This document shows positions 1 through 64,000 of a stretch of 64,000 nt of DNA, piece by piece. The notes under the pieces were generated by a model. The model saw only the letters and a program-made list of their open reading frames with translations. It was not told the DNA's origin and ran no database searches. The stretch is from Bacterioplanoides sp. SCSIO 12839 (lineage in GTDB: Bacteria; Pseudomonadota; Gammaproteobacteria; Pseudomonadales; Oceanobacteraceae): positions 3,746,501 through 3,810,500 of the forward strand of contig NZ_CP073745.1 of NCBI RefSeq assembly GCF_024397975.1, written 5' to 3'. The position numbers were made by a program, and so were the translations under genes. Numbering within the stretch: position 1 is the first letter of the stretch; each line of letters begins with the position of its first letter.

Positions 1-1
1 G

Positions 2-139
2 CAGAACCGTACCATGCGGGCTGCAGAAGCGGCCTGGCAAGCTGAACGCTCAAAACTGACGCAGCAAAATGAAATCGCTCGCCGTAAAGTGAATGAAATG
101 ATCAACCGCCTGCAAACTCTGGAGCGCAACAGTGGCTAA
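2..139 (+). CDS. C-terminal end of small coiled-coil protein upstream of zapA (partial)
   Basis: The open frame runs in from the left edge and stops at TAA 137-139. The visible 45 residues are rich in Ala, Gln, Glu, Arg and Lys with heptad-like spacing and no Pro or Gly until the last residue, as in a helical coiled coil. A small protein of this kind (TIGR02449 family, sometimes compared with ZapB) commonly precedes zapA in gammaproteobacteria. The stop overlaps the zapA GTG start by 8 nt, which implies translational coupling. The start lies outside the window, so length and family remain an inference from position and composition. Confidence 0.6.
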   Translation, partial: QNRTMRAAEAAWQAERSKLTQQNEIARRKVNEMINRLQTLERNSG

Positions 140-443
140 CGCAAAAACACTGGAACTGAATATTCTCGATCGTGATTACCGGGTCAACTGCCCAGACGGT
201 GCCGAAGCCGAGCTGCGTGATGCTGCACGATTTCTGAATGAAAAGATGGCCGAAATTAAAACCGCCAGCTCCAACGCCGGTAAAGTATTAGGTACTGACC
301 GCATCGCGGTGATTGCCGCCCTCAACATCACCCATGATTTATTACAGCTGCAACAGCAACAGGGCGATAGCGGTGAACGCCTGAATAAGATCCATCAGAT
401 GATCGATGAGGCGCTGGATAAAGATTCTCAGCTGGAGCTATAA
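132..443 (+). CDS. zapA: Cell division protein ZapA
   Basis: 103 residues, the usual length for ZapA. The N-terminal part (LELNILDRDYRVNCPDGAE) matches the ZapA beta-strand head, followed by two helices with the conserved segment around RIAVIAALNI and a C-terminal coiled coil. ZapA is a cytoplasmic protein that bundles FtsZ protofilaments at the Z ring. The start is GTG at 132, inside the end of the preceding frame. The 6S RNA gene and fau follow, which is the conserved gammaproteobacterial order and supports the call. Confidence 0.92.
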   Translation: MANAKTLELNILDRDYRVNCPDGAEAELRDAARFLNEKMAEIKTASSNAGKVLGTDRIAVIAALNITHDLLQLQQQQGDSGERLNKIHQMIDEALDKDSQLEL

Positions 444-480
444 CGCTTCGTTGGCGCTATAGATATACCCGCGACTTTGT

Positions 481-486
481 TATACT
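481..486 (+). promoter_or_regulatory. Probable -10 box of the 6S RNA promoter
   Basis: TATACT lies 7-8 nt before the inferred 5' end of 6S RNA. No convincing -35 hexamer is visible at 16-18 nt upstream; TTGGCG at 451-456 is too far away. Confidence 0.45.
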
Positions 487-489
487 TCT

Positions 490-672
490 TCACGCTCCCT
501 GGGGTGTTAGCCAGTCAATAAAGACCTGAGCCGATGCTTTTTATTATGGAAGGTTCATTCGTTAATGTGTGCATGTCCGCCCGACGGAAAGCCTGATTTA
601 ATGTCTGGCCTGCCACCTTGGACCACAGGGTTCAAGGCCTTTATTTATGACAGCGGCACAGTGGGGAGCACC
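490..672 (+). ncRNA. ssrS: 6S RNA (SsrS)
   Basis: The zapA-fau gap is the standard location of ssrS. Signature blocks seen here include CCTGAGCCGAT (about 524-534), the GTGTGCATGTCCG segment (about 567-579), a CCGACGG/AAGCCT region, and CACCTTGGACC followed by GGGTTCAAGG. The two ends pair: GCTCCC at 494-499 with GGGAGC at 664-669 closes the long 6S hairpin. 6S RNA mimics an open promoter and sequesters sigma-70 RNA polymerase in stationary phase. End coordinates are estimates from the closing stem. Confidence 0.88.
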
Positions 673-765
673 CATTTTTCAGGCGTATTTTCAGGCACTC
701 CTTCAGCGGTGACCTGCCTCTCTGTTACCGCTTGAGTCATCACTCCACCAGCTGTAATTACCCTT

Positions 766-1371
766 ATGAATAAGTCTGAACTGCGCAAGCTGATTCGCCG
801 CAAACGCCGCTCGTTAACTCCACAACAACGCCGTCAGGCAAGCCATGGTCTACTCACCAGTTTGCGTCAGAACGCACGATTCTGTGCGGCACAACGGGTG
901 GCGCTGTATTTAAGCAACGATGGTGAAATTGATACCCAAGGCGTGATTGAAGATCTCTGGCGGCGCGGTAAGCAGGTGTTTTTACCGGTGTTGCATCCGG
1001 TACGCAAAGGTCACTTGAGCTTCATTCGTTATGACAGCAACACCGTGATGCGGAACAATCGCTATGGCATTGCCGAACCGGATTTTCGCCGTGGTAAACG
1101 TGTGAGTGCAAGATACCTGAGCATAGTGTGTTTGCCATTGGTGGCGTTTGACCAGCGCGGCAACCGCCTGGGTATGGGTGGCGGCTACTACGACCGTACA
1201 CTGGCTTTTATGACACAAACGGAGGTAGCAGGTTCGAATGGGCAACAACCTGAGTTAGTTGGCTGTGCTTATGCCTTTCAACAAGTACCACAGTTACCTG
1301 CAGAATCATGGGATATTGGTATCAGTGCCATCGCCACAGACCAAGAATTCCACCCATTTCAGCAAACCTAA
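766..1371 (+). CDS. fau: 5-formyltetrahydrofolate cyclo-ligase
   Basis: 201 residues. It converts 5-formyl-THF to 5,10-methenyl-THF using ATP and clears an inhibitory folate. The N-terminus has the basic ELRKLIRRKRRSLT segment common to the family. The substrate/ATP loop GMGGGYYDRTL is present at about residues 134-144, and the YLSNDGEIDT segment is also typical. It follows 6S RNA, as ygfA does in E. coli. Its last bases overlap the stop codon of the minus-strand small gene at 1368-1493. Confidence 0.93.
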   Translation: MNKSELRKLIRRKRRSLTPQQRRQASHGLLTSLRQNARFCAAQRVALYLSNDGEIDTQGVIEDLWRRGKQVFLPVLHPVRKGHLSFIRYDSNTVMRNNRYGIAEPDFRRGKRVSARYLSIVCLPLVAFDQRGNRLGMGGGYYDRTLAFMTQTEVAGSNGQQPELVGCAYAFQQVPQLPAESWDIGISAIATDQEFHPFQQT

Positions 1372-1493
1372 CGAATACTGCTTTCTGAAGCGATCACCGA
1401 TGACGGCTTTTGTTGTTCTGCGCTCATGCTGGTAATGGTTGCGCCTAATGCTGCAACCAGCGCCAGGATAACCAGTAAGTCTGGCTTTTTCAT
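1368..1493 (-). CDS. Small membrane-anchored or exported protein, 41 residues
   Basis: I do not recognise the family. From ATG at 1493-1491 the minus strand reads 41 codons to TAG at 1370-1368. It begins with two lysines, then a hydrophobic stretch (LLVILALVAALGATI, residues 6-20), then a polar Ser/Gln/Glu-rich tail, so it could be a single-span membrane protein or a short signal-bearing peptide. A strong Shine-Dalgarno (GGGGAAG) lies 7 nt before the ATG, and a perfect 20-bp palindrome sits upstream at 1513-1532; both argue for a real gene. The Shine-Dalgarno is part of a 14-nt stretch complementary to the sRNA candidate at 43136-43262. Its 3' end overlaps fau by 4 bp in convergent orientation. 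Confidence 0.55.
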   Translation of the reverse strand: MKKPDLLVILALVAALGATITSMSAEQQKPSSVIASESSIR

Positions 1494-1512
1494 AATGTAC
1501 TTCCCCAATGTG

Positions 1513-1532
1513 ATGTTCTGAATTCAGAACAT
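1513..1532. promoter_or_regulatory. Perfect 20-bp palindrome upstream of the 41-codon gene
   Basis: ATGTTCTGAATTCAGAACAT is identical to its own reverse complement. It ends 20 bp before the start codon at 1493. It could be an operator for a dimeric regulator, or a hairpin in the 5' leader. It does not fit the LexA (CTGT-N8-ACAG) or CRP consensus. Confidence 0.45.
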
Positions 1533-1735
1533 AAGGCCACGGTTTTTTGATTATTATTCTGCTTCAGCATTCTTGTACGAGTGCATGACGATAAGATGAT
1601 GTTCTTATTTCACCCCGCCGTTTTAGATAAACAGGCTGAGCAAATGCCACACCAACCTCTTTTTAAATGCCCAATAAACCCATGCAATAAGGGTTGCTGA
1701 AGTCCGAGCCCGACGCTTATCGTTATTCTTGTCTG

Positions 1736-1757
1736 AAAAATGCGCCGAATAGGCGCA
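1736..1757 (-). terminator. Rho-independent terminator after the SnoaL-like gene
   Basis: On the minus strand TGCGCC-TATTC-GGCGCA is followed directly by TTTTT, a compact intrinsic terminator. It lies 135 bp after the stop of the gene at 1892-2344. Confidence 0.55.
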
Positions 1758-1813
1758 CATTATGGGAAGGGATGCGTAATTATCAAGCAGGAAACCTACT
1801 TAGGAATGAATTC

Positions 1814-1832
1814 AGGCCAGGAAACCTGGCCT
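1814..1832. repeat. Perfect inverted repeat, 8-bp arms
   Basis: AGGCCAGG-AAA-CCTGGCCT forms a tight GC-rich hairpin just downstream of the SnoaL-like gene. There is no clear T tract. It may be an RNA-end stabiliser or an auxiliary terminator. The rest of 1533-1891 shows nothing I can name. Confidence 0.4.
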
Positions 1833-1891
1833 ATTTCTAACACTGAGGTTGTATAGAGCGTGTATTTGTCGGAATTTGTCGTATCCCCCGA

Positions 1892-2344
1892 TCAATTGAC
1901 GCCCACTTCAAAGTGCTGCCGCTCTCCACGAATCGTTTGTGTCTGATGCCGGAGATCAGCGGTATCCAGCAACGAATGTCCCGACTGAATGGTGCCCTGA
2001 CGCACTTTCCAGAACGTGACTGCATTTAAGTATAAAATCCGGTCACTGGGTTCAAATCCCATCAAAGGTTTAACCAGGGTTCCGGTAAAAGTCGATTGGC
2101 TCACAATCTGATTGCCTTCGGCCACCAGCTCATCGACAGAAATCGTGAAATCATCAAATGCATTGCGAATTGTGTGGACCATTGATCCCATATTCATGAG
2201 ATTCATCGGCTCGTCCACCATGCTGGCATGGTAAACAAACTCCGGGGTGACCAGAGATTTAGCAAGATTAAACCGTCCTTGATTCCAAACCAGTTCAATA
2301 AACTGACGAATAAGCTTCTTATTATTTTCTAAGCGCGCTTCCAT
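1892..2344 (-). CDS. SnoaL-like / ester cyclase family protein
   Basis: 150 residues, the usual size of a single NTF2-fold SnoaL-like domain. The pattern ENNKKLIRQFIELVWNQG (residues 6-23), the YHAS segment and the central hydrophobic strand SQSTFTGT match polyketide-cyclase-like proteins annotated as ester cyclases. The true substrate is unknown; many members are environmental stress or side-activity enzymes. It stands alone, with a terminator hairpin downstream at 1736-1757. ATG at 2344 is preceded by AGGAG with good spacing. Confidence 0.65.
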   Translation of the reverse strand: MEARLENNKKLIRQFIELVWNQGRFNLAKSLVTPEFVYHASMVDEPMNLMNMGSMVHTIRNAFDDFTISVDELVAEGNQIVSQSTFTGTLVKPLMGFEPSDRILYLNAVTFWKVRQGTIQSGHSLLDTADLRHQTQTIRGERQHFEVGVN

Positions 2345-2421
2345 GGGGTACTCCTGTTATGTAATTTCCGTATTGCAAGTGACCAGCCCTGGTCACGTCC
2401 TTTTTTGAGTTTTCCGCCGGA

Positions 2422-3417
2422 TCAGCCCAGATCCAGCCACTGTGCTATCTGCTGATAAATGAGTGCGCGATTTTCAAGCGACTCATTGACCAGGTGATGC
2501 TGCCCTCCTGGCAACATAAATACCTGTCGATTCGGGAATTTTTGCGACAGAATGGACAGATTATGACACCAGTCCACGGTGTTGTCTGCGTCTCCCTGAA
2601 CAATATTCAGTGGAATTTCGCACTCAGGCTGAGACTCTACAAATGGAATCCACTGACGTAAAGCACCCACCCAGCGTACACTCAGGTAGCGCGGCTGCAG
2701 CGGATCATGCTCCGCAATAAACCGCAAAAATTCGGCATCTGCAGAGTTCGTATTAAATTTTCGTTTGATGCGTTTCAGGCCAAAACTGAGAACACTGTGC
2801 AGCACTTTCGCTTTGTTCCAGCCTTTAGGCCTGACGAGAGGAGCAAATAACGTGATGGCAGAAAACGGCGACTGAGCCACACTCAACTGGCGTTTCAACA
2901 GATAGTTAATACACACCGCACCGCCAGTGCTCTGGCCAAACAGGTAGAGAGGGCCACCGATATGGCGCTGCACCTGTTGCAGAACCTGACTGAAAATATC
3001 GTCATAGTCCTGGAAGCTCTGTATCGATGCCCGATCGCCGCTGGACAAGCCATGACCCGGTAGATCATAAATCACCACATCAAGACCTTGCTGCAAACAA
3101 AACTCAATCAGAGAACCATAAATCCCGGTGTGGTCATAATAGCCGTGCAGCAGTAGCGCAGTACCTTTAGCATCCGGTTGGCACCAGCGCTGTACGGCAA
3201 TGTCATAACCACATAACGCGAGTTTGCCTGCGTAGTGATTGATTGCACCCAACCCGGAGAAATCGAGCCGGTAATGCTCGCGATATTCTCGCCAGGCAGG
3301 GCTATCCGCAACGGAGGATGACTGCCAATCGAGTGGTAATAACTCATCGACCAGTGCCTCGGGGCGCCAGCCAATGACTTTGTCCGTTTGTACCGCCTGC
3401 GCCGTTTGCTCAGTCAT
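2422..3417 (-). CDS. Alpha/beta hydrolase, lysophospholipase/monoacylglycerol lipase-like
   Basis: 331 residues from ATG 3417 (a GTG lies one codon upstream). The alpha/beta hydrolase fold is shown by the oxyanion segment LLLHGYYDHTGIYG (about residues 88-101), DLPGHGLSSG, and the nucleophile elbow GQSTGG at about residues 161-166. A late QGDADNTVDW gives the acid and GGQHHLVNE the catalytic His. The pattern fits PldB/monoglyceride-lipase-like serine hydrolases. There is no signal peptide, so it is probably cytoplasmic or membrane-associated. It ends the folA transcript, with about 13 bp between the two genes. Confidence 0.75.
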   Translation of the reverse strand: MTEQTAQAVQTDKVIGWRPEALVDELLPLDWQSSSVADSPAWREYREHYRLDFSGLGAINHYAGKLALCGYDIAVQRWCQPDAKGTALLLHGYYDHTGIYGSLIEFCLQQGLDVVIYDLPGHGLSSGDRASIQSFQDYDDIFSQVLQQVQRHIGGPLYLFGQSTGGAVCINYLLKRQLSVAQSPFSAITLFAPLVRPKGWNKAKVLHSVLSFGLKRIKRKFNTNSADAEFLRFIAEHDPLQPRYLSVRWVGALRQWIPFVESQPECEIPLNIVQGDADNTVDWCHNLSILSQKFPNRQVFMLPGGQHHLVNESLENRALIYQQIAQWLDLG

Positions 3418-3430
3418 CACTCAAACACTC

Positions 3431-3946
3431 TCAGGCGCGTTCGTACACGTTAAAACTGTAGTTATACGGGTTAGGGCCTTCAGCCTGGAAGTCTTCACCC
3501 GCCACCTGATGCCAGCCATGACGTTCAAATTCAGGGAAATAAGCATCACCCTCAACGTCAGCATGCACTTCGGTCAGGTACATTCGGTCCACCAACGGCA
3601 ATGCCAGTGTGTAAATTTCGGCACCACCAATGATCATCGCTTCCTGCTGACCATCAATCAGTGTGATGTTTTCCGCCAGTTCACGAGCGTCATCTAATGA
3701 AGACACCACTTTCACGCTGTCGGTAGCGCCAGCAGGCTGATAATCGGCTTGCCGGGTAATAATGATATTGGTGCGCCCCGGTAAAGGTTTTCCAATACTC
3801 TCATAGGTTTTACGGCCCATGATCACGGGCTTACCAAGGGTGACCTGCTTAAAGTACTTAAGGTCGTTAGGAAGATACCAGGGCAGTTTATTATCCCGGC
3901 CAATCACATGGTTTTGTGCTAGCGCAACAATCAGCGACAACTTCAC
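3431..3946 (-). CDS. folA: Dihydrofolate reductase
   Basis: 171 residues, normal for a chromosomal DHFR. It begins LSLIVALAQNHVIGRDNKLPWYLPNDLKYFK, containing the W-x-L-P-x-D-L folate-site signature with the catalytic Asp. The NADPH-binding segments GRKTYESIG and IIGGAEIY are present. It reduces dihydrofolate to tetrahydrofolate with NADPH; thyA in this same window is the enzyme that generates dihydrofolate. It is co-directional with the hydrolase downstream. Confidence 0.96.
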   Translation of the reverse strand: MKLSLIVALAQNHVIGRDNKLPWYLPNDLKYFKQVTLGKPVIMGRKTYESIGKPLPGRTNIIITRQADYQPAGATDSVKVVSSLDDARELAENITLIDGQQEAMIIGGAEIYTLALPLVDRMYLTEVHADVEGDAYFPEFERHGWHQVAGEDFQAEGPNPYNYSFNVYERA

Positions 3947-4002
3947 AGTTCTGATTCCAAAAAGAAAACGATAATAACGAGGGAACGGGGTAGATTGAAA
4001 GA

Positions 4003-5697
4003 TTATTCCGACATGAACAGCTTCATCACTTCATCAGGCTGGGCCGGTTTGGAATAAAAATACCCCTGATATTGATCACAACCAAACAGGCGCAACATCT
4101 CCAGCGTTTCCGCTTCTTCCACACCTTCGGCAATAACCTTCAGCCCGAGATTGTGCGCAAGGCCAATGATCGAATTAGCAATCGCGGCATCGTTTGCATC
4201 ATCAACAATGTCTTTAACAAACACACGATCAATTTTCAGGTAATCAATCGGCAGGTCTTTTAAGTACGATAAAGAGGAGTAGCCGGTACCAAAATCATCG
4301 ATGGCAACCGACATACCTAATTGCCGCAACTGGGTCAGCATCTCAACGCTCTGGTCGAGATTATTCATCAACATGCTTTCCGTCACTTCCAGCGTCAGAC
4401 ACTGAGCAGGTAAGCCACTGTTGTTTAATGCCCGCTGCACCTGATGCACCAAGTCCCCCTGGCGGAACTGTCGCGGTGACAGGTTCACTGATAATTTCGT
4501 TCGAGTGGATAAATGACCTGCGGCAACCCAGTCAGCAAATTGCTGGCACGACTGCTCTAACACCCACTGGCCAAAACTTTCAATCAGTCCGGTATCTTCT
4601 AACACTGGAATAAACACCGACGGCGGAACATTACCCAGCACCGGGTGTTGCCAGCGCAACAGCGCCTCAACCCCAACAAATACACCACTATCGACCACCG
4701 CCTGAGGCTGATAAACGATGTGCAACTCCTGACGTTCCATCGCATGATGTAAGGCACTTTCAAGGCCCATCCGTACCTTGTCTGCCGGGGATCGGTCACC
4801 CTGATAAATCAGACTGGCATTACGTCCATTACGTTTTGCCTGATGCAGCGCCAGCTCAGCATGGCGCACTAACTGGCCAAGCTCGTAATCAACCCGGGCA
4901 GCCAGCTCCATACCAATGCTGACGCTGATAAAAATTTCATAACCCGCAATCGTAAATGGCCGATTAAAGGCACTACTGAGCTTATCTGCAACCCGCTGCA
5001 TCCCTTCAGCATCGGCGATATCGTCCAGCAACACAGCAAAATTATTACTGCCCAGGCGAGCGAGCGTGTCGCTACGGCGAACTTTTTCCAACATTCGCTG
5101 GGTACAGGCGACCAACAGCTGGTCGCCAATATGATGACCATAAATATCATTCACTACCCGAAAGCGATCGATATCCAGAAACAGAATGCCCATACCACGT
5201 TCGCGGCGCTGACTCTGCAGCAGACTGTGCTCCAGGCGATCCTGAAATAAACTGCGATTGGCTAACTGCGTCAGCGGGTCATAATGAGAAAAGCGTTTCA
5301 GCTGAGATTCGTGGTGTTTACGGCTGCGCGCTACATGAAGAACATCCTGCCACGCAGCAATGGATTCAAGCTCAAGTGCCACCACCTCCTGCACACCACT
5401 AAGAATCAACTGACGGATGGCATCCCGATTGGGGCGATTGGCCAAGGCAACCACAATCGCTGCATTCGGCATCGTTAACTGAACACGCTCAACCGCAGCG
5501 CTCAGCTCGCTACCCAGGCTGTCGGCTAACAACAAAACACTATCACTGTGACTGGTTAGCTCAGACCCCAGCTCATCCATATCATCAACCCGTAAAAACG
5601 GCTCATCATAGAGCGCAGCCGGGATCGCCTGCTCATGCAGCAACGACAGTAATAACCCGGGTGTTTCTTCAGGTTGTGAGCAAGGAGATGAAGACAT
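4003..5697 (-). CDS. EAL-domain c-di-GMP phosphodiesterase with degenerate GGDEF domain
   Basis: 564 residues from ATG 5697 (a TTG lies five codons upstream). The first ~125 residues look like a receiver-like alpha/beta domain without a membrane segment. A GGDEF-type domain starts at YDPLTQLANR, but its signature reads GSNNF near residue 215, so cyclase activity is not expected. The EAL domain is intact: VEALLRW near residue 344, DDFGTGYSSL near 466, KIDR and AEGVE. The likely activity is hydrolysis of c-di-GMP to pGpG, with the GGDEF relic possibly sensing GTP, as shown for some composite proteins. It is the last flanking gene before the AT-rich block. Confidence 0.9.
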   Translation of the reverse strand: MSSSPCSQPEETPGLLLSLLHEQAIPAALYDEPFLRVDDMDELGSELTSHSDSVLLLADSLGSELSAAVERVQLTMPNAAIVVALANRPNRDAIRQLILSGVQEVVALELESIAAWQDVLHVARSRKHHESQLKRFSHYDPLTQLANRSLFQDRLEHSLLQSQRRERGMGILFLDIDRFRVVNDIYGHHIGDQLLVACTQRMLEKVRRSDTLARLGSNNFAVLLDDIADAEGMQRVADKLSSAFNRPFTIAGYEIFISVSIGMELAARVDYELGQLVRHAELALHQAKRNGRNASLIYQGDRSPADKVRMGLESALHHAMERQELHIVYQPQAVVDSGVFVGVEALLRWQHPVLGNVPPSVFIPVLEDTGLIESFGQWVLEQSCQQFADWVAAGHLSTRTKLSVNLSPRQFRQGDLVHQVQRALNNSGLPAQCLTLEVTESMLMNNLDQSVEMLTQLRQLGMSVAIDDFGTGYSSLSYLKDLPIDYLKIDRVFVKDIVDDANDAAIANSIIGLAHNLGLKVIAEGVEEAETLEMLRLFGCDQYQGYFYSKPAQPDEVMKLFMSE

Positions 5698-5974
5698 AAG
5701 AACTGGATTCAATAAACATGGCTTCAGTATAGACAGTGGACGTAATTTGACAGTCGCTCATCCTGTCAGGACTGACATTTACCACAAACATCAGCCACTT
5801 TTGTGAACCCCGCAGCAAAAGTGCATAGATAAGGGTCAAAATAACCCACCTCTTTAAATGAAAGCGCCAATTATCCACACAATAAAGAAGGAATAATTTT
5901 AACATCCCCTCCTTGAGCATATAGTCAGAATTTCTCGCAGGATGCATAGTTATTTATAATTATAAAAATACTTC

Positions 5975-6048
5975 CTTATTTTTTCCTTATTGTTATCTGT
6001 CTTTAACTTTATGCTCTCAACTGCGGTATGATTCATATTCAATTGGAA
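5975..6048 (+). repeat. Left copy of a non-coding element shared by both edges of the accessory block
   Basis: A 17-nt string CTTATTTTTTCCTTATT (5975-5991) recurs exactly at 17712-17728. In both copies, 8 nt further on, a TCT-T/C-TAACTT string follows in the same register, and a CAAYTGGAA string follows later (6040-6048 here). Here the element lies in the promoter region of the gene at 6072. The remaining 5698-5974 interval is AT-rich and shows no gene I can support. Confidence 0.5.
6003..6032 (+). promoter_or_regulatory. Candidate sigma-70 promoter of the FG-GAP/sulfotransferase operon
   Basis: TTAACT (6003-6008) and TATGAT (6027-6032) are separated by 18 nt and lie 40 bp before the start codon at 6072. 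Both hexamers are imperfect. Confidence 0.35.
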
Positions 6049-6071
6049 GAGCTAAAATTAAGAAGGGAGTT

Positions 6072-9000
6072 ATGCTATATCAGCTTTTTATCGGTGTTTT
6101 ATCACTAACTCTCACTGTAGCAACACATGCCAACAGTGCTGACAATATAATCAACGAAATCCAAAAATTTGAGTCAGAGAAAGACCCAAAATGTTACGCA
6201 ACTGCGAGCCGGCTTGAAGACTTTATGTTTGGTACGCCGCTCTCAGATTCTGCCCGTTTTGAAAAAAATGCATTAGCTAAACAACTCACATTAGAAGTCT
6301 GGCAACAATCAGCTCAGAATCGTTCAATAACAGGCTCCTCACCTTTGACTGCCCAGGAAATTGAACCGGTTTTGAATGAGCTTTTCCGCGTAACAATAAA
6401 TAGCAATGGCCACTACAAATTAATATTCTCAGATAATGATTCCGTTGTTATTCATAAAGACGACTTACGTCAATATGGGTCTATCGCTTATTCATTAAGA
6501 GCTATCCTGGCTGCTCAGCAAGTAATGATGCTCGAAGGTGACATCAATACTCCTGTTCTCTCTAAGGAAGCCGTTGAGGTACTAAAAAAACACCTCGACC
6601 TGTTAAGTCTTTCCGCTTTAAAACTCGCAGACCATCAGGCACGAAAAAATAACGATCCCGAAATTTCTAAGGATCTGGTCGCTAGATTATGGAAAGAACT
6701 GGTGAATCTGAAAAAGTCAGATCGGGTTCTCAAAGAAAATACAGACAAGACTCTAATAAAACAGGTAATTGCTCAAAAGGTTGCTTCTTATAAAAAATAC
6801 AACCAGGTATCTAGCCAACTCTTTGTACGTAATCTTCAGGTTTTTTATGCACGCCAGAGTTGGCCTGAGAATCCAGATAAAGCCAGGCTCTTTCAACATT
6901 ATTTTACGGAAGCATTGATTCAGTTTTCAGCATCTCTCTACGAGGGAAGCAGCGGGTTGGCTAAAAAAAATAATCATGCTGTTATTCAGGAATCTGATGT
7001 CTTTGAGTTTAGTCAGAGATTTATGCCGCACATTATCAATGAATATGAAGATGCTGCATTTTTCCCGCGACTACCTTACGAGCAGCAGGTCTACCTGGAA
7101 GCTTATGACATGGATTCTTTCAGAGATTCCGGCATACATTGGAAATACCTTCAATATGCACTTGAAGATAAAACTCTGGAAACTGCATTAACTTCAGACC
7201 CATTTGCCATGGAGCTTCTCACTGAAAACATTGCTGTTTATGGAGTATTGATGCTTCGGATAGCAGGCCAAGTATCAAAAGAGAGGTCGGGCAGCGGCCG
7301 TCTTGATCCTCAGGATCTGGTTGATGCAATTAAAATCATTCAAAAACGAACTAATGATAATAATCAATCGACTGCCGTAGAAAGCATTGCATCCATATAT
7401 TCAAGCTCTGGCAGCTCCGAAAAACCAGGTAGCACCACTAGTTTCCGGGATGTTACGACTGAACAGGGAATTAACTTTGAACACAGATCATCAGACTGGC
7501 TGAATCGCTTGTTGCGCAGCTATCTCAAAAAGTCTGACGGTGTTGGAAATATCAGTATCCCTCCCGCTTTTGGTGGCGCGGGAATCGCTTCCGAAGACAT
7601 TGATGGTGATGGCGACCATGACTTATTACTATTAAGCGGCTCCGGCAATAAACTCTATGAAAACCGAAATGGAAAATTTTTTGATATATCGAGACGCTCT
7701 GGTTTTATGGTTTCAGGGAAACCTGGAGAACCACGCCAGCCGATCATTGCCGATCTTGATAACGATGGCGACCAGGACATTCTGATTACCTTTGCCAACG
7801 AACCTCATCATATATATGAAAATCTGGGTAATGCCCGATTCAAGCGATTAACAGGTTCCCCGCTCGGTGGAGAAGGGCTTGTTGGTGGGCCCGCAACAGT
7901 ATTTGATGCCAATGGCGATGGCTTATTAGATGTATTTATTACCTACTTTGGTAATTATCCGAAAGGTATACTGCCTACTCTCGCGAGACGAAATGAAAAT
8001 GGCTTACCGGATCAACTCTGGATAAACCAGGGTGATCTGACGTTTGATATATCTCCGGAATCAGGGCTGGAAAATGTAGGTTGGGGCCAGGCAGTTACTC
8101 ACACAGACCTTAATAATGATGGACTGCAGGATGTCATTGTCGGCAATGACTTTGGTGTAAATGCTTATTACATCAATCAAGGGAATGGAAAGTTCATCGA
8201 TAAATCTCAAACATTAAAAACTAATAAACCATCATATACCATGGGCATTGGTCTGGCCGACCTTAATAATGACCAGATACCCGAAGTGTATATCTCTAAC
8301 ATTGTTACCATGAATAAAGATGAAAGTTATGTTTTGCCCGGTGAATCAACGGAGATGAAATTCAACCCAGATAAGCTAGCAGAAATGAGGGTTGTAGAAG
8401 CAAATGATTTATTTGTTTCTACAAACGGTCACTACATAAACTCCGATTTGGTTGGGCGTGGGTATCACTCTACAGGATGGTCCTGGGGTGCTGACTTCTT
8501 TGATTATGACAATGATACCGATATGGATCTGTATGTGACTAATGGCATGAACGAGTTTAACTTATACAGCAGCCAAAACCCTGAATTCACAGATCAATAC
8601 GGACAAGAAAAAAATATTTATATCCCTGTGTCTGAAAAAGAAACTAATGTATTTTTTGAAAACAATGGTGGAAAACTAAACAATCTTACAGAACGGAGTG
8701 GCCTTAACTATCTCGGAAATTCGCGAGCAGCCACTTATTTAGACTGGAATAACGATGGTAAGTTAGATGTCGCTCTGGGTAACTACCATGGCAAGGTTCA
8801 TCTATATCAGAATCAAACAAAAAATAGTAATAATTGGTTGGCAGTTAAGTTGATTGGCTCAGAAAAATCCCTGTCTAATCGTGATGCTATTGGGGCAAGG
8901 ATCATACTTACACTTGAAAATGGACAAAAGCTATGGCGTGAAGTCCATGGCTCTGTTGCTTATATGACAGTCCATCCAAAACAGCAATATTTTGGTTTAG

Positions 9001-9113
9001 GAAGATTTACTCAGGCAACCTTAGAGGTTCGATGGCCTAATGGGGATGTCAGCACCCATCCTGTAAAGCAGGTGAATCAAAAAATCACCATCAAACAAGG
9101 TGACCTTAAGTGA
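6072..9113 (+). CDS. Secreted FG-GAP/VCBS and ASPIC/UnbV domain protein (CRTAC1-like)
   Basis: 1013 residues. A signal peptide is clear (hydrophobic LFIGVLSLTLTVATHA, then NSAD). Residues ~25-450 are a helical region I do not recognise. From about residue 460 there is a beta-propeller built on calcium-binding repeats of the type DxDGDGxxD: seven are visible near residues 508, 560, 610, 678, 729, 810 and 890. The C-terminus (about 925-1005) has the ASPIC/UnbV pattern, with the GARI, REVHGSVAYMT and VRWPNG strings. Such proteins are extracytoplasmic and may bind ligands or surfaces; their enzymatic role is not settled. It is the first gene of the plus operon, preceded by AAGGGAG, and overlaps the next gene by 4 nt. 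Confidence 0.85.
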   Translation: MLYQLFIGVLSLTLTVATHANSADNIINEIQKFESEKDPKCYATASRLEDFMFGTPLSDSARFEKNALAKQLTLEVWQQSAQNRSITGSSPLTAQEIEPVLNELFRVTINSNGHYKLIFSDNDSVVIHKDDLRQYGSIAYSLRAILAAQQVMMLEGDINTPVLSKEAVEVLKKHLDLLSLSALKLADHQARKNNDPEISKDLVARLWKELVNLKKSDRVLKENTDKTLIKQVIAQKVASYKKYNQVSSQLFVRNLQVFYARQSWPENPDKARLFQHYFTEALIQFSASLYEGSSGLAKKNNHAVIQESDVFEFSQRFMPHIINEYEDAAFFPRLPYEQQVYLEAYDMDSFRDSGIHWKYLQYALEDKTLETALTSDPFAMELLTENIAVYGVLMLRIAGQVSKERSGSGRLDPQDLVDAIKIIQKRTNDNNQSTAVESIASIYSSSGSSEKPGSTTSFRDVTTEQGINFEHRSSDWLNRLLRSYLKKSDGVGNISIPPAFGGAGIASEDIDGDGDHDLLLLSGSGNKLYENRNGKFFDISRRSGFMVSGKPGEPRQPIIADLDNDGDQDILITFANEPHHIYENLGNARFKRLTGSPLGGEGLVGGPATVFDANGDGLLDVFITYFGNYPKGILPTLARRNENGLPDQLWINQGDLTFDISPESGLENVGWGQAVTHTDLNNDGLQDVIVGNDFGVNAYYINQGNGKFIDKSQTLKTNKPSYTMGIGLADLNNDQIPEVYISNIVTMNKDESYVLPGESTEMKFNPDKLAEMRVVEANDLFVSTNGHYINSDLVGRGYHSTGWSWGADFFDYDNDTDMDLYVTNGMNEFNLYSSQNPEFTDQYGQEKNIYIPVSEKETNVFFENNGGKLNNLTERSGLNYLGNSRAATYLDWNNDGKLDVALGNYHGKVHLYQNQTKNSNNWLAVKLIGSEKSLSNRDAIGARIILTLENGQKLWREVHGSVAYMTVHPKQQYFGLGRFTQATLEVRWPNGDVSTHPVKQVNQKITIKQGDLK

Positions 9114-11134
9114 AAGCATTATTACTTATTAGTCTTTTTTTGCTTTCCCAGCCAATTCTGGCTTTGAAACCACCTGTTGGCATTATTCCAGATGTAGAGG
9201 ATTGGAACGCCTGGACTAAAAATAGCGATATTTCCGAGGGGTATATTAATGCACTGGTGTTGTCTGAATCACCTTATTTAAAGCAACATGCCAATAACCC
9301 AATCAACTGGACAACACTGCCTCTCCCCGAGAATGAGGATAAATTGTTATTCATCTCAATTGGTTATGCTTCGTGTCACTGGTGTCATCAAATGAACAAG
9401 CATACGTTCATGAGTGAAAGAGTGGCTAAGATACTCAATGAGCATTACATATCAGTAAAGGTTGATCGTGATGAATATCCGGTTTTTGATTACCACTACT
9501 TACAAATACAGCAGGCTGTACTGGGTGAAGGGGGCTGGCCAATCAGTATCATTGCTCTGCCTGATGGATCTCCAGTATGGGTAGGCAGTTTTGCAGATGC
9601 TAATGAAATGATAAATACAGCCACCCGATTCGCAAGAATATGGACTGTTCAAGCGGGTATGTTGCTATCACAAGCCGAAAATATTAAATCGATATCAACA
9701 TTACCGCCAATAGGATCTAAAAAAAATAGTTTCCGTGATCATTTCCTGAGTACCAGAGACAAACAGAATGCCGGCAAAGAGGGGAAGGTTAAATTTCCAG
9801 ATGAAGGTGAACTGTTATACATGCTCTCACATTTATCAAATGAACACGGAAGAACTGATCAGAGCATTAAAAAAAATCTTATCAGTCATTTAGACACCTT
9901 AGCCCAATCACCATTATTCGATGGAGTTAACGGTGGGTTTTATCGTTATGCGACCCAACCAGACTGGAGTATTCCTCATTTTGAAAAGATGCTTTACAAC
10001 CAGGCTCAGTTATTAGCAATTTACTCAGAAGCCTACCAAAAGCTTGGCAACCCACTCTATAAGCAGGTTGCTATCAGAATATTTGAATTTCTTCAAACGA
10101 ATATGCTGAGAGAAGATGGACTCTATAAAACATCCGTCAATGCCGACTGGCAAGGCAAAGAAGGGGGCTATTACCTCTGGGATAAATCTGAACTCAATAC
10201 CATAGGGGTAAATAACCATATTTCAGCTGTTGGTGAAAAATGGCAGTATCATGGTATTGATAAGCAACCTTCGCTGCTAAAGCTACAGAATCACAGAGAA
10301 AATCCCGATGTAGATAGCAGAGGCATTACAGGTTTGAATGGATTGGTTTTATGGGCATTAACAAAAGCTGAAGGAATCGGTATTTCAAATGCCAGAACGG
10401 CTGCTAATCGTTTAGCCAATACTTTGATGAATGAGAGAATAAAATCAAGCGGAGATATTTACCGAATTTGTTACCAGAAAAAAGAGTGTATGAAAGCTGA
10501 AATTGATGATATTGCCTATATCACTCTCGGTTTATCCGCGTACAGCCACCTGGATACCAAACTGAAAACACTGGCGGAAAAATTATACGATCAAAACCTG
10601 GAAAATATTTCTACTAGTAATAGATACACTCTGGAAGATCATGAATCAATTTCTCCCCTTTCTGCAATTGTTATGGCAGCTTCACTTCTTGAAAAACCGC
10701 TTACTTTTAATCTGTTAAGCATTCCGGAAGAAATAGCTTCAGCATCTTATATTGGTGCAAAATTCTTATATATGAAAAATTATTCTCTTTCATATTTTGC
10801 TCAAGACCAGGGAATTATATTGGTCATGGATAGCATTTCTGATTCAAAAATACATCTGCTATTAAACGAAGGCTGGCATGTTAATTCATCTAAGCCTTTA
10901 CAAGATTACCTCATACCAACGAAGCTTACAGGCGTCAATGCCCAAGTAGATTATCCAGAAGGAAATAGTCTAAAAATGAGCTTCAGTGATGAGTTACTTT
11001 CGTTATATGAGGGTGTTGTAACAATTAACATTAATAACTTCTCTATTAAGAAAGGCTCTGACCCGAAATTAAAGCTACAGGCTTGCAATGATCGGCTTTG
11101 CTTGCCGCCTGAAAATATTAACCTGAAAAAATGA
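9110..11134 (+). CDS. Secreted DUF255 thioredoxin-fold protein (YyaL/SSP411 type)
   Basis: 674 residues, the usual size of the family. It starts with GTG in a GTGA overlap with the previous stop. A signal peptide is visible (LLLISLFLLSQPILA), unlike many cytoplasmic relatives. The family signature SPYLKQHANNPINW is followed by GYASCHWCHQMN with a CHWC redox pair at about residues 85-88, then VDRDEYP and the GGWP cis-proline region. Downstream GGFYRYATQPDWSIPHFEKM is the conserved start of the (alpha/alpha)6 toroid. Family function is unproven; the redox motif suggests thiol chemistry, here probably in the periplasm alongside the FG-GAP protein. Confidence 0.85.
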   Translation: MKALLLISLFLLSQPILALKPPVGIIPDVEDWNAWTKNSDISEGYINALVLSESPYLKQHANNPINWTTLPLPENEDKLLFISIGYASCHWCHQMNKHTFMSERVAKILNEHYISVKVDRDEYPVFDYHYLQIQQAVLGEGGWPISIIALPDGSPVWVGSFADANEMINTATRFARIWTVQAGMLLSQAENIKSISTLPPIGSKKNSFRDHFLSTRDKQNAGKEGKVKFPDEGELLYMLSHLSNEHGRTDQSIKKNLISHLDTLAQSPLFDGVNGGFYRYATQPDWSIPHFEKMLYNQAQLLAIYSEAYQKLGNPLYKQVAIRIFEFLQTNMLREDGLYKTSVNADWQGKEGGYYLWDKSELNTIGVNNHISAVGEKWQYHGIDKQPSLLKLQNHRENPDVDSRGITGLNGLVLWALTKAEGIGISNARTAANRLANTLMNERIKSSGDIYRICYQKKECMKAEIDDIAYITLGLSAYSHLDTKLKTLAEKLYDQNLENISTSNRYTLEDHESISPLSAIVMAASLLEKPLTFNLLSIPEEIASASYIGAKFLYMKNYSLSYFAQDQGIILVMDSISDSKIHLLLNEGWHVNSSKPLQDYLIPTKLTGVNAQVDYPEGNSLKMSFSDELLSLYEGVVTININNFSIKKGSDPKLKLQACNDRLCLPPENINLKK

Positions 11135-11192
11135 AGTTGCCTGGTCTTGATTGAGACTGCTGTTGCTGTCATCGCTTAAGGAATTACGAAGT

Positions 11193-14100
11193 ATGAAGAC
11201 TCCGATTATATGTGCAGGTTTTCACCGCAGTGGAACCTCTCTTGCAGCACAGATGCTATATCGCTCAGGTATTCCTTACGCCATTGATAGCATGCCAGGC
11301 AGTATTTCTAATCCAGATGGCCACTTCGAAGACACTTTCGCTATGCGTATGCATGATGATTTTCTCGGCGAGAGTAACACTAACTGGCAGTTTCACGGTG
11401 AGTGTCAATTGAATCACCGTATCGGCCCGGCAGAAAATAGAATTCGTCAGTACGGCAAACTTCGGGACAAGCTTCATGGAAACCAATGGTTAATGAAGGA
11501 TCCGAGAGCAACATTATTTTTAGATGAATGGCAAACATCTTTGCAAGGAAAAGGGCGATTCATATTGTTGTTTCGCCATTGGGCTTTATGTATTCAGTCA
11601 CTATACAAACGTCACGCTCAGGATATCGCTCATCACCTCCCACCTGAGCCAGAAATAAACACTCATCTGAAATTTTGGCAACAACCTGATTTAGCGGCAA
11701 GGATGTGGCTGACCTACAACAAGAACTTAATTTCTTTTTCAGAAAAAAACCCAGATATAACATTAGTGGTAAACCAGAAAGACATGGTTAATGGAGATGA
11801 CCTGGTATCTGCAGTAAATCATAAGTTTGATTTACATCTCACGCCACTGGCCGACTCTCCGGTCAACAAGGCATATTATGAAGAAAAGGTTGATAGCAAA
11901 ATCCTTGAGGGTATTCCACAGGAATTAATCCAGGAGTTAGATGAAACATACCAAAAATTAACCCAACTCACAGAGCTAAAAAATACACCAGAAAATCCGG
12001 ACTTTATCACCAAGCCTTATGATTCGGTAGTTTTTAACCTGATTCATCAGCGTTTATCCCAGCCAGTTAAACAATCAACTGAGAAGCCCACAATCAGTTC
12101 TTCAGAGAGGAGAATTCAACCTCTTAGCAGTGACTTTATGGAGAATCTTCATATTATACGTCAACTTAATTTTAACAATTCTGATGACATTGAATATATT
12201 AAAAGATTGGTTAGCCACCTTATATCTTTAAATCCTTTACGGTTTGAAGGTTATGAATGGAAAAGCAGGCTTCACGTTCATAATAAAGAATACCATAAAG
12301 CTGAATTTTCTTTATTAAATGCGATAGCACTGGGAACCTCTCCTCCCTATATCCGATCAATGCTTTCTGATGTCTATATTGCTCTATTCGACTTTGATAA
12401 AGCGGTACATTTTTTAAAACTGGCCTATAAAGGTAATCCGAAAAATCCAGTTTTTTCAGAAAAACTTGGTGATATAAATTATCATCTTGAAAATTTCAAT
12501 CAAGCTAGAGAGTTCTATAAAGAATCTTTAGAATTAAACGAAAAACCATCGATAAAATCGAAAATAATTGACACATTTCATGCTGAAAAAGGTGCTCAAT
12601 CAGCAATCAATGAGCTCACCTCATTTAAAACTGATATAAACGAGGAATGGTACAAAACCAAGTCGATATCGCTTAACTTATCTTTAAGAAATAAAGATTC
12701 AAATAAACTATACTCACAATACATCGCGAAAAAAATATTATCAAATAAAAACAAAACCAATATATTTAACCTCATAAACAAAAAAATAAATACTTCTGAA
12801 ATCGAAAGCCTTTCATATTGGTTAACCAGATCTTATGGGAACTTCATCAATAAAACTGATCTTATCAGCACATACATTAGTGAAACTGGACAATCTCCAG
12901 AAAACCCTAAAGTAAGCGTCGTTGTTATTAGTTACAACATGGACCGAGAATTACCAAGAACATTAAAAAGTCTACTTGCGCCCTACCAACGAAACATCAA
13001 TCCAGAAGATTTGGAAATTATTGTTATTGATAATGGTTCAGATAAGAAATCGAATAACAAGCACAAAAATAACTATCACAATGTTCGGTTTATCGATTAC
13101 CCTGATCCCTCACACTCGCCAGTCCATGCAATTAATCTTGGCTTAAAGTTAGCTAAGTCAAATCTTATTGGCGTGATGATTGACGGCGCAAGAATGGCTT
13201 CACCTGGTTTATTTGAACAAGTCTTAAATGCAAGTCGATTAAGTAAACGTACAGTTATATCAACACTCGGGTTTCACCTTGGTCCTGAAGTTCAAATGAA
13301 ATCCGTATTAAATGGTTACAATCAATTGCTAGAAGACCGATTGCTGCAAACTATTGATTGGGAAAATAACGGTTATAAACTATTTGAAATTAGCTCTCTG
13401 GCAGGTTCCAGCGCTAATGGTTACTTCGAGCCCATTGCCGAAAGTAACGCAATTTTTATGGAACGATCTCTCTGGGAAGAGCTTGATGGATTTGATAAGG
13501 AATTCCAAACTCCTGGAGGAGGGTTTTCGAACCTTGACCTGTATCATCGAGCTTGTAACTTACCAAATAGCCAACTCGCCATTATTTTGAATGAAGGAAC
13601 ATTCCATCAGGTTCATGGCGGTGTTGCAACCAACTCTCAGCGCAAAGACGCTTCAGCTGAAGTATTTAATGAAGAATACGAAAAAATTCGTGGTTGTAAA
13701 TTCTTCCGACCAAATAAAGAAGCAATATATATTGGAAGGTATGTATCTCAAGCAAATGATTTTTTGAAATCTTCAATTGATTACTCCCTTTCAAAGAAAC
13801 CTATTGAAAATACAACCAAAATATTAAACCGATATATTTTAGATTCCAGTTATTGCACACCCTATAAAGAAGAGAAAAAAATAGCTGACGACGTAATAGA
13901 TCGCCCTATAATAATAACCGGACGAGGAGGTAGTGGGACCAGGTTACTTTCAGAGTTAATTCAAGAAATTAATATATTCCTCGGAAATAAAACAAATAAC
14001 ACGAACGATTCTACTGAATGGGTTGGCCCAATATACGACCTGGTGAATAACAACATAACAATAAAAAATGGAAAATTTAATAAAAAACACGTTGCAAGAT

Positions 14101-14669
14101 TAAGGAATAATGCAAGAAATATTTTATCCACCTCAAATGAAAATATTAAACATTGGGGGTTTAAGTTGCCAGAAGCAATATTATGCCTACCAGAATTAAA
14201 ATCTGCTTTCCCCAATGCGCGTTTTATTCACCTTGTTAGACATCCAGTCAGCATTAGCTTAAGACGAACTCATATAACCTCTAGGACTGACAACCCTATT
14301 GGTAAGTCGATCCTCACACGGGCTTATAATGAGTTAAATTTTAATCCCGATGAAATTAATAAAAACCCTGATTATCTCAATAATGCGATCAGCTGGGAGT
14401 TTCAGGTAAAAAAAGCATCTTCTTATTTCTCTGAAAATTTAAAAAGAGAAGATCATTTGCAAATTTTTTACGAAAGCATTATCAGTAATCCAAATCAGGT
14501 GATAGAAAACTTGTGTTCTTTTTTAGGAATAGAGAAAATACCTGTGCCTGACTTGAATATTGATCGAAGCAGGAAAAATTCATCTAATCATGATATGACA
14601 CACGCCAATGAAGTTTGGGAAATTTGTAGAGCTACGGCGATGCAGATTGGTTATAAGGAGACTCCTTAA
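11193..14669 (+). CDS. Sulfotransferase - TPR - GT2 glycosyltransferase - sulfotransferase fusion
   Basis: 1158 residues from ATG 11193, which has AAGGA 10 nt upstream; an earlier in-frame start at 11151 lacks this. Residues 6-22 (ICAGFHRSGTSLAAQM) form a PAPS 5'-phosphosulfate loop, with KDPR and a FRHW segment following. Residues ~310-480 look like TPR-type helical pairs (for example AEFSLLNAIALG). From ~573 a GT-A family 2 domain begins (VSVVVISYNMDRELPRTL), with VIDNGS, IDGARMASPG near 660 and a GGGFSNLDLYHRA acceptor helix. From ~905 a second P-loop (ITGRGGSGTRLLSEL) begins another sulfotransferase domain with the RHPVS 3'-phosphate motif near 1016. No signal peptide, so cytoplasmic. It probably builds and sulfates a glycan or glycosylated polypeptide. 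Confidence 0.85.
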   Translation: MKTPIICAGFHRSGTSLAAQMLYRSGIPYAIDSMPGSISNPDGHFEDTFAMRMHDDFLGESNTNWQFHGECQLNHRIGPAENRIRQYGKLRDKLHGNQWLMKDPRATLFLDEWQTSLQGKGRFILLFRHWALCIQSLYKRHAQDIAHHLPPEPEINTHLKFWQQPDLAARMWLTYNKNLISFSEKNPDITLVVNQKDMVNGDDLVSAVNHKFDLHLTPLADSPVNKAYYEEKVDSKILEGIPQELIQELDETYQKLTQLTELKNTPENPDFITKPYDSVVFNLIHQRLSQPVKQSTEKPTISSSERRIQPLSSDFMENLHIIRQLNFNNSDDIEYIKRLVSHLISLNPLRFEGYEWKSRLHVHNKEYHKAEFSLLNAIALGTSPPYIRSMLSDVYIALFDFDKAVHFLKLAYKGNPKNPVFSEKLGDINYHLENFNQAREFYKESLELNEKPSIKSKIIDTFHAEKGAQSAINELTSFKTDINEEWYKTKSISLNLSLRNKDSNKLYSQYIAKKILSNKNKTNIFNLINKKINTSEIESLSYWLTRSYGNFINKTDLISTYISETGQSPENPKVSVVVISYNMDRELPRTLKSLLAPYQRNINPEDLEIIVIDNGSDKKSNNKHKNNYHNVRFIDYPDPSHSPVHAINLGLKLAKSNLIGVMIDGARMASPGLFEQVLNASRLSKRTVISTLGFHLGPEVQMKSVLNGYNQLLEDRLLQTIDWENNGYKLFEISSLAGSSANGYFEPIAESNAIFMERSLWEELDGFDKEFQTPGGGFSNLDLYHRACNLPNSQLAIILNEGTFHQVHGGVATNSQRKDASAEVFNEEYEKIRGCKFFRPNKEAIYIGRYVSQANDFLKSSIDYSLSKKPIENTTKILNRYILDSSYCTPYKEEKKIADDVIDRPIIITGRGGSGTRLLSELIQEINIFLGNKTNNTNDSTEWVGPIYDLVNNNITIKNGKFNKKHVARLRNNARNILSTSNENIKHWGFKLPEAILCLPELKSAFPNARFIHLVRHPVSISLRRTHITSRTDNPIGKSILTRAYNELNFNPDEINKNPDYLNNAISWEFQVKKASSYFSENLKREDHLQIFYESIISNPNQVIENLCSFLGIEKIPVPDLNIDRSRKNSSNHDMTHANEVWEICRATAMQIGYKETP

Positions 14670-15403
14670 TGCAAGAGAAAGTCATTATTATTGGTGGAGT
14701 TGGTGGTAGTGGTACCAGAGTAGTCGCTCACCTTCTCAAAGAAAATGGAATTTTCATCGGTGATAACTTAAATAATTCTCTTGATAACCTTGATTGGCCA
14801 GGTATTCCTTCTATTGTAAAAAACCTTGAGCTTACCCAAACCCAGAAGACTGATGCTTTACGTCCTGTTTTTAACGATTTTATTAAAAACCAACGTATTT
14901 CTAGGGATTCATTAACAGGTTTCAATAAATATACCGTTGCAGTCAAGGTTCCCGGAAGCTTTCATTATCTGCCTTTTCTTTCAAATATTTTTGATAATAT
15001 GATTTATATCCATGTGATCAGACATGGCTTGGATATGGTTTTTAGCAATAATAAAAACCAGCTAAAAAACTGGGGTGATAGATTTAATTTAATGCCAGAT
15101 GAAGGTGAAGAGGAGTGTTATCAGTTAAAATATTGGATAGCAGCTAATGCTTTGGCGAACAAAGATGGAGCTAAATTTCTAGGGGATAGATTTTATCAGG
15201 TTAAGTACGAAGATCTATGTCTGAACCCTAAGATGAAATCGCAAGAAATCCTTGATTTCCTCAAGATAAACCAATCTTCAAACAGCTCTTCATACGATAA
15301 TATTTCTTTACCACTTTCATTTCAGCGCTATAAAGAGAGAAGCCTCAGCAACCTGGACCCGCATGACATCCAGAAGTTGGCTTCTTTTGGATACACCGTT
15401 TAG
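14669..15403 (+). CDS. Stand-alone sulfotransferase family protein
   Basis: 244 residues. The ATG overlaps the previous stop by 1 nt (TAATG), so the two are translationally coupled. The N-terminus IIIGGVGGSGTRVVAHLL is the PAPS-binding P-loop, and HVIRHGLDM (about residues 112-120) matches the 3'-phosphate-binding strand. It resembles the C-terminal domain of the preceding fusion (GxGGSGTR loop), so the two may share an origin. The acceptor is unknown. It ends only 3 bp before the stop of the convergent minus-strand gene, with no terminator between them. Confidence 0.82.
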   Translation: MQEKVIIIGGVGGSGTRVVAHLLKENGIFIGDNLNNSLDNLDWPGIPSIVKNLELTQTQKTDALRPVFNDFIKNQRISRDSLTGFNKYTVAVKVPGSFHYLPFLSNIFDNMIYIHVIRHGLDMVFSNNKNQLKNWGDRFNLMPDEGEEECYQLKYWIAANALANKDGAKFLGDRFYQVKYEDLCLNPKMKSQEILDFLKINQSSNSSSYDNISLPLSFQRYKERSLSNLDPHDIQKLASFGYTV

Positions 15404-15406
15404 CCT

Positions 15407-16171
15407 CTAACTATTTTTTAGAAAACTATGATATACAGGAGTTAGTTTTTCTTCGATATAAGAAATTTCGTTACCAGGAAAGTCTATTTTGGTGGAATTC
15501 CCCAACCTCGGAAGCTCAGTGATAGGTTGATTATTGCCACCTAAATATTTACTCAATGATTTCAAATCTAATTCCTGATTCACAATATCATCATAATCAA
15601 CCTTCATACCATATTTTGGTTTAAATAGATTTAAAGAATCATAAAGGACCTTATACGCACGCGCACAATCTGCAATTTCATTATCAAGATAATCATTTGC
15701 ATCCGGTAGTGGGTCTTCGTAACCTTCTTTATTCTTCAACCGATTCCACTGTTCAAGAATAGCTTCTCTTGCTTCTTTCATTCCTTTTACACTCTGGAGA
15801 AATGCAACAGGATGCCTGATAAGCGATATATAAAAACAGTTTTCATTGTGTTTGTAATAAAGGTCATGACGACCGATTTCTATCAGTTTAATTACATCCC
15901 AACCCGGGTCATTCAATAACCTTTCTAGCCATTTTGAACTTTCATCCCCCGTGCTAATAATATTAATCTTATTATGTTCAATACGCGCTTCAGGGCTTCT
16001 TTTCCTCTCTTTTTGTTGGGGTTTCCAATCATCTGATATGCTGGCATCAATTCCTTTATCCCAGGTAAATGGCTCAAGATATACGTTTGGCAAGTTAAAA
16101 ATCTTTGATAAAAAAAATGACGCCAGTTTAGTTCCTGTTCTGTTCATTCCTAAAATTATAACTTTCGCCAT
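15407..16171 (-). CDS. Sulfotransferase family protein, third gene
   Basis: 254 residues from ATG 16171, chosen because TAAAGGACT lies just upstream and the P-loop then falls at the usual N-terminal position (MAKVIILGMNRTGTKLASFF). SLIRHPVAFLQSVKG at about residues 107-121 is the 3'-phosphate motif. Most similar in design to single-domain P-loop sulfotransferases acting on carbohydrates or proteins. It is the last gene of the minus operon behind two exported proteins, 57 bp after the stop of the preceding gene, which suggests those proteins or their glycans as substrates; this is inference from context. Confidence 0.8.
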   Translation of the reverse strand: MAKVIILGMNRTGTKLASFFLSKIFNLPNVYLEPFTWDKGIDASISDDWKPQQKERKRSPEARIEHNKINIISTGDESSKWLERLLNDPGWDVIKLIEIGRHDLYYKHNENCFYISLIRHPVAFLQSVKGMKEAREAILEQWNRLKNKEGYEDPLPDANDYLDNEIADCARAYKVLYDSLNLFKPKYGMKVDYDDIVNQELDLKSLSKYLGGNNQPITELPRLGNSTKIDFPGNEISYIEEKLTPVYHSFLKNS

Positions 16172-16228
16172 TATCAGTCCTTTATCAGCAAAGGGATGCA
16201 CTAACAGCACACCCCTGTTCACTACATA

Positions 16229-17194
16229 TTATTGATATGTTGGTAAGCTTTGCCCAAGAGCATTCAATGCACTAACAATATCGGATAGTTTATAGACATT
16301 CCCACTATCATCTTTCAGATAAGTTGCCTTTAATGTCCCTGAGATTTCGACCATTGAGTTTTGTGGTGTACCACTAACAGTAGTACTTCGGCCAATGCGC
16401 ATGAGGTTATTGGTCCCCTCCTTTTCCAATTTTAATGGAGTTCTGGAGCCAGTCTCATCATCGGTAAACTTCAGCTTGCCAGAGTCACCCTGGTTATATA
16501 CCCGCCAAATTGAACCAACAGAAGCCGTTGTATTTTCCATCCGGATACCTGAGTCGCCGGATTTCTTGATATGTAACGTTTCTTTAGGAGAGTCTGTCTC
16601 TAAGCCTATATCACCATCAGCGGCGATAAAAATGGCACTGGTTGGCGCTCCAGGCTTAATTCTGAATGGTAATTTACTTCCATTAGAGACATCACGAACA
16701 AAGAAATTGGTTTCGTTACCAGCGACATCCCAGGATTGTGAAGTGAAGCCGCTCGAACCATCTTGCTCCAAACGCAAAGCAGGAGTATTTCCATCCGTCA
16801 CCTGAAGCTGTACGGCTGGGTTATTCGTTCCCATACCGATATTGCCACTATCTTTAATATAAATAGCGTTGTTAGATGCACCAGCTTCAATTTTGAATGG
16901 CACTTTATTACCCGTGGCATCATCGATTGAGAAAAAGTTCGCGCCACCATTACTGCTGTCGTTAAATGTAAACCGCCAGTCATTATTTGGAAAATTGGCT
17001 GATGCACTTGTATCATCAAAATGCATCCGCAAGTTGTTCTCTTTTAAACGAACAGTATCAAAGCTAAAACTCTCATTGCTTGAGCAGTCAATACCAACAC
17101 ACTGGCTTCCTTGGACAACTTGATCTTGGGTAACTACATCGGCAGCCTGAACGAGCATAGGTAAAAGTGCAGCCGTAACTATTAACTTTTTCAT
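16229..17194 (-). CDS. Exported repeat protein resembling tail-fibre beta modules
   Basis: 321 residues from ATG 17194, preceded by AAGGAAG. A signal peptide is clear (KKLIVTAALLPMLVQA). The mature protein has two cysteines early (QCVGIDC) and then repeated beta modules: WRFTFND...VPFKIEAGASNNAIYI, WDVAGN...LPFRIKPGAPTSAIFI, and WRVYNQ...TPLKLEKEGTNN. Each ends in a GNIGMGTNNP-like turn, as in trimeric tail-fibre shafts. The C-terminal segment (YLKDDSGNVYKLSDIVSALNAL) could be a trimerising helix; no S74 autoprotease is seen. It is probably secreted and oligomeric. The family is recognised only by architecture. Confidence 0.65.
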   Translation of the reverse strand: MKKLIVTAALLPMLVQAADVVTQDQVVQGSQCVGIDCSSNESFSFDTVRLKENNLRMHFDDTSASANFPNNDWRFTFNDSSNGGANFFSIDDATGNKVPFKIEAGASNNAIYIKDSGNIGMGTNNPAVQLQVTDGNTPALRLEQDGSSGFTSQSWDVAGNETNFFVRDVSNGSKLPFRIKPGAPTSAIFIAADGDIGLETDSPKETLHIKKSGDSGIRMENTTASVGSIWRVYNQGDSGKLKFTDDETGSRTPLKLEKEGTNNLMRIGRSTTVSGTPQNSMVEISGTLKATYLKDDSGNVYKLSDIVSALNALGQSLPTYQ

Positions 17195-17204
17195 AATATC
17201 TTCC

Positions 17205-17588
17205 TTATTCCGCCTCAGCTGTGATAACAAAAACACCATTATTCAAAGCAAAGTGTCCTGTTGCAGAGTCAGATTCAACGATATTACGAATACCGCTACT
17301 GCGACCGTCAGTTCCCTCAGCATACTCTTCACCCACCTTAGTGACTGACAGAGCATTAAAGTTATAAGAGCCTGTCTGACCGTTGTTTATTTCATTCGCA
17401 TGTATGGAAGCATAGCTCCCTGAAAACTCATACTTTTTTATGAAACCCTGAGGTCCAGATACAGAGACTACGATGCTGTTACTACCGGCATCAGAAAAAA
17501 TAATTTCCGTTTCTGAAATCTGAGGCTGCAATGCATTTGCTGAGCTTGCGGCAAAAGCAATTAATGATAATAATGATATTATCCGCAT
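17205..17588 (-). CDS. Small exported protein of unknown function
   Basis: 127 residues from ATG 17588, which has AAGGAAAGG upstream; longer in-frame starts lack a ribosome site and would place the signal peptide internally. The signal peptide reads MRIISLLSLIAFAASSANA. The mature ~107 residues are Ser/Gly/Asn-rich with alternating hydrophobic positions, suggesting a beta-sandwich, and contain no cysteine. I do not recognise the family. It is the first gene of the minus operon, 10 bp ahead of the exported repeat protein, so the two are probably made together. Confidence 0.62.
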   Translation of the reverse strand: MRIISLLSLIAFAASSANALQPQISETEIIFSDAGSNSIVVSVSGPQGFIKKYEFSGSYASIHANEINNGQTGSYNFNALSVTKVGEEYAEGTDGRSSGIRNIVESDSATGHFALNNGVFVITAEAE

Positions 17589-17641
17589 GATATAATTCCT
17601 TTCCTTAGTTCTTGTGAGATATAGGTTATTCACAGGCATGA

Positions 17642-17661
17642 CTACCTTCGCGCTAAGGTAG
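17642..17661. promoter_or_regulatory. Inverted repeat upstream of the minus operon
   Basis: CTACCTT-CGCGCT-AAGGTAG is a perfect 7-bp inverted repeat 54 bp before the start codon at 17588. It could be an operator or a leader hairpin. I could not place confident -10/-35 boxes around it. Confidence 0.35.
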
Positions 17662-17711
17662 CAGAAATTAATCAACTTGAAATCGGAACTTTTTGAATTA
17701 GTGTATTTTTT

Positions 17712-17774
17712 CTTATTTTTTCCTTATTTCACATATTCTCTAACTTATTGGTCAGAATTAATAATCAACTGGAA
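17712..17774 (+). repeat. Right copy of the element shared by both edges of the accessory block
   Basis: CTTATTTTTTCCTTATT (17712-17728) is an exact direct repeat of 5975-5991, followed in register by TCTCTAACTT and later by CAACTGGAA (17766-17774). It lies between the minus operon start and thyA, and points away from the operon, so it is not simply the same promoter reused. The rest of 17589-17829 is AT-rich non-coding sequence. Confidence 0.5.
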
Positions 17775-17829
17775 ATAAATATTGATAATTTTATTTCCAA
17801 ATATAACCAATAGTTTTCATTAAATATGC

Positions 17830-17859
17830 AATAAGCCCCTTATATTTATAGGGCTTATT
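17830..17859 (-). terminator. Hairpin terminator after thyA
   Basis: AATAAGCCC (17830-17838) pairs perfectly with GGGCTTATT (17851-17859), 15 bp after the thyA stop. The following T tract is weak, so efficiency is uncertain. Confidence 0.5.
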
Positions 17860-17873
17860 CACAAGATAAAAAT

Positions 17874-18668
17874 TCACACCGCTACAGGCGCTTTAATATG
17901 AGGGTGAGATTCATAGCCGACAATTTCAAAATCTTCGAATTTATAATCAAAAATTGAATCCGGTTTACGATGAATTTTCAATTGTGGTAACGCCAAAGGC
18001 TCACGGCTTAATTGCAGGTCCGTTTGCTCCAGGTGATTAGCATACAAATGCACATCTCCACCGGTCCAAACAAAGTCGCCCACTTCCAGATCACACTGCT
18101 GCGCGACCATATGAACCAATAAAGCGTAACTGGCGATATTAAAAGGAACGCCTAAAAAGATATCCGCACTGCGCTGATACAGCTGGCAGGATAATTTACC
18201 ATCGGCCACATAAAACTGGAAAAACGCATGACATGGCGGCAGCGCCATATTATTCACTTCGGCCACGTTCCAGGCACTTACGATGATACGACGAGAGTCC
18301 GGGTTGTTTTTGATCTGATCAATGACCTGAGTGATCTGATCAATATGGCCACCATCCGGGGTTGGCCAGGAGCGCCATTGTGAACCATAAACCGGGCCAA
18401 GGTTGCCGTCTTCATCGGCCCACTCATCCCAGATACTGACGCCATTTTCCTTCAGGTATCGGATGTTGGTATCGCCACTCAGAAACCACAGCAACTCATG
18501 AATAATGGAGCGTAAGTGCAGCTTCTTGGTGGTTACCAACGGAAAACCTTCACTGAGGTCGAAGCGCATCTGATAACCAAAACAGCTGTAAGTACCGGTG
18601 CCGGTACGATCTTCTTTAAAGGTGCCGTTTTCGCGTACATGACGCATCAGGTCGAGATATTGTTTCAT
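17874..18668 (-). CDS. thyA: Thymidylate synthase
   Basis: 264 residues, identical in length to E. coli ThyA. The active-site Cys lies in [12 protein letters not shown] near residue 146, and [19 protein letters not shown] gives the dUMP-binding Asn region. The N-terminus [21 protein letters not shown] is typical. It methylates dUMP to dTMP using 5,10-methylene-THF and yields dihydrofolate for FolA. It is the last gene of an operon TSUP permease-lgt-thyA, 27 bp behind lgt. Confidence 0.97.
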
Positions 18669-18695
18669 GCTTCAGTCTCAGTGTGTTCAGTCAAT

Positions 18696-19505
18696 TCAGT
18701 TCGCAGCCGCCTGACGTTTATCGCCCCGGTAAGCCCAAACCATAAAGGCAATACCAATAGCGATCATAGGCAGGCTTAACAATTGCCCTCGGCTCATCCA
18801 GCCAAACAGGTCAAAGCCAATATGAGCGTCCGGTTCGCGGAAGAACTCCGCAATGCTGCGGAACAAGCCATATCCTATCAGAAATGCCGCACCAACGGCT
18901 TTTTGTGGGCGCGGTTTATTCGAAAACCACCACAGAATCACAAACAGCAGGAAGCCTTCTAATGCCGCCTGATACAGCTGCGACGGATGGCGGGGTAAAT
19001 CACCGCCGCGTGGGAATACCATCGCCCACGGAACCGATTGAGGGTCGGCAACCCGGCCCCATAATTCACCACCAATAAAGTTACCGATACGGCCAAACAT
19101 CAGACCCAGCGGTACAAATGGCGCGACAAAATCGCCAACATCAAAGAAGTTCTTTTTGTACTTATGACCAAACCACGCCAATGCGGCTAATACCCCTAAT
19201 AAACCACCGTGGAATGACATACCGCCTTCCCAGACCCGCAGCAGCCATAACGGGTCTTCGAGAAACTGTGGGAAGTTGTAAAACAGCACATAACCACAAC
19301 GGCCACCCAGGATCACCCCCATGGCACCAAAGAAAATCAGGTCGGATACCTGCTCAGGGGTCCAGCCAGAGCCGGGACGCTTAGCGCGCACATTCGCCAG
19401 CCACCAGCTGGTGCCAAACGCCAGCAGGTACATCAGGCCATACCAATGAATTTTTAAGGGCCCAATGGCCAAAGCCACCGGATCGATATCAGGGTAAGTC
19501 AGCAT
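18696..19505 (-). CDS. lgt: Prolipoprotein diacylglyceryl transferase
   Basis: 269 residues, polytopic inner-membrane enzyme that transfers diacylglycerol from phosphatidylglycerol to the lipobox Cys. The Lgt signature [14 protein letters not shown] is complete, and the N-terminal [15 protein letters not shown] contains the essential HxxG-like YG region. HPSQLYQ is also conserved. Genes for its likely substrates (lipoproteins at 31302 and 51413) occur in this window. lgt-thyA adjacency is widespread in gammaproteobacteria. Confidence 0.96.
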
Positions 19506-19550
19506 AGAAGCATCCCAGCAATTTGATTAAAGCGAAAAACTAACACGGTG

Positions 19551-20339
19551 TTATGACAGTAAGAAGCGCAATCCAACCACAACCAACAGCACAGCAAAGG
19601 CTTTTTTCAGTAATTTTTGGTCAAGGGTATGCGCCAGTTTCGCACCCACTTTGGCGAACGGCACACTGGTCAGTACGATGCCGCCAATCGCCGGCCAATA
19701 TAAGAAGCCTGTCGTCCATTGTGGTAAATCGGCGTGATTCCAACCCGCAAACACATTGCTTACCGCACCGGTTATCGCAATGGGCAAACCACAAGCCGCC
19801 GAGGTAGCGACGGCCTGGCGCATCGGGATTTGCATCCAGGTCAGATAAGGCACGGTAAACGTGCCACCGCCAATACCAAACCAGGCTGAACCAAAACCAA
19901 CAACGCCACCGGCACTGACTAAGCCAGCATTGCCTGGGCGTGAGCCATCGCTTTTCGGATCAAGCCCAAAGAACATCTTGATTGCCACCAATAACGCAAA
20001 CACACCGATAATCTTCTGTAATACCGGGCCAGGCACGCTGGTAATCAAAGATACGCCGATTGCAGTTCCCGCAATAATCCCGACACTCATCATGCTTACT
20101 AACGGCCAATCGACCGCGCCGTTCTTATGATGCTCACGCACCGAACTAATGGAGGTAAACACAATCGTTGCCAATGAGGTTGCCACGGCCATATGGGTTA
20201 ATACCGCCTCACTGATGCCCTGGGCAGCAAAGGTCAGTACCAGCACGGGGACAATCACCATGCCACCGCCAATACCAAACAAACCCGCTAATAATCCCGC
20301 CACCGCACCAACGGCTAAAAACAGTAAAAAAATCATCAT
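19551..20339 (-). CDS. TSUP (TauE/SafE) family membrane permease
   Basis: 262 residues, nearly all hydrophobic segments. Two copies of the family glycine motif are present: GLFGIGGGMVIVPVL (about residues 20-34) and AWFGIGGGTFTVPYL (about 152-166), reflecting the internal duplication of TSUP carriers. Members export sulfite, sulfoacetate or other sulfur compounds; the substrate here cannot be told. It is 45 bp upstream of lgt and is probably co-transcribed. Confidence 0.85.
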   Translation of the reverse strand: MMIFLLFLAVGAVAGLLAGLFGIGGGMVIVPVLVLTFAAQGISEAVLTHMAVATSLATIVFTSISSVREHHKNGAVDWPLVSMMSVGIIAGTAIGVSLITSVPGPVLQKIIGVFALLVAIKMFFGLDPKSDGSRPGNAGLVSAGGVVGFGSAWFGIGGGTFTVPYLTWMQIPMRQAVATSAACGLPIAITGAVSNVFAGWNHADLPQWTTGFLYWPAIGGIVLTSVPFAKVGAKLAHTLDQKLLKKAFAVLLVVVGLRFLLS

Positions 20340-20490
20340 AAAAGCACGCTAAAAATTCAGGCAGGCATTATGCCTTGAAATACCCCCAGCCTACATGCAG
20401 TTTTTACAATTGACGGCTTTTACAATAGCCAGACACTGTGGAAAACTCGTACCACAGTCTCATTTTAAATTACAAGGAATGACAAATAAC

Positions 20491-22677
20491 ATGAACCCAT
20501 TGAACTGGAAGACGCCACTCAAGTGGTTGCTGGCGGGCAGCACAATGCTGTTTTCTCACTCTCTGCTGGCGATGAGCCAAACCCCAACACCAGCACCTGT
20601 CGATGTGGCTGAAAAAGTTCGTATTACTTATACCGCCGACACCAACCCCGCGAATATTGCTCCCGTTCGTTTGCTGGAAGGCGTCGAGATCTGGCCGGCA
20701 GAAAACCAAACAAACCTGAGCCATTACCGGGTGTATTGGGGGGATGTGGCAAAAAATAAGCTAGGTTTGGGTCTTGCCCCGGTGCTCGCCGAAATTCCAG
20801 CCAATAACACAGGTGAAAAGCTGGTGTATGAATTCCCGGCCAATTTTAAAATGGAAGTCGGCGCGATTTACGTTTTGGTCTGTAGCGTCAACAAAGATAG
20901 CAACGGCAGTGAAGAGCATTGTCCGGCAGAAAACAATCTGGAAAAAGTGACCGACCCGCTGCTCACCATCGCCGGTAATTTAAACGATTTAAAAAGCACC
21001 CTGCGCAGTGAACAGAACTTGCCTGGCGTTCAGGTGATGGCGACCTGTGGCGACTTAGTCTGTAATGGCATCGAGACAGTCAACAACTGCCCGGTGGATT
21101 GCTCAGACTACAAGCTGGCCTCCTTTAACTATCAAACCCTATGTCACGATATTGAAGAAGTGATTCACCCAACGTCGGTTGAGCAGATTCAGCAAATTAT
21201 TGCCCGCGCCAACCGCGAGAAAAAACGCGTCAAAATGACCAGTGGTCGGGGCTACAACACCACCTCTGGCTCAGCCACCACCATTGTCTGTAATGACGGT
21301 ATTGTGCTGGTGATGGATCAATTTAACCAGCAACAACAAGCACTGGGCATGTCGCTGGAAACCTTCGAAGGGACAGAAGTGGTCAACGTGGCCGCCGGTG
21401 CCAGCCTGCATGAAGTCGGCGAGTGGTTATTCGAACGTGATAAAGGCTTAGGTTATGTCCACCTGGGATGGCGCGATGTCTCCGTTGCCGGTGCCTTAGG
21501 TACATCGGCCCACGGGAGCTCACCGAAAAATCCAAACGTGTTATCCCAACAAGTAGTGTCTATCGATTTAATCGACGCCAGCGGCGCATTAAACACCTAT
21601 TCACGCGGCACAACTGGCAAAACCGATCCGGATTTATGGAAATCACTGACCACGCATTTGGGTTACCTGGGCGTATTAACGCGTGTTCGTCTGGAAGTAT
21701 CGGATGCCACCAACACTCAGGTTAAAGTCACCTTCCATGAAGAAGATGAATTGTTCGGTAAAAAAACCGTGCTTGAAGATATTCAGGAATGTGATTATGG
21801 CCAATACAACTGGTTCCCTAGCCTGAACCAATATCTGCGTACCTGTGGCAAAACCACCACGGCGGCCGCGGAGCCGGGAGCCAATAATGAGCTGCTGTTT
21901 CCGTATGTCGATTTTGATCAGCTGAGTGCTTCCGACACCATGCAGATTTTACAGGTCGGTGCCGCCAAACCTTCCAGTCGCACACACGAAGGCATGGCTT
22001 ACATGCGTCGTGCAGGCTGGCACCTAACGCCACTGCTGACAAAAACCATCGATGGTAAAAAGCGTTACACTTCTAATGCGGTAGGCCCAACTCATCGTAT
22101 TACCTCCAGCCATTTGATTAATACCATCGACCGTGAAACCTTCCAGATGGATTGGGAGCTGGCTGTACCCGAGCAGAATATTCAGGCAGCGATGGAATAC
22201 GTACGTGAATTTAACAACGGTCTGAACGTTAAAAACCGCGAAATTCCGGTGCCTCTGATTGGTATTTTTGTGCGTTTCTCTAAAGTTGGTGATCAGGCGT
22301 TAATGGCTTACACCGGCGCCGGCAACGGTTTCGAAAATGGTACCACCGCCGTACACATCGAAATGCCAATTTTTGTGCCGGTTGATCTCAGCGCAGAACA
22401 ATTTGCTGAATATATGGACCCTTATGAAGAAGTGATGCGTAAGTTAATTACTGACTTCGGTGCGCGTGCGCATTGGGGCAAAAATATGTACGCCGAACAA
22501 TACGGCAACCAGGATTGGATATTCACCCTGCAGCGTGACCTGGGTGTTTATGGCGATCACTTAGCGCGCTTTAATAAACAAGTCGGCAAGCTGGATCCGA
22601 ATGGTTTATTCGCCAATAAATTTGGTAAAGCGATTGGGATCGAATATCCAAATTTTGAATATCCGCAAGAATGGTAA
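20491..22677 (+). CDS. Secreted FAD-linked oxidase (VAO/PCMH family, aldonolactone-oxidase-like)
   Basis: 728 residues from ATG 20491, chosen because it starts a clean signal peptide (PLKWLLAGSTMLFSHSLLA) with AAGGA 12 nt upstream. Residues ~30-185 look like an extra beta domain, followed by a Cys-rich CGDLVCNGIETVNNCPVDC segment. The PCMH FAD-binding fold starts at HPTSVEQIQQIIARANR and includes GRGYNTTSG and AALGTSAHGSS-type loops. The C-terminus has HWGKNMY and DPNGLFANKFG, typical of L-gulonolactone/D-arabinonolactone oxidases. It probably oxidises a sugar lactone or alcohol outside the cytoplasm. It stands alone with a strong hairpin after the stop. Confidence 0.78.
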   Translation: MNPLNWKTPLKWLLAGSTMLFSHSLLAMSQTPTPAPVDVAEKVRITYTADTNPANIAPVRLLEGVEIWPAENQTNLSHYRVYWGDVAKNKLGLGLAPVLAEIPANNTGEKLVYEFPANFKMEVGAIYVLVCSVNKDSNGSEEHCPAENNLEKVTDPLLTIAGNLNDLKSTLRSEQNLPGVQVMATCGDLVCNGIETVNNCPVDCSDYKLASFNYQTLCHDIEEVIHPTSVEQIQQIIARANREKKRVKMTSGRGYNTTSGSATTIVCNDGIVLVMDQFNQQQQALGMSLETFEGTEVVNVAAGASLHEVGEWLFERDKGLGYVHLGWRDVSVAGALGTSAHGSSPKNPNVLSQQVVSIDLIDASGALNTYSRGTTGKTDPDLWKSLTTHLGYLGVLTRVRLEVSDATNTQVKVTFHEEDELFGKKTVLEDIQECDYGQYNWFPSLNQYLRTCGKTTTAAAEPGANNELLFPYVDFDQLSASDTMQILQVGAAKPSSRTHEGMAYMRRAGWHLTPLLTKTIDGKKRYTSNAVGPTHRITSSHLINTIDRETFQMDWELAVPEQNIQAAMEYVREFNNGLNVKNREIPVPLIGIFVRFSKVGDQALMAYTGAGNGFENGTTAVHIEMPIFVPVDLSAEQFAEYMDPYEEVMRKLITDFGARAHWGKNMYAEQYGNQDWIFTLQRDLGVYGDHLARFNKQVGKLDPNGLFANKFGKAIGIEYPNFEYPQEW

Positions 22678-22697
22678 TTTTCCTTTCGGATAAAGTA

Positions 22698-22722
22698 ATG
22701 CGCCCGTTATTAGCGGGCGCAT
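22698..22722. terminator. Hairpin between convergent FAD oxidase and patatin genes
   Basis: ATGCGCCCG and CGGGCGCAT form a perfect 9-bp stem around a 7-nt loop. Its position between two convergent stop codons suggests a bidirectional terminator, although T tracts are short. Confidence 0.6.
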
Positions 22723-22728
22723 TCTTCA

Positions 22729-23751
22729 TTATTCGATGATTTCGATCGGCTTGCCCGTCTTCACGTCAATCCGCCCTAATGACGGTCCTTCATACTGATT
22801 TAAAATCAACGACACCACCTGCTCACCATAACGATCAAACCAGAATTTCCCCATATCACGGATACGGCGAATATTATCCGGGTCAACATCATCCATCGCT
22901 TGCTCTGGCGGAAAAGGCATTCCAGGCTGCGCTAATAATTCACTATCGACACGAATATAACTGCCGGGCCGGGTGATGGTTTGTGCCTGATAAGCCACAA
23001 TCCGTTCATCCGACAGAATATCCAGTATCTGTCCTTTGAGCGCCCACTGAATTGCGCCCCATTTTTGTGATGCTTTGCCATTCACTGGCTGAGTACGGTG
23101 TCCGGTACCAACGGATATCACCCGCATCTGATCAATCGTTGTCTGAAAACGTTTACGCGCTTCAGCAATGGCACACATGGTTGGATTGTTCGCCACCACA
23201 CCACCATCAATTAACCAGGCATCACTGCCATTAATCTGCAGATCTGCCGCTGGGAAAAACGTCGGGGCTGCAGACGTGGCATCCACCACTTGGATACAGG
23301 ATAAACTCCGGTGTGCTGGCTCGGTGGATTTAATTACGATTGGCGTGCGCGACTGTACACCATAAGACACCACCAACGCTTCTTTATTGTCAGCCACATC
23401 ACTCAGCGTTGTATTTCCCAGAATCTGATGTAACACGGCCAGTTTTCCGGAGCGTTGGTATTTGGGTGTTAATACACCGGGAAAAAATCTGGCAAGCAAA
23501 CCACCATTTTTCGTAAACAGTGTTTTTGCAGTCGCTTCACCATGCAACTCATCAATCTCTGCCATGGTATTATTGGTGGTTGCTAATGCCAACGCAATGG
23601 TGCCACCAGCACTGGTACCGGCAAAAAAATCGACTTCGTCACGCAGTTTTTTATTATGACGTTTTAATTCTCGCTCAACCTGAGTGAGAAACTGGGTGGT
23701 GGCTGCACCACGTACGCCACCACCGTCAAGAGATAAAATCAGCTTGCTCAT
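22729..23751 (-). CDS. Patatin-like phospholipase
   Basis: 340 residues from ATG 23751, preceded by AGGGAAG; the longer frame would run into the polA 3' end. The oxyanion motif DGGGVRG is at about residues 8-14, the nucleophile Ser in GTSAGG near 51, and the catalytic Asp in DGGVVANNP near 193, so the Ser-Asp dyad is complete. Likely a lipid acyl hydrolase acting on membrane or storage lipids. No signal peptide is seen. Patatins can also be effectors of anti-phage systems, but no cyclase or sensor neighbour is present here. Confidence 0.9.
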   Translation of the reverse strand: MSKLILSLDGGGVRGAATTQFLTQVERELKRHNKKLRDEVDFFAGTSAGGTIALALATTNNTMAEIDELHGEATAKTLFTKNGGLLARFFPGVLTPKYQRSGKLAVLHQILGNTTLSDVADNKEALVVSYGVQSRTPIVIKSTEPAHRSLSCIQVVDATSAAPTFFPAADLQINGSDAWLIDGGVVANNPTMCAIAEARKRFQTTIDQMRVISVGTGHRTQPVNGKASQKWGAIQWALKGQILDILSDERIVAYQAQTITRPGSYIRVDSELLAQPGMPFPPEQAMDDVDPDNIRRIRDMGKFWFDRYGEQVVSLILNQYEGPSLGRIDVKTGKPIEIIE

Positions 23752-23800
23752 ATCAATACTTCCCTGCCTTAATATTTTTTGCGTTAGAACCAGAATCCGC

Positions 23801-26569
23801 CTAGTGCGCCTGATCCCAGTTATCGCCAATGCCCGCTTCCACTAACAGAGGCACTTTTAATTCAGCGGCATTTTGCATTTTTTGCTGCAGTTCTGCGGCA
23901 AAAGCTTCCGCCTGATCGTCACGCACTTCCAGAATCAATTCATCGTGTACCTGCATTAACAAACGAGCATCGAAGCCAGATTGCGGTAGCCAATCAGCCA
24001 CCTGAATCATGGCACGTTTAATAATGTCTGCAGCGGTTCCCTGCATCGGCGCGTTAATCGCGGTACGCTCAGCATGTTGGCGGCGCGGCGCATTTTTCGC
24101 CCGGATATCCGGCAGGTATAAACGACGTCCAAAGATGGTTTCGACGTAGCCTTTTTCTTTGGCATTTTCGCGGGTGTTGTCCATATACGCCTGAACCCCC
24201 GGGTAACGCTGGAAGTACAAGTTCACATAGTCCTGTGCCTCGGCACGACCAATACCCAGCTGCTTCGCCAGACCAAAAGCGGACATGCCATAAATCAAAC
24301 CAAAGTTAATCGCTTTGGCGCTGCGACGTTGGTTATCGGTGACGTCTTCTTCACTGACTCCAAACACCTCGGCCGCGGTAGCACAGTGCACGTCACGACC
24401 TTCCTGAAACGCTTTTAATAAACCTTCGTCATCCGACAAGTGCGCCATAATCCGCAGCTCAACCTGGCTGTAGTCCGCTGCAACCAGCTTATAACCTTCA
24501 GGGGCAATAAATGCCTGGCGAATGCGGCGGCCTTCGTCGCTACGAATCGGAATATTCTGCAGGTTGGGATCACTGGAAGATAAACGCCCAGTTGCTGCGA
24601 CCGCCTGATGATAAGAGGTATGCACTCGCCCGGTTTTGGCATTCATCATTAATGGCAGTTTATCGGTATAGGTGCTTTTTAATTTCGCCAGGCCACGATG
24701 TTCAATAATAATGCGCGGTAATTCGAATTCTTCCGCCAATTCCACCAGCACTTCTTCGGCCGTAGACGGCGCACCTTTTGGTGTTTTTTTACGAACGGGC
24801 AATTCCAGCTTTTCAAATAAAATAGCGCCGAGCTGTTTTGGCGAAGCCAGGTTAAACACTTCACCGGCAACATCATGTGCTTGTTGCTCTAACTGCTGTA
24901 ATTTTTGCTCGATCTCACTGCTTTGCTCGTGCAATAAGTCCGCATCAATTAATGCACCCAGCTCTTCCATCTCACACAGAACCGGCATGGCGCCCATTTC
25001 GATGTCGGTAAAGACGGTTTTTAACGAATCGACTTTCTCTAATTTTTTCCACAAGGTCTGATGCAAGCGCAGGGTAATATCCGCGTCTTCAGCGGCATAA
25101 GGCCCGGCGATTTCAACCTCGACCTGATTAAAGGTCTTTTGTTTTGCACCTTTACCAGCAACTTCTTCAAAGCTGATGCACTTATGGCCCAGATATTTCA
25201 GCGCCAGGCTATCCATATCATGGCGAGTAGCGACGGAATTTAAGACATAGGATTCCAGCTGAGTATCAAACGCGACACCTTGTAGTTGAATACCGTGGTT
25301 GGCCAACACGTGCATATCGTATTTCATATGCTGGCCGACTTTTTTCTGGTTGTTATCTTCCAGGATGGGCTTTAACAACGCGAGTACCGCATCGCGTTCC
25401 AACTGCTGTGGTGCGCCTTCGTAATCGTGAGCCAGCGGTACATAAGCGGCTTTGCCTGCTTCTACCGCAAACGAAACACCGACAATTTCTGCGTCTTTAT
25501 AATTGAGTGAGGTAGTTTCGGTATCGAAAGCAAATAAGTCAGACGCTTTTAATTTCTTTAACCAGGTATCTAATTGTGCCTGTTCGAAAATAACCTCGTA
25601 TTCGCCTTCTAATTTGGCGGGCAGGTCATCATCGTCTTCCAATGACTCACTCGCGACAGAAGTCGCAGAACCTGAATCCGCCGTTTTATCAGCATTCCCT
25701 TTTCCGGATAGCTCGGCAATCCAGGCTTTAAATTCCATTTGTTGGAATAAGGTTAATAGCTCATCGTTATTCGCCGGTTCAGCCAATAATTCTGTGATGT
25801 TTTTTTCCAGTGTCACATCACATTTAATAGTGGCTAATTCTTTTGATAAAAACGCCTGCTCTTTATGTTCTTCCAGACGCGGCGCCAAGGTTTTTGCACC
25901 GCGGAAGCTCAGGGTTTTCACCTCGTCGAGGTTGTCGTAAATCGTTTCTAAACTGCCTAACCCGGCCAGCAGACCAACCGCGGTTTTTTCACCCACTTTG
26001 GGCACACCCGGGATGTTATCGACCTTATCACCCATCAACGCCAGGAAGTCGATAATCAGCTCTGGGCCAATGCCAAATTTGGCTTTGACGCCGTCGATAT
26101 CCATAAAGGTATCGGTCATAGTGTTGATCAGAGACACATGTTCGTTCACCAGCTGCGCCATGTCTTTATCGCCGGTGGAAACAATCACATCACGCTTGGC
26201 AGCGGTCGCTTGTGCGGCCAGCGTACCAATCACATCATCCGCTTCCACGCCGTCAATAATTAACAGCGGCAACCCCATGGCATGGATAATATTGTGAATC
26301 GGTGCAATCTGTTCACGCAGCTCTTCCGGCATCGGCGGGCGATTGGCCTTGTACTCAGCATACATATCGTTGCGGAAGGTTTTTCCTTTGGCATCAAACA
26401 CCACCACCACTTCGGATTCTGGGTAATCCTTTTGCAGGCGTTTGATCATGCTGATCACACCTTTAATGGCATTGGTATGCAGACCTTTGGAGTTGGTCAG
26501 CAACGGAATGGCATGAAACGCTCGGAACAGGTAAGAAGAACCATCAACAAGAATAACAGGCTGAGACAT
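23801..26569 (-). CDS. polA: DNA polymerase I
   Basis: 922 residues from ATG 26569 (AAGGAT upstream). Order of domains: 5'-3' exonuclease (residues 1-~290, with VILVDGSSYLFRAFHA and SGDKDMAQLV-type acidic motifs), proofreading exonuclease starting near DTETTSL at ~348, and the polymerase domain with DYSQVELRIMAHLS near 693, the RRSAKAINFGLIYGMS O-helix and QVHDELILEV near 870. The proofreading motif DTET is intact. It fills gaps and removes RNA primers. It is divergent from the DUF2782 gene. Confidence 0.97.
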   Translation of the reverse strand: MSQPVILVDGSSYLFRAFHAIPLLTNSKGLHTNAIKGVISMIKRLQKDYPESEVVVVFDAKGKTFRNDMYAEYKANRPPMPEELREQIAPIHNIIHAMGLPLLIIDGVEADDVIGTLAAQATAAKRDVIVSTGDKDMAQLVNEHVSLINTMTDTFMDIDGVKAKFGIGPELIIDFLALMGDKVDNIPGVPKVGEKTAVGLLAGLGSLETIYDNLDEVKTLSFRGAKTLAPRLEEHKEQAFLSKELATIKCDVTLEKNITELLAEPANNDELLTLFQQMEFKAWIAELSGKGNADKTADSGSATSVASESLEDDDDLPAKLEGEYEVIFEQAQLDTWLKKLKASDLFAFDTETTSLNYKDAEIVGVSFAVEAGKAAYVPLAHDYEGAPQQLERDAVLALLKPILEDNNQKKVGQHMKYDMHVLANHGIQLQGVAFDTQLESYVLNSVATRHDMDSLALKYLGHKCISFEEVAGKGAKQKTFNQVEVEIAGPYAAEDADITLRLHQTLWKKLEKVDSLKTVFTDIEMGAMPVLCEMEELGALIDADLLHEQSSEIEQKLQQLEQQAHDVAGEVFNLASPKQLGAILFEKLELPVRKKTPKGAPSTAEEVLVELAEEFELPRIIIEHRGLAKLKSTYTDKLPLMMNAKTGRVHTSYHQAVAATGRLSSSDPNLQNIPIRSDEGRRIRQAFIAPEGYKLVAADYSQVELRIMAHLSDDEGLLKAFQEGRDVHCATAAEVFGVSEEDVTDNQRRSAKAINFGLIYGMSAFGLAKQLGIGRAEAQDYVNLYFQRYPGVQAYMDNTRENAKEKGYVETIFGRRLYLPDIRAKNAPRRQHAERTAINAPMQGTAADIIKRAMIQVADWLPQSGFDARLLMQVHDELILEVRDDQAEAFAAELQQKMQNAAELKVPLLVEAGIGDNWDQAH

Positions 26570-26676
26570 GATATTGATCAAATCCTTGGTTAGGCTTTTA
26601 TCAGAACGTATCGAATTGGTATAAACAGGCCCGGCAACACGATACACTGGCATTAAACAGAAGGGAGTATTCTACC

Positions 26677-26961
26677 ATGGCGTTTAAGAAAACACTGGCT
26701 GTTACCCTGATTTCCGTCGTTGGGTTATTCACATCACTGGCTCAGGCGGAAGACCCGTCGGGCGAAACAGTGACCATCCGGAATGATGGCGATAACACCT
26801 ATTACGAGTTTCGGGTTAATGGTGAAATCAGCGAAATTAAAGTGGTGCCTAAAATTGGCAAACCGTATTACCTGATTCCGACTCACGACGAAGACGGTGA
26901 CTTTATGCGCAAGGATGATCCAGAGATGCGGGTTCCAAGTTGGGTAATCTTCCGCTGGTAA
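26677..26961 (+). CDS. DUF2782 domain-containing exported protein
   Basis: 94 residues with a signal peptide (TLAVTLISVVGLFTSLAQA). The mature part, with NTYYEFRVNGEI, IKVVPKIGKPYYL and a C-terminal PSWVIFRW, matches the small DUF2782 proteins found beside polA in Pseudomonas and relatives. Function is unknown; it is probably periplasmic. It is transcribed divergently from polA (107 bp between starts) and leads into thrB. AAGGGAG lies upstream of the ATG. Confidence 0.85.
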   Translation: MAFKKTLAVTLISVVGLFTSLAQAEDPSGETVTIRNDGDNTYYEFRVNGEISEIKVVPKIGKPYYLIPTHDEDGDFMRKDDPEMRVPSWVIFRW

Positions 26962-26962
26962 C

Positions 26963-27088
26963 CTTAACCCCTACCTGCGTTGCCAATGCTGCGTTAAATT
27001 TGATCTCACAATGCTCATTTATTTCAATAAACTGCGCTTGCTCCATCAAATTTGCCTTGCTTTGCCTGCCTCGGTAACGGGGTTAACA
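26963..27088. repeat. Imperfect palindromic repeat element
   Basis: The segment begins CTTAACCCC and ends GGGGTTAAC; inside, AAATTTGAT (about 26996-27004) faces ATCAAATTT (about 27045-27053), and GC-rich stretches in between pair partially. The whole folds as one long, interrupted hairpin that fills the DUF2782-thrB gap. It looks like a dispersed palindromic element of the type common in marine gammaproteobacteria. No second copy was seen in this window. Confidence 0.5.
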
Positions 27089-27108
27089 GAAATAGCTTAA
27101 AACATATT

Positions 27109-28053
27109 ATGTCCGTATACACTCCGCTCACTCAGACCCAGGTCGAACTTTTTATGGCCGGTTTCCCTTTGGGTGAGCTGCAACATTACCAAGGCATCGA
27201 AGCCGGTGTCGAAAATACCAACTTTTTTGTCACCACCACTCAGGGCGAGTTTGTCCTGACGTTGTTTGAACAGCATCAGTACGACGAAGTGCGAGAGTTG
27301 GTCACGCTGGCACATCATCTGGGCAAGGCTGGGTTACAGGTTCCAGCCCCGCTGGATGATAAACAAGGTGAGTGGTTACACACATTAGAAAATAAGCCTG
27401 CTATTTTATGCCACCGCTTGCCTGGCAACCATATTGAGCAGCCGTCTGAAGCACACTGCTTCGCCATTGGTGCCGCGTTAGCTGAGCTGCATCAGGCTGC
27501 ACGTGATCTGTCACAAAACCGCCCGGATGAACACGGCCTGGAGTGGGCCAGCAGTATGCGAAGTGATTTGGCCGATGACTTATCCACAGCAGAAAAATCC
27601 CTGCTGGCCGATGAAATACAGTGGCAGCAAGCCAATCAGGCTCAATGGCAATCACTGCCAACAGGTTGGATTCATGGCGATTTGTTTCACGATAACGCCC
27701 TGTTTGTTCGGAGCGAAAGCGCCGATCAGGTGGGTGCTATCCTTGATCTGTACCATGCCAGCTCCGGTGTATTACTGATGGATCTTGCTATTGTCGCCAA
27801 CGACTGGTGCTGCGATAAACAAGGCAACTGGCTGGGCAATAAACAACAATCTTTGCTCGACGGCTACTGCTCAGTTCGGCCACTCTCTGATGCAGAACTG
27901 GCAGGCTGGAATCAAGCACTGCGGGCTGGCGCCTTACGTTGGTGGGTAGGCCGTCTGGCGAACCGTCGCAAGCAACAGCAATCCGGTGCGGAAATGACAG
28001 CCATCAAAGATCCCGGCGAGTATCAGGCCAAGCTGGAGAAACATCGGGCCTGA
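27109..28053 (+). CDS. thrB: Homoserine kinase (ThrB2 type, APH-fold)
   Basis: 314 residues from ATG 27109; the upstream extension would lie in the palindromic repeat. This is the phosphotransferase-fold homoserine kinase found in Pseudomonas and alpha/betaproteobacteria, not the GHMP type. It begins with VYTPLTQTQVELF, has the ENTNFFV strand, the catalytic loop HGDLFHDNALF (about residues 189-199) and the metal-binding ILDLYHA. It makes O-phosphohomoserine for threonine. The order polA-DUF2782-thrB is as in Pseudomonas. The ribosome site is weak. Confidence 0.92.
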   Translation: MSVYTPLTQTQVELFMAGFPLGELQHYQGIEAGVENTNFFVTTTQGEFVLTLFEQHQYDEVRELVTLAHHLGKAGLQVPAPLDDKQGEWLHTLENKPAILCHRLPGNHIEQPSEAHCFAIGAALAELHQAARDLSQNRPDEHGLEWASSMRSDLADDLSTAEKSLLADEIQWQQANQAQWQSLPTGWIHGDLFHDNALFVRSESADQVGAILDLYHASSGVLLMDLAIVANDWCCDKQGNWLGNKQQSLLDGYCSVRPLSDAELAGWNQALRAGALRWWVGRLANRRKQQQSGAEMTAIKDPGEYQAKLEKHRA

Positions 28054-28084
28054 TTAGCCATAGAATTCTGAAACTCGCAAACAC

Positions 28085-28124
28085 AAAAAAGCCGCTGCAA
28101 ACTCATCCTTTGCAGCGGCTTTTT
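28085..28124. terminator. Bidirectional terminator between thrB and cytochrome c5 gene
   Basis: AAAAAAGCCGCTGCAAA and TTTGCAGCGGCTTTTT form a long stem with A/T runs on both sides, suited to terminate both convergent genes. Confidence 0.85.
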
Positions 28125-28148
28125 AGTATCGATTATGTCAGCTGTCGA

Positions 28149-28550
28149 TTAACGGCCAGACATGTAGTTGATCGCGCCCAGGATTTCGTCATCTGAACAG
28201 GTCGCACAGTTACCTTTTGGAGGCATAGCGTTGATACCGTTGATGGCGTTTGCCAGAGTCTGATCCATACCTTTGCTCAGGCGGTCATCCCATGCAGCTT
28301 TGTCGCCATTTTTTGGCGCACCCAGGATGCCAGCACCGTGACAAGCGGCACAAGCGGTGTTGTAAACTTCTTCACCCGAGCGAGGGCCAGACGCTGCGAC
28401 AACAGCACCACCACATTCAGCACCCACACACACTTCGCCAACTGGCTTGATGCGTTCACGAATCTTGTCGTTCTGAGCGTCTGTGTTAGCGAAGGTTTGC
28501 GCCGCTACCAGAGCAGCTGCAGCCAGAATCAAAGCTTTCAGTTGTTTCAC
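28149..28550 (-). CDS. Cytochrome c5 family protein
   Basis: 133 residues from a GTG start at 28550, with GAGGA 9 nt upstream. A signal peptide is visible (ALILAAAALVAAQTFA). One haem site, CAACH, lies near residue 70, with a downstream Met in INAMPPKG as axial ligand and the CATC pair typical of the c5 group. It is longer than the c5 at 44217 because of a ~30-residue N-terminal segment with its own CVGAEC pair. It is a periplasmic electron carrier, partner unknown. A 7-bp inverted repeat (28565-28583) lies just upstream. Confidence 0.88.
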   Translation of the reverse strand: MKQLKALILAAAALVAAQTFANTDAQNDKIRERIKPVGEVCVGAECGGAVVAASGPRSGEEVYNTACAACHGAGILGAPKNGDKAAWDDRLSKGMDQTLANAINGINAMPPKGNCATCSDDEILGAINYMSGR

Positions 28551-28564
28551 GGAAGTGTCCTCTC

Positions 28565-28583
28565 ATAAGCCGCTATGGCTTAT
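28565..28583. promoter_or_regulatory. Inverted repeat upstream of the cytochrome c5 gene
   Basis: ATAAGCC-GCTAT-GGCTTAT lies 15 bp before the start codon and touches the ribosome-site region. It could be a leader hairpin or an operator. It is not an FNR/Anr box. The remaining 28584-28832 holds no gene I can support. Confidence 0.3.
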
Positions 28584-28832
28584 CCATTTATTAAAATAAT
28601 AAAAGTTAAAATCGGCGGGCATTATAACGGCATTTTGTGGGGGTTTAAATTCTGATCGCCCATAAAGCACTGATCAAACTCAAAACTTGGTCACTTTTCG
28701 TGCGGTTTCCTGCCCTGAGCCTTGTTGATGACTGGCTTTCACGCATGGTCACTCATGTTACAGTCAGCTAAGGTTAAGCTTTCAGGCATCATATTGCCGA
28801 CGATATCAGCGTCACCTGTTATGGAAACCACC

Positions 28833-29954
28833 ATGAAACGCCGCCATCTACTCACATTATTACCCGCTGCCCTGTTAGTACCCAGCGGTTTGTTATTGCC
28901 AGCCTACGCCACTCGCGCAGAAACCGAGTTTGAGCGCTACAAACGCCAGCAACAAGCGGGTGTGGATAACTTAAAACGTGACTGGCAGCGCTACCGTAGC
29001 AACTATCGCCAGGCCTATCGCAGTTATCAGCGCAAAGTCAGCGCGATTTGGGCCTCCCCTGAGTTGTCAGGAAAAACCCAATGGGTTGAATATGGCAACG
29101 ACCTGAAAACCAAACGTGTGGTCGACTTTGAGCGCAATGAAGTACGGCTGTCGTTCACCAATATTGATGGTGCACGCTTATCTGAAAAACGCATCCGCGC
29201 TGAATTTGAAAAGGTAATCGCCGCCACCATTGGCAAGTCCTATCAGCATGATCCGGTATTAGGGGATGCCGCCGGTAAGCAAGCACCCACATCGGCTGAT
29301 AGTGTCACCCAGATCGCGGCAGACGATATCAATCGCTTATTAGAGCAGGCGAAACAACAGCAGGAAACAACCCGTAAAGGGGATGTGATTACCGTCACCA
29401 TTCCTCTGAACGCCGATGCTGTGCCACAACGCGCCCAAGGCTATCTGCCTGCGGTAAAAGCCGCTGCCCGCAAATGGAATGTCCCCGTGCCGCTGGTCCT
29501 CGCCATTATGCAAACCGAATCGGCGTTCAACCCGATGGCACGCAGCCATATTCCGGCCTTTGGCCTGATGCAGATTGTCCCGGGCAGCGCCGGTCGTGAT
29601 GCCAGCAAACATGCCTACGGCCGTGAGCGTTTATTATCCGGCTCCGAACTGTTTCAGCCAGAAACCAATATTGAACTGGGATGCGCCTACCTGAACCTGC
29701 TGGATACCCGTTATTTAAAAGCCATTACTAACCCCAGGAGCCGCCAGTTCTGCACCATTGCCGCCTACAACACAGGGGCAGGCAATGTCGCCCGTGCCTT
29801 TAGTGGCAACACCTCGGTATCGGCTGCGGCCAAACGTATCAATGCCATGACACCCACTCAGGTGTATGCGCATTTACGTCAAAACTTAAAGTACGAAGAA
29901 GCGCGCAATTATATTTATAAAGTGACGCAGGCCATGCCCGCGTATCAGGCATAG
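28833..29954 (+). CDS. Lytic murein transglycosylase, MltC-like (DUF3393 + SLT)
   Basis: 373 residues from ATG 28833, which has GGAAA six nt upstream and starts the signal peptide (HLLTLLPAALLVPSGLLLPA). Residues ~30-190 match the MltC N-terminal region (FERYKRQQQAG..., VVDFERNEVRLSF). The SLT domain follows, with MQTESAFNPMARS (catalytic Glu near residue 228), AFGLMQIVP and AAYNTGAGNVARAF. It cleaves the MurNAc-GlcNAc bond with 1,6-anhydro ring formation. No lipobox is apparent, unlike E. coli MltC, so it is probably periplasmic and soluble. Confidence 0.88.
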   Translation: MKRRHLLTLLPAALLVPSGLLLPAYATRAETEFERYKRQQQAGVDNLKRDWQRYRSNYRQAYRSYQRKVSAIWASPELSGKTQWVEYGNDLKTKRVVDFERNEVRLSFTNIDGARLSEKRIRAEFEKVIAATIGKSYQHDPVLGDAAGKQAPTSADSVTQIAADDINRLLEQAKQQQETTRKGDVITVTIPLNADAVPQRAQGYLPAVKAAARKWNVPVPLVLAIMQTESAFNPMARSHIPAFGLMQIVPGSAGRDASKHAYGRERLLSGSELFQPETNIELGCAYLNLLDTRYLKAITNPRSRQFCTIAAYNTGAGNVARAFSGNTSVSAAAKRINAMTPTQVYAHLRQNLKYEEARNYIYKVTQAMPAYQA

Positions 29955-29975
29955 ATTTCATATCGGGATACAATC

Positions 29976-31241
29976 ATGCAACCCAAAGTTTTTTTATTAC
30001 TCACCGGTGACGAACTGCTTAGCGGTGATGTTGTCGACAGCAACAGCGCCATGCTGGCTGATCAGTTGGCAACACTGGGGCTGCGGCCAGGTAAAAAAGT
30101 GACTGTCGGTGACGACATGGCTGATTTAGTCATTGAAATGAACGCCCTGACAGAAGCGGCCGATGTTCTGATTATGAATGGTGGTCTTGGGCCAACCGAA
30201 GACGATAAAACGGCACAGGCATTGGCAGAAGTATTGGGTGTTGAGCTGGAAGAAAATCCCATTGCTCTGGCACAGATCGAACAATGGTGTGCCCAACGTA
30301 ATTACCCAATGAACCCGGCGAATCAGAAACAAGCCCTGCTGCCCAAAGGTGTCAACATCATTGAAAATACCCGTGGCAGTGCCCCCGGTTTTTATTGTGA
30401 ACACAATCAATGCCTGATGTTTTTTACTCCCGGCGTGCCACACGAATTAAAAGCCATGACCGAGCTGGCGATTTTGCCTGCCATTCAGCAACAGTTCACA
30501 ACCATTGAGCCACACTCCACCAAGCGTCTGCAGGTATTTGGTATCGGAGAATCTTCGCTGCAATTGAAGTTACGCAAACACATTGCTGATTGGCCAGAGG
30601 ATGTGGAGTTAGGTTTTCGTGCCGCCAGTGCCCAGGTTGAAGTAAAACTCACCGCACGCACACAAGCCGCCGAAAACAAACTCGATGATCTGGCACAGCG
30701 GGTCAAACAGGTATTAGGCGCTCATGTGATCGGTGAAGGTTCGGTTCAGTTGGCTCAGCTATTGGTTGAACAACTGGCAGCACAAGGTCAAACCCTCACT
30801 ACAGCCGAATCCTGTACTGGCGGTTTAATTGCTTCGCGTATCACGGGCATCGCCGGTTCTTCGGCAGTATTTGGTGCGGGTTTTGTCACCTACTCCAATG
30901 AAATGAAGCAACAGATGATTGCAGTGCAGGAGTCTACATTGGCTGAACATGGTGCAGTATCTGAAGCCGTTGTTGCGGAAATGGCTCGTGGCGCACTGGC
31001 CAAAAGCGGCAGTGACTGGGCCGTTGCGGTGAGTGGCATTGCCGGGCCAGGCGGCGGCAGTGACGACAAGCCGGTGGGCACCGTGTGGCTGGCCTGGGGC
31101 CATAGCCAAAATCTTAAAACGGTGAAACTGTTTTTACCGTTTGAAAGAAAGCGCTTTCAGCATTTTGTTGCCAACGCCGCACTGGATCTGATCCGGCGGG
31201 AGGTATTAAACATTGAGGAAAAGCCCAACTATTTTCCCTGA
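29976..31241 (+). CDS. cinA: CinA-family protein (COG1058 domain + nicotinamide-nucleotide amidase)
   Basis: 421 residues, full-length two-domain CinA. The N-terminal MoCF-like domain shows LTGDELLSGDVVDSNSAML and MNGGLGPTEDDKT. The C-terminal domain shows TAESCTGGLIASRITG and AVSGIAGPGG, the deamidase motif of PncC-type enzymes that return NMN to the NAD pathway. It is 21 bp after the transglycosylase gene and is probably co-transcribed with it. No recA neighbour is present, unlike in many bacteria. Confidence 0.93.
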   Translation: MQPKVFLLLTGDELLSGDVVDSNSAMLADQLATLGLRPGKKVTVGDDMADLVIEMNALTEAADVLIMNGGLGPTEDDKTAQALAEVLGVELEENPIALAQIEQWCAQRNYPMNPANQKQALLPKGVNIIENTRGSAPGFYCEHNQCLMFFTPGVPHELKAMTELAILPAIQQQFTTIEPHSTKRLQVFGIGESSLQLKLRKHIADWPEDVELGFRAASAQVEVKLTARTQAAENKLDDLAQRVKQVLGAHVIGEGSVQLAQLLVEQLAAQGQTLTTAESCTGGLIASRITGIAGSSAVFGAGFVTYSNEMKQQMIAVQESTLAEHGAVSEAVVAEMARGALAKSGSDWAVAVSGIAGPGGGSDDKPVGTVWLAWGHSQNLKTVKLFLPFERKRFQHFVANAALDLIRREVLNIEEKPNYFP

Positions 31242-31301
31242 GGCTTGTTAGAAGTGACCGCACCACGTTAGAGTAATTGTATTCATCACAGGAAAAGATC
31301 T

Positions 31302-31499
31302 ATGAAATCCTACATTCAAGTTATTGGCCTGGCACTGATGCTGCCTTTGTTATCGCTACACACGGGTTGCACTCTGAAAGTGGCGGCCCCGGAAAAACCC
31401 ATCACCATCAACCTCAACGTGAAAATCGAGCATGAGGTACGGGTTAAGGTCGAAAAAGACCTGGAAAATTTGTTTGAGTCTGAAGACGATTTGTTCTGA
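31302..31499 (+). CDS. YnbE-like lipoprotein
   Basis: 65 residues with a lipoprotein signal: hydrophobic core LALMLPLLSL and lipobox HTGC at about residues 21-24. The mature part TLKVAAPEKPITINLNVKIEHEVRVKVEKDLE matches YnbE, an outer-membrane lipoprotein that partners the AsmA-like YdbH in E. coli to bridge the envelope. A YdbL-like gene follows 22 bp later, but no ydbH-like gene precedes it here. Confidence 0.85.
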   Translation: MKSYIQVIGLALMLPLLSLHTGCTLKVAAPEKPITINLNVKIEHEVRVKVEKDLENLFESEDDLF

Positions 31500-31521
31500 T
31501 CACAGCATAAGGAATATCACT

Positions 31522-31842
31522 ATGAAAAATTTGACTGTATTACTGACCGCCATGCTGTTTTCCCTGTCGGCCTGGGCACTGGATCTGGGCACCGCTAAAA
31601 GCCAGAAGCTGGTAGGCGAGAAAAATAATGGTTACCTGGGTTTATTGGTTAGCAGCAATACCGATGCTGCGGCACTCATTGCAGAAATCAATAACAAGCG
31701 CAAAGCGAAATACCAGCAGATAGCCAACAAACAAAACACCCAGCTGGCAAACATAGAAAAAATTGCCGGAGAAAAACTGACCACCAAAGCCAAAGCGGCA
31801 GGTCAGGCTTATCAGGACGCTAACGGCAGCTGGGTCAAATAA
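31522..31842 (+). CDS. YdbL family protein (DUF1318)
   Basis: 106 residues from ATG 31522, with AAGGAA upstream. Signal peptide MKNLTVLLTAMLFSLSAWA. The mature part has GTAKSQKLVGEKNNGYLGL, EINNKRKAKYQQIA and a terminal YQDANGSWVK, all DUF1318/YdbL features. A periplasmic protein thought to modulate the YdbH-YnbE bridge. It sits between the YnbE-like gene and lemA. Confidence 0.88.
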   Translation: MKNLTVLLTAMLFSLSAWALDLGTAKSQKLVGEKNNGYLGLLVSSNTDAAALIAEINNKRKAKYQQIANKQNTQLANIEKIAGEKLTTKAKAAGQAYQDANGSWVK

Positions 31843-31869
31843 CTCACTTATACAATCAGGAAATACGCC

Positions 31870-32466
31870 ATGGAAATCAGCACGATTGTCACACTGGTTA
31901 TTATCGCGCTAATCATCATTTATGTGATTGGCATCTATAACAAATTGGTGATGCTGAAAAACCGTTACGAAAATGGTTTTTCACAAATTGAAGTTCAGTT
32001 AAAACGTCGTTATGACCTGATCCCCAATCTGGTTGAAACCGCCAAGGCGTACCTGAAACACGAGAGTGAAACACTGGAAGCCGTTGTTGCTGCACGAAAT
32101 GAAGCAGCAGCGGGTTTAAAAGCGGCGGCGCAACATCCGGGGGCAGCCGATGCTATGAAACAGCTGGCAGGGGCAGAAGGAGCATTAGCTGGTGCCATGG
32201 GACGCCTTAACGTAACTATGGAAGCTTACCCGGATCTGAAAGCCAATCAAAATATGATGCAGGTTTCAGAAGAGCTGAGCAGCACCGAAAATAAAATTGC
32301 CTTTGCTCGCCAGGCATTTAATGACGCTGTCACCGCTTACAACACCTACCGCCAGTCATTTCCACCGGTCTTTTTTGCCAATACGTTTGGTCATTCTACG
32401 GATGCAGAATTGTTAGAGTTTGAAGACAGCGCCCAAATTCAGGCCGCACCTAAAGTTTCTTTCTAG
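31870..32466 (+). CDS. lemA: LemA family protein
   Basis: 198 residues. One N-terminal transmembrane helix (IVTLVIIALIIIYVIGIYN) followed by the LemA helical domain, with NRYENGFSQIEVQLKRRYDLIPNLVETAKAYL and RQAFNDAVTAYNTYRQSFP. Usually an outward-facing membrane protein of unknown biochemical role. It is followed, 63 bp later, by an M48 protease, the recurrent LemA-HtpX-type pair. Confidence 0.92.
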   Translation: MEISTIVTLVIIALIIIYVIGIYNKLVMLKNRYENGFSQIEVQLKRRYDLIPNLVETAKAYLKHESETLEAVVAARNEAAAGLKAAAQHPGAADAMKQLAGAEGALAGAMGRLNVTMEAYPDLKANQNMMQVSEELSSTENKIAFARQAFNDAVTAYNTYRQSFPPVFFANTFGHSTDAELLEFEDSAQIQAAPKVSF

Positions 32467-32529
32467 CCTCTGCACTTCCCGGCACCTGCCGGGAAGTGAT
32501 TCTTCGCTCCATCAATTCAAGGTTTACCT

Positions 32530-34569
32530 ATGGATTTCTTCAGCCATCAGGACCAGGCCCGGAAACGTACCGGCCAACTGGTTGCACTCTTCTCCCTGGC
32601 CGTCATAACCCTGATTGTCTTATTAAATCTGTTGGTGGCAACTGTACTCTGGTATGGCGACGAACAGTTTATTGGCCAATATCAGGATGTGGTGAATCTG
32701 GCAGATGACCCAACTACCGGCATGCCAACAACACCGACCATTTTGGATTACGTCACTATCGAACAGTGGTCTTTGATTACTCTGGGCGTTCTGGTGGTGA
32801 TTGGAGCGGCCAGTTTATTTAAATGGCTGGCGTTAAAGGGCGGAGGAAAAAGTGTTGCGGAATCGTTAGGTGGTCGCTTACTCAACCCAGATAGCAATAA
32901 CTTTTACGAAAAACGTTTATTAAATGTGGTCGAAGAAATGGCCATTGCCTCCGGCATGCCAGTACCACCAGTCTATGTATTACCCGATAACAGCATCAAT
33001 GCCTTTGCGGCCGGATATCAGCCATCAGACGCTGTGGTAGGCGTGACCAAAGGCTGTATGGAACAGTTAACCAGAGACCAGTTGCAGGGCGTTATTGCCC
33101 ATGAATTCAGCCATATTTTTAATGGTGATATGCGCTTAAATATTCGTTTGATGGCGATTTTGTTCGGTATTTTATTTATCGGTATGATTGGCCGTTTCTT
33201 ATTTGAAGCGGCACTGCATGGTGGCCGACACCGTTCCAGCAATGATAAAAACAACCCGCTGCCACTGCTTGCGATTGGTGGTGGTTTAATGGTGATTGGT
33301 TACGGCGGGGTGTTTTTTGGCAACCTCATTAAATCGGCGGTATCACGTCAACGTGAGTTTTTAGCCGACGCTTCAGCCGTGCAATTTACCCGCAACCCGG
33401 ATAGCATTGGCGGTGCATTAAAAGTAATTGGTTATGGTGCTGGCAGCGAAATTGACTCACCAGAGCGTGACGAAACGTCCCATTTATTTTTTGGCCAGGC
33501 ATTGCCCTTCCGCTTTGGCTGGTTTCAGACCCATCCACCGATTGATGAGCGTATTCAGCGTGTCGACAAACACTGGAACGGGCAATATCTGGCACCCCAA
33601 AGCCGGCAGCAAGCAGAGCAGGAATCACCACAGTTTGTTTCAGCTGACAACACTAATACTGACACCGATAAACTGGCTGCGGTTGCTGCGACGGTTACAG
33701 CTGCTGCGTCATTAGCCGGAAAAGCCCCGATTGACTATCAGGCACCCGAAACACAAACACCAGAAACACAGGCACCAGACCCAGAAGAAATTTCAACCCA
33801 AGCCCTATCAAATCAGGCATTGCAAAAACTCACCGATGCCGCCCATGAAACTTACAGTGCGCGTGCATTGTTATTTGTTTTATTACTCGCGCCCAAAGAG
33901 CGATTGGTACACGATCAACAACTGGATATGATCCGCCAGACGCACGGTACTGATTTATTTAAAACCGTACTGCGCTTTATTCCTTTGTCAGAACAATTAA
34001 ATACCAAAGAACGCTTACCTCTGGTTGAAAAAGCCTTCCCGGCATTAAAGCAGTTGTCTGCGGTGCAATACCAGGAGTTCCGTACCACCATTGTTCAGCT
34101 TGCCAAAGCCGATGGTGAAATTGATATTTTTGAATGGTGTTTATACCGATTGGTATTGCGTTACCTGGAACCAACATTCAGTGAAGTGAAACCCATTAAG
34201 GCTAAATATAATAAAGCTGAAAAACTCAGCTCAGAGATTGCCACGGTATTATCGTACCTGGCTCATTATGGTCATGACTCGCAGCCCGCTGCGGAAGCCG
34301 CATTTAACAGTGCAATTGACGCGGCTGGCTTTGATTCCACCAAGGTTTCTTTGCAACCACATAATACTTCATTAAAACCGTTAAACCTGGCGCTGGCAAA
34401 ACTGACCGAGGCTTACCCTCATGTAAAAGGCCGGATTATTAAATCACTGGCAACATGTGTGCAGGCCGATGATCAATTACGCAGCATTGAGCTGGATATT
34501 GTGCGCACTATCGCAGCCATTTTAGAAAGTCCGGTGCCGGGGTTGTTTGATGATTCCGGCACTCATTAA
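32530..34569 (+). CDS. M48 family membrane metallopeptidase with C-terminal helical extension
   Basis: 679 residues, about twice HtpX. Membrane segments near residues 20-42 and 75-95; the zinc site HEFSH near residue 191 with a downstream Glu in REFLADASAV; two more hydrophobic segments (LMAILFGILFIGMIG, LLAIGGGLMVIGYGGVF). The protease part ends by ~360. A Pro/Thr/Gln-rich linker (~400-425, with repeated PETQ units) then leads to a ~240-residue alpha-helical region carrying AKADGEIDIFEWCLYRLV, which resembles TerB-like domains. The family acts in membrane-protein quality control. Confidence 0.88.
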   Translation: MDFFSHQDQARKRTGQLVALFSLAVITLIVLLNLLVATVLWYGDEQFIGQYQDVVNLADDPTTGMPTTPTILDYVTIEQWSLITLGVLVVIGAASLFKWLALKGGGKSVAESLGGRLLNPDSNNFYEKRLLNVVEEMAIASGMPVPPVYVLPDNSINAFAAGYQPSDAVVGVTKGCMEQLTRDQLQGVIAHEFSHIFNGDMRLNIRLMAILFGILFIGMIGRFLFEAALHGGRHRSSNDKNNPLPLLAIGGGLMVIGYGGVFFGNLIKSAVSRQREFLADASAVQFTRNPDSIGGALKVIGYGAGSEIDSPERDETSHLFFGQALPFRFGWFQTHPPIDERIQRVDKHWNGQYLAPQSRQQAEQESPQFVSADNTNTDTDKLAAVAATVTAAASLAGKAPIDYQAPETQTPETQAPDPEEISTQALSNQALQKLTDAAHETYSARALLFVLLLAPKERLVHDQQLDMIRQTHGTDLFKTVLRFIPLSEQLNTKERLPLVEKAFPALKQLSAVQYQEFRTTIVQLAKADGEIDIFEWCLYRLVLRYLEPTFSEVKPIKAKYNKAEKLSSEIATVLSYLAHYGHDSQPAAEAAFNSAIDAAGFDSTKVSLQPHNTSLKPLNLALAKLTEAYPHVKGRIIKSLATCVQADDQLRSIELDIVRTIAAILESPVPGLFDDSGTH

Positions 34570-34581
34570 TTTTGAGGAGTG

Positions 34582-36345
34582 TTAACAGGCCTTTGTCTGC
34601 GATTCGGAATTAAACTGCAACTCAGCTAAACGCTTATACAGCGGTGAATTGTTTAATAATTCCTGATGCGACCCAATCGCCACCAGCTTGCCATGATCAA
34701 ACACGGCAATACGATCGACATGTGCCACGGTGGCTAAGCGATGGGCAATAATAAAGGTGGTGCGATCTTTCATCAGCTCATCCAGTGCCTGCTGTACCAG
34801 ATGTTCACTTTGGGCATCCAATGCACTGGTGGCTTCGTCTAGCAGTAAGATTTCCGGATCTCGTAATATCGCTCTGGCTATCGCCAGGCGTTGCTTCTGA
34901 CCACCGGATAATTTTACGCCTTGTTCACCTAAGAAGGACTGATATTGTTCAGGTAGTTGCTCGATAAACTCGTCGGCATGAGCCGCTTTTGCTGCCGCCA
35001 GAATTTCTGCTTCAGTGGCATCCGGTTTACCGTATCTCAGGTTATCCCCAACGTTAGCACTGAATAACACTGGCTGTTGTGGCACTAACGCAAATTGGCT
35101 GCGCAGCTCCTGCAGATTCCAGTCTTTGATTTTTTTGCCATGTAATAAAATATCGCCTTGCTGCGGGTCACGAAAACGCAGTAATAAATCAAACAAGGTC
35201 GATTTACCCGCACCAGAAGGGCCAACCAGAGCGATACGTTCACCGGGTTTAATATCTAATGTTAAATCGGCAATGGCCTGACGATCAGGACGTGATGGGT
35301 AGTGATAACCCACCTGTTGAAAGCTTAATAAAGAATCGGACGCGTTAGCCGCTGGAGCAGGTTCTGCCGCGGGTTCATTCTGCTCGGGCGATTGTATTTC
35401 AGCTTCGGTGGCTAATAACTCACGAATGCGTTCCGCGGCTCCGGCTGCCCGTTGAACTTCACCATATACTTCGGTAACAGCTGCTAATGAGCCTGCCACC
35501 ATAATGGCGTAAAACACAAAGGCAGCTAATTCACCGCCGGACAGTTTACCGGCAATCACATCACTGCCGCCGATATACAACATGCCCGCGACAGAACCCA
35601 TCACCAGCATCATCACCAACATAATTAAAAACGCACGCTGGCGAATTCGACGCAGAGCAACATCGAATGCACCTTCGGCGGCATCGCCGAACTGTTGGGT
35701 CACAATATCTTCACGGGTAAAAGCCTGAACCACTTTAATATGCTGCAGACTTTCCCCCGCCCAGGCGCCCACGCTGGCAATTTTATCCTGACTGTCGCGC
35801 GATAATTTTTTCACCTTGCGGCCAAAATAAATCATCGGAAAAACAATCAGGGGAACGGCAATTAAAACAATTAAACTGAGTTTTAAATTGCTGATAAACA
35901 TCAACGTGATGCCACCCATAAAGGTCAGCGCGTTCCGCAGTGCAAATGAGAAAGAAGAACCAATCACGGTTTGTAGCAGCGTAGTATCCGTAGTCACCCG
36001 GCTCTGAATTTCTCCGGCGAGATTCTCCTCAAAGAAGCTGGGCGGCAGGCTGACCAGATGTTGATACAGCTGTTTGCGAATATCCGCCACCACCCGTTCA
36101 CCCAACCAGGAAATCATAAAGAAGCGGAAGTAAGCACCAATCGAAACCAGCACCACCAACACGCCAAACATGCTTAGCGCATCGGCCAGGCCTTCAGTGG
36201 ATTGTGCAGCAAAACCGTTATCCACCATCAGGCGTACGCCCTGGCCCAGACCTAACGTCAGGCCTGCAGTCATCACCAGCGCCACGATGGCAATGGTTAA
36301 ACGGAGTTTATAAGGGCGAACAAATTGCCAGAGCCAGCGCAGCAT
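34582..36345 (-). CDS. ABC transporter, fused permease-ATPase (MsbA/LmrA-like exporter)
   Basis: 587 residues, a half-transporter that works as a homodimer. Six predicted membrane helices lie in residues ~10-300, with the loop segment LPPSFFEENLAGEIQSRVTTD near the coupling region. The nucleotide-binding domain has Walker A GPSGAGKST near 373, Q-loop, signature LSGGQKQR near 480 and Walker B ILLLDEATSALD near 498. Substrate cannot be inferred; lipids or drugs are usual for this group. It converges on the M48 gene with 12 bp between stops. Confidence 0.88.
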   Translation of the reverse strand: MLRWLWQFVRPYKLRLTIAIVALVMTAGLTLGLGQGVRLMVDNGFAAQSTEGLADALSMFGVLVVLVSIGAYFRFFMISWLGERVVADIRKQLYQHLVSLPPSFFEENLAGEIQSRVTTDTTLLQTVIGSSFSFALRNALTFMGGITLMFISNLKLSLIVLIAVPLIVFPMIYFGRKVKKLSRDSQDKIASVGAWAGESLQHIKVVQAFTREDIVTQQFGDAAEGAFDVALRRIRQRAFLIMLVMMLVMGSVAGMLYIGGSDVIAGKLSGGELAAFVFYAIMVAGSLAAVTEVYGEVQRAAGAAERIRELLATEAEIQSPEQNEPAAEPAPAANASDSLLSFQQVGYHYPSRPDRQAIADLTLDIKPGERIALVGPSGAGKSTLFDLLLRFRDPQQGDILLHGKKIKDWNLQELRSQFALVPQQPVLFSANVGDNLRYGKPDATEAEILAAAKAAHADEFIEQLPEQYQSFLGEQGVKLSGGQKQRLAIARAILRDPEILLLDEATSALDAQSEHLVQQALDELMKDRTTFIIAHRLATVAHVDRIAVFDHGKLVAIGSHQELLNNSPLYKRLAELQFNSESQTKAC

Positions 36346-36559
36346 AAGGGTCTTCTTGTAGGAATCATGGTGTGGATAAGTGCCTGAAGGCTAACGACTC
36401 AGGGGATTATCGGCAAGGTGATATCCGGTAATGCAGTGTTCCACTCGGCTGATGCTGTAAAGCGTTCGAGTCAAACCACTGGCCATTGTGAACCTTTCCC
36501 TTCTGCGCCACTCTCACATAGAATGGTGACTTAACGCCGAAGCTTTCCCGTCTAAGTTT

Positions 36560-36688
36560 GGCCTTCACACAACGTTGTGAACCTGAATAAGACGCGTCAG
36601 CCGTGATGGCTCCAGGCATACCGTCTGTCAGCTGCATCACCAGGGTTCTGTGGGAAACCACCGGGCCTCCCGCATTTGGAAAGGTGTA
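36560..36688 (+). promoter_or_regulatory. Molybdenum cofactor (MOCO) riboswitch
   Basis: The 3' part, with CACCAGGG (about 36642-36649), the hairpin TGTGGGAAACCACCGG and then GCCTCCCGCATTTGGAAAGG (36665-36684), matches the MOCO motif before E. coli moaA very closely. The GGAAAGG at 36678-36684 also serves as ribosome site for moaA at 36694, so Moco binding can occlude it. A 12-bp palindrome CACAACGTTGTG (36568-36579) may be the first stem of the aptamer. Sequence 36346-36559 is non-coding leader/promoter without a feature I can name. Confidence 0.85.
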
Positions 36689-36693
36689 GAGAG

Positions 36694-37794
36694 ATGAATT
36701 CATATACCCGGATTCCGCTCACCGAGGTAGACTCGTGCGAGCTGGAACCCTATGGGTCTGTGGCGTCGGTCTTAAGTCCGAGTACTTTTGAGCAACGCGC
36801 AGGCTCCCAGTTAAAAGACTCACAGTTTAAAGACACGCACGGTCGGCGTTTCAGCTACCTGCGCTTGTCGATCACCGATGTTTGCAACTTCCGTTGCAAC
36901 TATTGCCTGCCCGATGGTTACCAGTGTTCGGATAAAACCGAGCCGTTATCGCTGGAAGAGATCCGTCAGCTCGCCAAAACCTTTGCTGCCCATGGCACTC
37001 GTAAGGTTCGCATTACTGGCGGTGAACCGGTATTACGCAAAGATCTGCCGCAAATTATCGCCGCGCTGAAACAAACGCCCGGTATTGAGACCGTTGCGCT
37101 AACCACCAACGGCTATAAGATCAACCAGCATATCGACAGCTGGAAAGCCGCCGGTCTGGATCAGCTGAATGTCAGCATCGACAGCTTAGACCCTAAAGTC
37201 TTTCAGACCATTACCGGCCATGATCGCCTACAGGAAATTCTTCGCGGCATTGATCGTGCGTTTGAGCTGGGGTTTAAAGACGTGAAAGTGAATGCGGTTC
37301 TGCTGAAGAGCCACAATGCTAATGGGCTCAGTAGTTTCCTTAACTGGATTAAATTTACACCAGTCACTTTGCGCTTTATCGAGCTGATGGAAACCGGTCA
37401 AAACCCGGATTATTTCGCTAAAAATCACCTTAGCGGTGAGCAGATTAAACAGCAATTATTGGAGAATGGCTGGCAGCAGAAGATACGCAATAAAGACGCA
37501 GGCCCGGCACAGGAATTCGATCATCCGGATTACCAGGGCAGCATCGGTTTAATTATGCCGTACAGCAAAGACTTCTGTTCCAGCTGTAATCGTTTGCGCA
37601 TTTCTGCACTGGGCAAACTGCATTTATGTCTGTTTGGCGAGCAAGGTTACGACCTGCGCCATTTAATGACTGAAGGAAAACAAGCCGAACTGGAAACGGC
37701 TATTCAGGGATTATTGCAGGATAAAAAAGCGACTCATTTCCTGCATGACGGTCAGACCGGTGCGATTCAGCATTTCGCTCAAATCGGCGGCTGA
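36694..37794 (+). CDS. moaA: GTP 3',8-cyclase MoaA
   Basis: 366 residues from ATG 36694; an in-frame TTG at 36676 would lie inside the riboswitch. The radical-SAM cluster motif CNFRCNYC (Cx3Cx2C) is at about residues 67-74, and GGEPVLRKDL binds SAM. The C-terminal second 4Fe-4S site is shown by FCSSCNRLRIS. MoaA makes 3',8-cyclo-GTP, the first step of Moco synthesis. The first ~45 residues exceed the E. coli protein (329 residues) and look unstructured; the terminal Gly-Gly is present (QIGG). Confidence 0.95.
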   Translation: MNSYTRIPLTEVDSCELEPYGSVASVLSPSTFEQRAGSQLKDSQFKDTHGRRFSYLRLSITDVCNFRCNYCLPDGYQCSDKTEPLSLEEIRQLAKTFAAHGTRKVRITGGEPVLRKDLPQIIAALKQTPGIETVALTTNGYKINQHIDSWKAAGLDQLNVSIDSLDPKVFQTITGHDRLQEILRGIDRAFELGFKDVKVNAVLLKSHNANGLSSFLNWIKFTPVTLRFIELMETGQNPDYFAKNHLSGEQIKQQLLENGWQQKIRNKDAGPAQEFDHPDYQGSIGLIMPYSKDFCSSCNRLRISALGKLHLCLFGEQGYDLRHLMTEGKQAELETAIQGLLQDKKATHFLHDGQTGAIQHFAQIGG

Positions 37795-37812
37795 AAGAGA
37801 CGAGGTATGGGC

Positions 37813-38421
37813 ATGCAATTGGATAATCCCAGGATAGTCGCTGCGGTTCTCGCCGGCGGCTTATCCAGTCGCATGGGCACAGATAAAGCTTTGTTGCTGG
37901 ATAATCAGCAACGCAGTCAGCTGCAACGAGCTTGTGCTGTTATTGAGCCTTTGGTTGCTGACGGTGTAATTCAGAAGATGGTTGTTAGCCGAGCATTAAA
38001 CCCTGCTGAGCAACAACTATTGGGCTGTGAATTTATTCCTGATTTGGTTGAGGAAAAAGGACCGCTGGGAGCAATTTATTCTCTGGCTCAATCGTTAAAA
38101 AATCAGTGTGATTATTTATTGTTGTTGCCGGTGGATTTACCTTTTATTCAGTCATCAAATCTGAATAACCTGATTGATCAGGGGTTGAAAAAGCAGTCAG
38201 CCTGTTTTTATCAGAATCATTTTTTGCCGCTGTTTTTACCGCTTTCAGATTCGTTGACTCAATATCTTGAACAGCAATTGAATTGTGAGAATGGCAATCT
38301 GAGTGTCCGGGGTTTATTAACCGAGCTGGGCAGCCAGGCAATACCGTATAACGAAGATGAGAAGTTTCTGACCAATGCCAACACCCCCGAACAGTGGCAG
38401 GCAATTCACAAGCAGATTTAA
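37813..38421 (+). CDS. mobA: Molybdenum cofactor guanylyltransferase MobA
   Basis: 202 residues from ATG 37813 (GACGAGG seven nt upstream; an ATG at 37807 is too close). The nucleotide-binding signature VLAGGLSSRMGTDKALL is at residues ~12-28, and LLPVDLPF gives the metal-binding Asp region. It attaches GMP to molybdopterin-Mo. It is 18 bp behind moaA within the same operon, and is followed by a REP copy before moaB. Confidence 0.92.
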   Translation: MQLDNPRIVAAVLAGGLSSRMGTDKALLLDNQQRSQLQRACAVIEPLVADGVIQKMVVSRALNPAEQQLLGCEFIPDLVEEKGPLGAIYSLAQSLKNQCDYLLLLPVDLPFIQSSNLNNLIDQGLKKQSACFYQNHFLPLFLPLSDSLTQYLEQQLNCENGNLSVRGLLTELGSQAIPYNEDEKFLTNANTPEQWQAIHKQI

Positions 38422-38422
38422 A

Positions 38423-38538
38423 AAGAAGACGACAACAAGGTTTATTTCTTCCGCCGCGCCGAAGGCACATCCATGTGCCTGCCGCGCTACCGCAACATCC
38501 TGTTGCTGCTTAGAAACAAACCTCATCATCCTCTTCTT
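38423..38538 (-). repeat. REP-like structured element, copy 1
   Basis: On the minus strand the core reads GCAAC-AGGAT-GTTGC, then GGTAG, then a GC stem closing on GGCACA-TGGA-TGTGCC. Copies 2 (48533-48635) and 3 (59194-59297) have the same plan with compensated stem changes. Outside the core, the 27-nt arms 38423-38449 and 38512-38538 pair at 21 of 27 positions but are unique to this locus. The GTAG head followed by an imperfect palindrome is the pattern of REPs mobilised by RAYT transposases. It fills the mobA-moaB gap. Confidence 0.75.
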
Positions 38539-38564
38539 AGAATGAAATTTAACAAGGACTAACC

Positions 38565-39110
38565 ATGGCCAAAACATTTACCGATAACTTTATTGCACTG
38601 AACATTGCTGTCCTAACCGTATCCGATAGCCGCACGGAAGAAACCGATACCAGCGGTCAGCTACTGGTTGCCGAGCTAACCAAACAAGGTCACCACCTGA
38701 GCGACAAACAAATCGTGATCGACGACGTGTATAAGATTCGTGCTCAGATCGCCAACTGGATCGCTGACGAAACCACCCAAGCCATACTGGTAACAGGCGG
38801 CACCGGCTTCACCGGTCGCGACTCCACACCAGAAGCCGTCACTCCCTTGTTTGATAAGACTATTGATGGCTTTGGAGAGTTGTTCCGTCAGATCTCCTAC
38901 CAACAAATAGGTACCTCTACTGTTCAAAGCCGGGCTATTGCCGGACTATCGAACGGCACGGTAATCTTCTGTATGCCGGGCTCTACCAACGCATGTCGTA
39001 CAGCCTGGGATGAAATCATTGAAAGTCAGCTGAACAGCACCCATCGCCCATGCAACTTTGTGCCGCAACTGAAACAAGCAGAACTGGCACCTTGTAAAAC
39101 CCGCGGTTAA
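38565..39110 (+). CDS. moaB: Molybdenum cofactor biosynthesis protein B
   Basis: 181 residues. MoCF fold with LNIAVLTVSDSRTEETDTSG and the TGGTGFTGRDSTPEAV molybdopterin-binding loop; FCMPGSTNACRTAWDEII is also conserved. MoaB/Mog-type proteins adenylylate molybdopterin before metal insertion; in E. coli MoaB is dispensable. No separate mogA or moeA is in the window, so this copy may carry the role. AACAAGGACT precedes the ATG. Confidence 0.93.
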   Translation: MAKTFTDNFIALNIAVLTVSDSRTEETDTSGQLLVAELTKQGHHLSDKQIVIDDVYKIRAQIANWIADETTQAILVTGGTGFTGRDSTPEAVTPLFDKTIDGFGELFRQISYQQIGTSTVQSRAIAGLSNGTVIFCMPGSTNACRTAWDEIIESQLNSTHRPCNFVPQLKQAELAPCKTRG

Positions 39111-39156
39111 GCGCTCGACAACTAACTGAAACCAGAACCAAAAGCAGTGAAATACC

Positions 39157-39636
39157 ATGTCTGAATTTTCCCATGTGAATTCCAACGGCGAAGCCAATAT
39201 GGTCGACGTCAGCGACAAACAAGCCAGCGTGCGTGTCGCCCGTGCTGAAGGTTATGTGAATATGAGAGCAGAAACTCTGGCGAAAATTCTCGCCGGAGAC
39301 CATCACAAAGGTGATGTTTTTTCTGTTGCCCGTATCGCCGGCATTCAGGCAGCGAAACAAACCAGCAACCTGATTCCGCTGTGCCACCCGCTGATGTTAT
39401 CCAAGGTCGCGGTAGAGTTTCAGCCAGAGCCGGAACACAACCGTGTGCGTATCGAATCCCTATGTAAATTAACCGGCCAGACCGGTGTCGAAATGGAAGC
39501 GTTAACAGCGGTTTCCGTTACTGCATTAACCCTGTTCGATATGTGTAAAGCGGTTGATCCGGGTATGGAAATTTCTTGCGTCAGAGTGCTGGAAAAACAG
39601 GGCGGAAAAACGGGTCACTGGCAGGCTGGTAACTAA
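39157..39636 (+). CDS. moaC: Cyclic pyranopterin monophosphate synthase
   Basis: 159 residues, the family norm. Key segments: [42 protein letters not shown] (active-site region with the conserved His) and [25 protein letters not shown]. It converts 3',8-cH2GTP from MoaA into cPMP. It lies 46 bp after moaB and 16 bp before moaD. Confidence 0.96.
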
Positions 39637-39652
39637 CGGGAGTTTAAAAATT

Positions 39653-39901
39653 ATGAAGGTGTTATTTTTTGCCCAACTGCGTGAACGTTTAAACTGCGAC
39701 AGTGCCGAACTGGATATCGAATCACCGACTCTGATAAACACTGTGCGCGAAGCGTTAATCGCTCAGTTCCCGGATCATGCTGATCTGTTAAAAGATGGCA
39801 AAGCGCTGGTTGCCATCAATCAGGAATTAATTAACAACGAAAAAGCGACCATCACCGCTGCTGATGAAGTTGCTTTTTTTCCACCGGTTACCGGCGGTTG
39901 A
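39653..39901 (+). CDS. moaD: Molybdopterin synthase small subunit
   Basis: 82 residues from ATG 39653 (GGGAG upstream). Ubiquitin-like beta-grasp protein: begins KVLFFAQLRERL and ends FFPPVTGG; the terminal Gly-Gly carries the thiocarboxylate sulfur donated to cPMP. Stop overlaps the moaE start by 1 nt, so the two subunits are coupled. Confidence 0.95.
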   Translation: MKVLFFAQLRERLNCDSAELDIESPTLINTVREALIAQFPDHADLLKDGKALVAINQELINNEKATITAADEVAFFPPVTGG

Positions 39902-40368
39902 TGGTGGATAAAATCATGGATCATATTCGCGTACAGGAAGCCGACTTCGATATTAATGCCGAATACCAGGCCATGCGCGAAGACAATCGCGAAGACGGTG
40001 CCATCGTCTTTTTTGTCGGCCAAGTGCGGGAAATGAATCAAGGCTCGGAAGTCACTGGGTTATATCTGGAACATTACCCAGCGATGACCGAAAAGTCGTT
40101 ACAGGGCATTGTTGAGCAGGCCAGGGAGCGCTGGCCAGCGCTAAACCGTATTCGCCTGATTCATCGGGTCGGCCAATTACATATTTCCGATCAGATTGTG
40201 TTTGTTGCCGTTAGTAGCAGCCATCGCGAAACAGCTTTTGAAGCCTGCCATTTTATTATGGATTTCCTGAAAAACCGTGCTCCGTTCTGGAAAAAAGAAA
40301 CCATTGAATCCGGTGACCGCTGGGTAGAAGCACTGCAGAAAGATAAAGACGCACTGAAGAAATGGTAA
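39901..40368 (+). CDS. moaE: Molybdopterin synthase catalytic subunit
   Basis: 155 residues from ATG 39901 in a TGATG overlap with moaD. Conserved segments: AIVFFVGQVREMNQGSEV, LEHYPAMTEKSL, RIRLIHRVGQL and the active-site region FLKNRAPFWKKE with its catalytic Lys. It joins two sulfurs to cPMP, giving molybdopterin. It is the last gene of the moa operon; the downstream crotonase gene is convergent. Confidence 0.96.
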   Translation: MVDKIMDHIRVQEADFDINAEYQAMREDNREDGAIVFFVGQVREMNQGSEVTGLYLEHYPAMTEKSLQGIVEQARERWPALNRIRLIHRVGQLHISDQIVFVAVSSSHRETAFEACHFIMDFLKNRAPFWKKETIESGDRWVEALQKDKDALKKW

Positions 40369-40395
40369 TCAGGGCGTCAGCTTGTTCCCCAGAAA

Positions 40396-41184
40396 TTACT
40401 TGCCGGTAAACACCGCCTCACGACGTTCCAGAAACGAAGTCACACCTTCTCTAGCATCTTCACTGGTCATCACCGAAGGCATGTCTTTAAACACATCAGC
40501 AATGGCCGTTTGCTGGTCCTGATAACGCGATACTTTGGATGATTTCAGCGCAGCCTGAACGCCTAACGGTGCCGCTTTAACAATCTTGGTCGCCAATTCA
40601 CGGGCACGTTGATGTAACTTATCCACATCAACAATTTCCTGAATTAATCCCCACTGCAACGCCTGCTCTGCGGAGAACTCATCACCGGTTAACAGATAAC
40701 GTTGGGCATTACCCCAACCAATGGCTTCCGGTAAACGAATGGTGCCACCACCACAGGGATAAATACCACGCTGCACTTCTAACTGAGCGTAACGCGCATC
40801 GGCTGTGGCGATACGAATATCGGCATTTAATAACAGCTCCAGTCCCGAGGTATAACAAATCCCCTGAGTAGCCATAATTACCGGCTTAGTTAAACGCTCG
40901 CCCTGTAATCCATATGGGTCGATTTCATTTTCTGCCAGCTCCGGCATTTTTCCCGCCGCAAAAATAGGCGCCCATTTATCCAGCTCTAGCCCGGCGGTGA
41001 AGTGTTTGCCATTTGCCTGGATAACGGCAACCCGTAATTCATTATCATGTTGCAGCTTGTACAGAGTCTGCGCCAACAGATGATAAGAATCCGGATCTAG
41101 TGCGTTCAGTTTTTCCGGGCGATTAAAGGTAATGGTAACGATATGCTCGCTGATATCGATTAATAATTTATTGTCTTCAGGCAT
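40396..41184 (-). CDS. Enoyl-CoA hydratase/isomerase family protein
   Basis: 262 residues from ATG 41184, with AAGGAAG upstream. Crotonase fold: ITFNRPEKLNALD, the oxyanion-hole region KHFTAGLELDKW and QGICYTSGLELLLNADIRIATADARYAQLEVQRGIYPCGGGTIRL. In the second oxyanion segment the usual catalytic Glu positions are not obvious (QRGIYPCGGG), so hydratase, isomerase or another CoA chemistry cannot be separated. It is 29 bp behind the acyl-CoA dehydrogenase gene and is likely part of fatty-acid degradation. Confidence 0.85.
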   Translation of the reverse strand: MPEDNKLLIDISEHIVTITFNRPEKLNALDPDSYHLLAQTLYKLQHDNELRVAVIQANGKHFTAGLELDKWAPIFAAGKMPELAENEIDPYGLQGERLTKPVIMATQGICYTSGLELLLNADIRIATADARYAQLEVQRGIYPCGGGTIRLPEAIGWGNAQRYLLTGDEFSAEQALQWGLIQEIVDVDKLHQRARELATKIVKAAPLGVQAALKSSKVSRYQDQQTAIADVFKDMPSVMTSEDAREGVTSFLERREAVFTGK

Positions 41185-41213
41185 CACTCTGCTTCCTTAA
41201 TACTAATCAATAA

Positions 41214-43031
41214 TCAGAACCAATCTGCCTGCATATCCAGACAGGTAGTATCAAAAGAAGTTAACAACTTCGCCTGATGATCAATCTCCGCTAATTCCCA
41301 ACGAATAAAATATTGCGCCGCCTGTAATTTACCGGCGAGGAATTGCTTGTCTTCGTCCGTTTCTGAATCACCAAATGCCTCAATGGCTTTATCGGCCATT
41401 TCTAACCACAACCAGCCAATCACCATTTTGCTCATCAGATCGAGGAAAACAGCCGAATTCGCCAGGGATAATTCCACCTCACCTTTTTGTAACGACTGAC
41501 CTAACGTCATCACGGTTTGCATCAGTGTATTCAGATGTTTCTGATACAGGTCTGCCAACGGTTTTAACGCTTGTTTTTGTTGAGCTGACTTCAGTGTTGT
41601 CTGCACCCGAGCCATTAACAACTGCTGGCCTTTGCCATTGTGTTGCCACAATTTCCGACCTAATAAATCCAGAGACTGAATACCATGGGTACCTTCATGA
41701 ATTGGGTTTAAGCGGTTATCACGGTAGCACTGCTCCACCGGATATTCACGGGTATAACCAGCACCCGCCAATACCTGAATGGCCAGGTCGTTAGCACGCG
41801 GGCCGTAATACGATGGGAACGATTTAACGATTGGCGTTAATAAATCGAGCAGAATGGCGCTGTCTTGTGCTTTGTTTTCATCGGCTTCACCTTCCATTTC
41901 GTCTACCAGACGAGAAGCAAATAAACACAGCGCCAAAGCACCTTCGACATAACTTTTTTGCGCCAGCAACATACGTTTTACATCGGTATGTTCAACAATA
42001 TTAATTGGCTTGCTGTTTGGATCACGATTCGTTGCGCTACGACCCTGTGGACGATTACGGGCGTAATCCAGCGATTCAAGATAACCACGATAGCCAATCA
42101 TGGCGCCACCTAAGCCGACACCAATGCGCGCTTCGTTCATCATCTTAAACATATACGACAGGCCTTTATTGGCTTCGCCAATTAAATAGCCGTGGCAGTT
42201 ATCGCCTTCACCCCTATCTCCTTCGCCAAAGTTCAGCACAGTCGACGTAGTGCCGCGATAACCCATCTTATGTAACAGTCCAGCCAGCTTGACGTCGTTA
42301 CGTTCTGCCAGAGAGCCGTCCGGATTGGTTAAAAACTTCGGCACAATAAACAGCGAAATACCTTTTACCCCGGTTGGAGCTCCTTCAATTCGTGCCAGCA
42401 CTAAATGCACGATATTTTCCGTGATGTCCTGATCGCCACCAGAGATATACATCTTCTGACCTTTAATACGATAACTGCCATCATCCTGAGGAATCGCTTT
42501 GGTAGTCAGATCACCCAGCGATGAGCCGACATCCGGCTCGGTTAACGCCATAGTCCCGGAGAAGCGACCTTCAAACATCGGTGGTAAAAACGTTGCTTTT
42601 TGCTGTTCACTGCCAAAAGCATGAATCACATTTGCGGCAGCGCTGGTTAAAAACGGATAACCTGCGGTCGACGGGTTCGCCGCCATAAAATAAGCGTTAC
42701 AAGCGGCACTAATCAGCGATGGCAACTGCATACCACCATCGGCAAAGCGGTGGCGCGCCGACATAAGCCCGGATTCAGCAAAGTGCTTCCAGGCCTCTTT
42801 TACTTCCGGGATGGTCGTGACTTTTTCGCCATCAAACTGAGGTTCGTGTTCATCGGCTTTGGCGTTATGTGGCAGAAAATAGTTTTCCGCGATTTGTTCG
42901 GAAGTCTTCAGGATGCCGTCAAAGGTGGTGCGATCGTGATCTTGAAAGCGCTCCAGTTCCGTTAGTTGTTCGGCGTTAAACACCTGATACAACAGAAACT
43001 CGAGATCTTTTGGGTTTACCAGCTTAGACAT
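41214..43031 (-). CDS. Acyl-CoA dehydrogenase, large (~600 residue) type with C-terminal extension
   Basis: 605 residues, as in the DmdC/AcdA-like group. FAD-binding segments include MALTEPDVGSSLGDLTTKA and KMYISGGDQDITENIVHLVLARI; the C-terminal four-helix bundle has LAIQVLAGAGYTREYPVEQCYRDNRLNPIHEGTHGIQ with the usual catalytic Glu region, followed by a ~130-residue C-terminal domain. It oxidises acyl-CoA to enoyl-CoA, handing electrons to ETF. It is transcribed into the crotonase gene. Confidence 0.9.
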   Translation of the reverse strand: MSKLVNPKDLEFLLYQVFNAEQLTELERFQDHDRTTFDGILKTSEQIAENYFLPHNAKADEHEPQFDGEKVTTIPEVKEAWKHFAESGLMSARHRFADGGMQLPSLISAACNAYFMAANPSTAGYPFLTSAAANVIHAFGSEQQKATFLPPMFEGRFSGTMALTEPDVGSSLGDLTTKAIPQDDGSYRIKGQKMYISGGDQDITENIVHLVLARIEGAPTGVKGISLFIVPKFLTNPDGSLAERNDVKLAGLLHKMGYRGTTSTVLNFGEGDRGEGDNCHGYLIGEANKGLSYMFKMMNEARIGVGLGGAMIGYRGYLESLDYARNRPQGRSATNRDPNSKPINIVEHTDVKRMLLAQKSYVEGALALCLFASRLVDEMEGEADENKAQDSAILLDLLTPIVKSFPSYYGPRANDLAIQVLAGAGYTREYPVEQCYRDNRLNPIHEGTHGIQSLDLLGRKLWQHNGKGQQLLMARVQTTLKSAQQKQALKPLADLYQKHLNTLMQTVMTLGQSLQKGEVELSLANSAVFLDLMSKMVIGWLWLEMADKAIEAFGDSETDEDKQFLAGKLQAAQYFIRWELAEIDHQAKLLTSFDTTCLDMQADWF

Positions 43032-43135
43032 TTGATTACTCCGACATGACTATTTTTTATTTAGTATCGGACGCAAAGCGGTGAACAAATATTGGCATTA
43101 ATGACTTACTAGGGGCCAAAAGAGACATTCGAGAT

Positions 43136-43262
43136 AAAAAAGACCCGGTAGTCATTGGGGGCAAACTACCGGGTCAACTTCGGATCATTGGGGAAGTACC
43201 GAAGAAAAAGAACTACCTATGGAGAAGTAATGGCCTCTCACCATTCTGTTCCCAGCGGGAAT
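43136..43262 (-). ncRNA. Candidate small regulatory RNA in the Spot 42/ErsA position beside engB
   Basis: On the minus strand a TATAGT box (43274-43269) precedes about 127 nt that fold into hairpins and end in a strong terminator: GACCCGGTAG / CTACCGGGTC (43142-43175) followed by TTTTTT. An earlier hairpin is CTTCGG / CCGAAG (43178-43204), and the 5' end has TTCCC-GCT-GGGAA. The loops of the last two hairpins share the 9-mer CCCCAATGA although their stems are unrelated, as expected for C-rich seeds that bind Shine-Dalgarno regions. Spot 42 (E. coli) and ErsA (Pseudomonas) are encoded beside engB. No good -35 is seen. A 19-codon frame (43185-43244) lies inside. Confidence 0.65.
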
Positions 43263-43360
43263 ACTTTCACTATAGACGCTGATCTGGGTTTTGGGTTCCG
43301 CAGATAAAAAAGTTGATTGTTTTTTACAATCAAGTACCCAGCAACAATAGCGATAGACAT

Positions 43361-43390
43361 AAAAAAAGAGCCAATCGAATGATTGGCTCT
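43361..43390 (-). terminator. Terminator after engB
   Basis: On the minus strand AGAGCCAATC-ATTC-GATTGGCTCT is followed by TTTTTT, 30 bp after the engB stop. It separates engB transcription from the downstream sRNA candidate. Confidence 0.85.
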
Positions 43391-43419
43391 TTCTGATCAG
43401 ACAATAAACAGTGAACGGT

Positions 43420-44082
43420 TTATTCCGGATCGGGTACACCCACGGCTAACTCTTCTTCTGCATCTGTTTCGGGTGGCAATAACCAGCTGTTTAAACGATT
43501 CTTCAGAATCTTCAGGCCATCACCATTATGAGAAGAAAACGTTTGCACCGTGACCAGATCACCGAGGTCTTTTACCGCTTTTTTTACCTGTAGCAAGGTA
43601 TTCTGCGCCGGACCACGCTTCAGTTTGTCTGCCTTGGTGAGCAGGATATGCACAGGCATCTGCTTTTCCCGTGCCCAGTCCAGCATGGAGTTATCAAACT
43701 CTTTCAGCGGGTGACGGATATCCATCAGCAGTACCAAACCGACCAGCACGTCGCGCTTATCGAGGTAGTTGCCCAGCTCTTTTTGCCACTCGTTTTTCTT
43801 GGCAACCGGCACCTTGGCGAAGCCATATCCGGGCAAATCCACCAGGCATAACGGTGTTTCTGCGATCTGGAAGTAGTTAATCAGCTGAGTTCGGCCTGGT
43901 GTTTTACTGGTTCGCGCCAGCTTTTTGTTGCCGGTCAACGTGTTCAATGCACTGGACTTACCAGCGTTAGAACGCCCGGCAAATGCGACTTCCCGCAACA
44001 CATCCATGGGGCATTGATTCAGTTTTGCCGCACTTTTAACGAAGTGTGTATTGGTGTAGGTCAATGATTCTTGATCTAACAT
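43420..44082 (-). CDS. engB: Ribosome biogenesis GTP-binding protein YsxC/EngB
   Basis: 220 residues. GTPase motifs: G1 GRSNAGKSSALNTLTG, G2 region KTPGRTQLINYF, G3 DLPGYG, G4 TKAD and G5 FSSHNGDG. TRAFAC GTPase needed for 50S subunit assembly. It is divergent from the cytochrome c5-c4 operon and is followed by a terminator and the sRNA candidate. The acidic C-terminal tail is short, as in Pseudomonas-type proteins. Confidence 0.95.
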   Translation of the reverse strand: MLDQESLTYTNTHFVKSAAKLNQCPMDVLREVAFAGRSNAGKSSALNTLTGNKKLARTSKTPGRTQLINYFQIAETPLCLVDLPGYGFAKVPVAKKNEWQKELGNYLDKRDVLVGLVLLMDIRHPLKEFDNSMLDWAREKQMPVHILLTKADKLKRGPAQNTLLQVKKAVKDLGDLVTVQTFSSHNGDGLKILKNRLNSWLLPPETDAEEELAVGVPDPE

Positions 44083-44094
44083 AAGGTAAACGTA

Positions 44095-44124
44095 ATGACC
44101 GCCCTGAATTTAATGTTATATAAT
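44095..44124 (+). promoter_or_regulatory. Candidate promoter of the cytochrome c5-c4 operon
   Basis: ATGACC (44095-44100) and TATAAT (44119-44124) with an 18-nt spacer, 93 bp ahead of the start at 44217. The -35 is imperfect. Confidence 0.4.
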
Positions 44125-44216
44125 ACATCGCCTTTGGATGACGCTCTCATTCTATCACAGGGCGATGAGTTCGAGGCTAAGCTTCTAAAAATGAGCAATA
44201 GAGAGAGACTCACAAG

Positions 44217-44513
44217 ATGAAAAAATTAGCTGTGATGGCCGCTGCAGTTGTAGCGATGAGTGCAAACGTAAACGCTTTCGACGTAGACGCTAAGTACAAG
44301 CAAGCTTGTGCAGCATGTCACGCTGCGGGTGTTGCCGGTGCCCCTAAAGCCTTTGATGCGGCTGCATGGGAACCACGCCTGGCAACCGGTATGGACGCCA
44401 TGGTAGCCAGTGTTACCAATGGTAAAGGTGCTATGCCTCCACGTGGCCTGTGCATGGATTGTACTGCTGATCAGTATAAGCAACTGATTAACCATATGGC
44501 TGCGCCGAAGTAA
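44217..44513 (+). CDS. Cytochrome c5 family protein
   Basis: 98 residues with a signal peptide (KLAVMAAAVVAMSANVNA). Haem site CAACH near residue 34; MPPRGLCMDC gives the axial Met and the c5-type Cys pair. It is a periplasmic monohaem electron carrier. It is 30 bp upstream of the cytochrome c4 gene, an arrangement also found near engB in Pseudomonas. Related in design to the protein at 28149-28550 but without its N-terminal extension. Confidence 0.92.
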   Translation: MKKLAVMAAAVVAMSANVNAFDVDAKYKQACAACHAAGVAGAPKAFDAAAWEPRLATGMDAMVASVTNGKGAMPPRGLCMDCTADQYKQLINHMAAPK

Positions 44514-44543
44514 GACAACGAATTTACTTATAACCTGGACCTG

Positions 44544-45149
44544 ATGATGAAAAACCTGTTGATTAGCCTAATCGTTTCTGCCGGATTGATGTCTGTTGCT
44601 CACGCTGGTGACGCAGATGCTGGTAAAGCCAAAGCTGCCACTTGCGGTGCCTGCCACGGTGCTGACGGTAACAGCCTTGCTCCAACCTTCCCGAAACTGG
44701 CCGGTCAGGGCGAACGCTACCTGATCAAACAGATCAAAGACATTCGCGACGGTGCTCGTCAGGTTCCGGAAATGACTGCGTTTGTTACCGGTCTGAGCGA
44801 TGAAGATATTGCCGACTTGTCTGCATATTATGCTTCTCAGGCTCCAACCGCTGGCGGTGCTGATGAAAACCTGGTTGAACTGGGTCAGCGTATTTACCGT
44901 GCCGGCGTTGAAGAAAAAGGCATCCCGGCTTGTCTGGCATGTCACGGTCCTGCTGGTGCAGGCATCGAAAGTGCTGGCTTCCCACGCCTGGCTGGTCAGC
45001 ACGCTGACTACACCAAGGCTCAGCTGAACAAGTTCAGCATGGATCAGCGTCAGAACGACGGTGACACTCGCATCATGCGCAACATTGCCAACCGTATGCA
45101 TGCTACTGAGATCGAAGCAGTTGCATCTTACATTCAGGGTCTGCGTTAA
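44544..45149 (+). CDS. Cytochrome c4 (dihaem)
   Basis: 201 residues with a signal peptide (LLISLIVSAGLMSVAHA). Two haem sites, CGACH near residue 34 and CLACH near 131, sit in two homologous domains, each with a PKLAGQ / PRLAGQ segment, and axial Met residues follow each. Cytochrome c4 passes electrons to terminal oxidases such as cbb3. A strong terminator follows the gene. Confidence 0.95.
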   Translation: MMKNLLISLIVSAGLMSVAHAGDADAGKAKAATCGACHGADGNSLAPTFPKLAGQGERYLIKQIKDIRDGARQVPEMTAFVTGLSDEDIADLSAYYASQAPTAGGADENLVELGQRIYRAGVEEKGIPACLACHGPAGAGIESAGFPRLAGQHADYTKAQLNKFSMDQRQNDGDTRIMRNIANRMHATEIEAVASYIQGLR

Positions 45150-45163
45150 TTCTCAGTCACCTG

Positions 45164-45190
45164 AAAAAAGCGGCTTCGGCCGCTTTTTTT
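45164..45190 (+). terminator. Terminator of the cytochrome c5-c4 operon
   Basis: AGCGGC-TTCG-GCCGCT stem with a stable UUCG loop, flanked by A6 and followed by T7. Confidence 0.92.
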
Positions 45191-45330
45191 GTGCCTGTTG
45201 ATCAGGCACGCTTGATTTACCTCTGGCTTTACCAAGCTTTTCACAGCCGCTAGTGGGCGCAACTCCCTCTTTTGTGCCAGAATGCGGACTCTTTTACTTA
45301 TAACAATGACCGGAATAACGGGAGCAATAT

Positions 45331-45975
45331 ATGTATTCTCAGGTTAAGAAATGGATGCTGGCGACAGTTCTGTTAGTCACCGCTTCTTTGTCTCAGGCTG
45401 CACCTTATGAAGCAGGCAAACAATACACGGTGCTGGATACGCCGGTTCCGGTCTTGGCCGATGGCAAAATCCATGTAGAAGAAGCCTTCTGGTATGGTTG
45501 CCCACACTGCTTCCACTTGGAAAGTGTCCTGAAACCCTGGAAAAAGCAGTTGGCTGCTGATGTCAGCTTTACCGGTGTTCCTGCGATGTTCGGTCGTGCC
45601 TGGGTTGTTCATGCCCAACTGTATTATGTTGCGGATGTTCTGGGTGTTTTACCTCAGGTACATGAATCCATCTTCCGTGCGTTGCACATCGAAAAACAAC
45701 GTTTGTTGGATCGTGATGACCAACGTGATTTTCTGGTGGAGAAAGCCGGTGTTTCTGAAAAAGATTTCGACAAAGCGTATGAATCTTTCACCGTTAAAAG
45801 CCGTATGAAGCAAGGTGATCAACGTATCCGTGCCTTCAAAATCACTGGCGTACCAGCACTGATTGTTCAGGGCAAATACGTTGTGACTGCCAGCACAGCC
45901 GGTGGTCAGAATGAAATGCTGAATGTTGTTGATTACCTGATTGAAAAAGAACGTCAGGCACTGAAAGCAAAATAA
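45331..45975 (+). CDS. dsbA: Thiol:disulfide interchange protein DsbA
   Basis: 214 residues with a signal peptide (WMLATVLLVTASLSQAA). The catalytic CPHC lies near residues 56-59 in FWYGCPHCFHLE, and the cis-Pro is in FKITGVPALIV. Periplasmic oxidase that introduces disulfides. The order cytochrome c4-dsbA-endonuclease-like-GGDEF matches the Pseudomonas PA5487-PA5490 region as I remember it. Confidence 0.95.
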   Translation: MYSQVKKWMLATVLLVTASLSQAAPYEAGKQYTVLDTPVPVLADGKIHVEEAFWYGCPHCFHLESVLKPWKKQLAADVSFTGVPAMFGRAWVVHAQLYYVADVLGVLPQVHESIFRALHIEKQRLLDRDDQRDFLVEKAGVSEKDFDKAYESFTVKSRMKQGDQRIRAFKITGVPALIVQGKYVVTASTAGGQNEMLNVVDYLIEKERQALKAK

Positions 45976-45999
45976 ACAGCACCAGTAATCACTCCAGGC

Positions 46000-46794
46000 A
46001 TGAGCCTTTATTCCTCTTTGCAGGATTTTGTGGCGGCCCCAAAGGCCGCCAACAGCCTGCGCCTTCTCTCGTTTAATATGCAAGTCGGTATCCGAACCGG
46101 CGCCTACCACCATTATCTGCTGAAAAGCTGGCAGCACCTGTTACCCAGCAAGCAGCGGCAATTCTCTCTCAATCATATTGCCGAGCTGGTGAACCCATTC
46201 GACGTTGTGGCCCTACAGGAAGCCGATGGGGGGAGCTGGCGTAGTCAACACCTGAATCAAGTCCAGCATCTGGCCGAAAAAGCCGCGTTTCCACACTGGT
46301 ATCAGCAGGTCAACCGCAACCTGGGTAAACTGGCGCAACACAGCAACGGCGTTTTATCACGACTGCCCGCGCAACAAATCGAACGCCATAACTTACCCGG
46401 ACTATTGCCCGGCCGTGGACTGATGGTGGTTAAATATCAGTTTGGTCGTGAGTCTCTGGTGGTTGCCGTCACCCACCTGGCGTTAGGCAAAAACACTCAG
46501 TTCAGCCAACTGGACTACCTGGTCGAAGCAGTCGCCGATGCCAAACACCTGGTAATCATGGGTGACCTTAATCAGGAAGCCGAGGTACTGCTGAAACAAA
46601 GCCCACTCAAGCGCCTGAACCTGCATCCCGTCGACAGTAATATGCACACCTTTCCCAGTTGGCGGCCTCAACGGGGCCTCGATCATATTCTCATCAGTGA
46701 CAATCTCAGTGTTAACCGCCTTGCTGTTATTGATCACCCACACTCAGATCACCTTCCGGTAGCTGCAGAAATATTCCTGCCTAACAAGCTTTAA
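46000..46794 (+). CDS. Endonuclease/exonuclease/phosphatase family protein
   Basis: 264 residues. EEP fold: LRLLSFNMQVGI, VVALQEADGG with the metal-binding Glu, VVAVTHLALG, VIMGDLNQE and a final HPHSDHLPVAAE with the catalytic His. No signal peptide is obvious. It could be a nuclease, phosphodiesterase or sphingomyelinase-like enzyme; sequence alone does not decide. It is 25 bp after dsbA. Confidence 0.88.
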   Translation: MSLYSSLQDFVAAPKAANSLRLLSFNMQVGIRTGAYHHYLLKSWQHLLPSKQRQFSLNHIAELVNPFDVVALQEADGGSWRSQHLNQVQHLAEKAAFPHWYQQVNRNLGKLAQHSNGVLSRLPAQQIERHNLPGLLPGRGLMVVKYQFGRESLVVAVTHLALGKNTQFSQLDYLVEAVADAKHLVIMGDLNQEAEVLLKQSPLKRLNLHPVDSNMHTFPSWRPQRGLDHILISDNLSVNRLAVIDHPHSDHLPVAAEIFLPNKL

Positions 46795-46874
46795 TACTTC
46801 ACTCATCAACAGGAAAAATAGCCCGGCTCTTCTATACTTTGAGGCAAATGATATTAACCTGATGGTGAACATAC

Positions 46875-48515
46875 ATGGCTAAGGGAGCCGGTTCTGACTC
46901 GGCACGACGCTGGCGCGAGAAATATTTAGGCCTGATCGAAGATCACGAAAAACTGAAACGCTCCAGTGAGGAAGATCTGGACAACTACCGTCGCGGCCTG
47001 GTGATGGTTTCCTTGTTGGCGGAAGGTCAGTCATCCACCGTAGATACCCCACTGAAAGCACTGCGGGAAGCACTAAAACCCGGCGCCAGTGGCATGAATA
47101 AAACCATGGATGAACTGGAACGCGCCGTTCAGCGATTCGAATCACAAAACTCCGCCCAGGCTGAGGTTTTGCTTGGGCAATTGAACGATGTGGCCAGTAA
47201 GTTACTGCTCTGCCCACTGCCTCGCCCCCTGTTAAAACGCATTAAGCAAGTCCGTAAACAAGCCAGTTCAGAGCTGGAAAGCTGGTCCGGCTATACCACA
47301 CAACTGCAAAACTGGATTCAGATTGTTGGCGAAGTGGCGACGCTGGAAGGCTACGACGAGCCTAAATCCAAATGGTGGCACCGCTGGTTTAAACCCAACA
47401 ATGAAGAATTTCAGGACGACAACGAAGTCACTTTACAGGATGACGAACAAAGCGATGAACAGGAGCCCGGGTTTTCTCATATCGCTCAGGAAGTCTCTGA
47501 CACCCTGATCAATCTGTTGTCTCAACTGGTGATTCCCGACCGCCTCGCGGGCAGTGCTACCAGCTTACAAACCCGTTTGGGCAAAGGGCTTAATTGGTAT
47601 GAACTAGTCCCGCTGTTGGAAGATACAGCCGAATTCCTGATCGATTGCCTTGGCAGTGGCCAACAGGAGTTTGAGCGCTTTTTACACAACCTGGATCAGC
47701 GCCTGCAAGCCATTCAGGTACTGGTTACGGATGCTACCAACGGGCAGGCCGAACGCGAAAAAGCCCGTCAGGATCTTGATTCACTGGTGCGTGAACAAAT
47801 CGCCGATATTCGCTCCGTAGTCACCGGCTCGGAAGATCTGGGCGACTTGGGCTCCAGCGTTCGTGAGCATCTGACATTAATTGTCCGAGCGATGGAAAAA
47901 TATCAGGAAGACGAAACCAAACGAGAGCAGCGCCTGGCCGAGAAGCTGGAAATGCTCCAGGCACGTCTGAATGAAATGGAACAGGAAGCCAGTCAGGCAC
48001 GACAAATTATTGAGGAGCACAAGCGTCGTGCAACACACGATGGCTTAACTGGGTTGCCCAATCGTGATGCCTATCAGCAACGCCTTGAGGAAGAGCTGAC
48101 CCGTAAATCCCGGTATGGTGGATCGCTCACGTTAGTTGTTGCTGACGTCGATCACTTCAAACGCATCAATGACAATTACGGCCACCTGGCAGGCGATAAA
48201 GTTTTGCAACTGCTTGCCAAAGCCATGCGCAAATCAATTCGCGACGTCGACTTTATTGGCCGTTATGGCGGTGAAGAGTTTGTCATGCTGATGCCAGAAA
48301 CCAATGCTGAAGAAGCTTTGGCCGCCATGGAGAAACTGCGTTCAAAAGTAGAGAACAGCCCGTTTAACTTCCGCAAAGAGCGTGTCCCCATCACCATGTC
48401 GTTTGGGGTCAGTGAATTTCATCCGCTGGAGGATGGCGAAACCGTATTTGAACGCGCCGATAAAGCGCTGTATCAGGCCAAAGCTGAAGGCCGTAATCGC
48501 TGTATTATTGGATAG
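46875..48515 (+). CDS. Diguanylate cyclase with long helical N-terminus (DgcH-like)
   Basis: 546 residues. The first ~380 residues are mostly helical, with a long coiled coil just before the catalytic domain (RLAEKLEMLQARLNEMEQE...), and no membrane segment. The GGDEF domain starts near THDGLTGLPNRDAYQ and carries an intact GGEEF with RDVD five residues upstream, a complete inhibitory I-site. It makes c-di-GMP from GTP. It occupies the position of a GGDEF gene near dsbA in Pseudomonas (PA5487). The REP copy 2 follows the stop. Confidence 0.93.
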   Translation: MAKGAGSDSARRWREKYLGLIEDHEKLKRSSEEDLDNYRRGLVMVSLLAEGQSSTVDTPLKALREALKPGASGMNKTMDELERAVQRFESQNSAQAEVLLGQLNDVASKLLLCPLPRPLLKRIKQVRKQASSELESWSGYTTQLQNWIQIVGEVATLEGYDEPKSKWWHRWFKPNNEEFQDDNEVTLQDDEQSDEQEPGFSHIAQEVSDTLINLLSQLVIPDRLAGSATSLQTRLGKGLNWYELVPLLEDTAEFLIDCLGSGQQEFERFLHNLDQRLQAIQVLVTDATNGQAEREKARQDLDSLVREQIADIRSVVTGSEDLGDLGSSVREHLTLIVRAMEKYQEDETKREQRLAEKLEMLQARLNEMEQEASQARQIIEEHKRRATHDGLTGLPNRDAYQQRLEEELTRKSRYGGSLTLVVADVDHFKRINDNYGHLAGDKVLQLLAKAMRKSIRDVDFIGRYGGEEFVMLMPETNAEEALAAMEKLRSKVENSPFNFRKERVPITMSFGVSEFHPLEDGETVFERADKALYQAKAEGRNRCIIG

Positions 48516-48532
48516 TCCCCTCTGACACTACG

Positions 48533-48635
48533 CTCTGAATGGAATTACTTTGAGAGCAGCAGCAGGATGCTGCGGTAGCCCGGCAGGGCCATGGATGGCC
48601 CTTCGGGGCGGCGGCAAAAGTAAATCCATTCAGAG
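48533..48635 (+). repeat. REP-like structured element, copy 2 (opposite orientation)
   Basis: Plus strand: GCAGC-AGGAT-GCTGC, then GGTAG, then GGGCCA-TGGA-TGGCCC inside a GCCC/GGGC outer stem. Compared with copy 1, A:T becomes G:C in the first stem and two pairs change together in the second. Outer arms 48533-48551 and 48617-48635 pair at 18 of 19 positions and are unique to this site. Confidence 0.75.
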
Positions 48636-48640
48636 TGATT

Positions 48641-48706
48641 AAAGTATTTGCAGAATACTTTCGGTTTGTTAAAGTTTCGCCCACAAACTTCCGAACCGAA
48701 ACTTTT
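48641..48706 (+). promoter_or_regulatory. Candidate GlmR operator region
   Basis: AAAGTATT-TGCAG-AATACTTT (48641-48661) is a perfect inverted repeat. It is followed by TTTCGG (48659-48664), TTTCG (48675-48679) and inverted CCGAACCGAAACTTT (48692-48706). Repeated TTTCG/CGAAA units are typical of DeoR-family operators. The region ends 17 bp before the glmR start, suggesting autoregulation; this is inference. Confidence 0.45.
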
Positions 48707-48722
48707 AAACTCACCTGATCCC

Positions 48723-49508
48723 ATGCCCAAACGAAATACCGTTCAGCGCCGACAAAGCATTCTTCAACGCCTGTCCGAGCAAGGTGAAGTTCAGGTTGAA
48801 TCGTTAGCGCGTGATTTTGAAACGTCTGAAGTTACGATTCGTAAGGATCTGGCAACGCTGGAAAAAAGCGGCATGTTATTGCGCCGTTATGGGGGGGCCA
48901 TACCACTGCCTCAGGAGCTGTTACCCGAAGATAAACCATCGCAACAGCCAGAATTGTCACAACGCAAACAAGCAATTGCCGCTGCTGCAGCGACCTGTGT
49001 CCGTGACCATAACCGCATCATCATTGATTTTGGTAGCACAACCGCGGCATTGATCCCGGAGCTGAATCGCAAGCAGGGGTTAGTTGTGATGACTAACTCG
49101 TTAATTGTCGCCAATGCTATTCGTGGGCTGGAAAACGAACCCACCTTATTGATGACAGGCGGTACCTGGGATGCCCACTCCGAATCGTTTCAGGGGCAAA
49201 TTGCCGAGCAAGTATTGCAGTCTTACGACTTTGATCAGCTATTTATTGGCTGTGACGGCATCGACTTGGAGCGCGGCACCACCACTTTTAATGAATTATT
49301 AGGCCTCAGCCGTGTGATGGCTGCATCCGCCAGGGAAGTGATTGTGTTGGCCGAAGCCGACAAGGTAAACCGCCGAATTCCTAATCTGGAATTGCCCTGG
49401 CAGCAGGTGGATAAACTGATTACTGATGAACGTCTGTCTGACGAGCATCAACAACTTTTAGAACAGCAAGGCGTGCAGGTGATTTGTGTCACGCCAGAAC
49501 AAAATTAG
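48723..49508 (+). CDS. glmR: DeoR/GlpR-family regulator of glmS
   Basis: 261 residues from ATG 48723; longer frames run through the operator region. The winged helix-turn-helix is at residues ~7-60 ([39 protein letters not shown]), followed by RRYGGAI and the DeoR sugar-phosphate domain ([31 protein letters not shown]). It lies 14 bp before glmS, the arrangement of glmR in Pseudomonas, so amino-sugar phosphate control of glmS is likely. Confidence 0.88.
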
Positions 49509-49522
49509 AAAGGAACAGGGCA

Positions 49523-51337
<1,815 letters not shown>

Positions 51338-51372
51338 CCCTGACACTTTATTGCCTCAACAAAACGCATGTT

Positions 51373-51407
51373 TATCCGTACAATCTCAAACAGAGTTTGT
51401 ACGGATA
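51373..51407 (+). promoter_or_regulatory. Strong hairpin covering the ribosome-site region of the lipoprotein gene
   Basis: TATCCGTACAA (51373-51383) and TTGTACGGATA (51397-51407) are perfectly complementary over 11 bp, with CTC/GAG continuing the stem inside. The only SD-like sequence (GGAT) before the ATG at 51413 lies in the 3' arm, so the hairpin could limit translation. It could also be the 3' end of the glmS transcript. Confidence 0.5.
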
Positions 51408-51412
51408 TCATC

Positions 51413-52111
51413 ATGATTCAGAATAATAAAATCGTTCTCGCATTAGCTTCGACATTCTTATTAACTGCCTGCGGCGGTGATTCAGGCGGCGGCAGTGATT
51501 TCAGTTTACCAATGCCACCAGCCGGTTTTGGTGCCAATAACGATATCAGCCTGGTCAGTTATAACACTTCCGTCAGTGAGCCAACGTTTAGTCAACAGAC
51601 TTGCTCATCCAATACCGATAATCTGGCTCGCCGCCAGCAACTTCGTTTTTATGACGGCAACAAAGTCAGCCTGGCTATTCGGGCGTACCAGAGCCGCAAC
51701 TGTGCTCAACCGATTGAGTTAGCCGAATACGAAGGTCAGTTTGAAATCAAAGGCACACAGGTGCTGAACAACGGCAACAGCGTGGTTCAGGTCGAAATGA
51801 TTTTTACACAAGCCTGGTCAACGCCTCTCAGCCAATCCTTGGTTGATGCCCGCAATGGCTCGGATACTGGCGGCGGCATTTGTGATCGTAAAGACTGGGC
51901 CATTGGACAGCGTGTTAATGTTTCCAACTACGAGCAATGTTTCCCGCTATTTCCGGAGTCCGAACGCCAACAATTCCGTTTGGTCAGAAAAGAGACTCTG
52001 CAATCAACCTTGCAGCCAGCGTTGTTTCTCGACGACCCGGATCGCAAAGAAGCAGGAGCCACCTATGCTAACGAACTGGACACAACACCTTTTCTGCAAG
52101 GCGAACTCTGA
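51413..52111 (+). CDS. Putative lipoprotein of unknown function
   Basis: 232 residues from ATG 51413. Lipobox LLTACGG after a hydrophobic stretch (IVLALASTFLLTAC), followed by a Gly/Asp/Ser linker (GGDSGGGSDF). The mature domain has an even spread of beta-prone segments and four further Cys (QTCSS, RNCAQ, GGICD, YEQCF), which could form two disulfides. I do not recognise the family. It follows glmS by 75 bp with a hairpin between them. Confidence 0.7.
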   Translation: MIQNNKIVLALASTFLLTACGGDSGGGSDFSLPMPPAGFGANNDISLVSYNTSVSEPTFSQQTCSSNTDNLARRQQLRFYDGNKVSLAIRAYQSRNCAQPIELAEYEGQFEIKGTQVLNNGNSVVQVEMIFTQAWSTPLSQSLVDARNGSDTGGGICDRKDWAIGQRVNVSNYEQCFPLFPESERQQFRLVRKETLQSTLQPALFLDDPDRKEAGATYANELDTTPFLQGEL

Positions 52112-52196
52112 AAACGCATAAGCCGACCCACATCATTTCTGATACCGGCTTGACGCTGGTATCATGCGAATAATTTTTTATTAGCGAAGAATGTGT

Positions 52197-53153
52197 ATGT
52201 CTGCCTCGACCACCTCACCCGGTAAAACCTTACGTATTGCGACCCGTAAAAGCCCGCTGGCTATGTGGCAGGCGGAGCATATCAAAGCTCGTCTTGAAGC
52301 CCTGCACGCAGGCCTGACCATTGAACTGGTGACCTTCACCACCAAGGGCGACAAAATTCTGGATACGCCACTGGCGAAAATTGGTGGCAAAGGCCTGTTC
52401 GTGAAAGAGCTGGAAGTGGCAATGCTGGCCGGTGATGCGGATATTGCCGTGCATTCCATGAAAGATGTACCGATGGAGTTCCCGGAAGGCCTGGAACTGG
52501 GTGTGATTTGTGAGCGCGAGAATCCACTGGATGCGTTTGTTTCCAACACCTACAAATCAATCGATGAACTGCCGCAAGGTGCGGTTGTGGGAACCTCCAG
52601 CCTGCGTCGTCAGTGCCAGATTCAGCAACAACGCCCAGACCTGAAAATCAAAAGCCTGCGCGGCAACGTTCAGACTCGGCTGGGTAAGCTCGATGCCGGT
52701 GAATTCGATGCCATCATTCTTGCGGCAGCAGGCCTGCTACGTATGGAAATGGATGACCGTATTGCCAGCTTTATTCCATCTGAGCAATCTCTGCCAGCCG
52801 GTGGCCAGGGTGCCTTGGGTATTGAATGGCGCACCAATGATGAAGCCGTTCATGCACTGATCAAACCCTTAGCCCATGAAGCAACCGCGGCTTGTGTTCT
52901 GGCCGAGCGTGCTTTGAATCGTCGCCTGCAAGGTGGCTGTCAGGTGCCGATTGCGGCTTATGCAGAACTGGAAGGTGATCAGTTACACCTGCGTGGTCTG
53001 GTGGGCAGTGTGGATGGCTCCACCTTGTTACGCACCGAACAAAACGCCAGCATGAGTGATGCCGAAGCCATGGGCATCCGTGCCGCCGAAGACCTGCTGC
53101 AACAAGGCGCAGGCAAGATTTTAGAGGAAGTCTACGGCCACGAGGTGAAATAA
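52197..53153 (+). CDS. hemC: Porphobilinogen deaminase (hydroxymethylbilane synthase)
   Basis: 318 residues from ATG 52197 (GAAGA upstream; another ATG lies at 52191). Conserved: [55 protein letters not shown] and [13 protein letters not shown]. The dipyrromethane-binding Cys is in [14 protein letters not shown] near residue 248. Polymerises four porphobilinogens into hydroxymethylbilane. It is the first gene of hemC-hemD-hemX-hemY. Confidence 0.97.
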
Positions 53154-53156
53154 ACC

Positions 53157-53939
53157 TTGGCTGACTCCCATAAGCCGGACGCTTTGCGCATTATCGTCAC
53201 CCGACCAGAAGGTCAGCAGCAGTCATTAATGGCTGCCATCGCGGCTGACTTTCCCGATGCGGAGTTATTCCACCAGCCGCTGATTGAGATTGTCACCATT
53301 GAGGACGATAACAATGCGGTGTTATTGCGTCAGCGAATGCTCAATATTGATCACTATCAGGCGGTGATTGCGATCAGCAAAAATGCCGCTCAAACCGGCT
53401 TGCAGTGGTTAGATAAGTATTGGCCACAGCCCCCGGAAGAGATTCGCTGGTACGCCGTTGGTCCAACCACGGCCGATGAACTGAGCGGCGAGCTTCATCC
53501 GGTTTACATGCCAGAGCAACGTTTTGATAGCGAAGGGGTGCTGGAGCTGGCATCACTGCAACAGGTACAGGACGAAAAAATCCTGATATGGCGGGGCGAA
53601 GGTGGCCGCGAAACACTGGCTAATGTGCTGCGCCAACGTGGTGCTCAGGTCGACTACGCCGAATTGTATGAACGTCGTCAGATCGAATACAGCACAAAAC
53701 AATGGCAAGCGGTGCTGCAACCACCGTCATTATTGCTATTAAGCAGTGGCCAGGGTCTGGATATTATTGAACAGCAGGTGGACAATCTTGCTGATCAGGT
53801 GAGCGCCATTCTGGTGCCCAGTGAACGGGTAGCAGAAAAGGCCAGAAAAAAAGGTTATCAACAGGTCCTGGTTGCTGCCAGCGCCCGTGATCAGGATGTA
53901 CTGACTCAGCTGCGAGACTGGGTTGGCCTGCAACAATAA
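53157..53939 (+). CDS. hemD: Uroporphyrinogen-III synthase
   Basis: 260 residues from TTG 53157; the family N-terminus (LRIIVTRPEGQQQSL) requires this start because the next Met is already inside the domain. GAGGTG lies 9 nt upstream. Later segments VIAISKNAAQTGLQWL, WYAVGPTTADEL and ILIWRGEGGRETLANVLRQRGAQVDYAELYER fit HemD, and the family is poorly conserved. It cyclises hydroxymethylbilane. Three bp behind hemC. Confidence 0.9.
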   Translation: MADSHKPDALRIIVTRPEGQQQSLMAAIAADFPDAELFHQPLIEIVTIEDDNNAVLLRQRMLNIDHYQAVIAISKNAAQTGLQWLDKYWPQPPEEIRWYAVGPTTADELSGELHPVYMPEQRFDSEGVLELASLQQVQDEKILIWRGEGGRETLANVLRQRGAQVDYAELYERRQIEYSTKQWQAVLQPPSLLLLSSGQGLDIIEQQVDNLADQVSAILVPSERVAEKARKKGYQQVLVAASARDQDVLTQLRDWVGLQQ

Positions 53940-53981
53940 AAACGTTAACGTCACTCGCAAAGTCACGAAAGGAAAACCAGT

Positions 53982-55115
53982 GTGAGCAACGAAACGCCGA
54001 TCGATACTGATATCGATACCTCAGACACAGCGACAGATGTATCAAAACCTGCAGATGCATCAGTATCAACGCCTGCAGAGAAGCCTCAACGCACTGGCCC
54101 TCACCCGCTTTCCTGGATCAACCTGGTGCTGATGCTGGGGCTGTTTGCCGTAGCTGCCTACGCTGGCTACCTCGGCTGGACACAACAACAAACCGCCCAA
54201 GCAGACATCGCGGTATTACGTGACCGCCTTGAACAGGCTCAGGGGGTCGCGGCAGAACTGATCAAGCGCGAGCAGCAAATGATTGCTCAGGCTCAACGGT
54301 TAACGGAATCCGCCGACAGCTTGCAACAGCAGGTTGCTCACAATACCGACCGTCTGGGTAAATTACCGGGAGCCGAGCGCCAGGACTGGTTACTGGCCGA
54401 AGCTGAATACCTGTTGCGCCTGGCCAACCAGCGTCTGCAGCTGGAGCGCGACTGGAGTGGTGCAGTGAGCATGTTAACCGCTGCAGACAATGTGTTACTG
54501 GAAACACGCAACCCACGTATGAATGTTGTTCGCGCAGACATTGCCCGTGAATTGTTAGCCTTACGTGCTGTTCCCGCGATCGACAACGTCGGTGCAATCA
54601 CCCGCCTTCAGGCATTACAACAACAAGTGACGAGTTTGCCATGGATGCCGGAAAAACTGATTGAGGAACCGACCGGCGAGCAACCCGTTGAAGTGCTGGA
54701 GCAGCAAGCCTGGTACTGGCAGTTGTGGCACCACATCAGCACCAGTGTTTCGAATATGGTGCGTATCCGTACCCGCAACGAGCCAATTGCTGCCCCTCTG
54801 ACTCCCGACCAGCAGTATTATCTGCAACAAAATATGCACCTGATGCTGGAACAGGCACAAGTCGCGTTGTTACGCGAACAAGCCGACCTGTACCAGCACA
54901 GCCTGAAACGCATCAGTGACTGGCTGGATGAATATCTGATGATTGATGACGAGCGCACCCGTGCTGCTCGTGCAGCGTTAACCGAATTACAAGGCTGGGA
55001 TGTGAATCCTCAGGTACCGGACATCAGCAGCTCGTTGTTGTCCCTGCAGAAACTGGTTGAGCAACAACGCCGCGGCACCGTGGTTTCTGACGCAACACAG
55101 GAGCCTGCAGCATGA
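53982..55115 (+). CDS. hemX: HemX-like membrane protein
   Basis: 377 residues from GTG 53982 (GGAAA upstream). An acidic Thr/Asp-rich N-terminus, one membrane helix (WINLVLMLGLFAVAAYAGYLGW), then a long periplasmic coiled coil and helical domain with EYLLRLANQRLQLERDW, as in HemX proteins once called uroporphyrinogen-III methylases. It has no SAM-methylase motif. It overlaps hemY by 4 nt. Confidence 0.9.
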   Translation: MSNETPIDTDIDTSDTATDVSKPADASVSTPAEKPQRTGPHPLSWINLVLMLGLFAVAAYAGYLGWTQQQTAQADIAVLRDRLEQAQGVAAELIKREQQMIAQAQRLTESADSLQQQVAHNTDRLGKLPGAERQDWLLAEAEYLLRLANQRLQLERDWSGAVSMLTAADNVLLETRNPRMNVVRADIARELLALRAVPAIDNVGAITRLQALQQQVTSLPWMPEKLIEEPTGEQPVEVLEQQAWYWQLWHHISTSVSNMVRIRTRNEPIAAPLTPDQQYYLQQNMHLMLEQAQVALLREQADLYQHSLKRISDWLDEYLMIDDERTRAARAALTELQGWDVNPQVPDISSSLLSLQKLVEQQRRGTVVSDATQEPAA

Positions 55116-56293
55116 AAATACTGATGCTGTGCTTAATCATTACATTAATCGCAGGCTTGTTCTTCGGCACTCTGGTCAGCATTGATGCAGGCTATGTGCT
55201 GTTGAGCTGGGATGTTTATACGCTGGAGACCAGCTTATGGTTTTTCCTGCTGATCCTGGCGGCAACCACCCTTTCGATGTACATCGTTATTCGTGCCAGC
55301 TTACTGCTGCTGGGCAGTGACTGGCGCTTTAATGAATGGCGCAAAGAGCGTGGCCGTATCCGGGCACGTCGCATGACCACCCGTGGCTTTCTGGCGCTGG
55401 CACAAGGTCAGTGGCGTCGTGCTGAGCGTCAGCTGCGCTCGTCCGCCGTAAACTCCGACACGCCACTGATTAACTATCTGGCAGCCGCTCGTGCCGCTTA
55501 TGAACAGGGCGACACCGATTCCACCGACGAGCTGTTAAAAGCTGCTAGTCAAAGTACCAAAGGCTCCGAACTGGCCGTTGGCATCACTCAGGTGCAGTTA
55601 TTACAGTCGCGCAAACAGTTTGAACAAGCGCTGGCAGTGCTGTTACGCCTGCGCGGCAAACACCCTAAACACGCCTATGTACTGAAATTACTGGTGAAAA
55701 CCTATCAGGAACTGGAAGACTGGGTAGCACTCAATGAGTTACTGCCAACACTGAAAAAGCTGGCGCGCATTCCGGCGGAAGAACTCACCAAACTGGAGCA
55801 GAACGTTCAATTACAGTTATTGGAACGTGCGGCACACAGCTATGGCGGCAACCAGGTGCAGTCGTTAAAAGACATCTACAGCAACATGCCTCGTTCCGCC
55901 CGTGTGTCTCAACCCGTGGTGAAACGTTACACCGAACTGCTGCTGGAACAGGGCGAAGAAAGATTAGCCGAACAGGAATTACGCAACGCTCTGAGCAGCG
56001 TCTGGCATGACGATCTGATTTGTTTATATGGCCGGCTCAATGGCGATATCAACAAACAGCTGTTATTTGCCGAGCAACAATTAACCGAACGTCCTAACGA
56101 TCCAATGTTATTGCTGATCCTCGGCCGCCTGGCGTTGCGCCAGGAGAATTTCGCTAAGGCCCGGGAATTCCTGCAAACCGGCTTACGCATTAAAGGTATG
56201 CCGGAGCTGCATGCTGAAATGGGTAAGTTATTAATGGCTGAAGGTGACCAGGTAGCCGCGTGTGAACATTTCCAGCTGGCACTGGGCAATTGA
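55112..56293 (+). CDS. hemY: HemY family protein
   Basis: 393 residues, ATGA overlap with hemX. Two N-terminal membrane helices (ILMLCLIITLIAGLFFGTLV and WFFLLILAATTLSMYIVI), the HemY signature RARRMTTRGFLALAQGQWRRAERQL, and then TPR-like repeats to the end (for example DPMLLLILGRLALRQENF). A membrane protein of the haem operon with undefined biochemical role; not a protoporphyrinogen oxidase of the Bacillus HemY type. Confidence 0.93.
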   Translation: MKILMLCLIITLIAGLFFGTLVSIDAGYVLLSWDVYTLETSLWFFLLILAATTLSMYIVIRASLLLLGSDWRFNEWRKERGRIRARRMTTRGFLALAQGQWRRAERQLRSSAVNSDTPLINYLAAARAAYEQGDTDSTDELLKAASQSTKGSELAVGITQVQLLQSRKQFEQALAVLLRLRGKHPKHAYVLKLLVKTYQELEDWVALNELLPTLKKLARIPAEELTKLEQNVQLQLLERAAHSYGGNQVQSLKDIYSNMPRSARVSQPVVKRYTELLLEQGEERLAEQELRNALSSVWHDDLICLYGRLNGDINKQLLFAEQQLTERPNDPMLLLILGRLALRQENFAKAREFLQTGLRIKGMPELHAEMGKLLMAEGDQVAACEHFQLALGN

Positions 56294-56374
56294 TCCCGCT
56301 TAGCAAGCCCATCCTCGCGTTAAGTGATGGGCTGCTAACGCTTGATTACGGCAGATAGGCTTGAGGCCTCGGGG

Positions 56375-57643
56375 CTACTGGAGCTTGCTGGGTTTACCCG
56401 CCGTTTTTCGTGCCAACAACCATTCTTCCTGTGTTCTTGCCGCTTCATCCGCTGGCAACTTCATCAGCACTTCAAAAAAGTCTTCATGCAGATGACTTTT
56501 CAGAATCTCACGACGCGGCTTACTTTTGACAACGTACACACTCTGAATATTCTGGTGATCCAGCTTCCGCCATTGCTGCTCGTCTTTGACGCCGATATAA
56601 CGATGGCCTTCCAGTGCTTTAATCAGTTTATTCGTTTGGGTTGAGCCGGCACGTTCCGCCGCGTCTTTAAACTGATAAACGATGCTGTAAGCTGAAGCGG
56701 CAGCACTCGAAGGGTGCGCTTCGAATTTTTTCAGGAATGCCTCAACAAAGGTTTTGCCACTGGCGTAATCATACTGATAAGGCACCTGCCAGCTCCACGG
56801 CACGGCACCAATCACACCCTCCATGATGCCCGCACCCGCGGCTTTGGCCATACCCAGCGTGAGGTTTGGCACAATAATCGTCATCTTGTCTTTGATGTTC
56901 ATCCGCTGAGCCACACGTAAGGCATGCGCCATATCATCGCCAAACTGAATCAACATCAGCACGTCCGCCCCGGACGCTTGTGCAGCTTCCAACGCTGTCA
57001 CAAAATCCGATTCGCGCGGGCGAGGAAAGCGAACCTTAACTCCAGGGTTCTGCGCTGCATCCATGGTATCGGTAAACGTACGTAGCGACTCTTCGGTACT
57101 CCATCCCCAGCTATAATCTGCGGTGATATAAAACAGCTTTTTACCTCGCAGCTCATCACTGAGGTAACGACCTAACGCTTTAGAGGCCATCCACGCGTTG
57201 TAGCTTTCACGAAACATATGCCGGTGCCCTTCAACACCAGTCGTACCATTGGCATAGGTTAATGTGCCAAAGTAGATGCGCTTTTGTTGTGCGGCTTCTT
57301 TACCGGCGGCGATGGCAACGGAGCTGGAAACACCACCAAACAACATGGCCGCTCCTTGTTTGGCCAGGGTCTTAACATTGGCAACGGCTTTATCCGGCTT
57401 TGAGGCGGTATTGGCCGTCAGCAGTTCCAGCGGTTTGCCGAGCACACCACCGTTGGCATTGATTTCTTCAATCGCCAGTAATGCGCCACGGGCCTGCATA
57501 ATGCCCTGCTGTTTGTAACGCCCGGTAGAGGGGTAATTGAGACCCAGTTTGATCGTCTCTGCCGCCTGCACGAATGGGGCTGCAATCATCAGGCTTGCGG
57601 TTATCCAACGACTGACAATACGCCAGCTCACTAATCCACGCAT
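56375..57643 (-). CDS. ABC transporter substrate-binding protein (branched-chain amino acid type)
   Basis: 422 residues with a signal peptide (TASLMIAAPFVQA). Type I periplasmic binding fold, Peripla_BP_6: ETIKLGLNYPSTGRYKQQG, ALLAIEEINANGGVLGKPLELL, GGVSSSVAIAAGKEAAQQKRI and FYITADYSWGWSTEESLRTF. The ligand is unknown; no permease or ATPase gene is adjacent, so it is an orphan that may work with a remote transporter or sensor. It converges with hemY. Confidence 0.85.
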   Translation of the reverse strand: MRGLVSWRIVSRWITASLMIAAPFVQAAETIKLGLNYPSTGRYKQQGIMQARGALLAIEEINANGGVLGKPLELLTANTASKPDKAVANVKTLAKQGAAMLFGGVSSSVAIAAGKEAAQQKRIYFGTLTYANGTTGVEGHRHMFRESYNAWMASKALGRYLSDELRGKKLFYITADYSWGWSTEESLRTFTDTMDAAQNPGVKVRFPRPRESDFVTALEAAQASGADVLMLIQFGDDMAHALRVAQRMNIKDKMTIIVPNLTLGMAKAAGAGIMEGVIGAVPWSWQVPYQYDYASGKTFVEAFLKKFEAHPSSAAASAYSIVYQFKDAAERAGSTQTNKLIKALEGHRYIGVKDEQQWRKLDHQNIQSVYVVKSKPRREILKSHLHEDFFEVLMKLPADEAARTQEEWLLARKTAGKPSKLQ

Positions 57644-57722
57644 CGTTCTCTCCGAATTCTTTGGGTTCTGGAAATGGTCATTTCCAATGACTCAGATACT
57701 GCCGGATAATCTGAGTGAACTA

Positions 57723-57986
57723 GGGCCTGTTAAGACTATTTAGATCTTTGCTGCTGGCTGTCAGCTTTTTCATGAGCAAGGCATGAGGAGCGTCATTTAA
57801 CGAGTTAAATCAGCAACGAGTAACACAGCTCAGGGAAAAATTGACTTCAGCCCTTCGGGTTATGGCTGAAAGTCTTTCACTCAGCGTTGCTTATCATTCA
57901 TTTAACTCGTTAAACATCATTCTTCGCGCCTTGATTGAAAAACTTTCAGCACATAACAGCTTGATCGAAATAGTATTAGCAGGCCC
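57723..57986. repeat. Long imperfect palindrome, MITE-like
   Basis: The 264-bp segment starts GGGCCTGTTAAGACTATTT and ends with AAATAGTATTAGCAGGCCC, which are inverted copies with two mismatches. Inside, TTTAACGAGTTAAAT (57796-57810) faces ATTTAACTCGTTAAA (57900-57914), and the centre has CAGCCCTTCGGG and GGCTGAA hairpins. It contains no supported gene. The layout fits a non-autonomous mobile palindrome. The rest of 57644-58088 is otherwise empty. Confidence 0.6.
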
Positions 57987-58088
57987 AGTGTATGTTGACC
58001 TAACAACCGAAGGTCTGACTTCTAGCCATTAGTCGCAAGAAATAAGTGTAGAAAAAAATGCGGGGAAGACAGGGAAGTGATTTCAGAA

Positions 58089-58114
58089 AATACCCGGACT
58101 TTTAGCCGGGTATT
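58089..58114 (-). terminator. Terminator hairpin after the ferredoxin-reductase gene
   Basis: AATACCCGG / CCGGGTATT with an 8-nt loop; on the minus strand it is followed by TTC. It lies 7 bp beyond the stop at 58121. Confidence 0.7.
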
Positions 58115-58120
58115 TATTGA

Positions 58121-59161
58121 TCAGGAGCGTGGCGCGTAAGCAAACACATCTGAGTGCATATTGGTTTGAGACAGGCCCAGTTTTTCCAACTGATCGAGCG
58201 TGCCGTACACCATATTCGGAGAACCACAAGCAAACATCTGAACCTGGCTCAGATCGTCGAAATCTTCGTGAATTACCTGATAAATCCAGCCTGCACGACC
58301 ATTCCAGTCATCGGCGTGCTGCTCAATAATCGGATGATAATGGAAGTTCGGGTAATCGTGTGCCCACTGCTGCGGCAGCTCACTCAGATAAAAACCAATG
58401 GCAGCGCGGTTTGACCAATACAGGTGAATTTCCTGATTTGGATTCAGTGCCAGCGCACCTTCAATCAGGGCTTTCATTTGCGAAAAGCCACTGCCCGCCG
58501 CCACCATCAATAGCGGCTGACCATTAGTGCCATTAAGGAAAGACTGATTTAACAGGCAGTCGCCACCCGGTAAAGTCGCACGCACCACGACGGCATTTTG
58601 CAAAAACTTAACCACAGCTTCTGCCGTTGGGCTGTTAGCAGCGATATGTAATTCAAGACGACGACGATCGCCACCGGTCATATCACCGGGCGCAGAGGCA
58701 ATCGAATACGGAAATTGTTTGGCTTCGCCGTTTTCATCTTCCACATCCAGCATCAGATACTGGCCCGGCCAGTAATCGAACGCTTTTCCGGCCGGAGCCA
58801 GCAGTTCAACCCGATACATATTATCCGCCATCAAGCTGACCGAGGGGATCTGGCAAGCCAGCGTCACTTCCGGTTTATGGTTTGGCGCATACACATCATT
58901 CATAACAATCTCAATATCGGTCTTGGGTTGGGCGACGCAGCATAATACCTGATTATCCTGCTCAAGTATGGACTCTCCGAGCGAGTTGCGAAAATTTAGC
59001 TCACCGCTGATCCGATCCCCCTGGCAAATCTGGCAGATTCCGTTTTCACAACTGACAGGCACAATCACACCCTGACGCAACGCCGCCTCGGCGATGGCTT
59101 CGTCTTCTCGGCAGAGAATGGTCACGCCATTAGGCTGGAAGGTTATTTTGTGGGTTTTCAT
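58121..59161 (-). CDS. Ferredoxin-type NAD(P)H:flavin oxidoreductase (CDP-6-deoxyglucoseen reductase-like)
   Basis: 346 residues. The N-terminal plant-type 2Fe-2S domain has CENGICQIC (about residues 34-42) and a later CC pair (QVLCCVAQP). An FAD-binding barrel follows (residues ~100-200, with PFSIASAP-like FPYSIASAPGD) and an NAD-binding domain (LLMVAAGSGFSQMKALIEGAL, FACGSPNMVY). Such a protein commonly neighbours ubiD in Pseudomonas-like genomes and may supply reduced flavin. REP copy 3 separates it from ubiD. Confidence 0.87.
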   Translation of the reverse strand: MKTHKITFQPNGVTILCREDEAIAEAALRQGVIVPVSCENGICQICQGDRISGELNFRNSLGESILEQDNQVLCCVAQPKTDIEIVMNDVYAPNHKPEVTLACQIPSVSLMADNMYRVELLAPAGKAFDYWPGQYLMLDVEDENGEAKQFPYSIASAPGDMTGGDRRRLELHIAANSPTAEAVVKFLQNAVVVRATLPGGDCLLNQSFLNGTNGQPLLMVAAGSGFSQMKALIEGALALNPNQEIHLYWSNRAAIGFYLSELPQQWAHDYPNFHYHPIIEQHADDWNGRAGWIYQVIHEDFDDLSQVQMFACGSPNMVYGTLDQLEKLGLSQTNMHSDVFAYAPRS

Positions 59162-59193
59162 CAGAGCAGAGGCCTCTCTTCAAACAGCACCGT

Positions 59194-59297
59194 AAGCAAC
59201 ACTGATATTTTTCAGCCGCCGGCTGGAAGGCACGTCCTTGTGCCTGCCAGCCTACCGCAACATCCTGTTGCTGCTTTGAAAAACATCAGTATTACTT
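59194..59297 (-). repeat. REP-like structured element, copy 3
   Basis: Minus strand: GCAAC-AGGAT-GTTGC, GGTAG, then GGCTGG / CCAGCC around GGCAC-AAGGAC-GTGCC. Outer arms 59194-59214 and 59277-59297 pair at 18 of 21 positions, all three mismatches being G:T on the minus strand. Same orientation as copy 1. It lies between ubiD and the reductase gene. Confidence 0.75.
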
Positions 59298-59316
59298 ACT
59301 GTTTAGCGGGGTTAAC

Positions 59317-60780
59317 TCAGAGTCCCAGCTCATCCCAAATAGCATCAATCTTATCTTTCACATCCTGATCCATCACAATCGGCGTGCCCCATTCACGGTC
59401 GGTTTCCCCCGGCCATTTATTGGTGGCATCCATCCCCATCTTCGAACCTAAGCCCGAGACTGGCGAAGCAAAATCGAGGTAATCAATCGGTGTGTTCTCA
59501 ATCAACGTGGTATCGCGCGCTGGGTCCATCCGTGTAGTAATGGCCCACATCACATCTTCCCAATTACGGGTATCGACATCGTCGTCCACCACAATCACAA
59601 ACTTGGTGTACATAAACTGGCGCAGGAACGACCACACACCCATCATCACCCGTTTAGCATGACCAGGATATTGCTTCTTCATACTCACCACCGCCATGCG
59701 GTAAGAGCAGCCCTCCGGCGGCAGGTAAAAATCGACAATTTCCGGGAATTGCTTTTGCAAAATCGGCACAAACACTTCGTTTAATGCCACCCCCAAAATC
59801 GCGGGTTCATCCGGCGGACGACCGGTGTAGGTGCTGTGGTAGATGGGTTTCTTACGATGGGTAATGCGCTCCACGGTGAATACCGGGAAGTCATCCACTT
59901 CGTTGTAATAACCGGTATGATCGCCAAACGGGCCTTCCGGTGCCATATCGTCCGGGTGAATCACACCCTCTAATACAATCTCTGCCGAAGCGGGCACCAA
60001 CAAATCATTGCCAATACTTTTTACCAGCTCGGTACGACTGTCGCGCAATAATCCAGCAAACGCGTATTCACTTAAGGTATCGGGCACCGGAGTAACAGCC
60101 CCCAGAATGGTGGCCGGGTCAGCACCCAACGCCACCGTGACCGGGAAAGGTTCTCCCGGGTGGGCTTTTTTCCACTCCAGAAAATCTAACGCGCCACCAC
60201 GATGGCTTAACCAGCGCATAATCACCCGGTTTTTACCAATCACCTGCTGGCGATAAATCCCCAGATTATGACGCTCTTTATGCGGCCCTTTAGTGATCAC
60301 CAACGGCCAGGTAATGAGTGGCCCACCGTCGCCGGGCCAGCAATGCTGAACCGGGATTTTGCTTAAATCGACCTCATCACCTTCCAACACTACCTGCTGA
60401 CAGTCGGCTTTTTTGACTTCTTTTGGCCCCATGCTCAGGACTTTCTTGAAGATAGGTAGCTTCGACCAGGCATCCTTCATGCCCTTCGGTGGTTCCGGCT
60501 CTTTCAGAAACGCCAGCAACTTACCCACTTCGCGCAGGGCTTCGATGCTTTCTTCCCCCATGCCCATGGCAACCCGCTCCGGTGTACCAAACAGGTTCGC
60601 CAGCACCGGCATGTCATACCCTTTGGGATTCTCAAACAACAAGGCCGGGCCTTTGGCACGCAGCACCCGATCGGAGATTTCAGTCATTTCCAGATGAGGA
60701 TCAACCGGGTAACTGATGCGTTTCAGCTCACCGCGTTTTTCCAGCATTTTGATAAAGTCACGCAGATCTTTGTATTTCAC
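59317..60780 (-). CDS. ubiD: 4-hydroxy-3-polyprenylbenzoate decarboxylase
   Basis: 487 residues, close to E. coli UbiD (497). Start [22 protein letters not shown] is typical. The prFMN/metal region is shown by [26 protein letters not shown] and the catalytic E-x-P-F-G-D-H-T-G-Y segment in [11 protein letters not shown]. It decarboxylates the ubiquinone ring precursor using prenylated FMN from UbiX. No ubiX is in the window. Confidence 0.97.
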
Positions 60781-60896
60781 CGCCTGCCTCGTTTGTCAGC
60801 TTGGTGTATAGAAGTGGGGCAGCATTCTAACAGCTTCCGGCTGGCTCAGCTGTATAACTGCTGTATAATTCGCGATTTTCTCCAACCATTGCGGAA

Positions 60897-61307
60897 ATGC
60901 CTGAGATGCAAGCCAAAACCACCTTACTGTCTGCCGCCGTCGCCGGATTCACTGGAGTTGCCCTTGGCGCTTTTGGTGCCCACGGTTTAAAGCAGGTGCT
61001 GTCTGAGAAGATGCTAACGGTGTGGCAAACCGCGGTGCAGTATCACTTAGTACACAGCGTTGTGCTGCTGGCACTGGCGGTAGTCTTGCTGCTGTTGCCG
61101 TCTGGTGCGAGCAAAACCTGGCTGCAGCGTTCTGCCACCCTGATGGTGATTGGCCTGCTGTTATTCAGTGGCAGTTTGTATGCCATGGCCCTGACCGATA
61201 TTCGCCCTCTGGGCATGATTACTCCGATTGGTGGGGTTAGCTGGTTAATTGGTTGGGGACTGATGGCCGTGGCTGCGCTAAAATTACCCGATTCCAAACA
61301 GGCTTAG
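60897..61307 (+). CDS. DUF423 family membrane protein
   Basis: 136 residues (a second ATG lies at 60906). Four hydrophobic segments and the family start LSAAVAGFTGVALGAFGAHGLK, then WQTAVQYHLVHSVVLLAL. Homologous to E. coli YgdD. Inner membrane; function unknown. It is divergent from ubiD. Confidence 0.9.
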   Translation: MPEMQAKTTLLSAAVAGFTGVALGAFGAHGLKQVLSEKMLTVWQTAVQYHLVHSVVLLALAVVLLLLPSGASKTWLQRSATLMVIGLLLFSGSLYAMALTDIRPLGMITPIGGVSWLIGWGLMAVAALKLPDSKQA

Positions 61308-61349
61308 AGCTATTCTTAGGCCTGATATTTTTATCACCAGAGAAACACC

Positions 61350-62117
61350 GTGACTGAAGAAAACCAGAACCATGATTCAGCGGCGCATAGTGAAGCTGCC
61401 GCCACTTCGGAAGCTGATACCCACTCAAGCACCGAGAAAAAACAGTACCGCCGCGGTATTAAAAGCTTTGTTATTCGTGCTGGCCGTTTAACCAAAGGTC
61501 AGGAAGGTGCACTGGAGCGCCAGTGGCCCATCATGGGCATGGAGCTGGAAGATGGCCCGATTGATCCGAAGCAGGTGTTCGGTCGAGACAGTCATGTGGT
61601 ACTGGAGATTGGTTACGGTATGGGTCAGTCGTTAGTACAAATGGCACAAGCCGCCCCGGAAAAAGACTTTATTGGTGTGGAAGTGCATCTGCCGGGCGTT
61701 GGTTCATTACTGAATCACGCCGAAGAAGCCGGTGTCACCAACCTGCGTACCTATAAAGATGACGCGATTGAAGTGTTAAAGCTGATACCGGATAACAGCC
61801 TGGATACCGTGCAGCTGTTCTTCCCCGATCCATGGCATAAGAAGAAGCACCACAAACGCCGTATCGTAAATGGTGAGTTCGCCCAGACACTGCGTCGTGT
61901 GCTGAAACCGGGTGGTATCTTCCATATGGCAACCGATTGGGAACCCTACAGCGAACACATGCTCGAAGTGATGGACGTGGCCGAAGGCTATGAAAATATC
62001 GCAGGGCAAGGGCAATGTGTTGATCGTCCGGACCATCGCCCGTACACCAAGTTTGAAAAACGCGGTGAGCGCAAAGGCCACGGTGTTTGGGATATTATGT
62101 ACCGCAAAATCAGCTGA
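61350..62117 (+). CDS. trmB: tRNA (guanine-N7-)-methyltransferase
   Basis: 255 residues from a GTG start at 61350. The first ~30 residues are acidic and low-complexity, then [18 protein letters not shown] begins the conserved part. SAM motif [16 protein letters not shown] near residue 83; the tRNA-binding [14 protein letters not shown] near 155. It makes m7G46 in tRNA. DUF423 lies upstream. Confidence 0.96.
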
Positions 62118-62164
62118 TCGCGCAGCGATCAGACGTTTTATAAACAAAAAAGCAGAGCTGAGAG

Positions 62165-62458
62165 ATGTTAAAAAAAGATAAAGAAAAGGTATTTGGTGGT
62201 GACTGGACGGAAGAGCAGTTACGCGCGTTTATTGATGTTGAAAGTCACGACGGCACCGAAGCCGATTACCTGGCCGTGATTCGCGCCTATCGTCATATGG
62301 TACCGGCGACCTTCAAACAGTACATCGAGCTGTTTGTGGCAGAAGGCCATAATCTGAACGCCAAAAACCTCGACGGCACCAGCCTGTTCGCCACCATCTC
62401 CAGCCATACTCAGGGCTCTGAGTACGCGGAAATTCTGAAAGCCGCTGGCGCTGAATAA
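62165..62458 (+). CDS. PA4642 family small protein
   Basis: 97 residues, no signal or membrane segment. The sequence KKDKEKVFGGDWTEEQLRAF and the central YRHMVPATFKQYIELFVAEGHNLNA resemble the PA4642 family, conserved in Pseudomonas and relatives with unknown role. AGAGCTGAGAG lies just upstream. Confidence 0.75.
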   Translation: MLKKDKEKVFGGDWTEEQLRAFIDVESHDGTEADYLAVIRAYRHMVPATFKQYIELFVAEGHNLNAKNLDGTSLFATISSHTQGSEYAEILKAAGAE

Positions 62459-62468
62459 GTAGCTTGTT

Positions 62469-62490
62469 CAGGGGGCTGAACCGCCCCCTG
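62469..62490. terminator. GC-rich hairpin after the PA4642-like gene
   Basis: CAGGGGG / CCCCCTG with an 8-nt loop starts 10 bp after the stop at 62458; the T tract is poor. Confidence 0.5.
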
Positions 62491-62574
62491 TTCATTGGCA
62501 TTAGCTCATAACGAAAAATTACTATCCAATTGGTCAGGTTTCATTAGAATAGCGCGCTTTTTTTGGAATCGGCT

Positions 62575-63891
62575 ATGACCAGACCTTCCCCACTGGCACT
62601 GTTACCTATGGTGCTGTTCTTATCCTTATTTATTGGCAGTGGTCTGTTTTATCAGGCTCAGGGCATCGAGTTTGCCTTTTATGAAATTTCAGCGCCGGTG
62701 GCGATTTTGCCTGCCATTGTGCTGGCGGTGTTATTCGCCAGTGGTTCGCTGAATCAGCGTGTGGAGCAGTTTATTAAGGGCTGTAGTGATCCAACCCTGA
62801 TCACCATGCTACTGATTTTCCTGTTGGCCGGAGGCTTTGCCAGCGTCGCCAAAGCTATTGGTGGTGTTGATGCCACGGTTAATTTTGGCCTGAGCATTAT
62901 TCCGCCGTCATTGGTGTTGCCCGGTTTATTCCTGATGACCGCCTTTATGGCTACCGCAATGGGAACATCCATGGGTACCATCGCCGCCGTTGCACCGATT
63001 GCCGTTGGCCTGACCGAAGCCACCGACCTGTCACTGGCGCTCACCGTCGGCACGGTAGTGGGTGGTGCTATGTTTGGCGATAACCTGTCGATTATTTCTG
63101 ATACCACCATTGCCGCCACTCGGACTCAGGGCTGCTCCATGGCGGATAAATTCCGTATGAACCTGAAGATTGCCATTCCGGCAGCGCTTATCACCATGGT
63201 GTGGTTGTACCTGCAAGGCAGTGAAGTACAAGTTAGCGAAAACACCGAGCACAGCGCAGTCAAAATGATGCCTTATTTGTTGGTGTTGGTATTGGCGGTA
63301 TCGGGCCTGAATGTTCTGGTGGTGTTGCTGGCGGGCATTGTGCTGGCGGGCCTGACCGGGCTGTTACTGGTTGATGACTATCACATTGCGCAATGGGCCC
63401 AAGATATTTACGCCGGTTACACCGGTATGCAGGAAATTATGATCCTGTCGCTTCTGATTGGTGGTCTGGCATATATGATGAAAGAAGCTGGCGGGCTGGA
63501 ATGGCTGGCGCAACAAATCGACAAACTCAGCCGTCGCAAAGAAGCTAAAGATGACCAGCAACGCAGTGGTGAAACCAGCCTCAGCTTAGCCGTTGCGGTA
63601 TCCAACTTATGTACTGCCAACAACACGGTAGCGATTCTGATCAGCGGCGGTTTAGCCAAAGATATCGCTGGCCGTTATCAGGTTGACCCTCGCCGTAGCG
63701 CCAGCCTGATGGACATCACCTCATGTGTGGTACAGGGTATTATTCCCTGGGGCGCACAAATGTTACTGGCGGCTTCCATTGCCGGATTATCACCGTTGCA
63801 ACTGATGGACTCGGTGATTTATTGTTGGATGCTGGCAGTCGCACTGATCATGTCTATCGCCATTGGCCGTCCGCTTGCGGCCCCCAAATAG
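62575..63891 (+). CDS. Na+/H+ antiporter, NhaC family
   Basis: 438 residues from ATG 62575 (the longer frame starts with TTG). About eleven hydrophobic segments. The family region MFGDNLSIISDTTIAATRTQG and the distal SNLCTANNTVAILISGGLAKDIA and GIIPWGAQMLLAAS segments match the NhaC/COG1757 group. A sodium:proton exchanger suits a marine host. The gene stands alone. Confidence 0.88.
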   Translation: MTRPSPLALLPMVLFLSLFIGSGLFYQAQGIEFAFYEISAPVAILPAIVLAVLFASGSLNQRVEQFIKGCSDPTLITMLLIFLLAGGFASVAKAIGGVDATVNFGLSIIPPSLVLPGLFLMTAFMATAMGTSMGTIAAVAPIAVGLTEATDLSLALTVGTVVGGAMFGDNLSIISDTTIAATRTQGCSMADKFRMNLKIAIPAALITMVWLYLQGSEVQVSENTEHSAVKMMPYLLVLVLAVSGLNVLVVLLAGIVLAGLTGLLLVDDYHIAQWAQDIYAGYTGMQEIMILSLLIGGLAYMMKEAGGLEWLAQQIDKLSRRKEAKDDQQRSGETSLSLAVAVSNLCTANNTVAILISGGLAKDIAGRYQVDPRRSASLMDITSCVVQGIIPWGAQMLLAASIAGLSPLQLMDSVIYCWMLAVALIMSIAIGRPLAAPK

Positions 63892-63906
63892 CCGCTTTGC
63901 AAACAT

Positions 63907-63929
63907 CAGCCTCCTGACTGCGGAGGCTG
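63907..63929. terminator. Hairpin between NhaC-type gene and the convergent partial gene
   Basis: CAGCCTCC / GGAGGCTG with a 7-nt loop lies between two convergent stops; it probably serves both. Confidence 0.65.
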
Positions 63930-63943
63930 GCTGACCAAAAACA

Positions 63944-64000
63944 TTAATGAATATGCTCTTTTAACTGTTCAATAACTTGTGGGTCGGTGTGCTTTTCAAA
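63944..64000 (-). CDS. C-terminal end of an unidentified protein (partial)
   Basis: On the minus strand the last 18 codons read FEKHTDPQVIEQLKEHIH and stop with TAA at 63946-63944. The helix-like tail is too short to assign a family. The frame continues past the right edge of the window, and the convergent hairpin next to it supports a real gene end. Confidence 0.5.
   Translation of the reverse strand, partial: FEKHTDPQVIEQLKEHIH

Follow-up and report, generated by a model that had tools for sequence, protein, structure and literature searches.

A candidate regulatory small RNA with C-rich loops beside engB, most likely a diverged relative of ErsA

Small RNAs of the polA–engB locus and the element in the window

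Spot 42 (spf) is encoded beside engB (yihA), and its loops are not known to be C-rich. Its place at the polA locus is one that, as a 2013 report points out, it shares with sX13 of the Xanthomonadaceae and with the alpha-r7 sRNAs of alphaproteobacteria (PMC3771888). According to the same report, sX13 lies downstream of polA and carries stems with CCCC or CCCCC loops that were found experimentally to repress mRNAs having G-rich (GGGG) motifs near their start, with Hfq described as dispensable for this regulation; the alpha-r7 sRNAs have three stem-loops with apical C-rich motifs (PMC3771888). For ErsA of Pseudomonas, one paper describes three stem-loops, the first two of them separated by a U-rich unstructured domain (PMC8575079), and another reports binding to Hfq and regulation of the algC, amrZ and oprD mRNAs (PMC8545117). 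The sX13 report also asked whether polA loci elsewhere encode such sRNAs (PMC3771888). Among the top-ranked open-access matches listed in our literature search, no title or abstract reported the RNA described here or a survey of the kind made here.

The window analyzed here is a 64-kb stretch of a Bacterioplanoides genome in which engB, encoding the YihA/YsxC GTPase, occupies positions 43420-44082 of the minus strand and is followed by its terminator (43363-43394). An earlier note on this DNA had proposed that an sRNA gene follows, with a TATAGT box of its own downstream of that terminator, three hairpins and a strong terminator, and that the two 3' hairpins contain the same 9-mer. All of these features were found. 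The box, which sits inside CTATA[GT]T, is at 43269-43274 (minus strand, as are all features of the locus described in this section), and the proposed RNA of ~127 nt covers 43136-43262; it would start 7 nt past the -10 box and end with the terminator U-run (43136-43142). Its downstream neighbour is an acyl-CoA dehydrogenase gene (41214-43031).

The predicted fold of the 127-nt RNA has an energy of -41 kcal/mol (z -3.09; one of 200 shuffles folds equally well). It consists, in order, of a 5' hairpin of six pairs (SL1, 43229-43245), a U-rich single-stranded linker that may be an Hfq site (43204-43215), SL2 (43178-43204), with stem CTTCGG/CCGAAG and loop TACTTCCCCAATGAT, and the terminator hairpin SL3 (43142-43175), whose loop region is TGCCCCCAAT. 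The window has two copies of the 9-mer CCCCAATGA, one per 3' hairpin: inside the SL2 loop (43185-43193) and in SL3 (43152-43160), where part of it falls in the upper stem. Two or more copies of this 9-mer also arise in 19 of 100 shuffles of the 64 kb, and the repeat by itself was dropped as evidence. Because the pair alone is unremarkable, the weight rests on its placement in neighbouring loops and on the conservation of CCCC in those loops.

A recognisable -35 element (sigma-70, TTGACA-like) was sought upstream of the TATAGT box and none was found, and a promoter scan of the window does not list this promoter. A simple terminator scan reports the engB terminator alone at the locus; SL3 is missed because its loop exceeds the length that the scan allows. 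A coding reading, in the form of an 84-aa mechanical open reading frame (43185-43439), was rejected in view of indels among relatives that are not multiples of three and of the covarying stems. The locus combines its own putative promoter, a -10 box with no -35 seen, with a covarying structure and a terminator, the features that characterize an intrinsically terminated trans-acting sRNA. Judging from the sequence, we are fairly confident that this is a regulatory sRNA beside engB with its own promoter, whose C-rich loops would pair with G-rich ribosome-binding sites and which would be a diverged relative of the ErsA type.

Conservation and covariation within the family

The family to which the window belongs, the Thalassolituus/Oceanobacter group, was represented by 44 genomes. 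A DNA search recovered the 3' part of the RNA in 16 of 35 genomes, all 16 of them in this family, and a covariance model of 86 positions (R1) was built from 15 of these loci, the 16th being near-identical in its 3' part. R1 matches 40 of the 44 family genomes with best E-values of at most 7.1e-9 and a single strong copy in each; in six family genomes R1 also hits a second site, weakly (E 2e-4 to 0.007). The locus is shared by named genomes of Thalassolituus, Oceanobacter, Bacterioplanes and Parathalassolituus, and an R1 match is absent from G005 (99% complete), G307 (90%, in 690 contigs), G319 (84%) and G320 (80%).

In the alignment of the 40 matches (39 distinct), which was fitted to the R1 model itself, 98.6% of cells are paired, compared with 88.7% in shuffles and 22-50% in slid structures, and changes on both sides are seen in 11 of 16 pairs. 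On four measures (paired fraction, pairs changed on both sides, cells with such changes and covariation score) none of 500 shuffles equals the observed value; on the fifth, further pair types, 34 of 500 do. The SL2 helix is 99.6% paired and that of SL3 97.9%, with both-sided changes in eight of the ten SL3 pairs. RNAalifold, applied to a MAFFT alignment of 15 loci, gives both-sided changes in 5 of 16 pairs. Between genera the two 3' hairpins are conserved, whereas the 5' domain, including SL1, is not.

The loops are the persistent part of the RNA and for this reason are likely to be its seeds. CCCC is found in the SL2 loop of 38 of the 40 family loci, in the SL3 loop of 37 and in both loops of 36. 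The 8-mer CCCCAATG is common to both loops in 16 loci, and the full 9-mer is rare, being present in both loops of two (L001, which is the window, and L163); among relatives, the shared loop sequence first described for the window holds mostly as CCCC and rarely as the exact 9-mer.

A CTATA[GT]T box is present within 110 nt upstream of the R1 match in 27 of the 39 loci with enough sequence, compared with an expectation of 0.009 per locus (per 120 nt). It is missing from all eight loci of genus g4, as well as from G317, G313, G312 and G021. The g4 loci (L159-L167), which all share this lack of the box, are also mixed in the orientation of the RNA, four and four. An AlgU-like GGAAC[CT][CT] spacing, seen in 5 of 27 loci, was set aside as promoter evidence.

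The RNA lies between engB and the next gene, SL3 is a terminator, and in most relatives polA and engB are convergent, an arrangement in which terminators are expected. The element could be read on these grounds as an extended terminator or an intergenic insulating structure with no trans-acting role, but we find this improbable. The engB terminator already precedes the -10 box, the box is itself conserved in those 27 of 39 loci, and the RNA is retained where polA has gone. Moreover, the C-rich loops are kept while the stems change, although termination needs no such loops, and CCCC loops (C4 loops) are rare in other terminators, with 5 among 485 terminators of family loci away from the RNA. 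The unannotated sRNA gene at an ErsA-type locus that the earlier note proposed is supported by its occurrence in 40 of 44 genomes, its covarying stems, its persistent C-rich loops and its -10 box, and the comparison with related genomes, in which both loops and terminator are conserved, leaves that proposal standing.

Relatives, gene order and strand

The best Rfam match at the RNA is RF01719 (Pseudomon-1/ErsA), on the same strand and at the same place, with 22.3 bits (E 0.047) against a gathering threshold of 50 bits; the window scan gave no match at the gathering level. The two RNAs have in common a gene that adjoins polA or engB (engB in the window), C-rich loops in SL2 and the terminator hairpin, and three stem-loops of which SL1 and SL2 are joined by a U-rich unstructured stretch (for ErsA, PMC8575079). 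They differ in strand, since ErsA is on the polA strand, convergent with engB, and the window RNA is on the engB strand, and in the letters of the loops, which are CCCCGCCCTAG and CTCCCTCCCCATA in L017. The sX13 family RF02232 has no match to the window RNA in 42900-43500 (its gathering threshold is also 50 bits), and sX13 carries three C-rich loops compared with two here, where the 5' hairpin is without one. The window RNA resembles sX13, as it does ErsA, in its place and its build. Among 16 family loci scanned, RF02232 matches four below threshold (22.3-26.1 bits against 50) and RF01719 matches five, with E-values of 0.29-4.8 for the two models in this larger search. Spot 42 (RF00021) has no gathering-level match in the window and none up to E 10 in 42900-43500. 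Matches to RgsA and STnc430 were dismissed as far under threshold. Of the two known sRNAs to which the earlier note had linked the locus, ErsA stands as the top Rfam match by place, short of its threshold, and Spot 42 is unmatched. The window RNA is most likely a diverged relative of Pseudomonas ErsA that falls outside formal membership of RF01719.

RF01719 matches 26 of 293 genomes of the order at E <=0.01, of which 12 pass the threshold, all in family f21. In each of these 12 ErsA loci the RNA adjoins polA and is on the polA strand, and engB is within the 1.5-kb flank in 10. No ErsA sequence went into R1, yet it gives a weak match (E 0.001-0.36) at the position of ErsA in each of the 12, and at E <=0.05 it matches 70 of the 293 genomes. 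The best-scoring 21 R1 loci outside the family (L086-L106) comprise 13 in the interval from polA to engB, every one of them on the polA strand, and eight away from both genes (L094, L095, L096, L098, L100, L104, L105 and L106). Some of these eight were rejected as plain terminators by their fold, and the RF01719 match G002:C28 (L041) was rejected as a tRNA followed by a terminator. RF01719 matches whose flank lacks both polA and engB (L029, L036, L040, L042, L044 and L045) were left uncounted as syntenic.

One such match, L029 in G022 (1501-1616, minus strand), is an ErsA-like RNA with 45.8 bits to RF01719 and two C-rich loops. The engB gene of G022 is on a different contig, 80 bases from polA, and the ErsA-type RNA seems to have left the polA/engB locus in family f2. 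Elsewhere, two or three tandem copies of a C-loop RNA are found beside engB or polA, in G201 (L032/L043), G127 (L033) and G240 (L038); R1 matches three times in L032 and twice in L033, and in L038 a single R1 match adjoins a single RF01719 match.

Within the window's family, 30 of 40 genomes (the window and 29 others) have the RNA on the engB strand and 10 on the polA strand, the latter comprising all six of g6 and four of the eight in g4. polA and engB are convergent, with the RNA between them, in the 23 family stretches (of 40) where both genes are seen nearby. In the window, polA (C-terminal part as matched, 23804-25168, minus strand) is on the same strand as engB and ~18 kb from the sRNA, which agrees with the earlier claim that it had been displaced and amends the distance of ~17 kb; that the RNA stayed near engB after polA left is borne out by the synteny of the family loci.

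On a tree of engB and polA (48 rows, 39 from the family and 9 from the outgroup, G324 being omitted as too short), orientation requires at least three changes, which are forced by well-supported branches and number 3-3 over bootstraps. None of 500 shuffles requires as few. The outgroup does not form one side of a branch, L032 falling within, and the three changes may include flips back. One of them is at the base of a well-supported clade of g1, g2, g3, g7 and g8 that includes the window; for g1 and g8, the fetched stretches (mostly 8 kb on each side) show no polA. It is likely, from this distribution, that the RNA gene of the window's lineage was inverted in place relative to a polA-strand orientation that is itself likely to be ancestral.

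A survey by gene place, which is independent of RNA similarity, located engB in 141 of 145 genomes of the order and covered 2.5 kb downstream of engB for the genera outside the family, each represented by one genome (80 of 82), with a CCCC in the loop of a strong terminator as the detector. polA was seen in 46 of these stretches, always convergent, and was unseen in 34, whose first 840 bases were scanned; a contig end shortens three of the latter (G037, G177 and G053). The polA strand of the 46 intervals holds 42 terminators, of which 21 have CCCC in the loop and represent 20 genera from 13 families; 26 of the 46 genera have no C4 terminator on that strand by this detector. The engB strand of the same intervals has a CCCC loop in none of seven terminators, and the 34 stretches without polA have one in 4 of 26, both strands included. 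As background, the remainder of the survey stretches gives 3 of 76 and 60 other family loci give 0 of 145. By Fisher tests, 21/42 differs from the 5/485 of family loci away from the RNA (p 1.5e-21, the groups being unmatched for base composition), from 3/76 (p 5.7e-9) and from the 0/7 of the engB strand (p 0.015). In 11 named loci from other groups a C4 loop is found in 5 of 65 terminators, four of the five being Nitrosomonas RNAs beside engB. These Nitrosomonas loci (L068, L069, L070 and L072) have a C4-loop terminator RNA convergent with engB in four of four, and polA was not found downstream, within 1.4 kb for L068 and 5 kb for the other three.

The same procedure was applied to 60 genomes of the class out of 106 candidates. 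Among the 25 with convergent polA, 12 carry C4 terminators on the polA strand, which make up 13 of the 23 terminators there; for the engB strand of these polA-convergent genomes the count is two of five terminators (G336 and G393). Seven of the 35 class genomes without polA nearby have C4 loops, in 8 of 16 terminators on the engB-convergent strand compared with none of seven on the engB strand. Over the class survey as a whole, C4 terminators number 21 of 39 on the convergent strand and 2 of 12 on the engB strand (p 0.044). Several survey folds show three C-rich loops, which is the plan of sX13. A motif chosen after looking at the class loci, TCCCT[GT], occurs within 120 nt ahead of the terminator in 12 of the 21 class genomes, where mononucleotide shuffles predict 2.9; in L249-L307 it is often in the 5' hairpin loop, like a third seed. 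At the gathering level, Rfam names 2 of 40 scanned C4 loci: two of 20 in the order, both ErsA; the 20 class loci scanned, of 21, gave no sRNA match. In G393, a TwoAYGGAY RNA just above threshold is found downstream of engB (L298, 887-965, plus strand); it is cis-regulatory and away from the RNA locus.

These surveys suggest that similar, mostly uncatalogued RNAs are encoded at the same place in many other gammaproteobacteria, and the counts (20 of 46 order genera and 12 of 25 class genomes) point to polA-locus sRNAs of the sX13 kind in a large share of genomes. Such RNAs may have arisen several times at a permissive site, having a mode in common with ErsA and sX13 and a separate descent. This alternative concerns descent only and is compatible with the mechanism that we favor; it would account for how little the stems and 5' domains share between families, for the subthreshold fit to RF01719 and for those 26 of 46 genera in which the detector finds no C4 terminator on the polA strand. 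Nevertheless, repeated origin seems rather unlikely to us, given that all 13 syntenic R1 loci and all 12 ErsA loci have the RNA on the same strand, that R1 and ErsA cross-match at the same positions, and that TCCCT[GT] precedes the terminator more often than expected (a motif, again, picked after looking). We give a little less than even weight to the proposition that a single sRNA, common to the class Gammaproteobacteria, had its ancestral place in the polA–engB interval, with loops kept, stems rewritten and a gene that can be flipped in place and yet is kept. If there is one such RNA, sequence searches have split it into ErsA, sX13 and many uncatalogued RNAs. The loci form a set for the study of loop-seeded regulation, stem turnover and gene inversion, with a first testable target in the window genome.

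Proposed mode of action and a candidate target

Conservation, covariation, loop persistence, the -10 box, synteny and changes of orientation are read directly from the genomes compared, and the mechanism that we favor builds on them. Transcription would begin at the promoter past the engB terminator and yield an RNA of ~127 nt ending at the intrinsic terminator. Two rigid hairpins would expose the C-rich loops UUCCCCAAUG and GCCCCCAAUG as redundant seeds, and these could pair with the GGGG-bearing ribosome-binding sites of mRNAs and block translation, a form of antisense repression. Hfq, whose gene the window genome carries, would probably bind the U-rich linker and the tail, although Hfq is dispensable in sX13. 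By descent, the RNA would be a diverged, in-place-inverted relative of the polA-strand RNA found between polA and engB elsewhere in the order, of which ErsA is the known example.

Titrating RNAs of the RsmY/Z type carry GGA-loop repeats, and those of the CrcZ type CA-rich repeats. The similar loops, occurring more than once, and the U-rich linker are compatible with a sponge too, such that the RNA would titrate a protein or another RNA instead of pairing with mRNAs. However, neither kind of repeat is present in the RNA sequence, two loops are few for titration, and the C-rich loops of sX13 work through G-rich mRNA motifs (PMC3771888); we regard titration as improbable as well.

For pairing with mRNAs, the preferred reading, candidate targets were sought as matches to CATTGGGG located 2-14 nt before an ATG, with the reversed pattern as control. 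The window genome (G000) has 23 matches (19 distinct sites) compared with 14 for the control, and G001 has 19 compared with 9, a mild excess in both cases. One match in the window, CATTGGGGAAGTAC (1497-1510, minus strand), is perfectly complementary to the SL2 loop over 14 nt and covers a ribosome-binding site; it was chosen from the 23 seed matches, and its significance is not clean for that reason. It precedes an open reading frame for a 41-aa hydrophobic small protein (MKKPDLL...ESSIR; 1368-1493, minus strand), which is matched in 41 of 44 family genomes at E <=1, the weakest matches being doubtful. Leaders of this frame were read in 30 loci, with a script-picked start that may be too far upstream in G002, G005 and G016; 27 of the 30 are comparable, three being from genomes without an R1 match. 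Perfect pairing of at least 11 nt between the leader and its own SL2 loop is found in 3 of the 27 (G000, G001 and G007), and the next best is 8. The 41-aa frame would be, at most, a lineage-specific candidate target.

Two other structured RNAs of the window are above their Rfam thresholds, namely 6S RNA at 493-671 and a molybdenum-cofactor riboswitch at 36523-36702, both on the plus strand.
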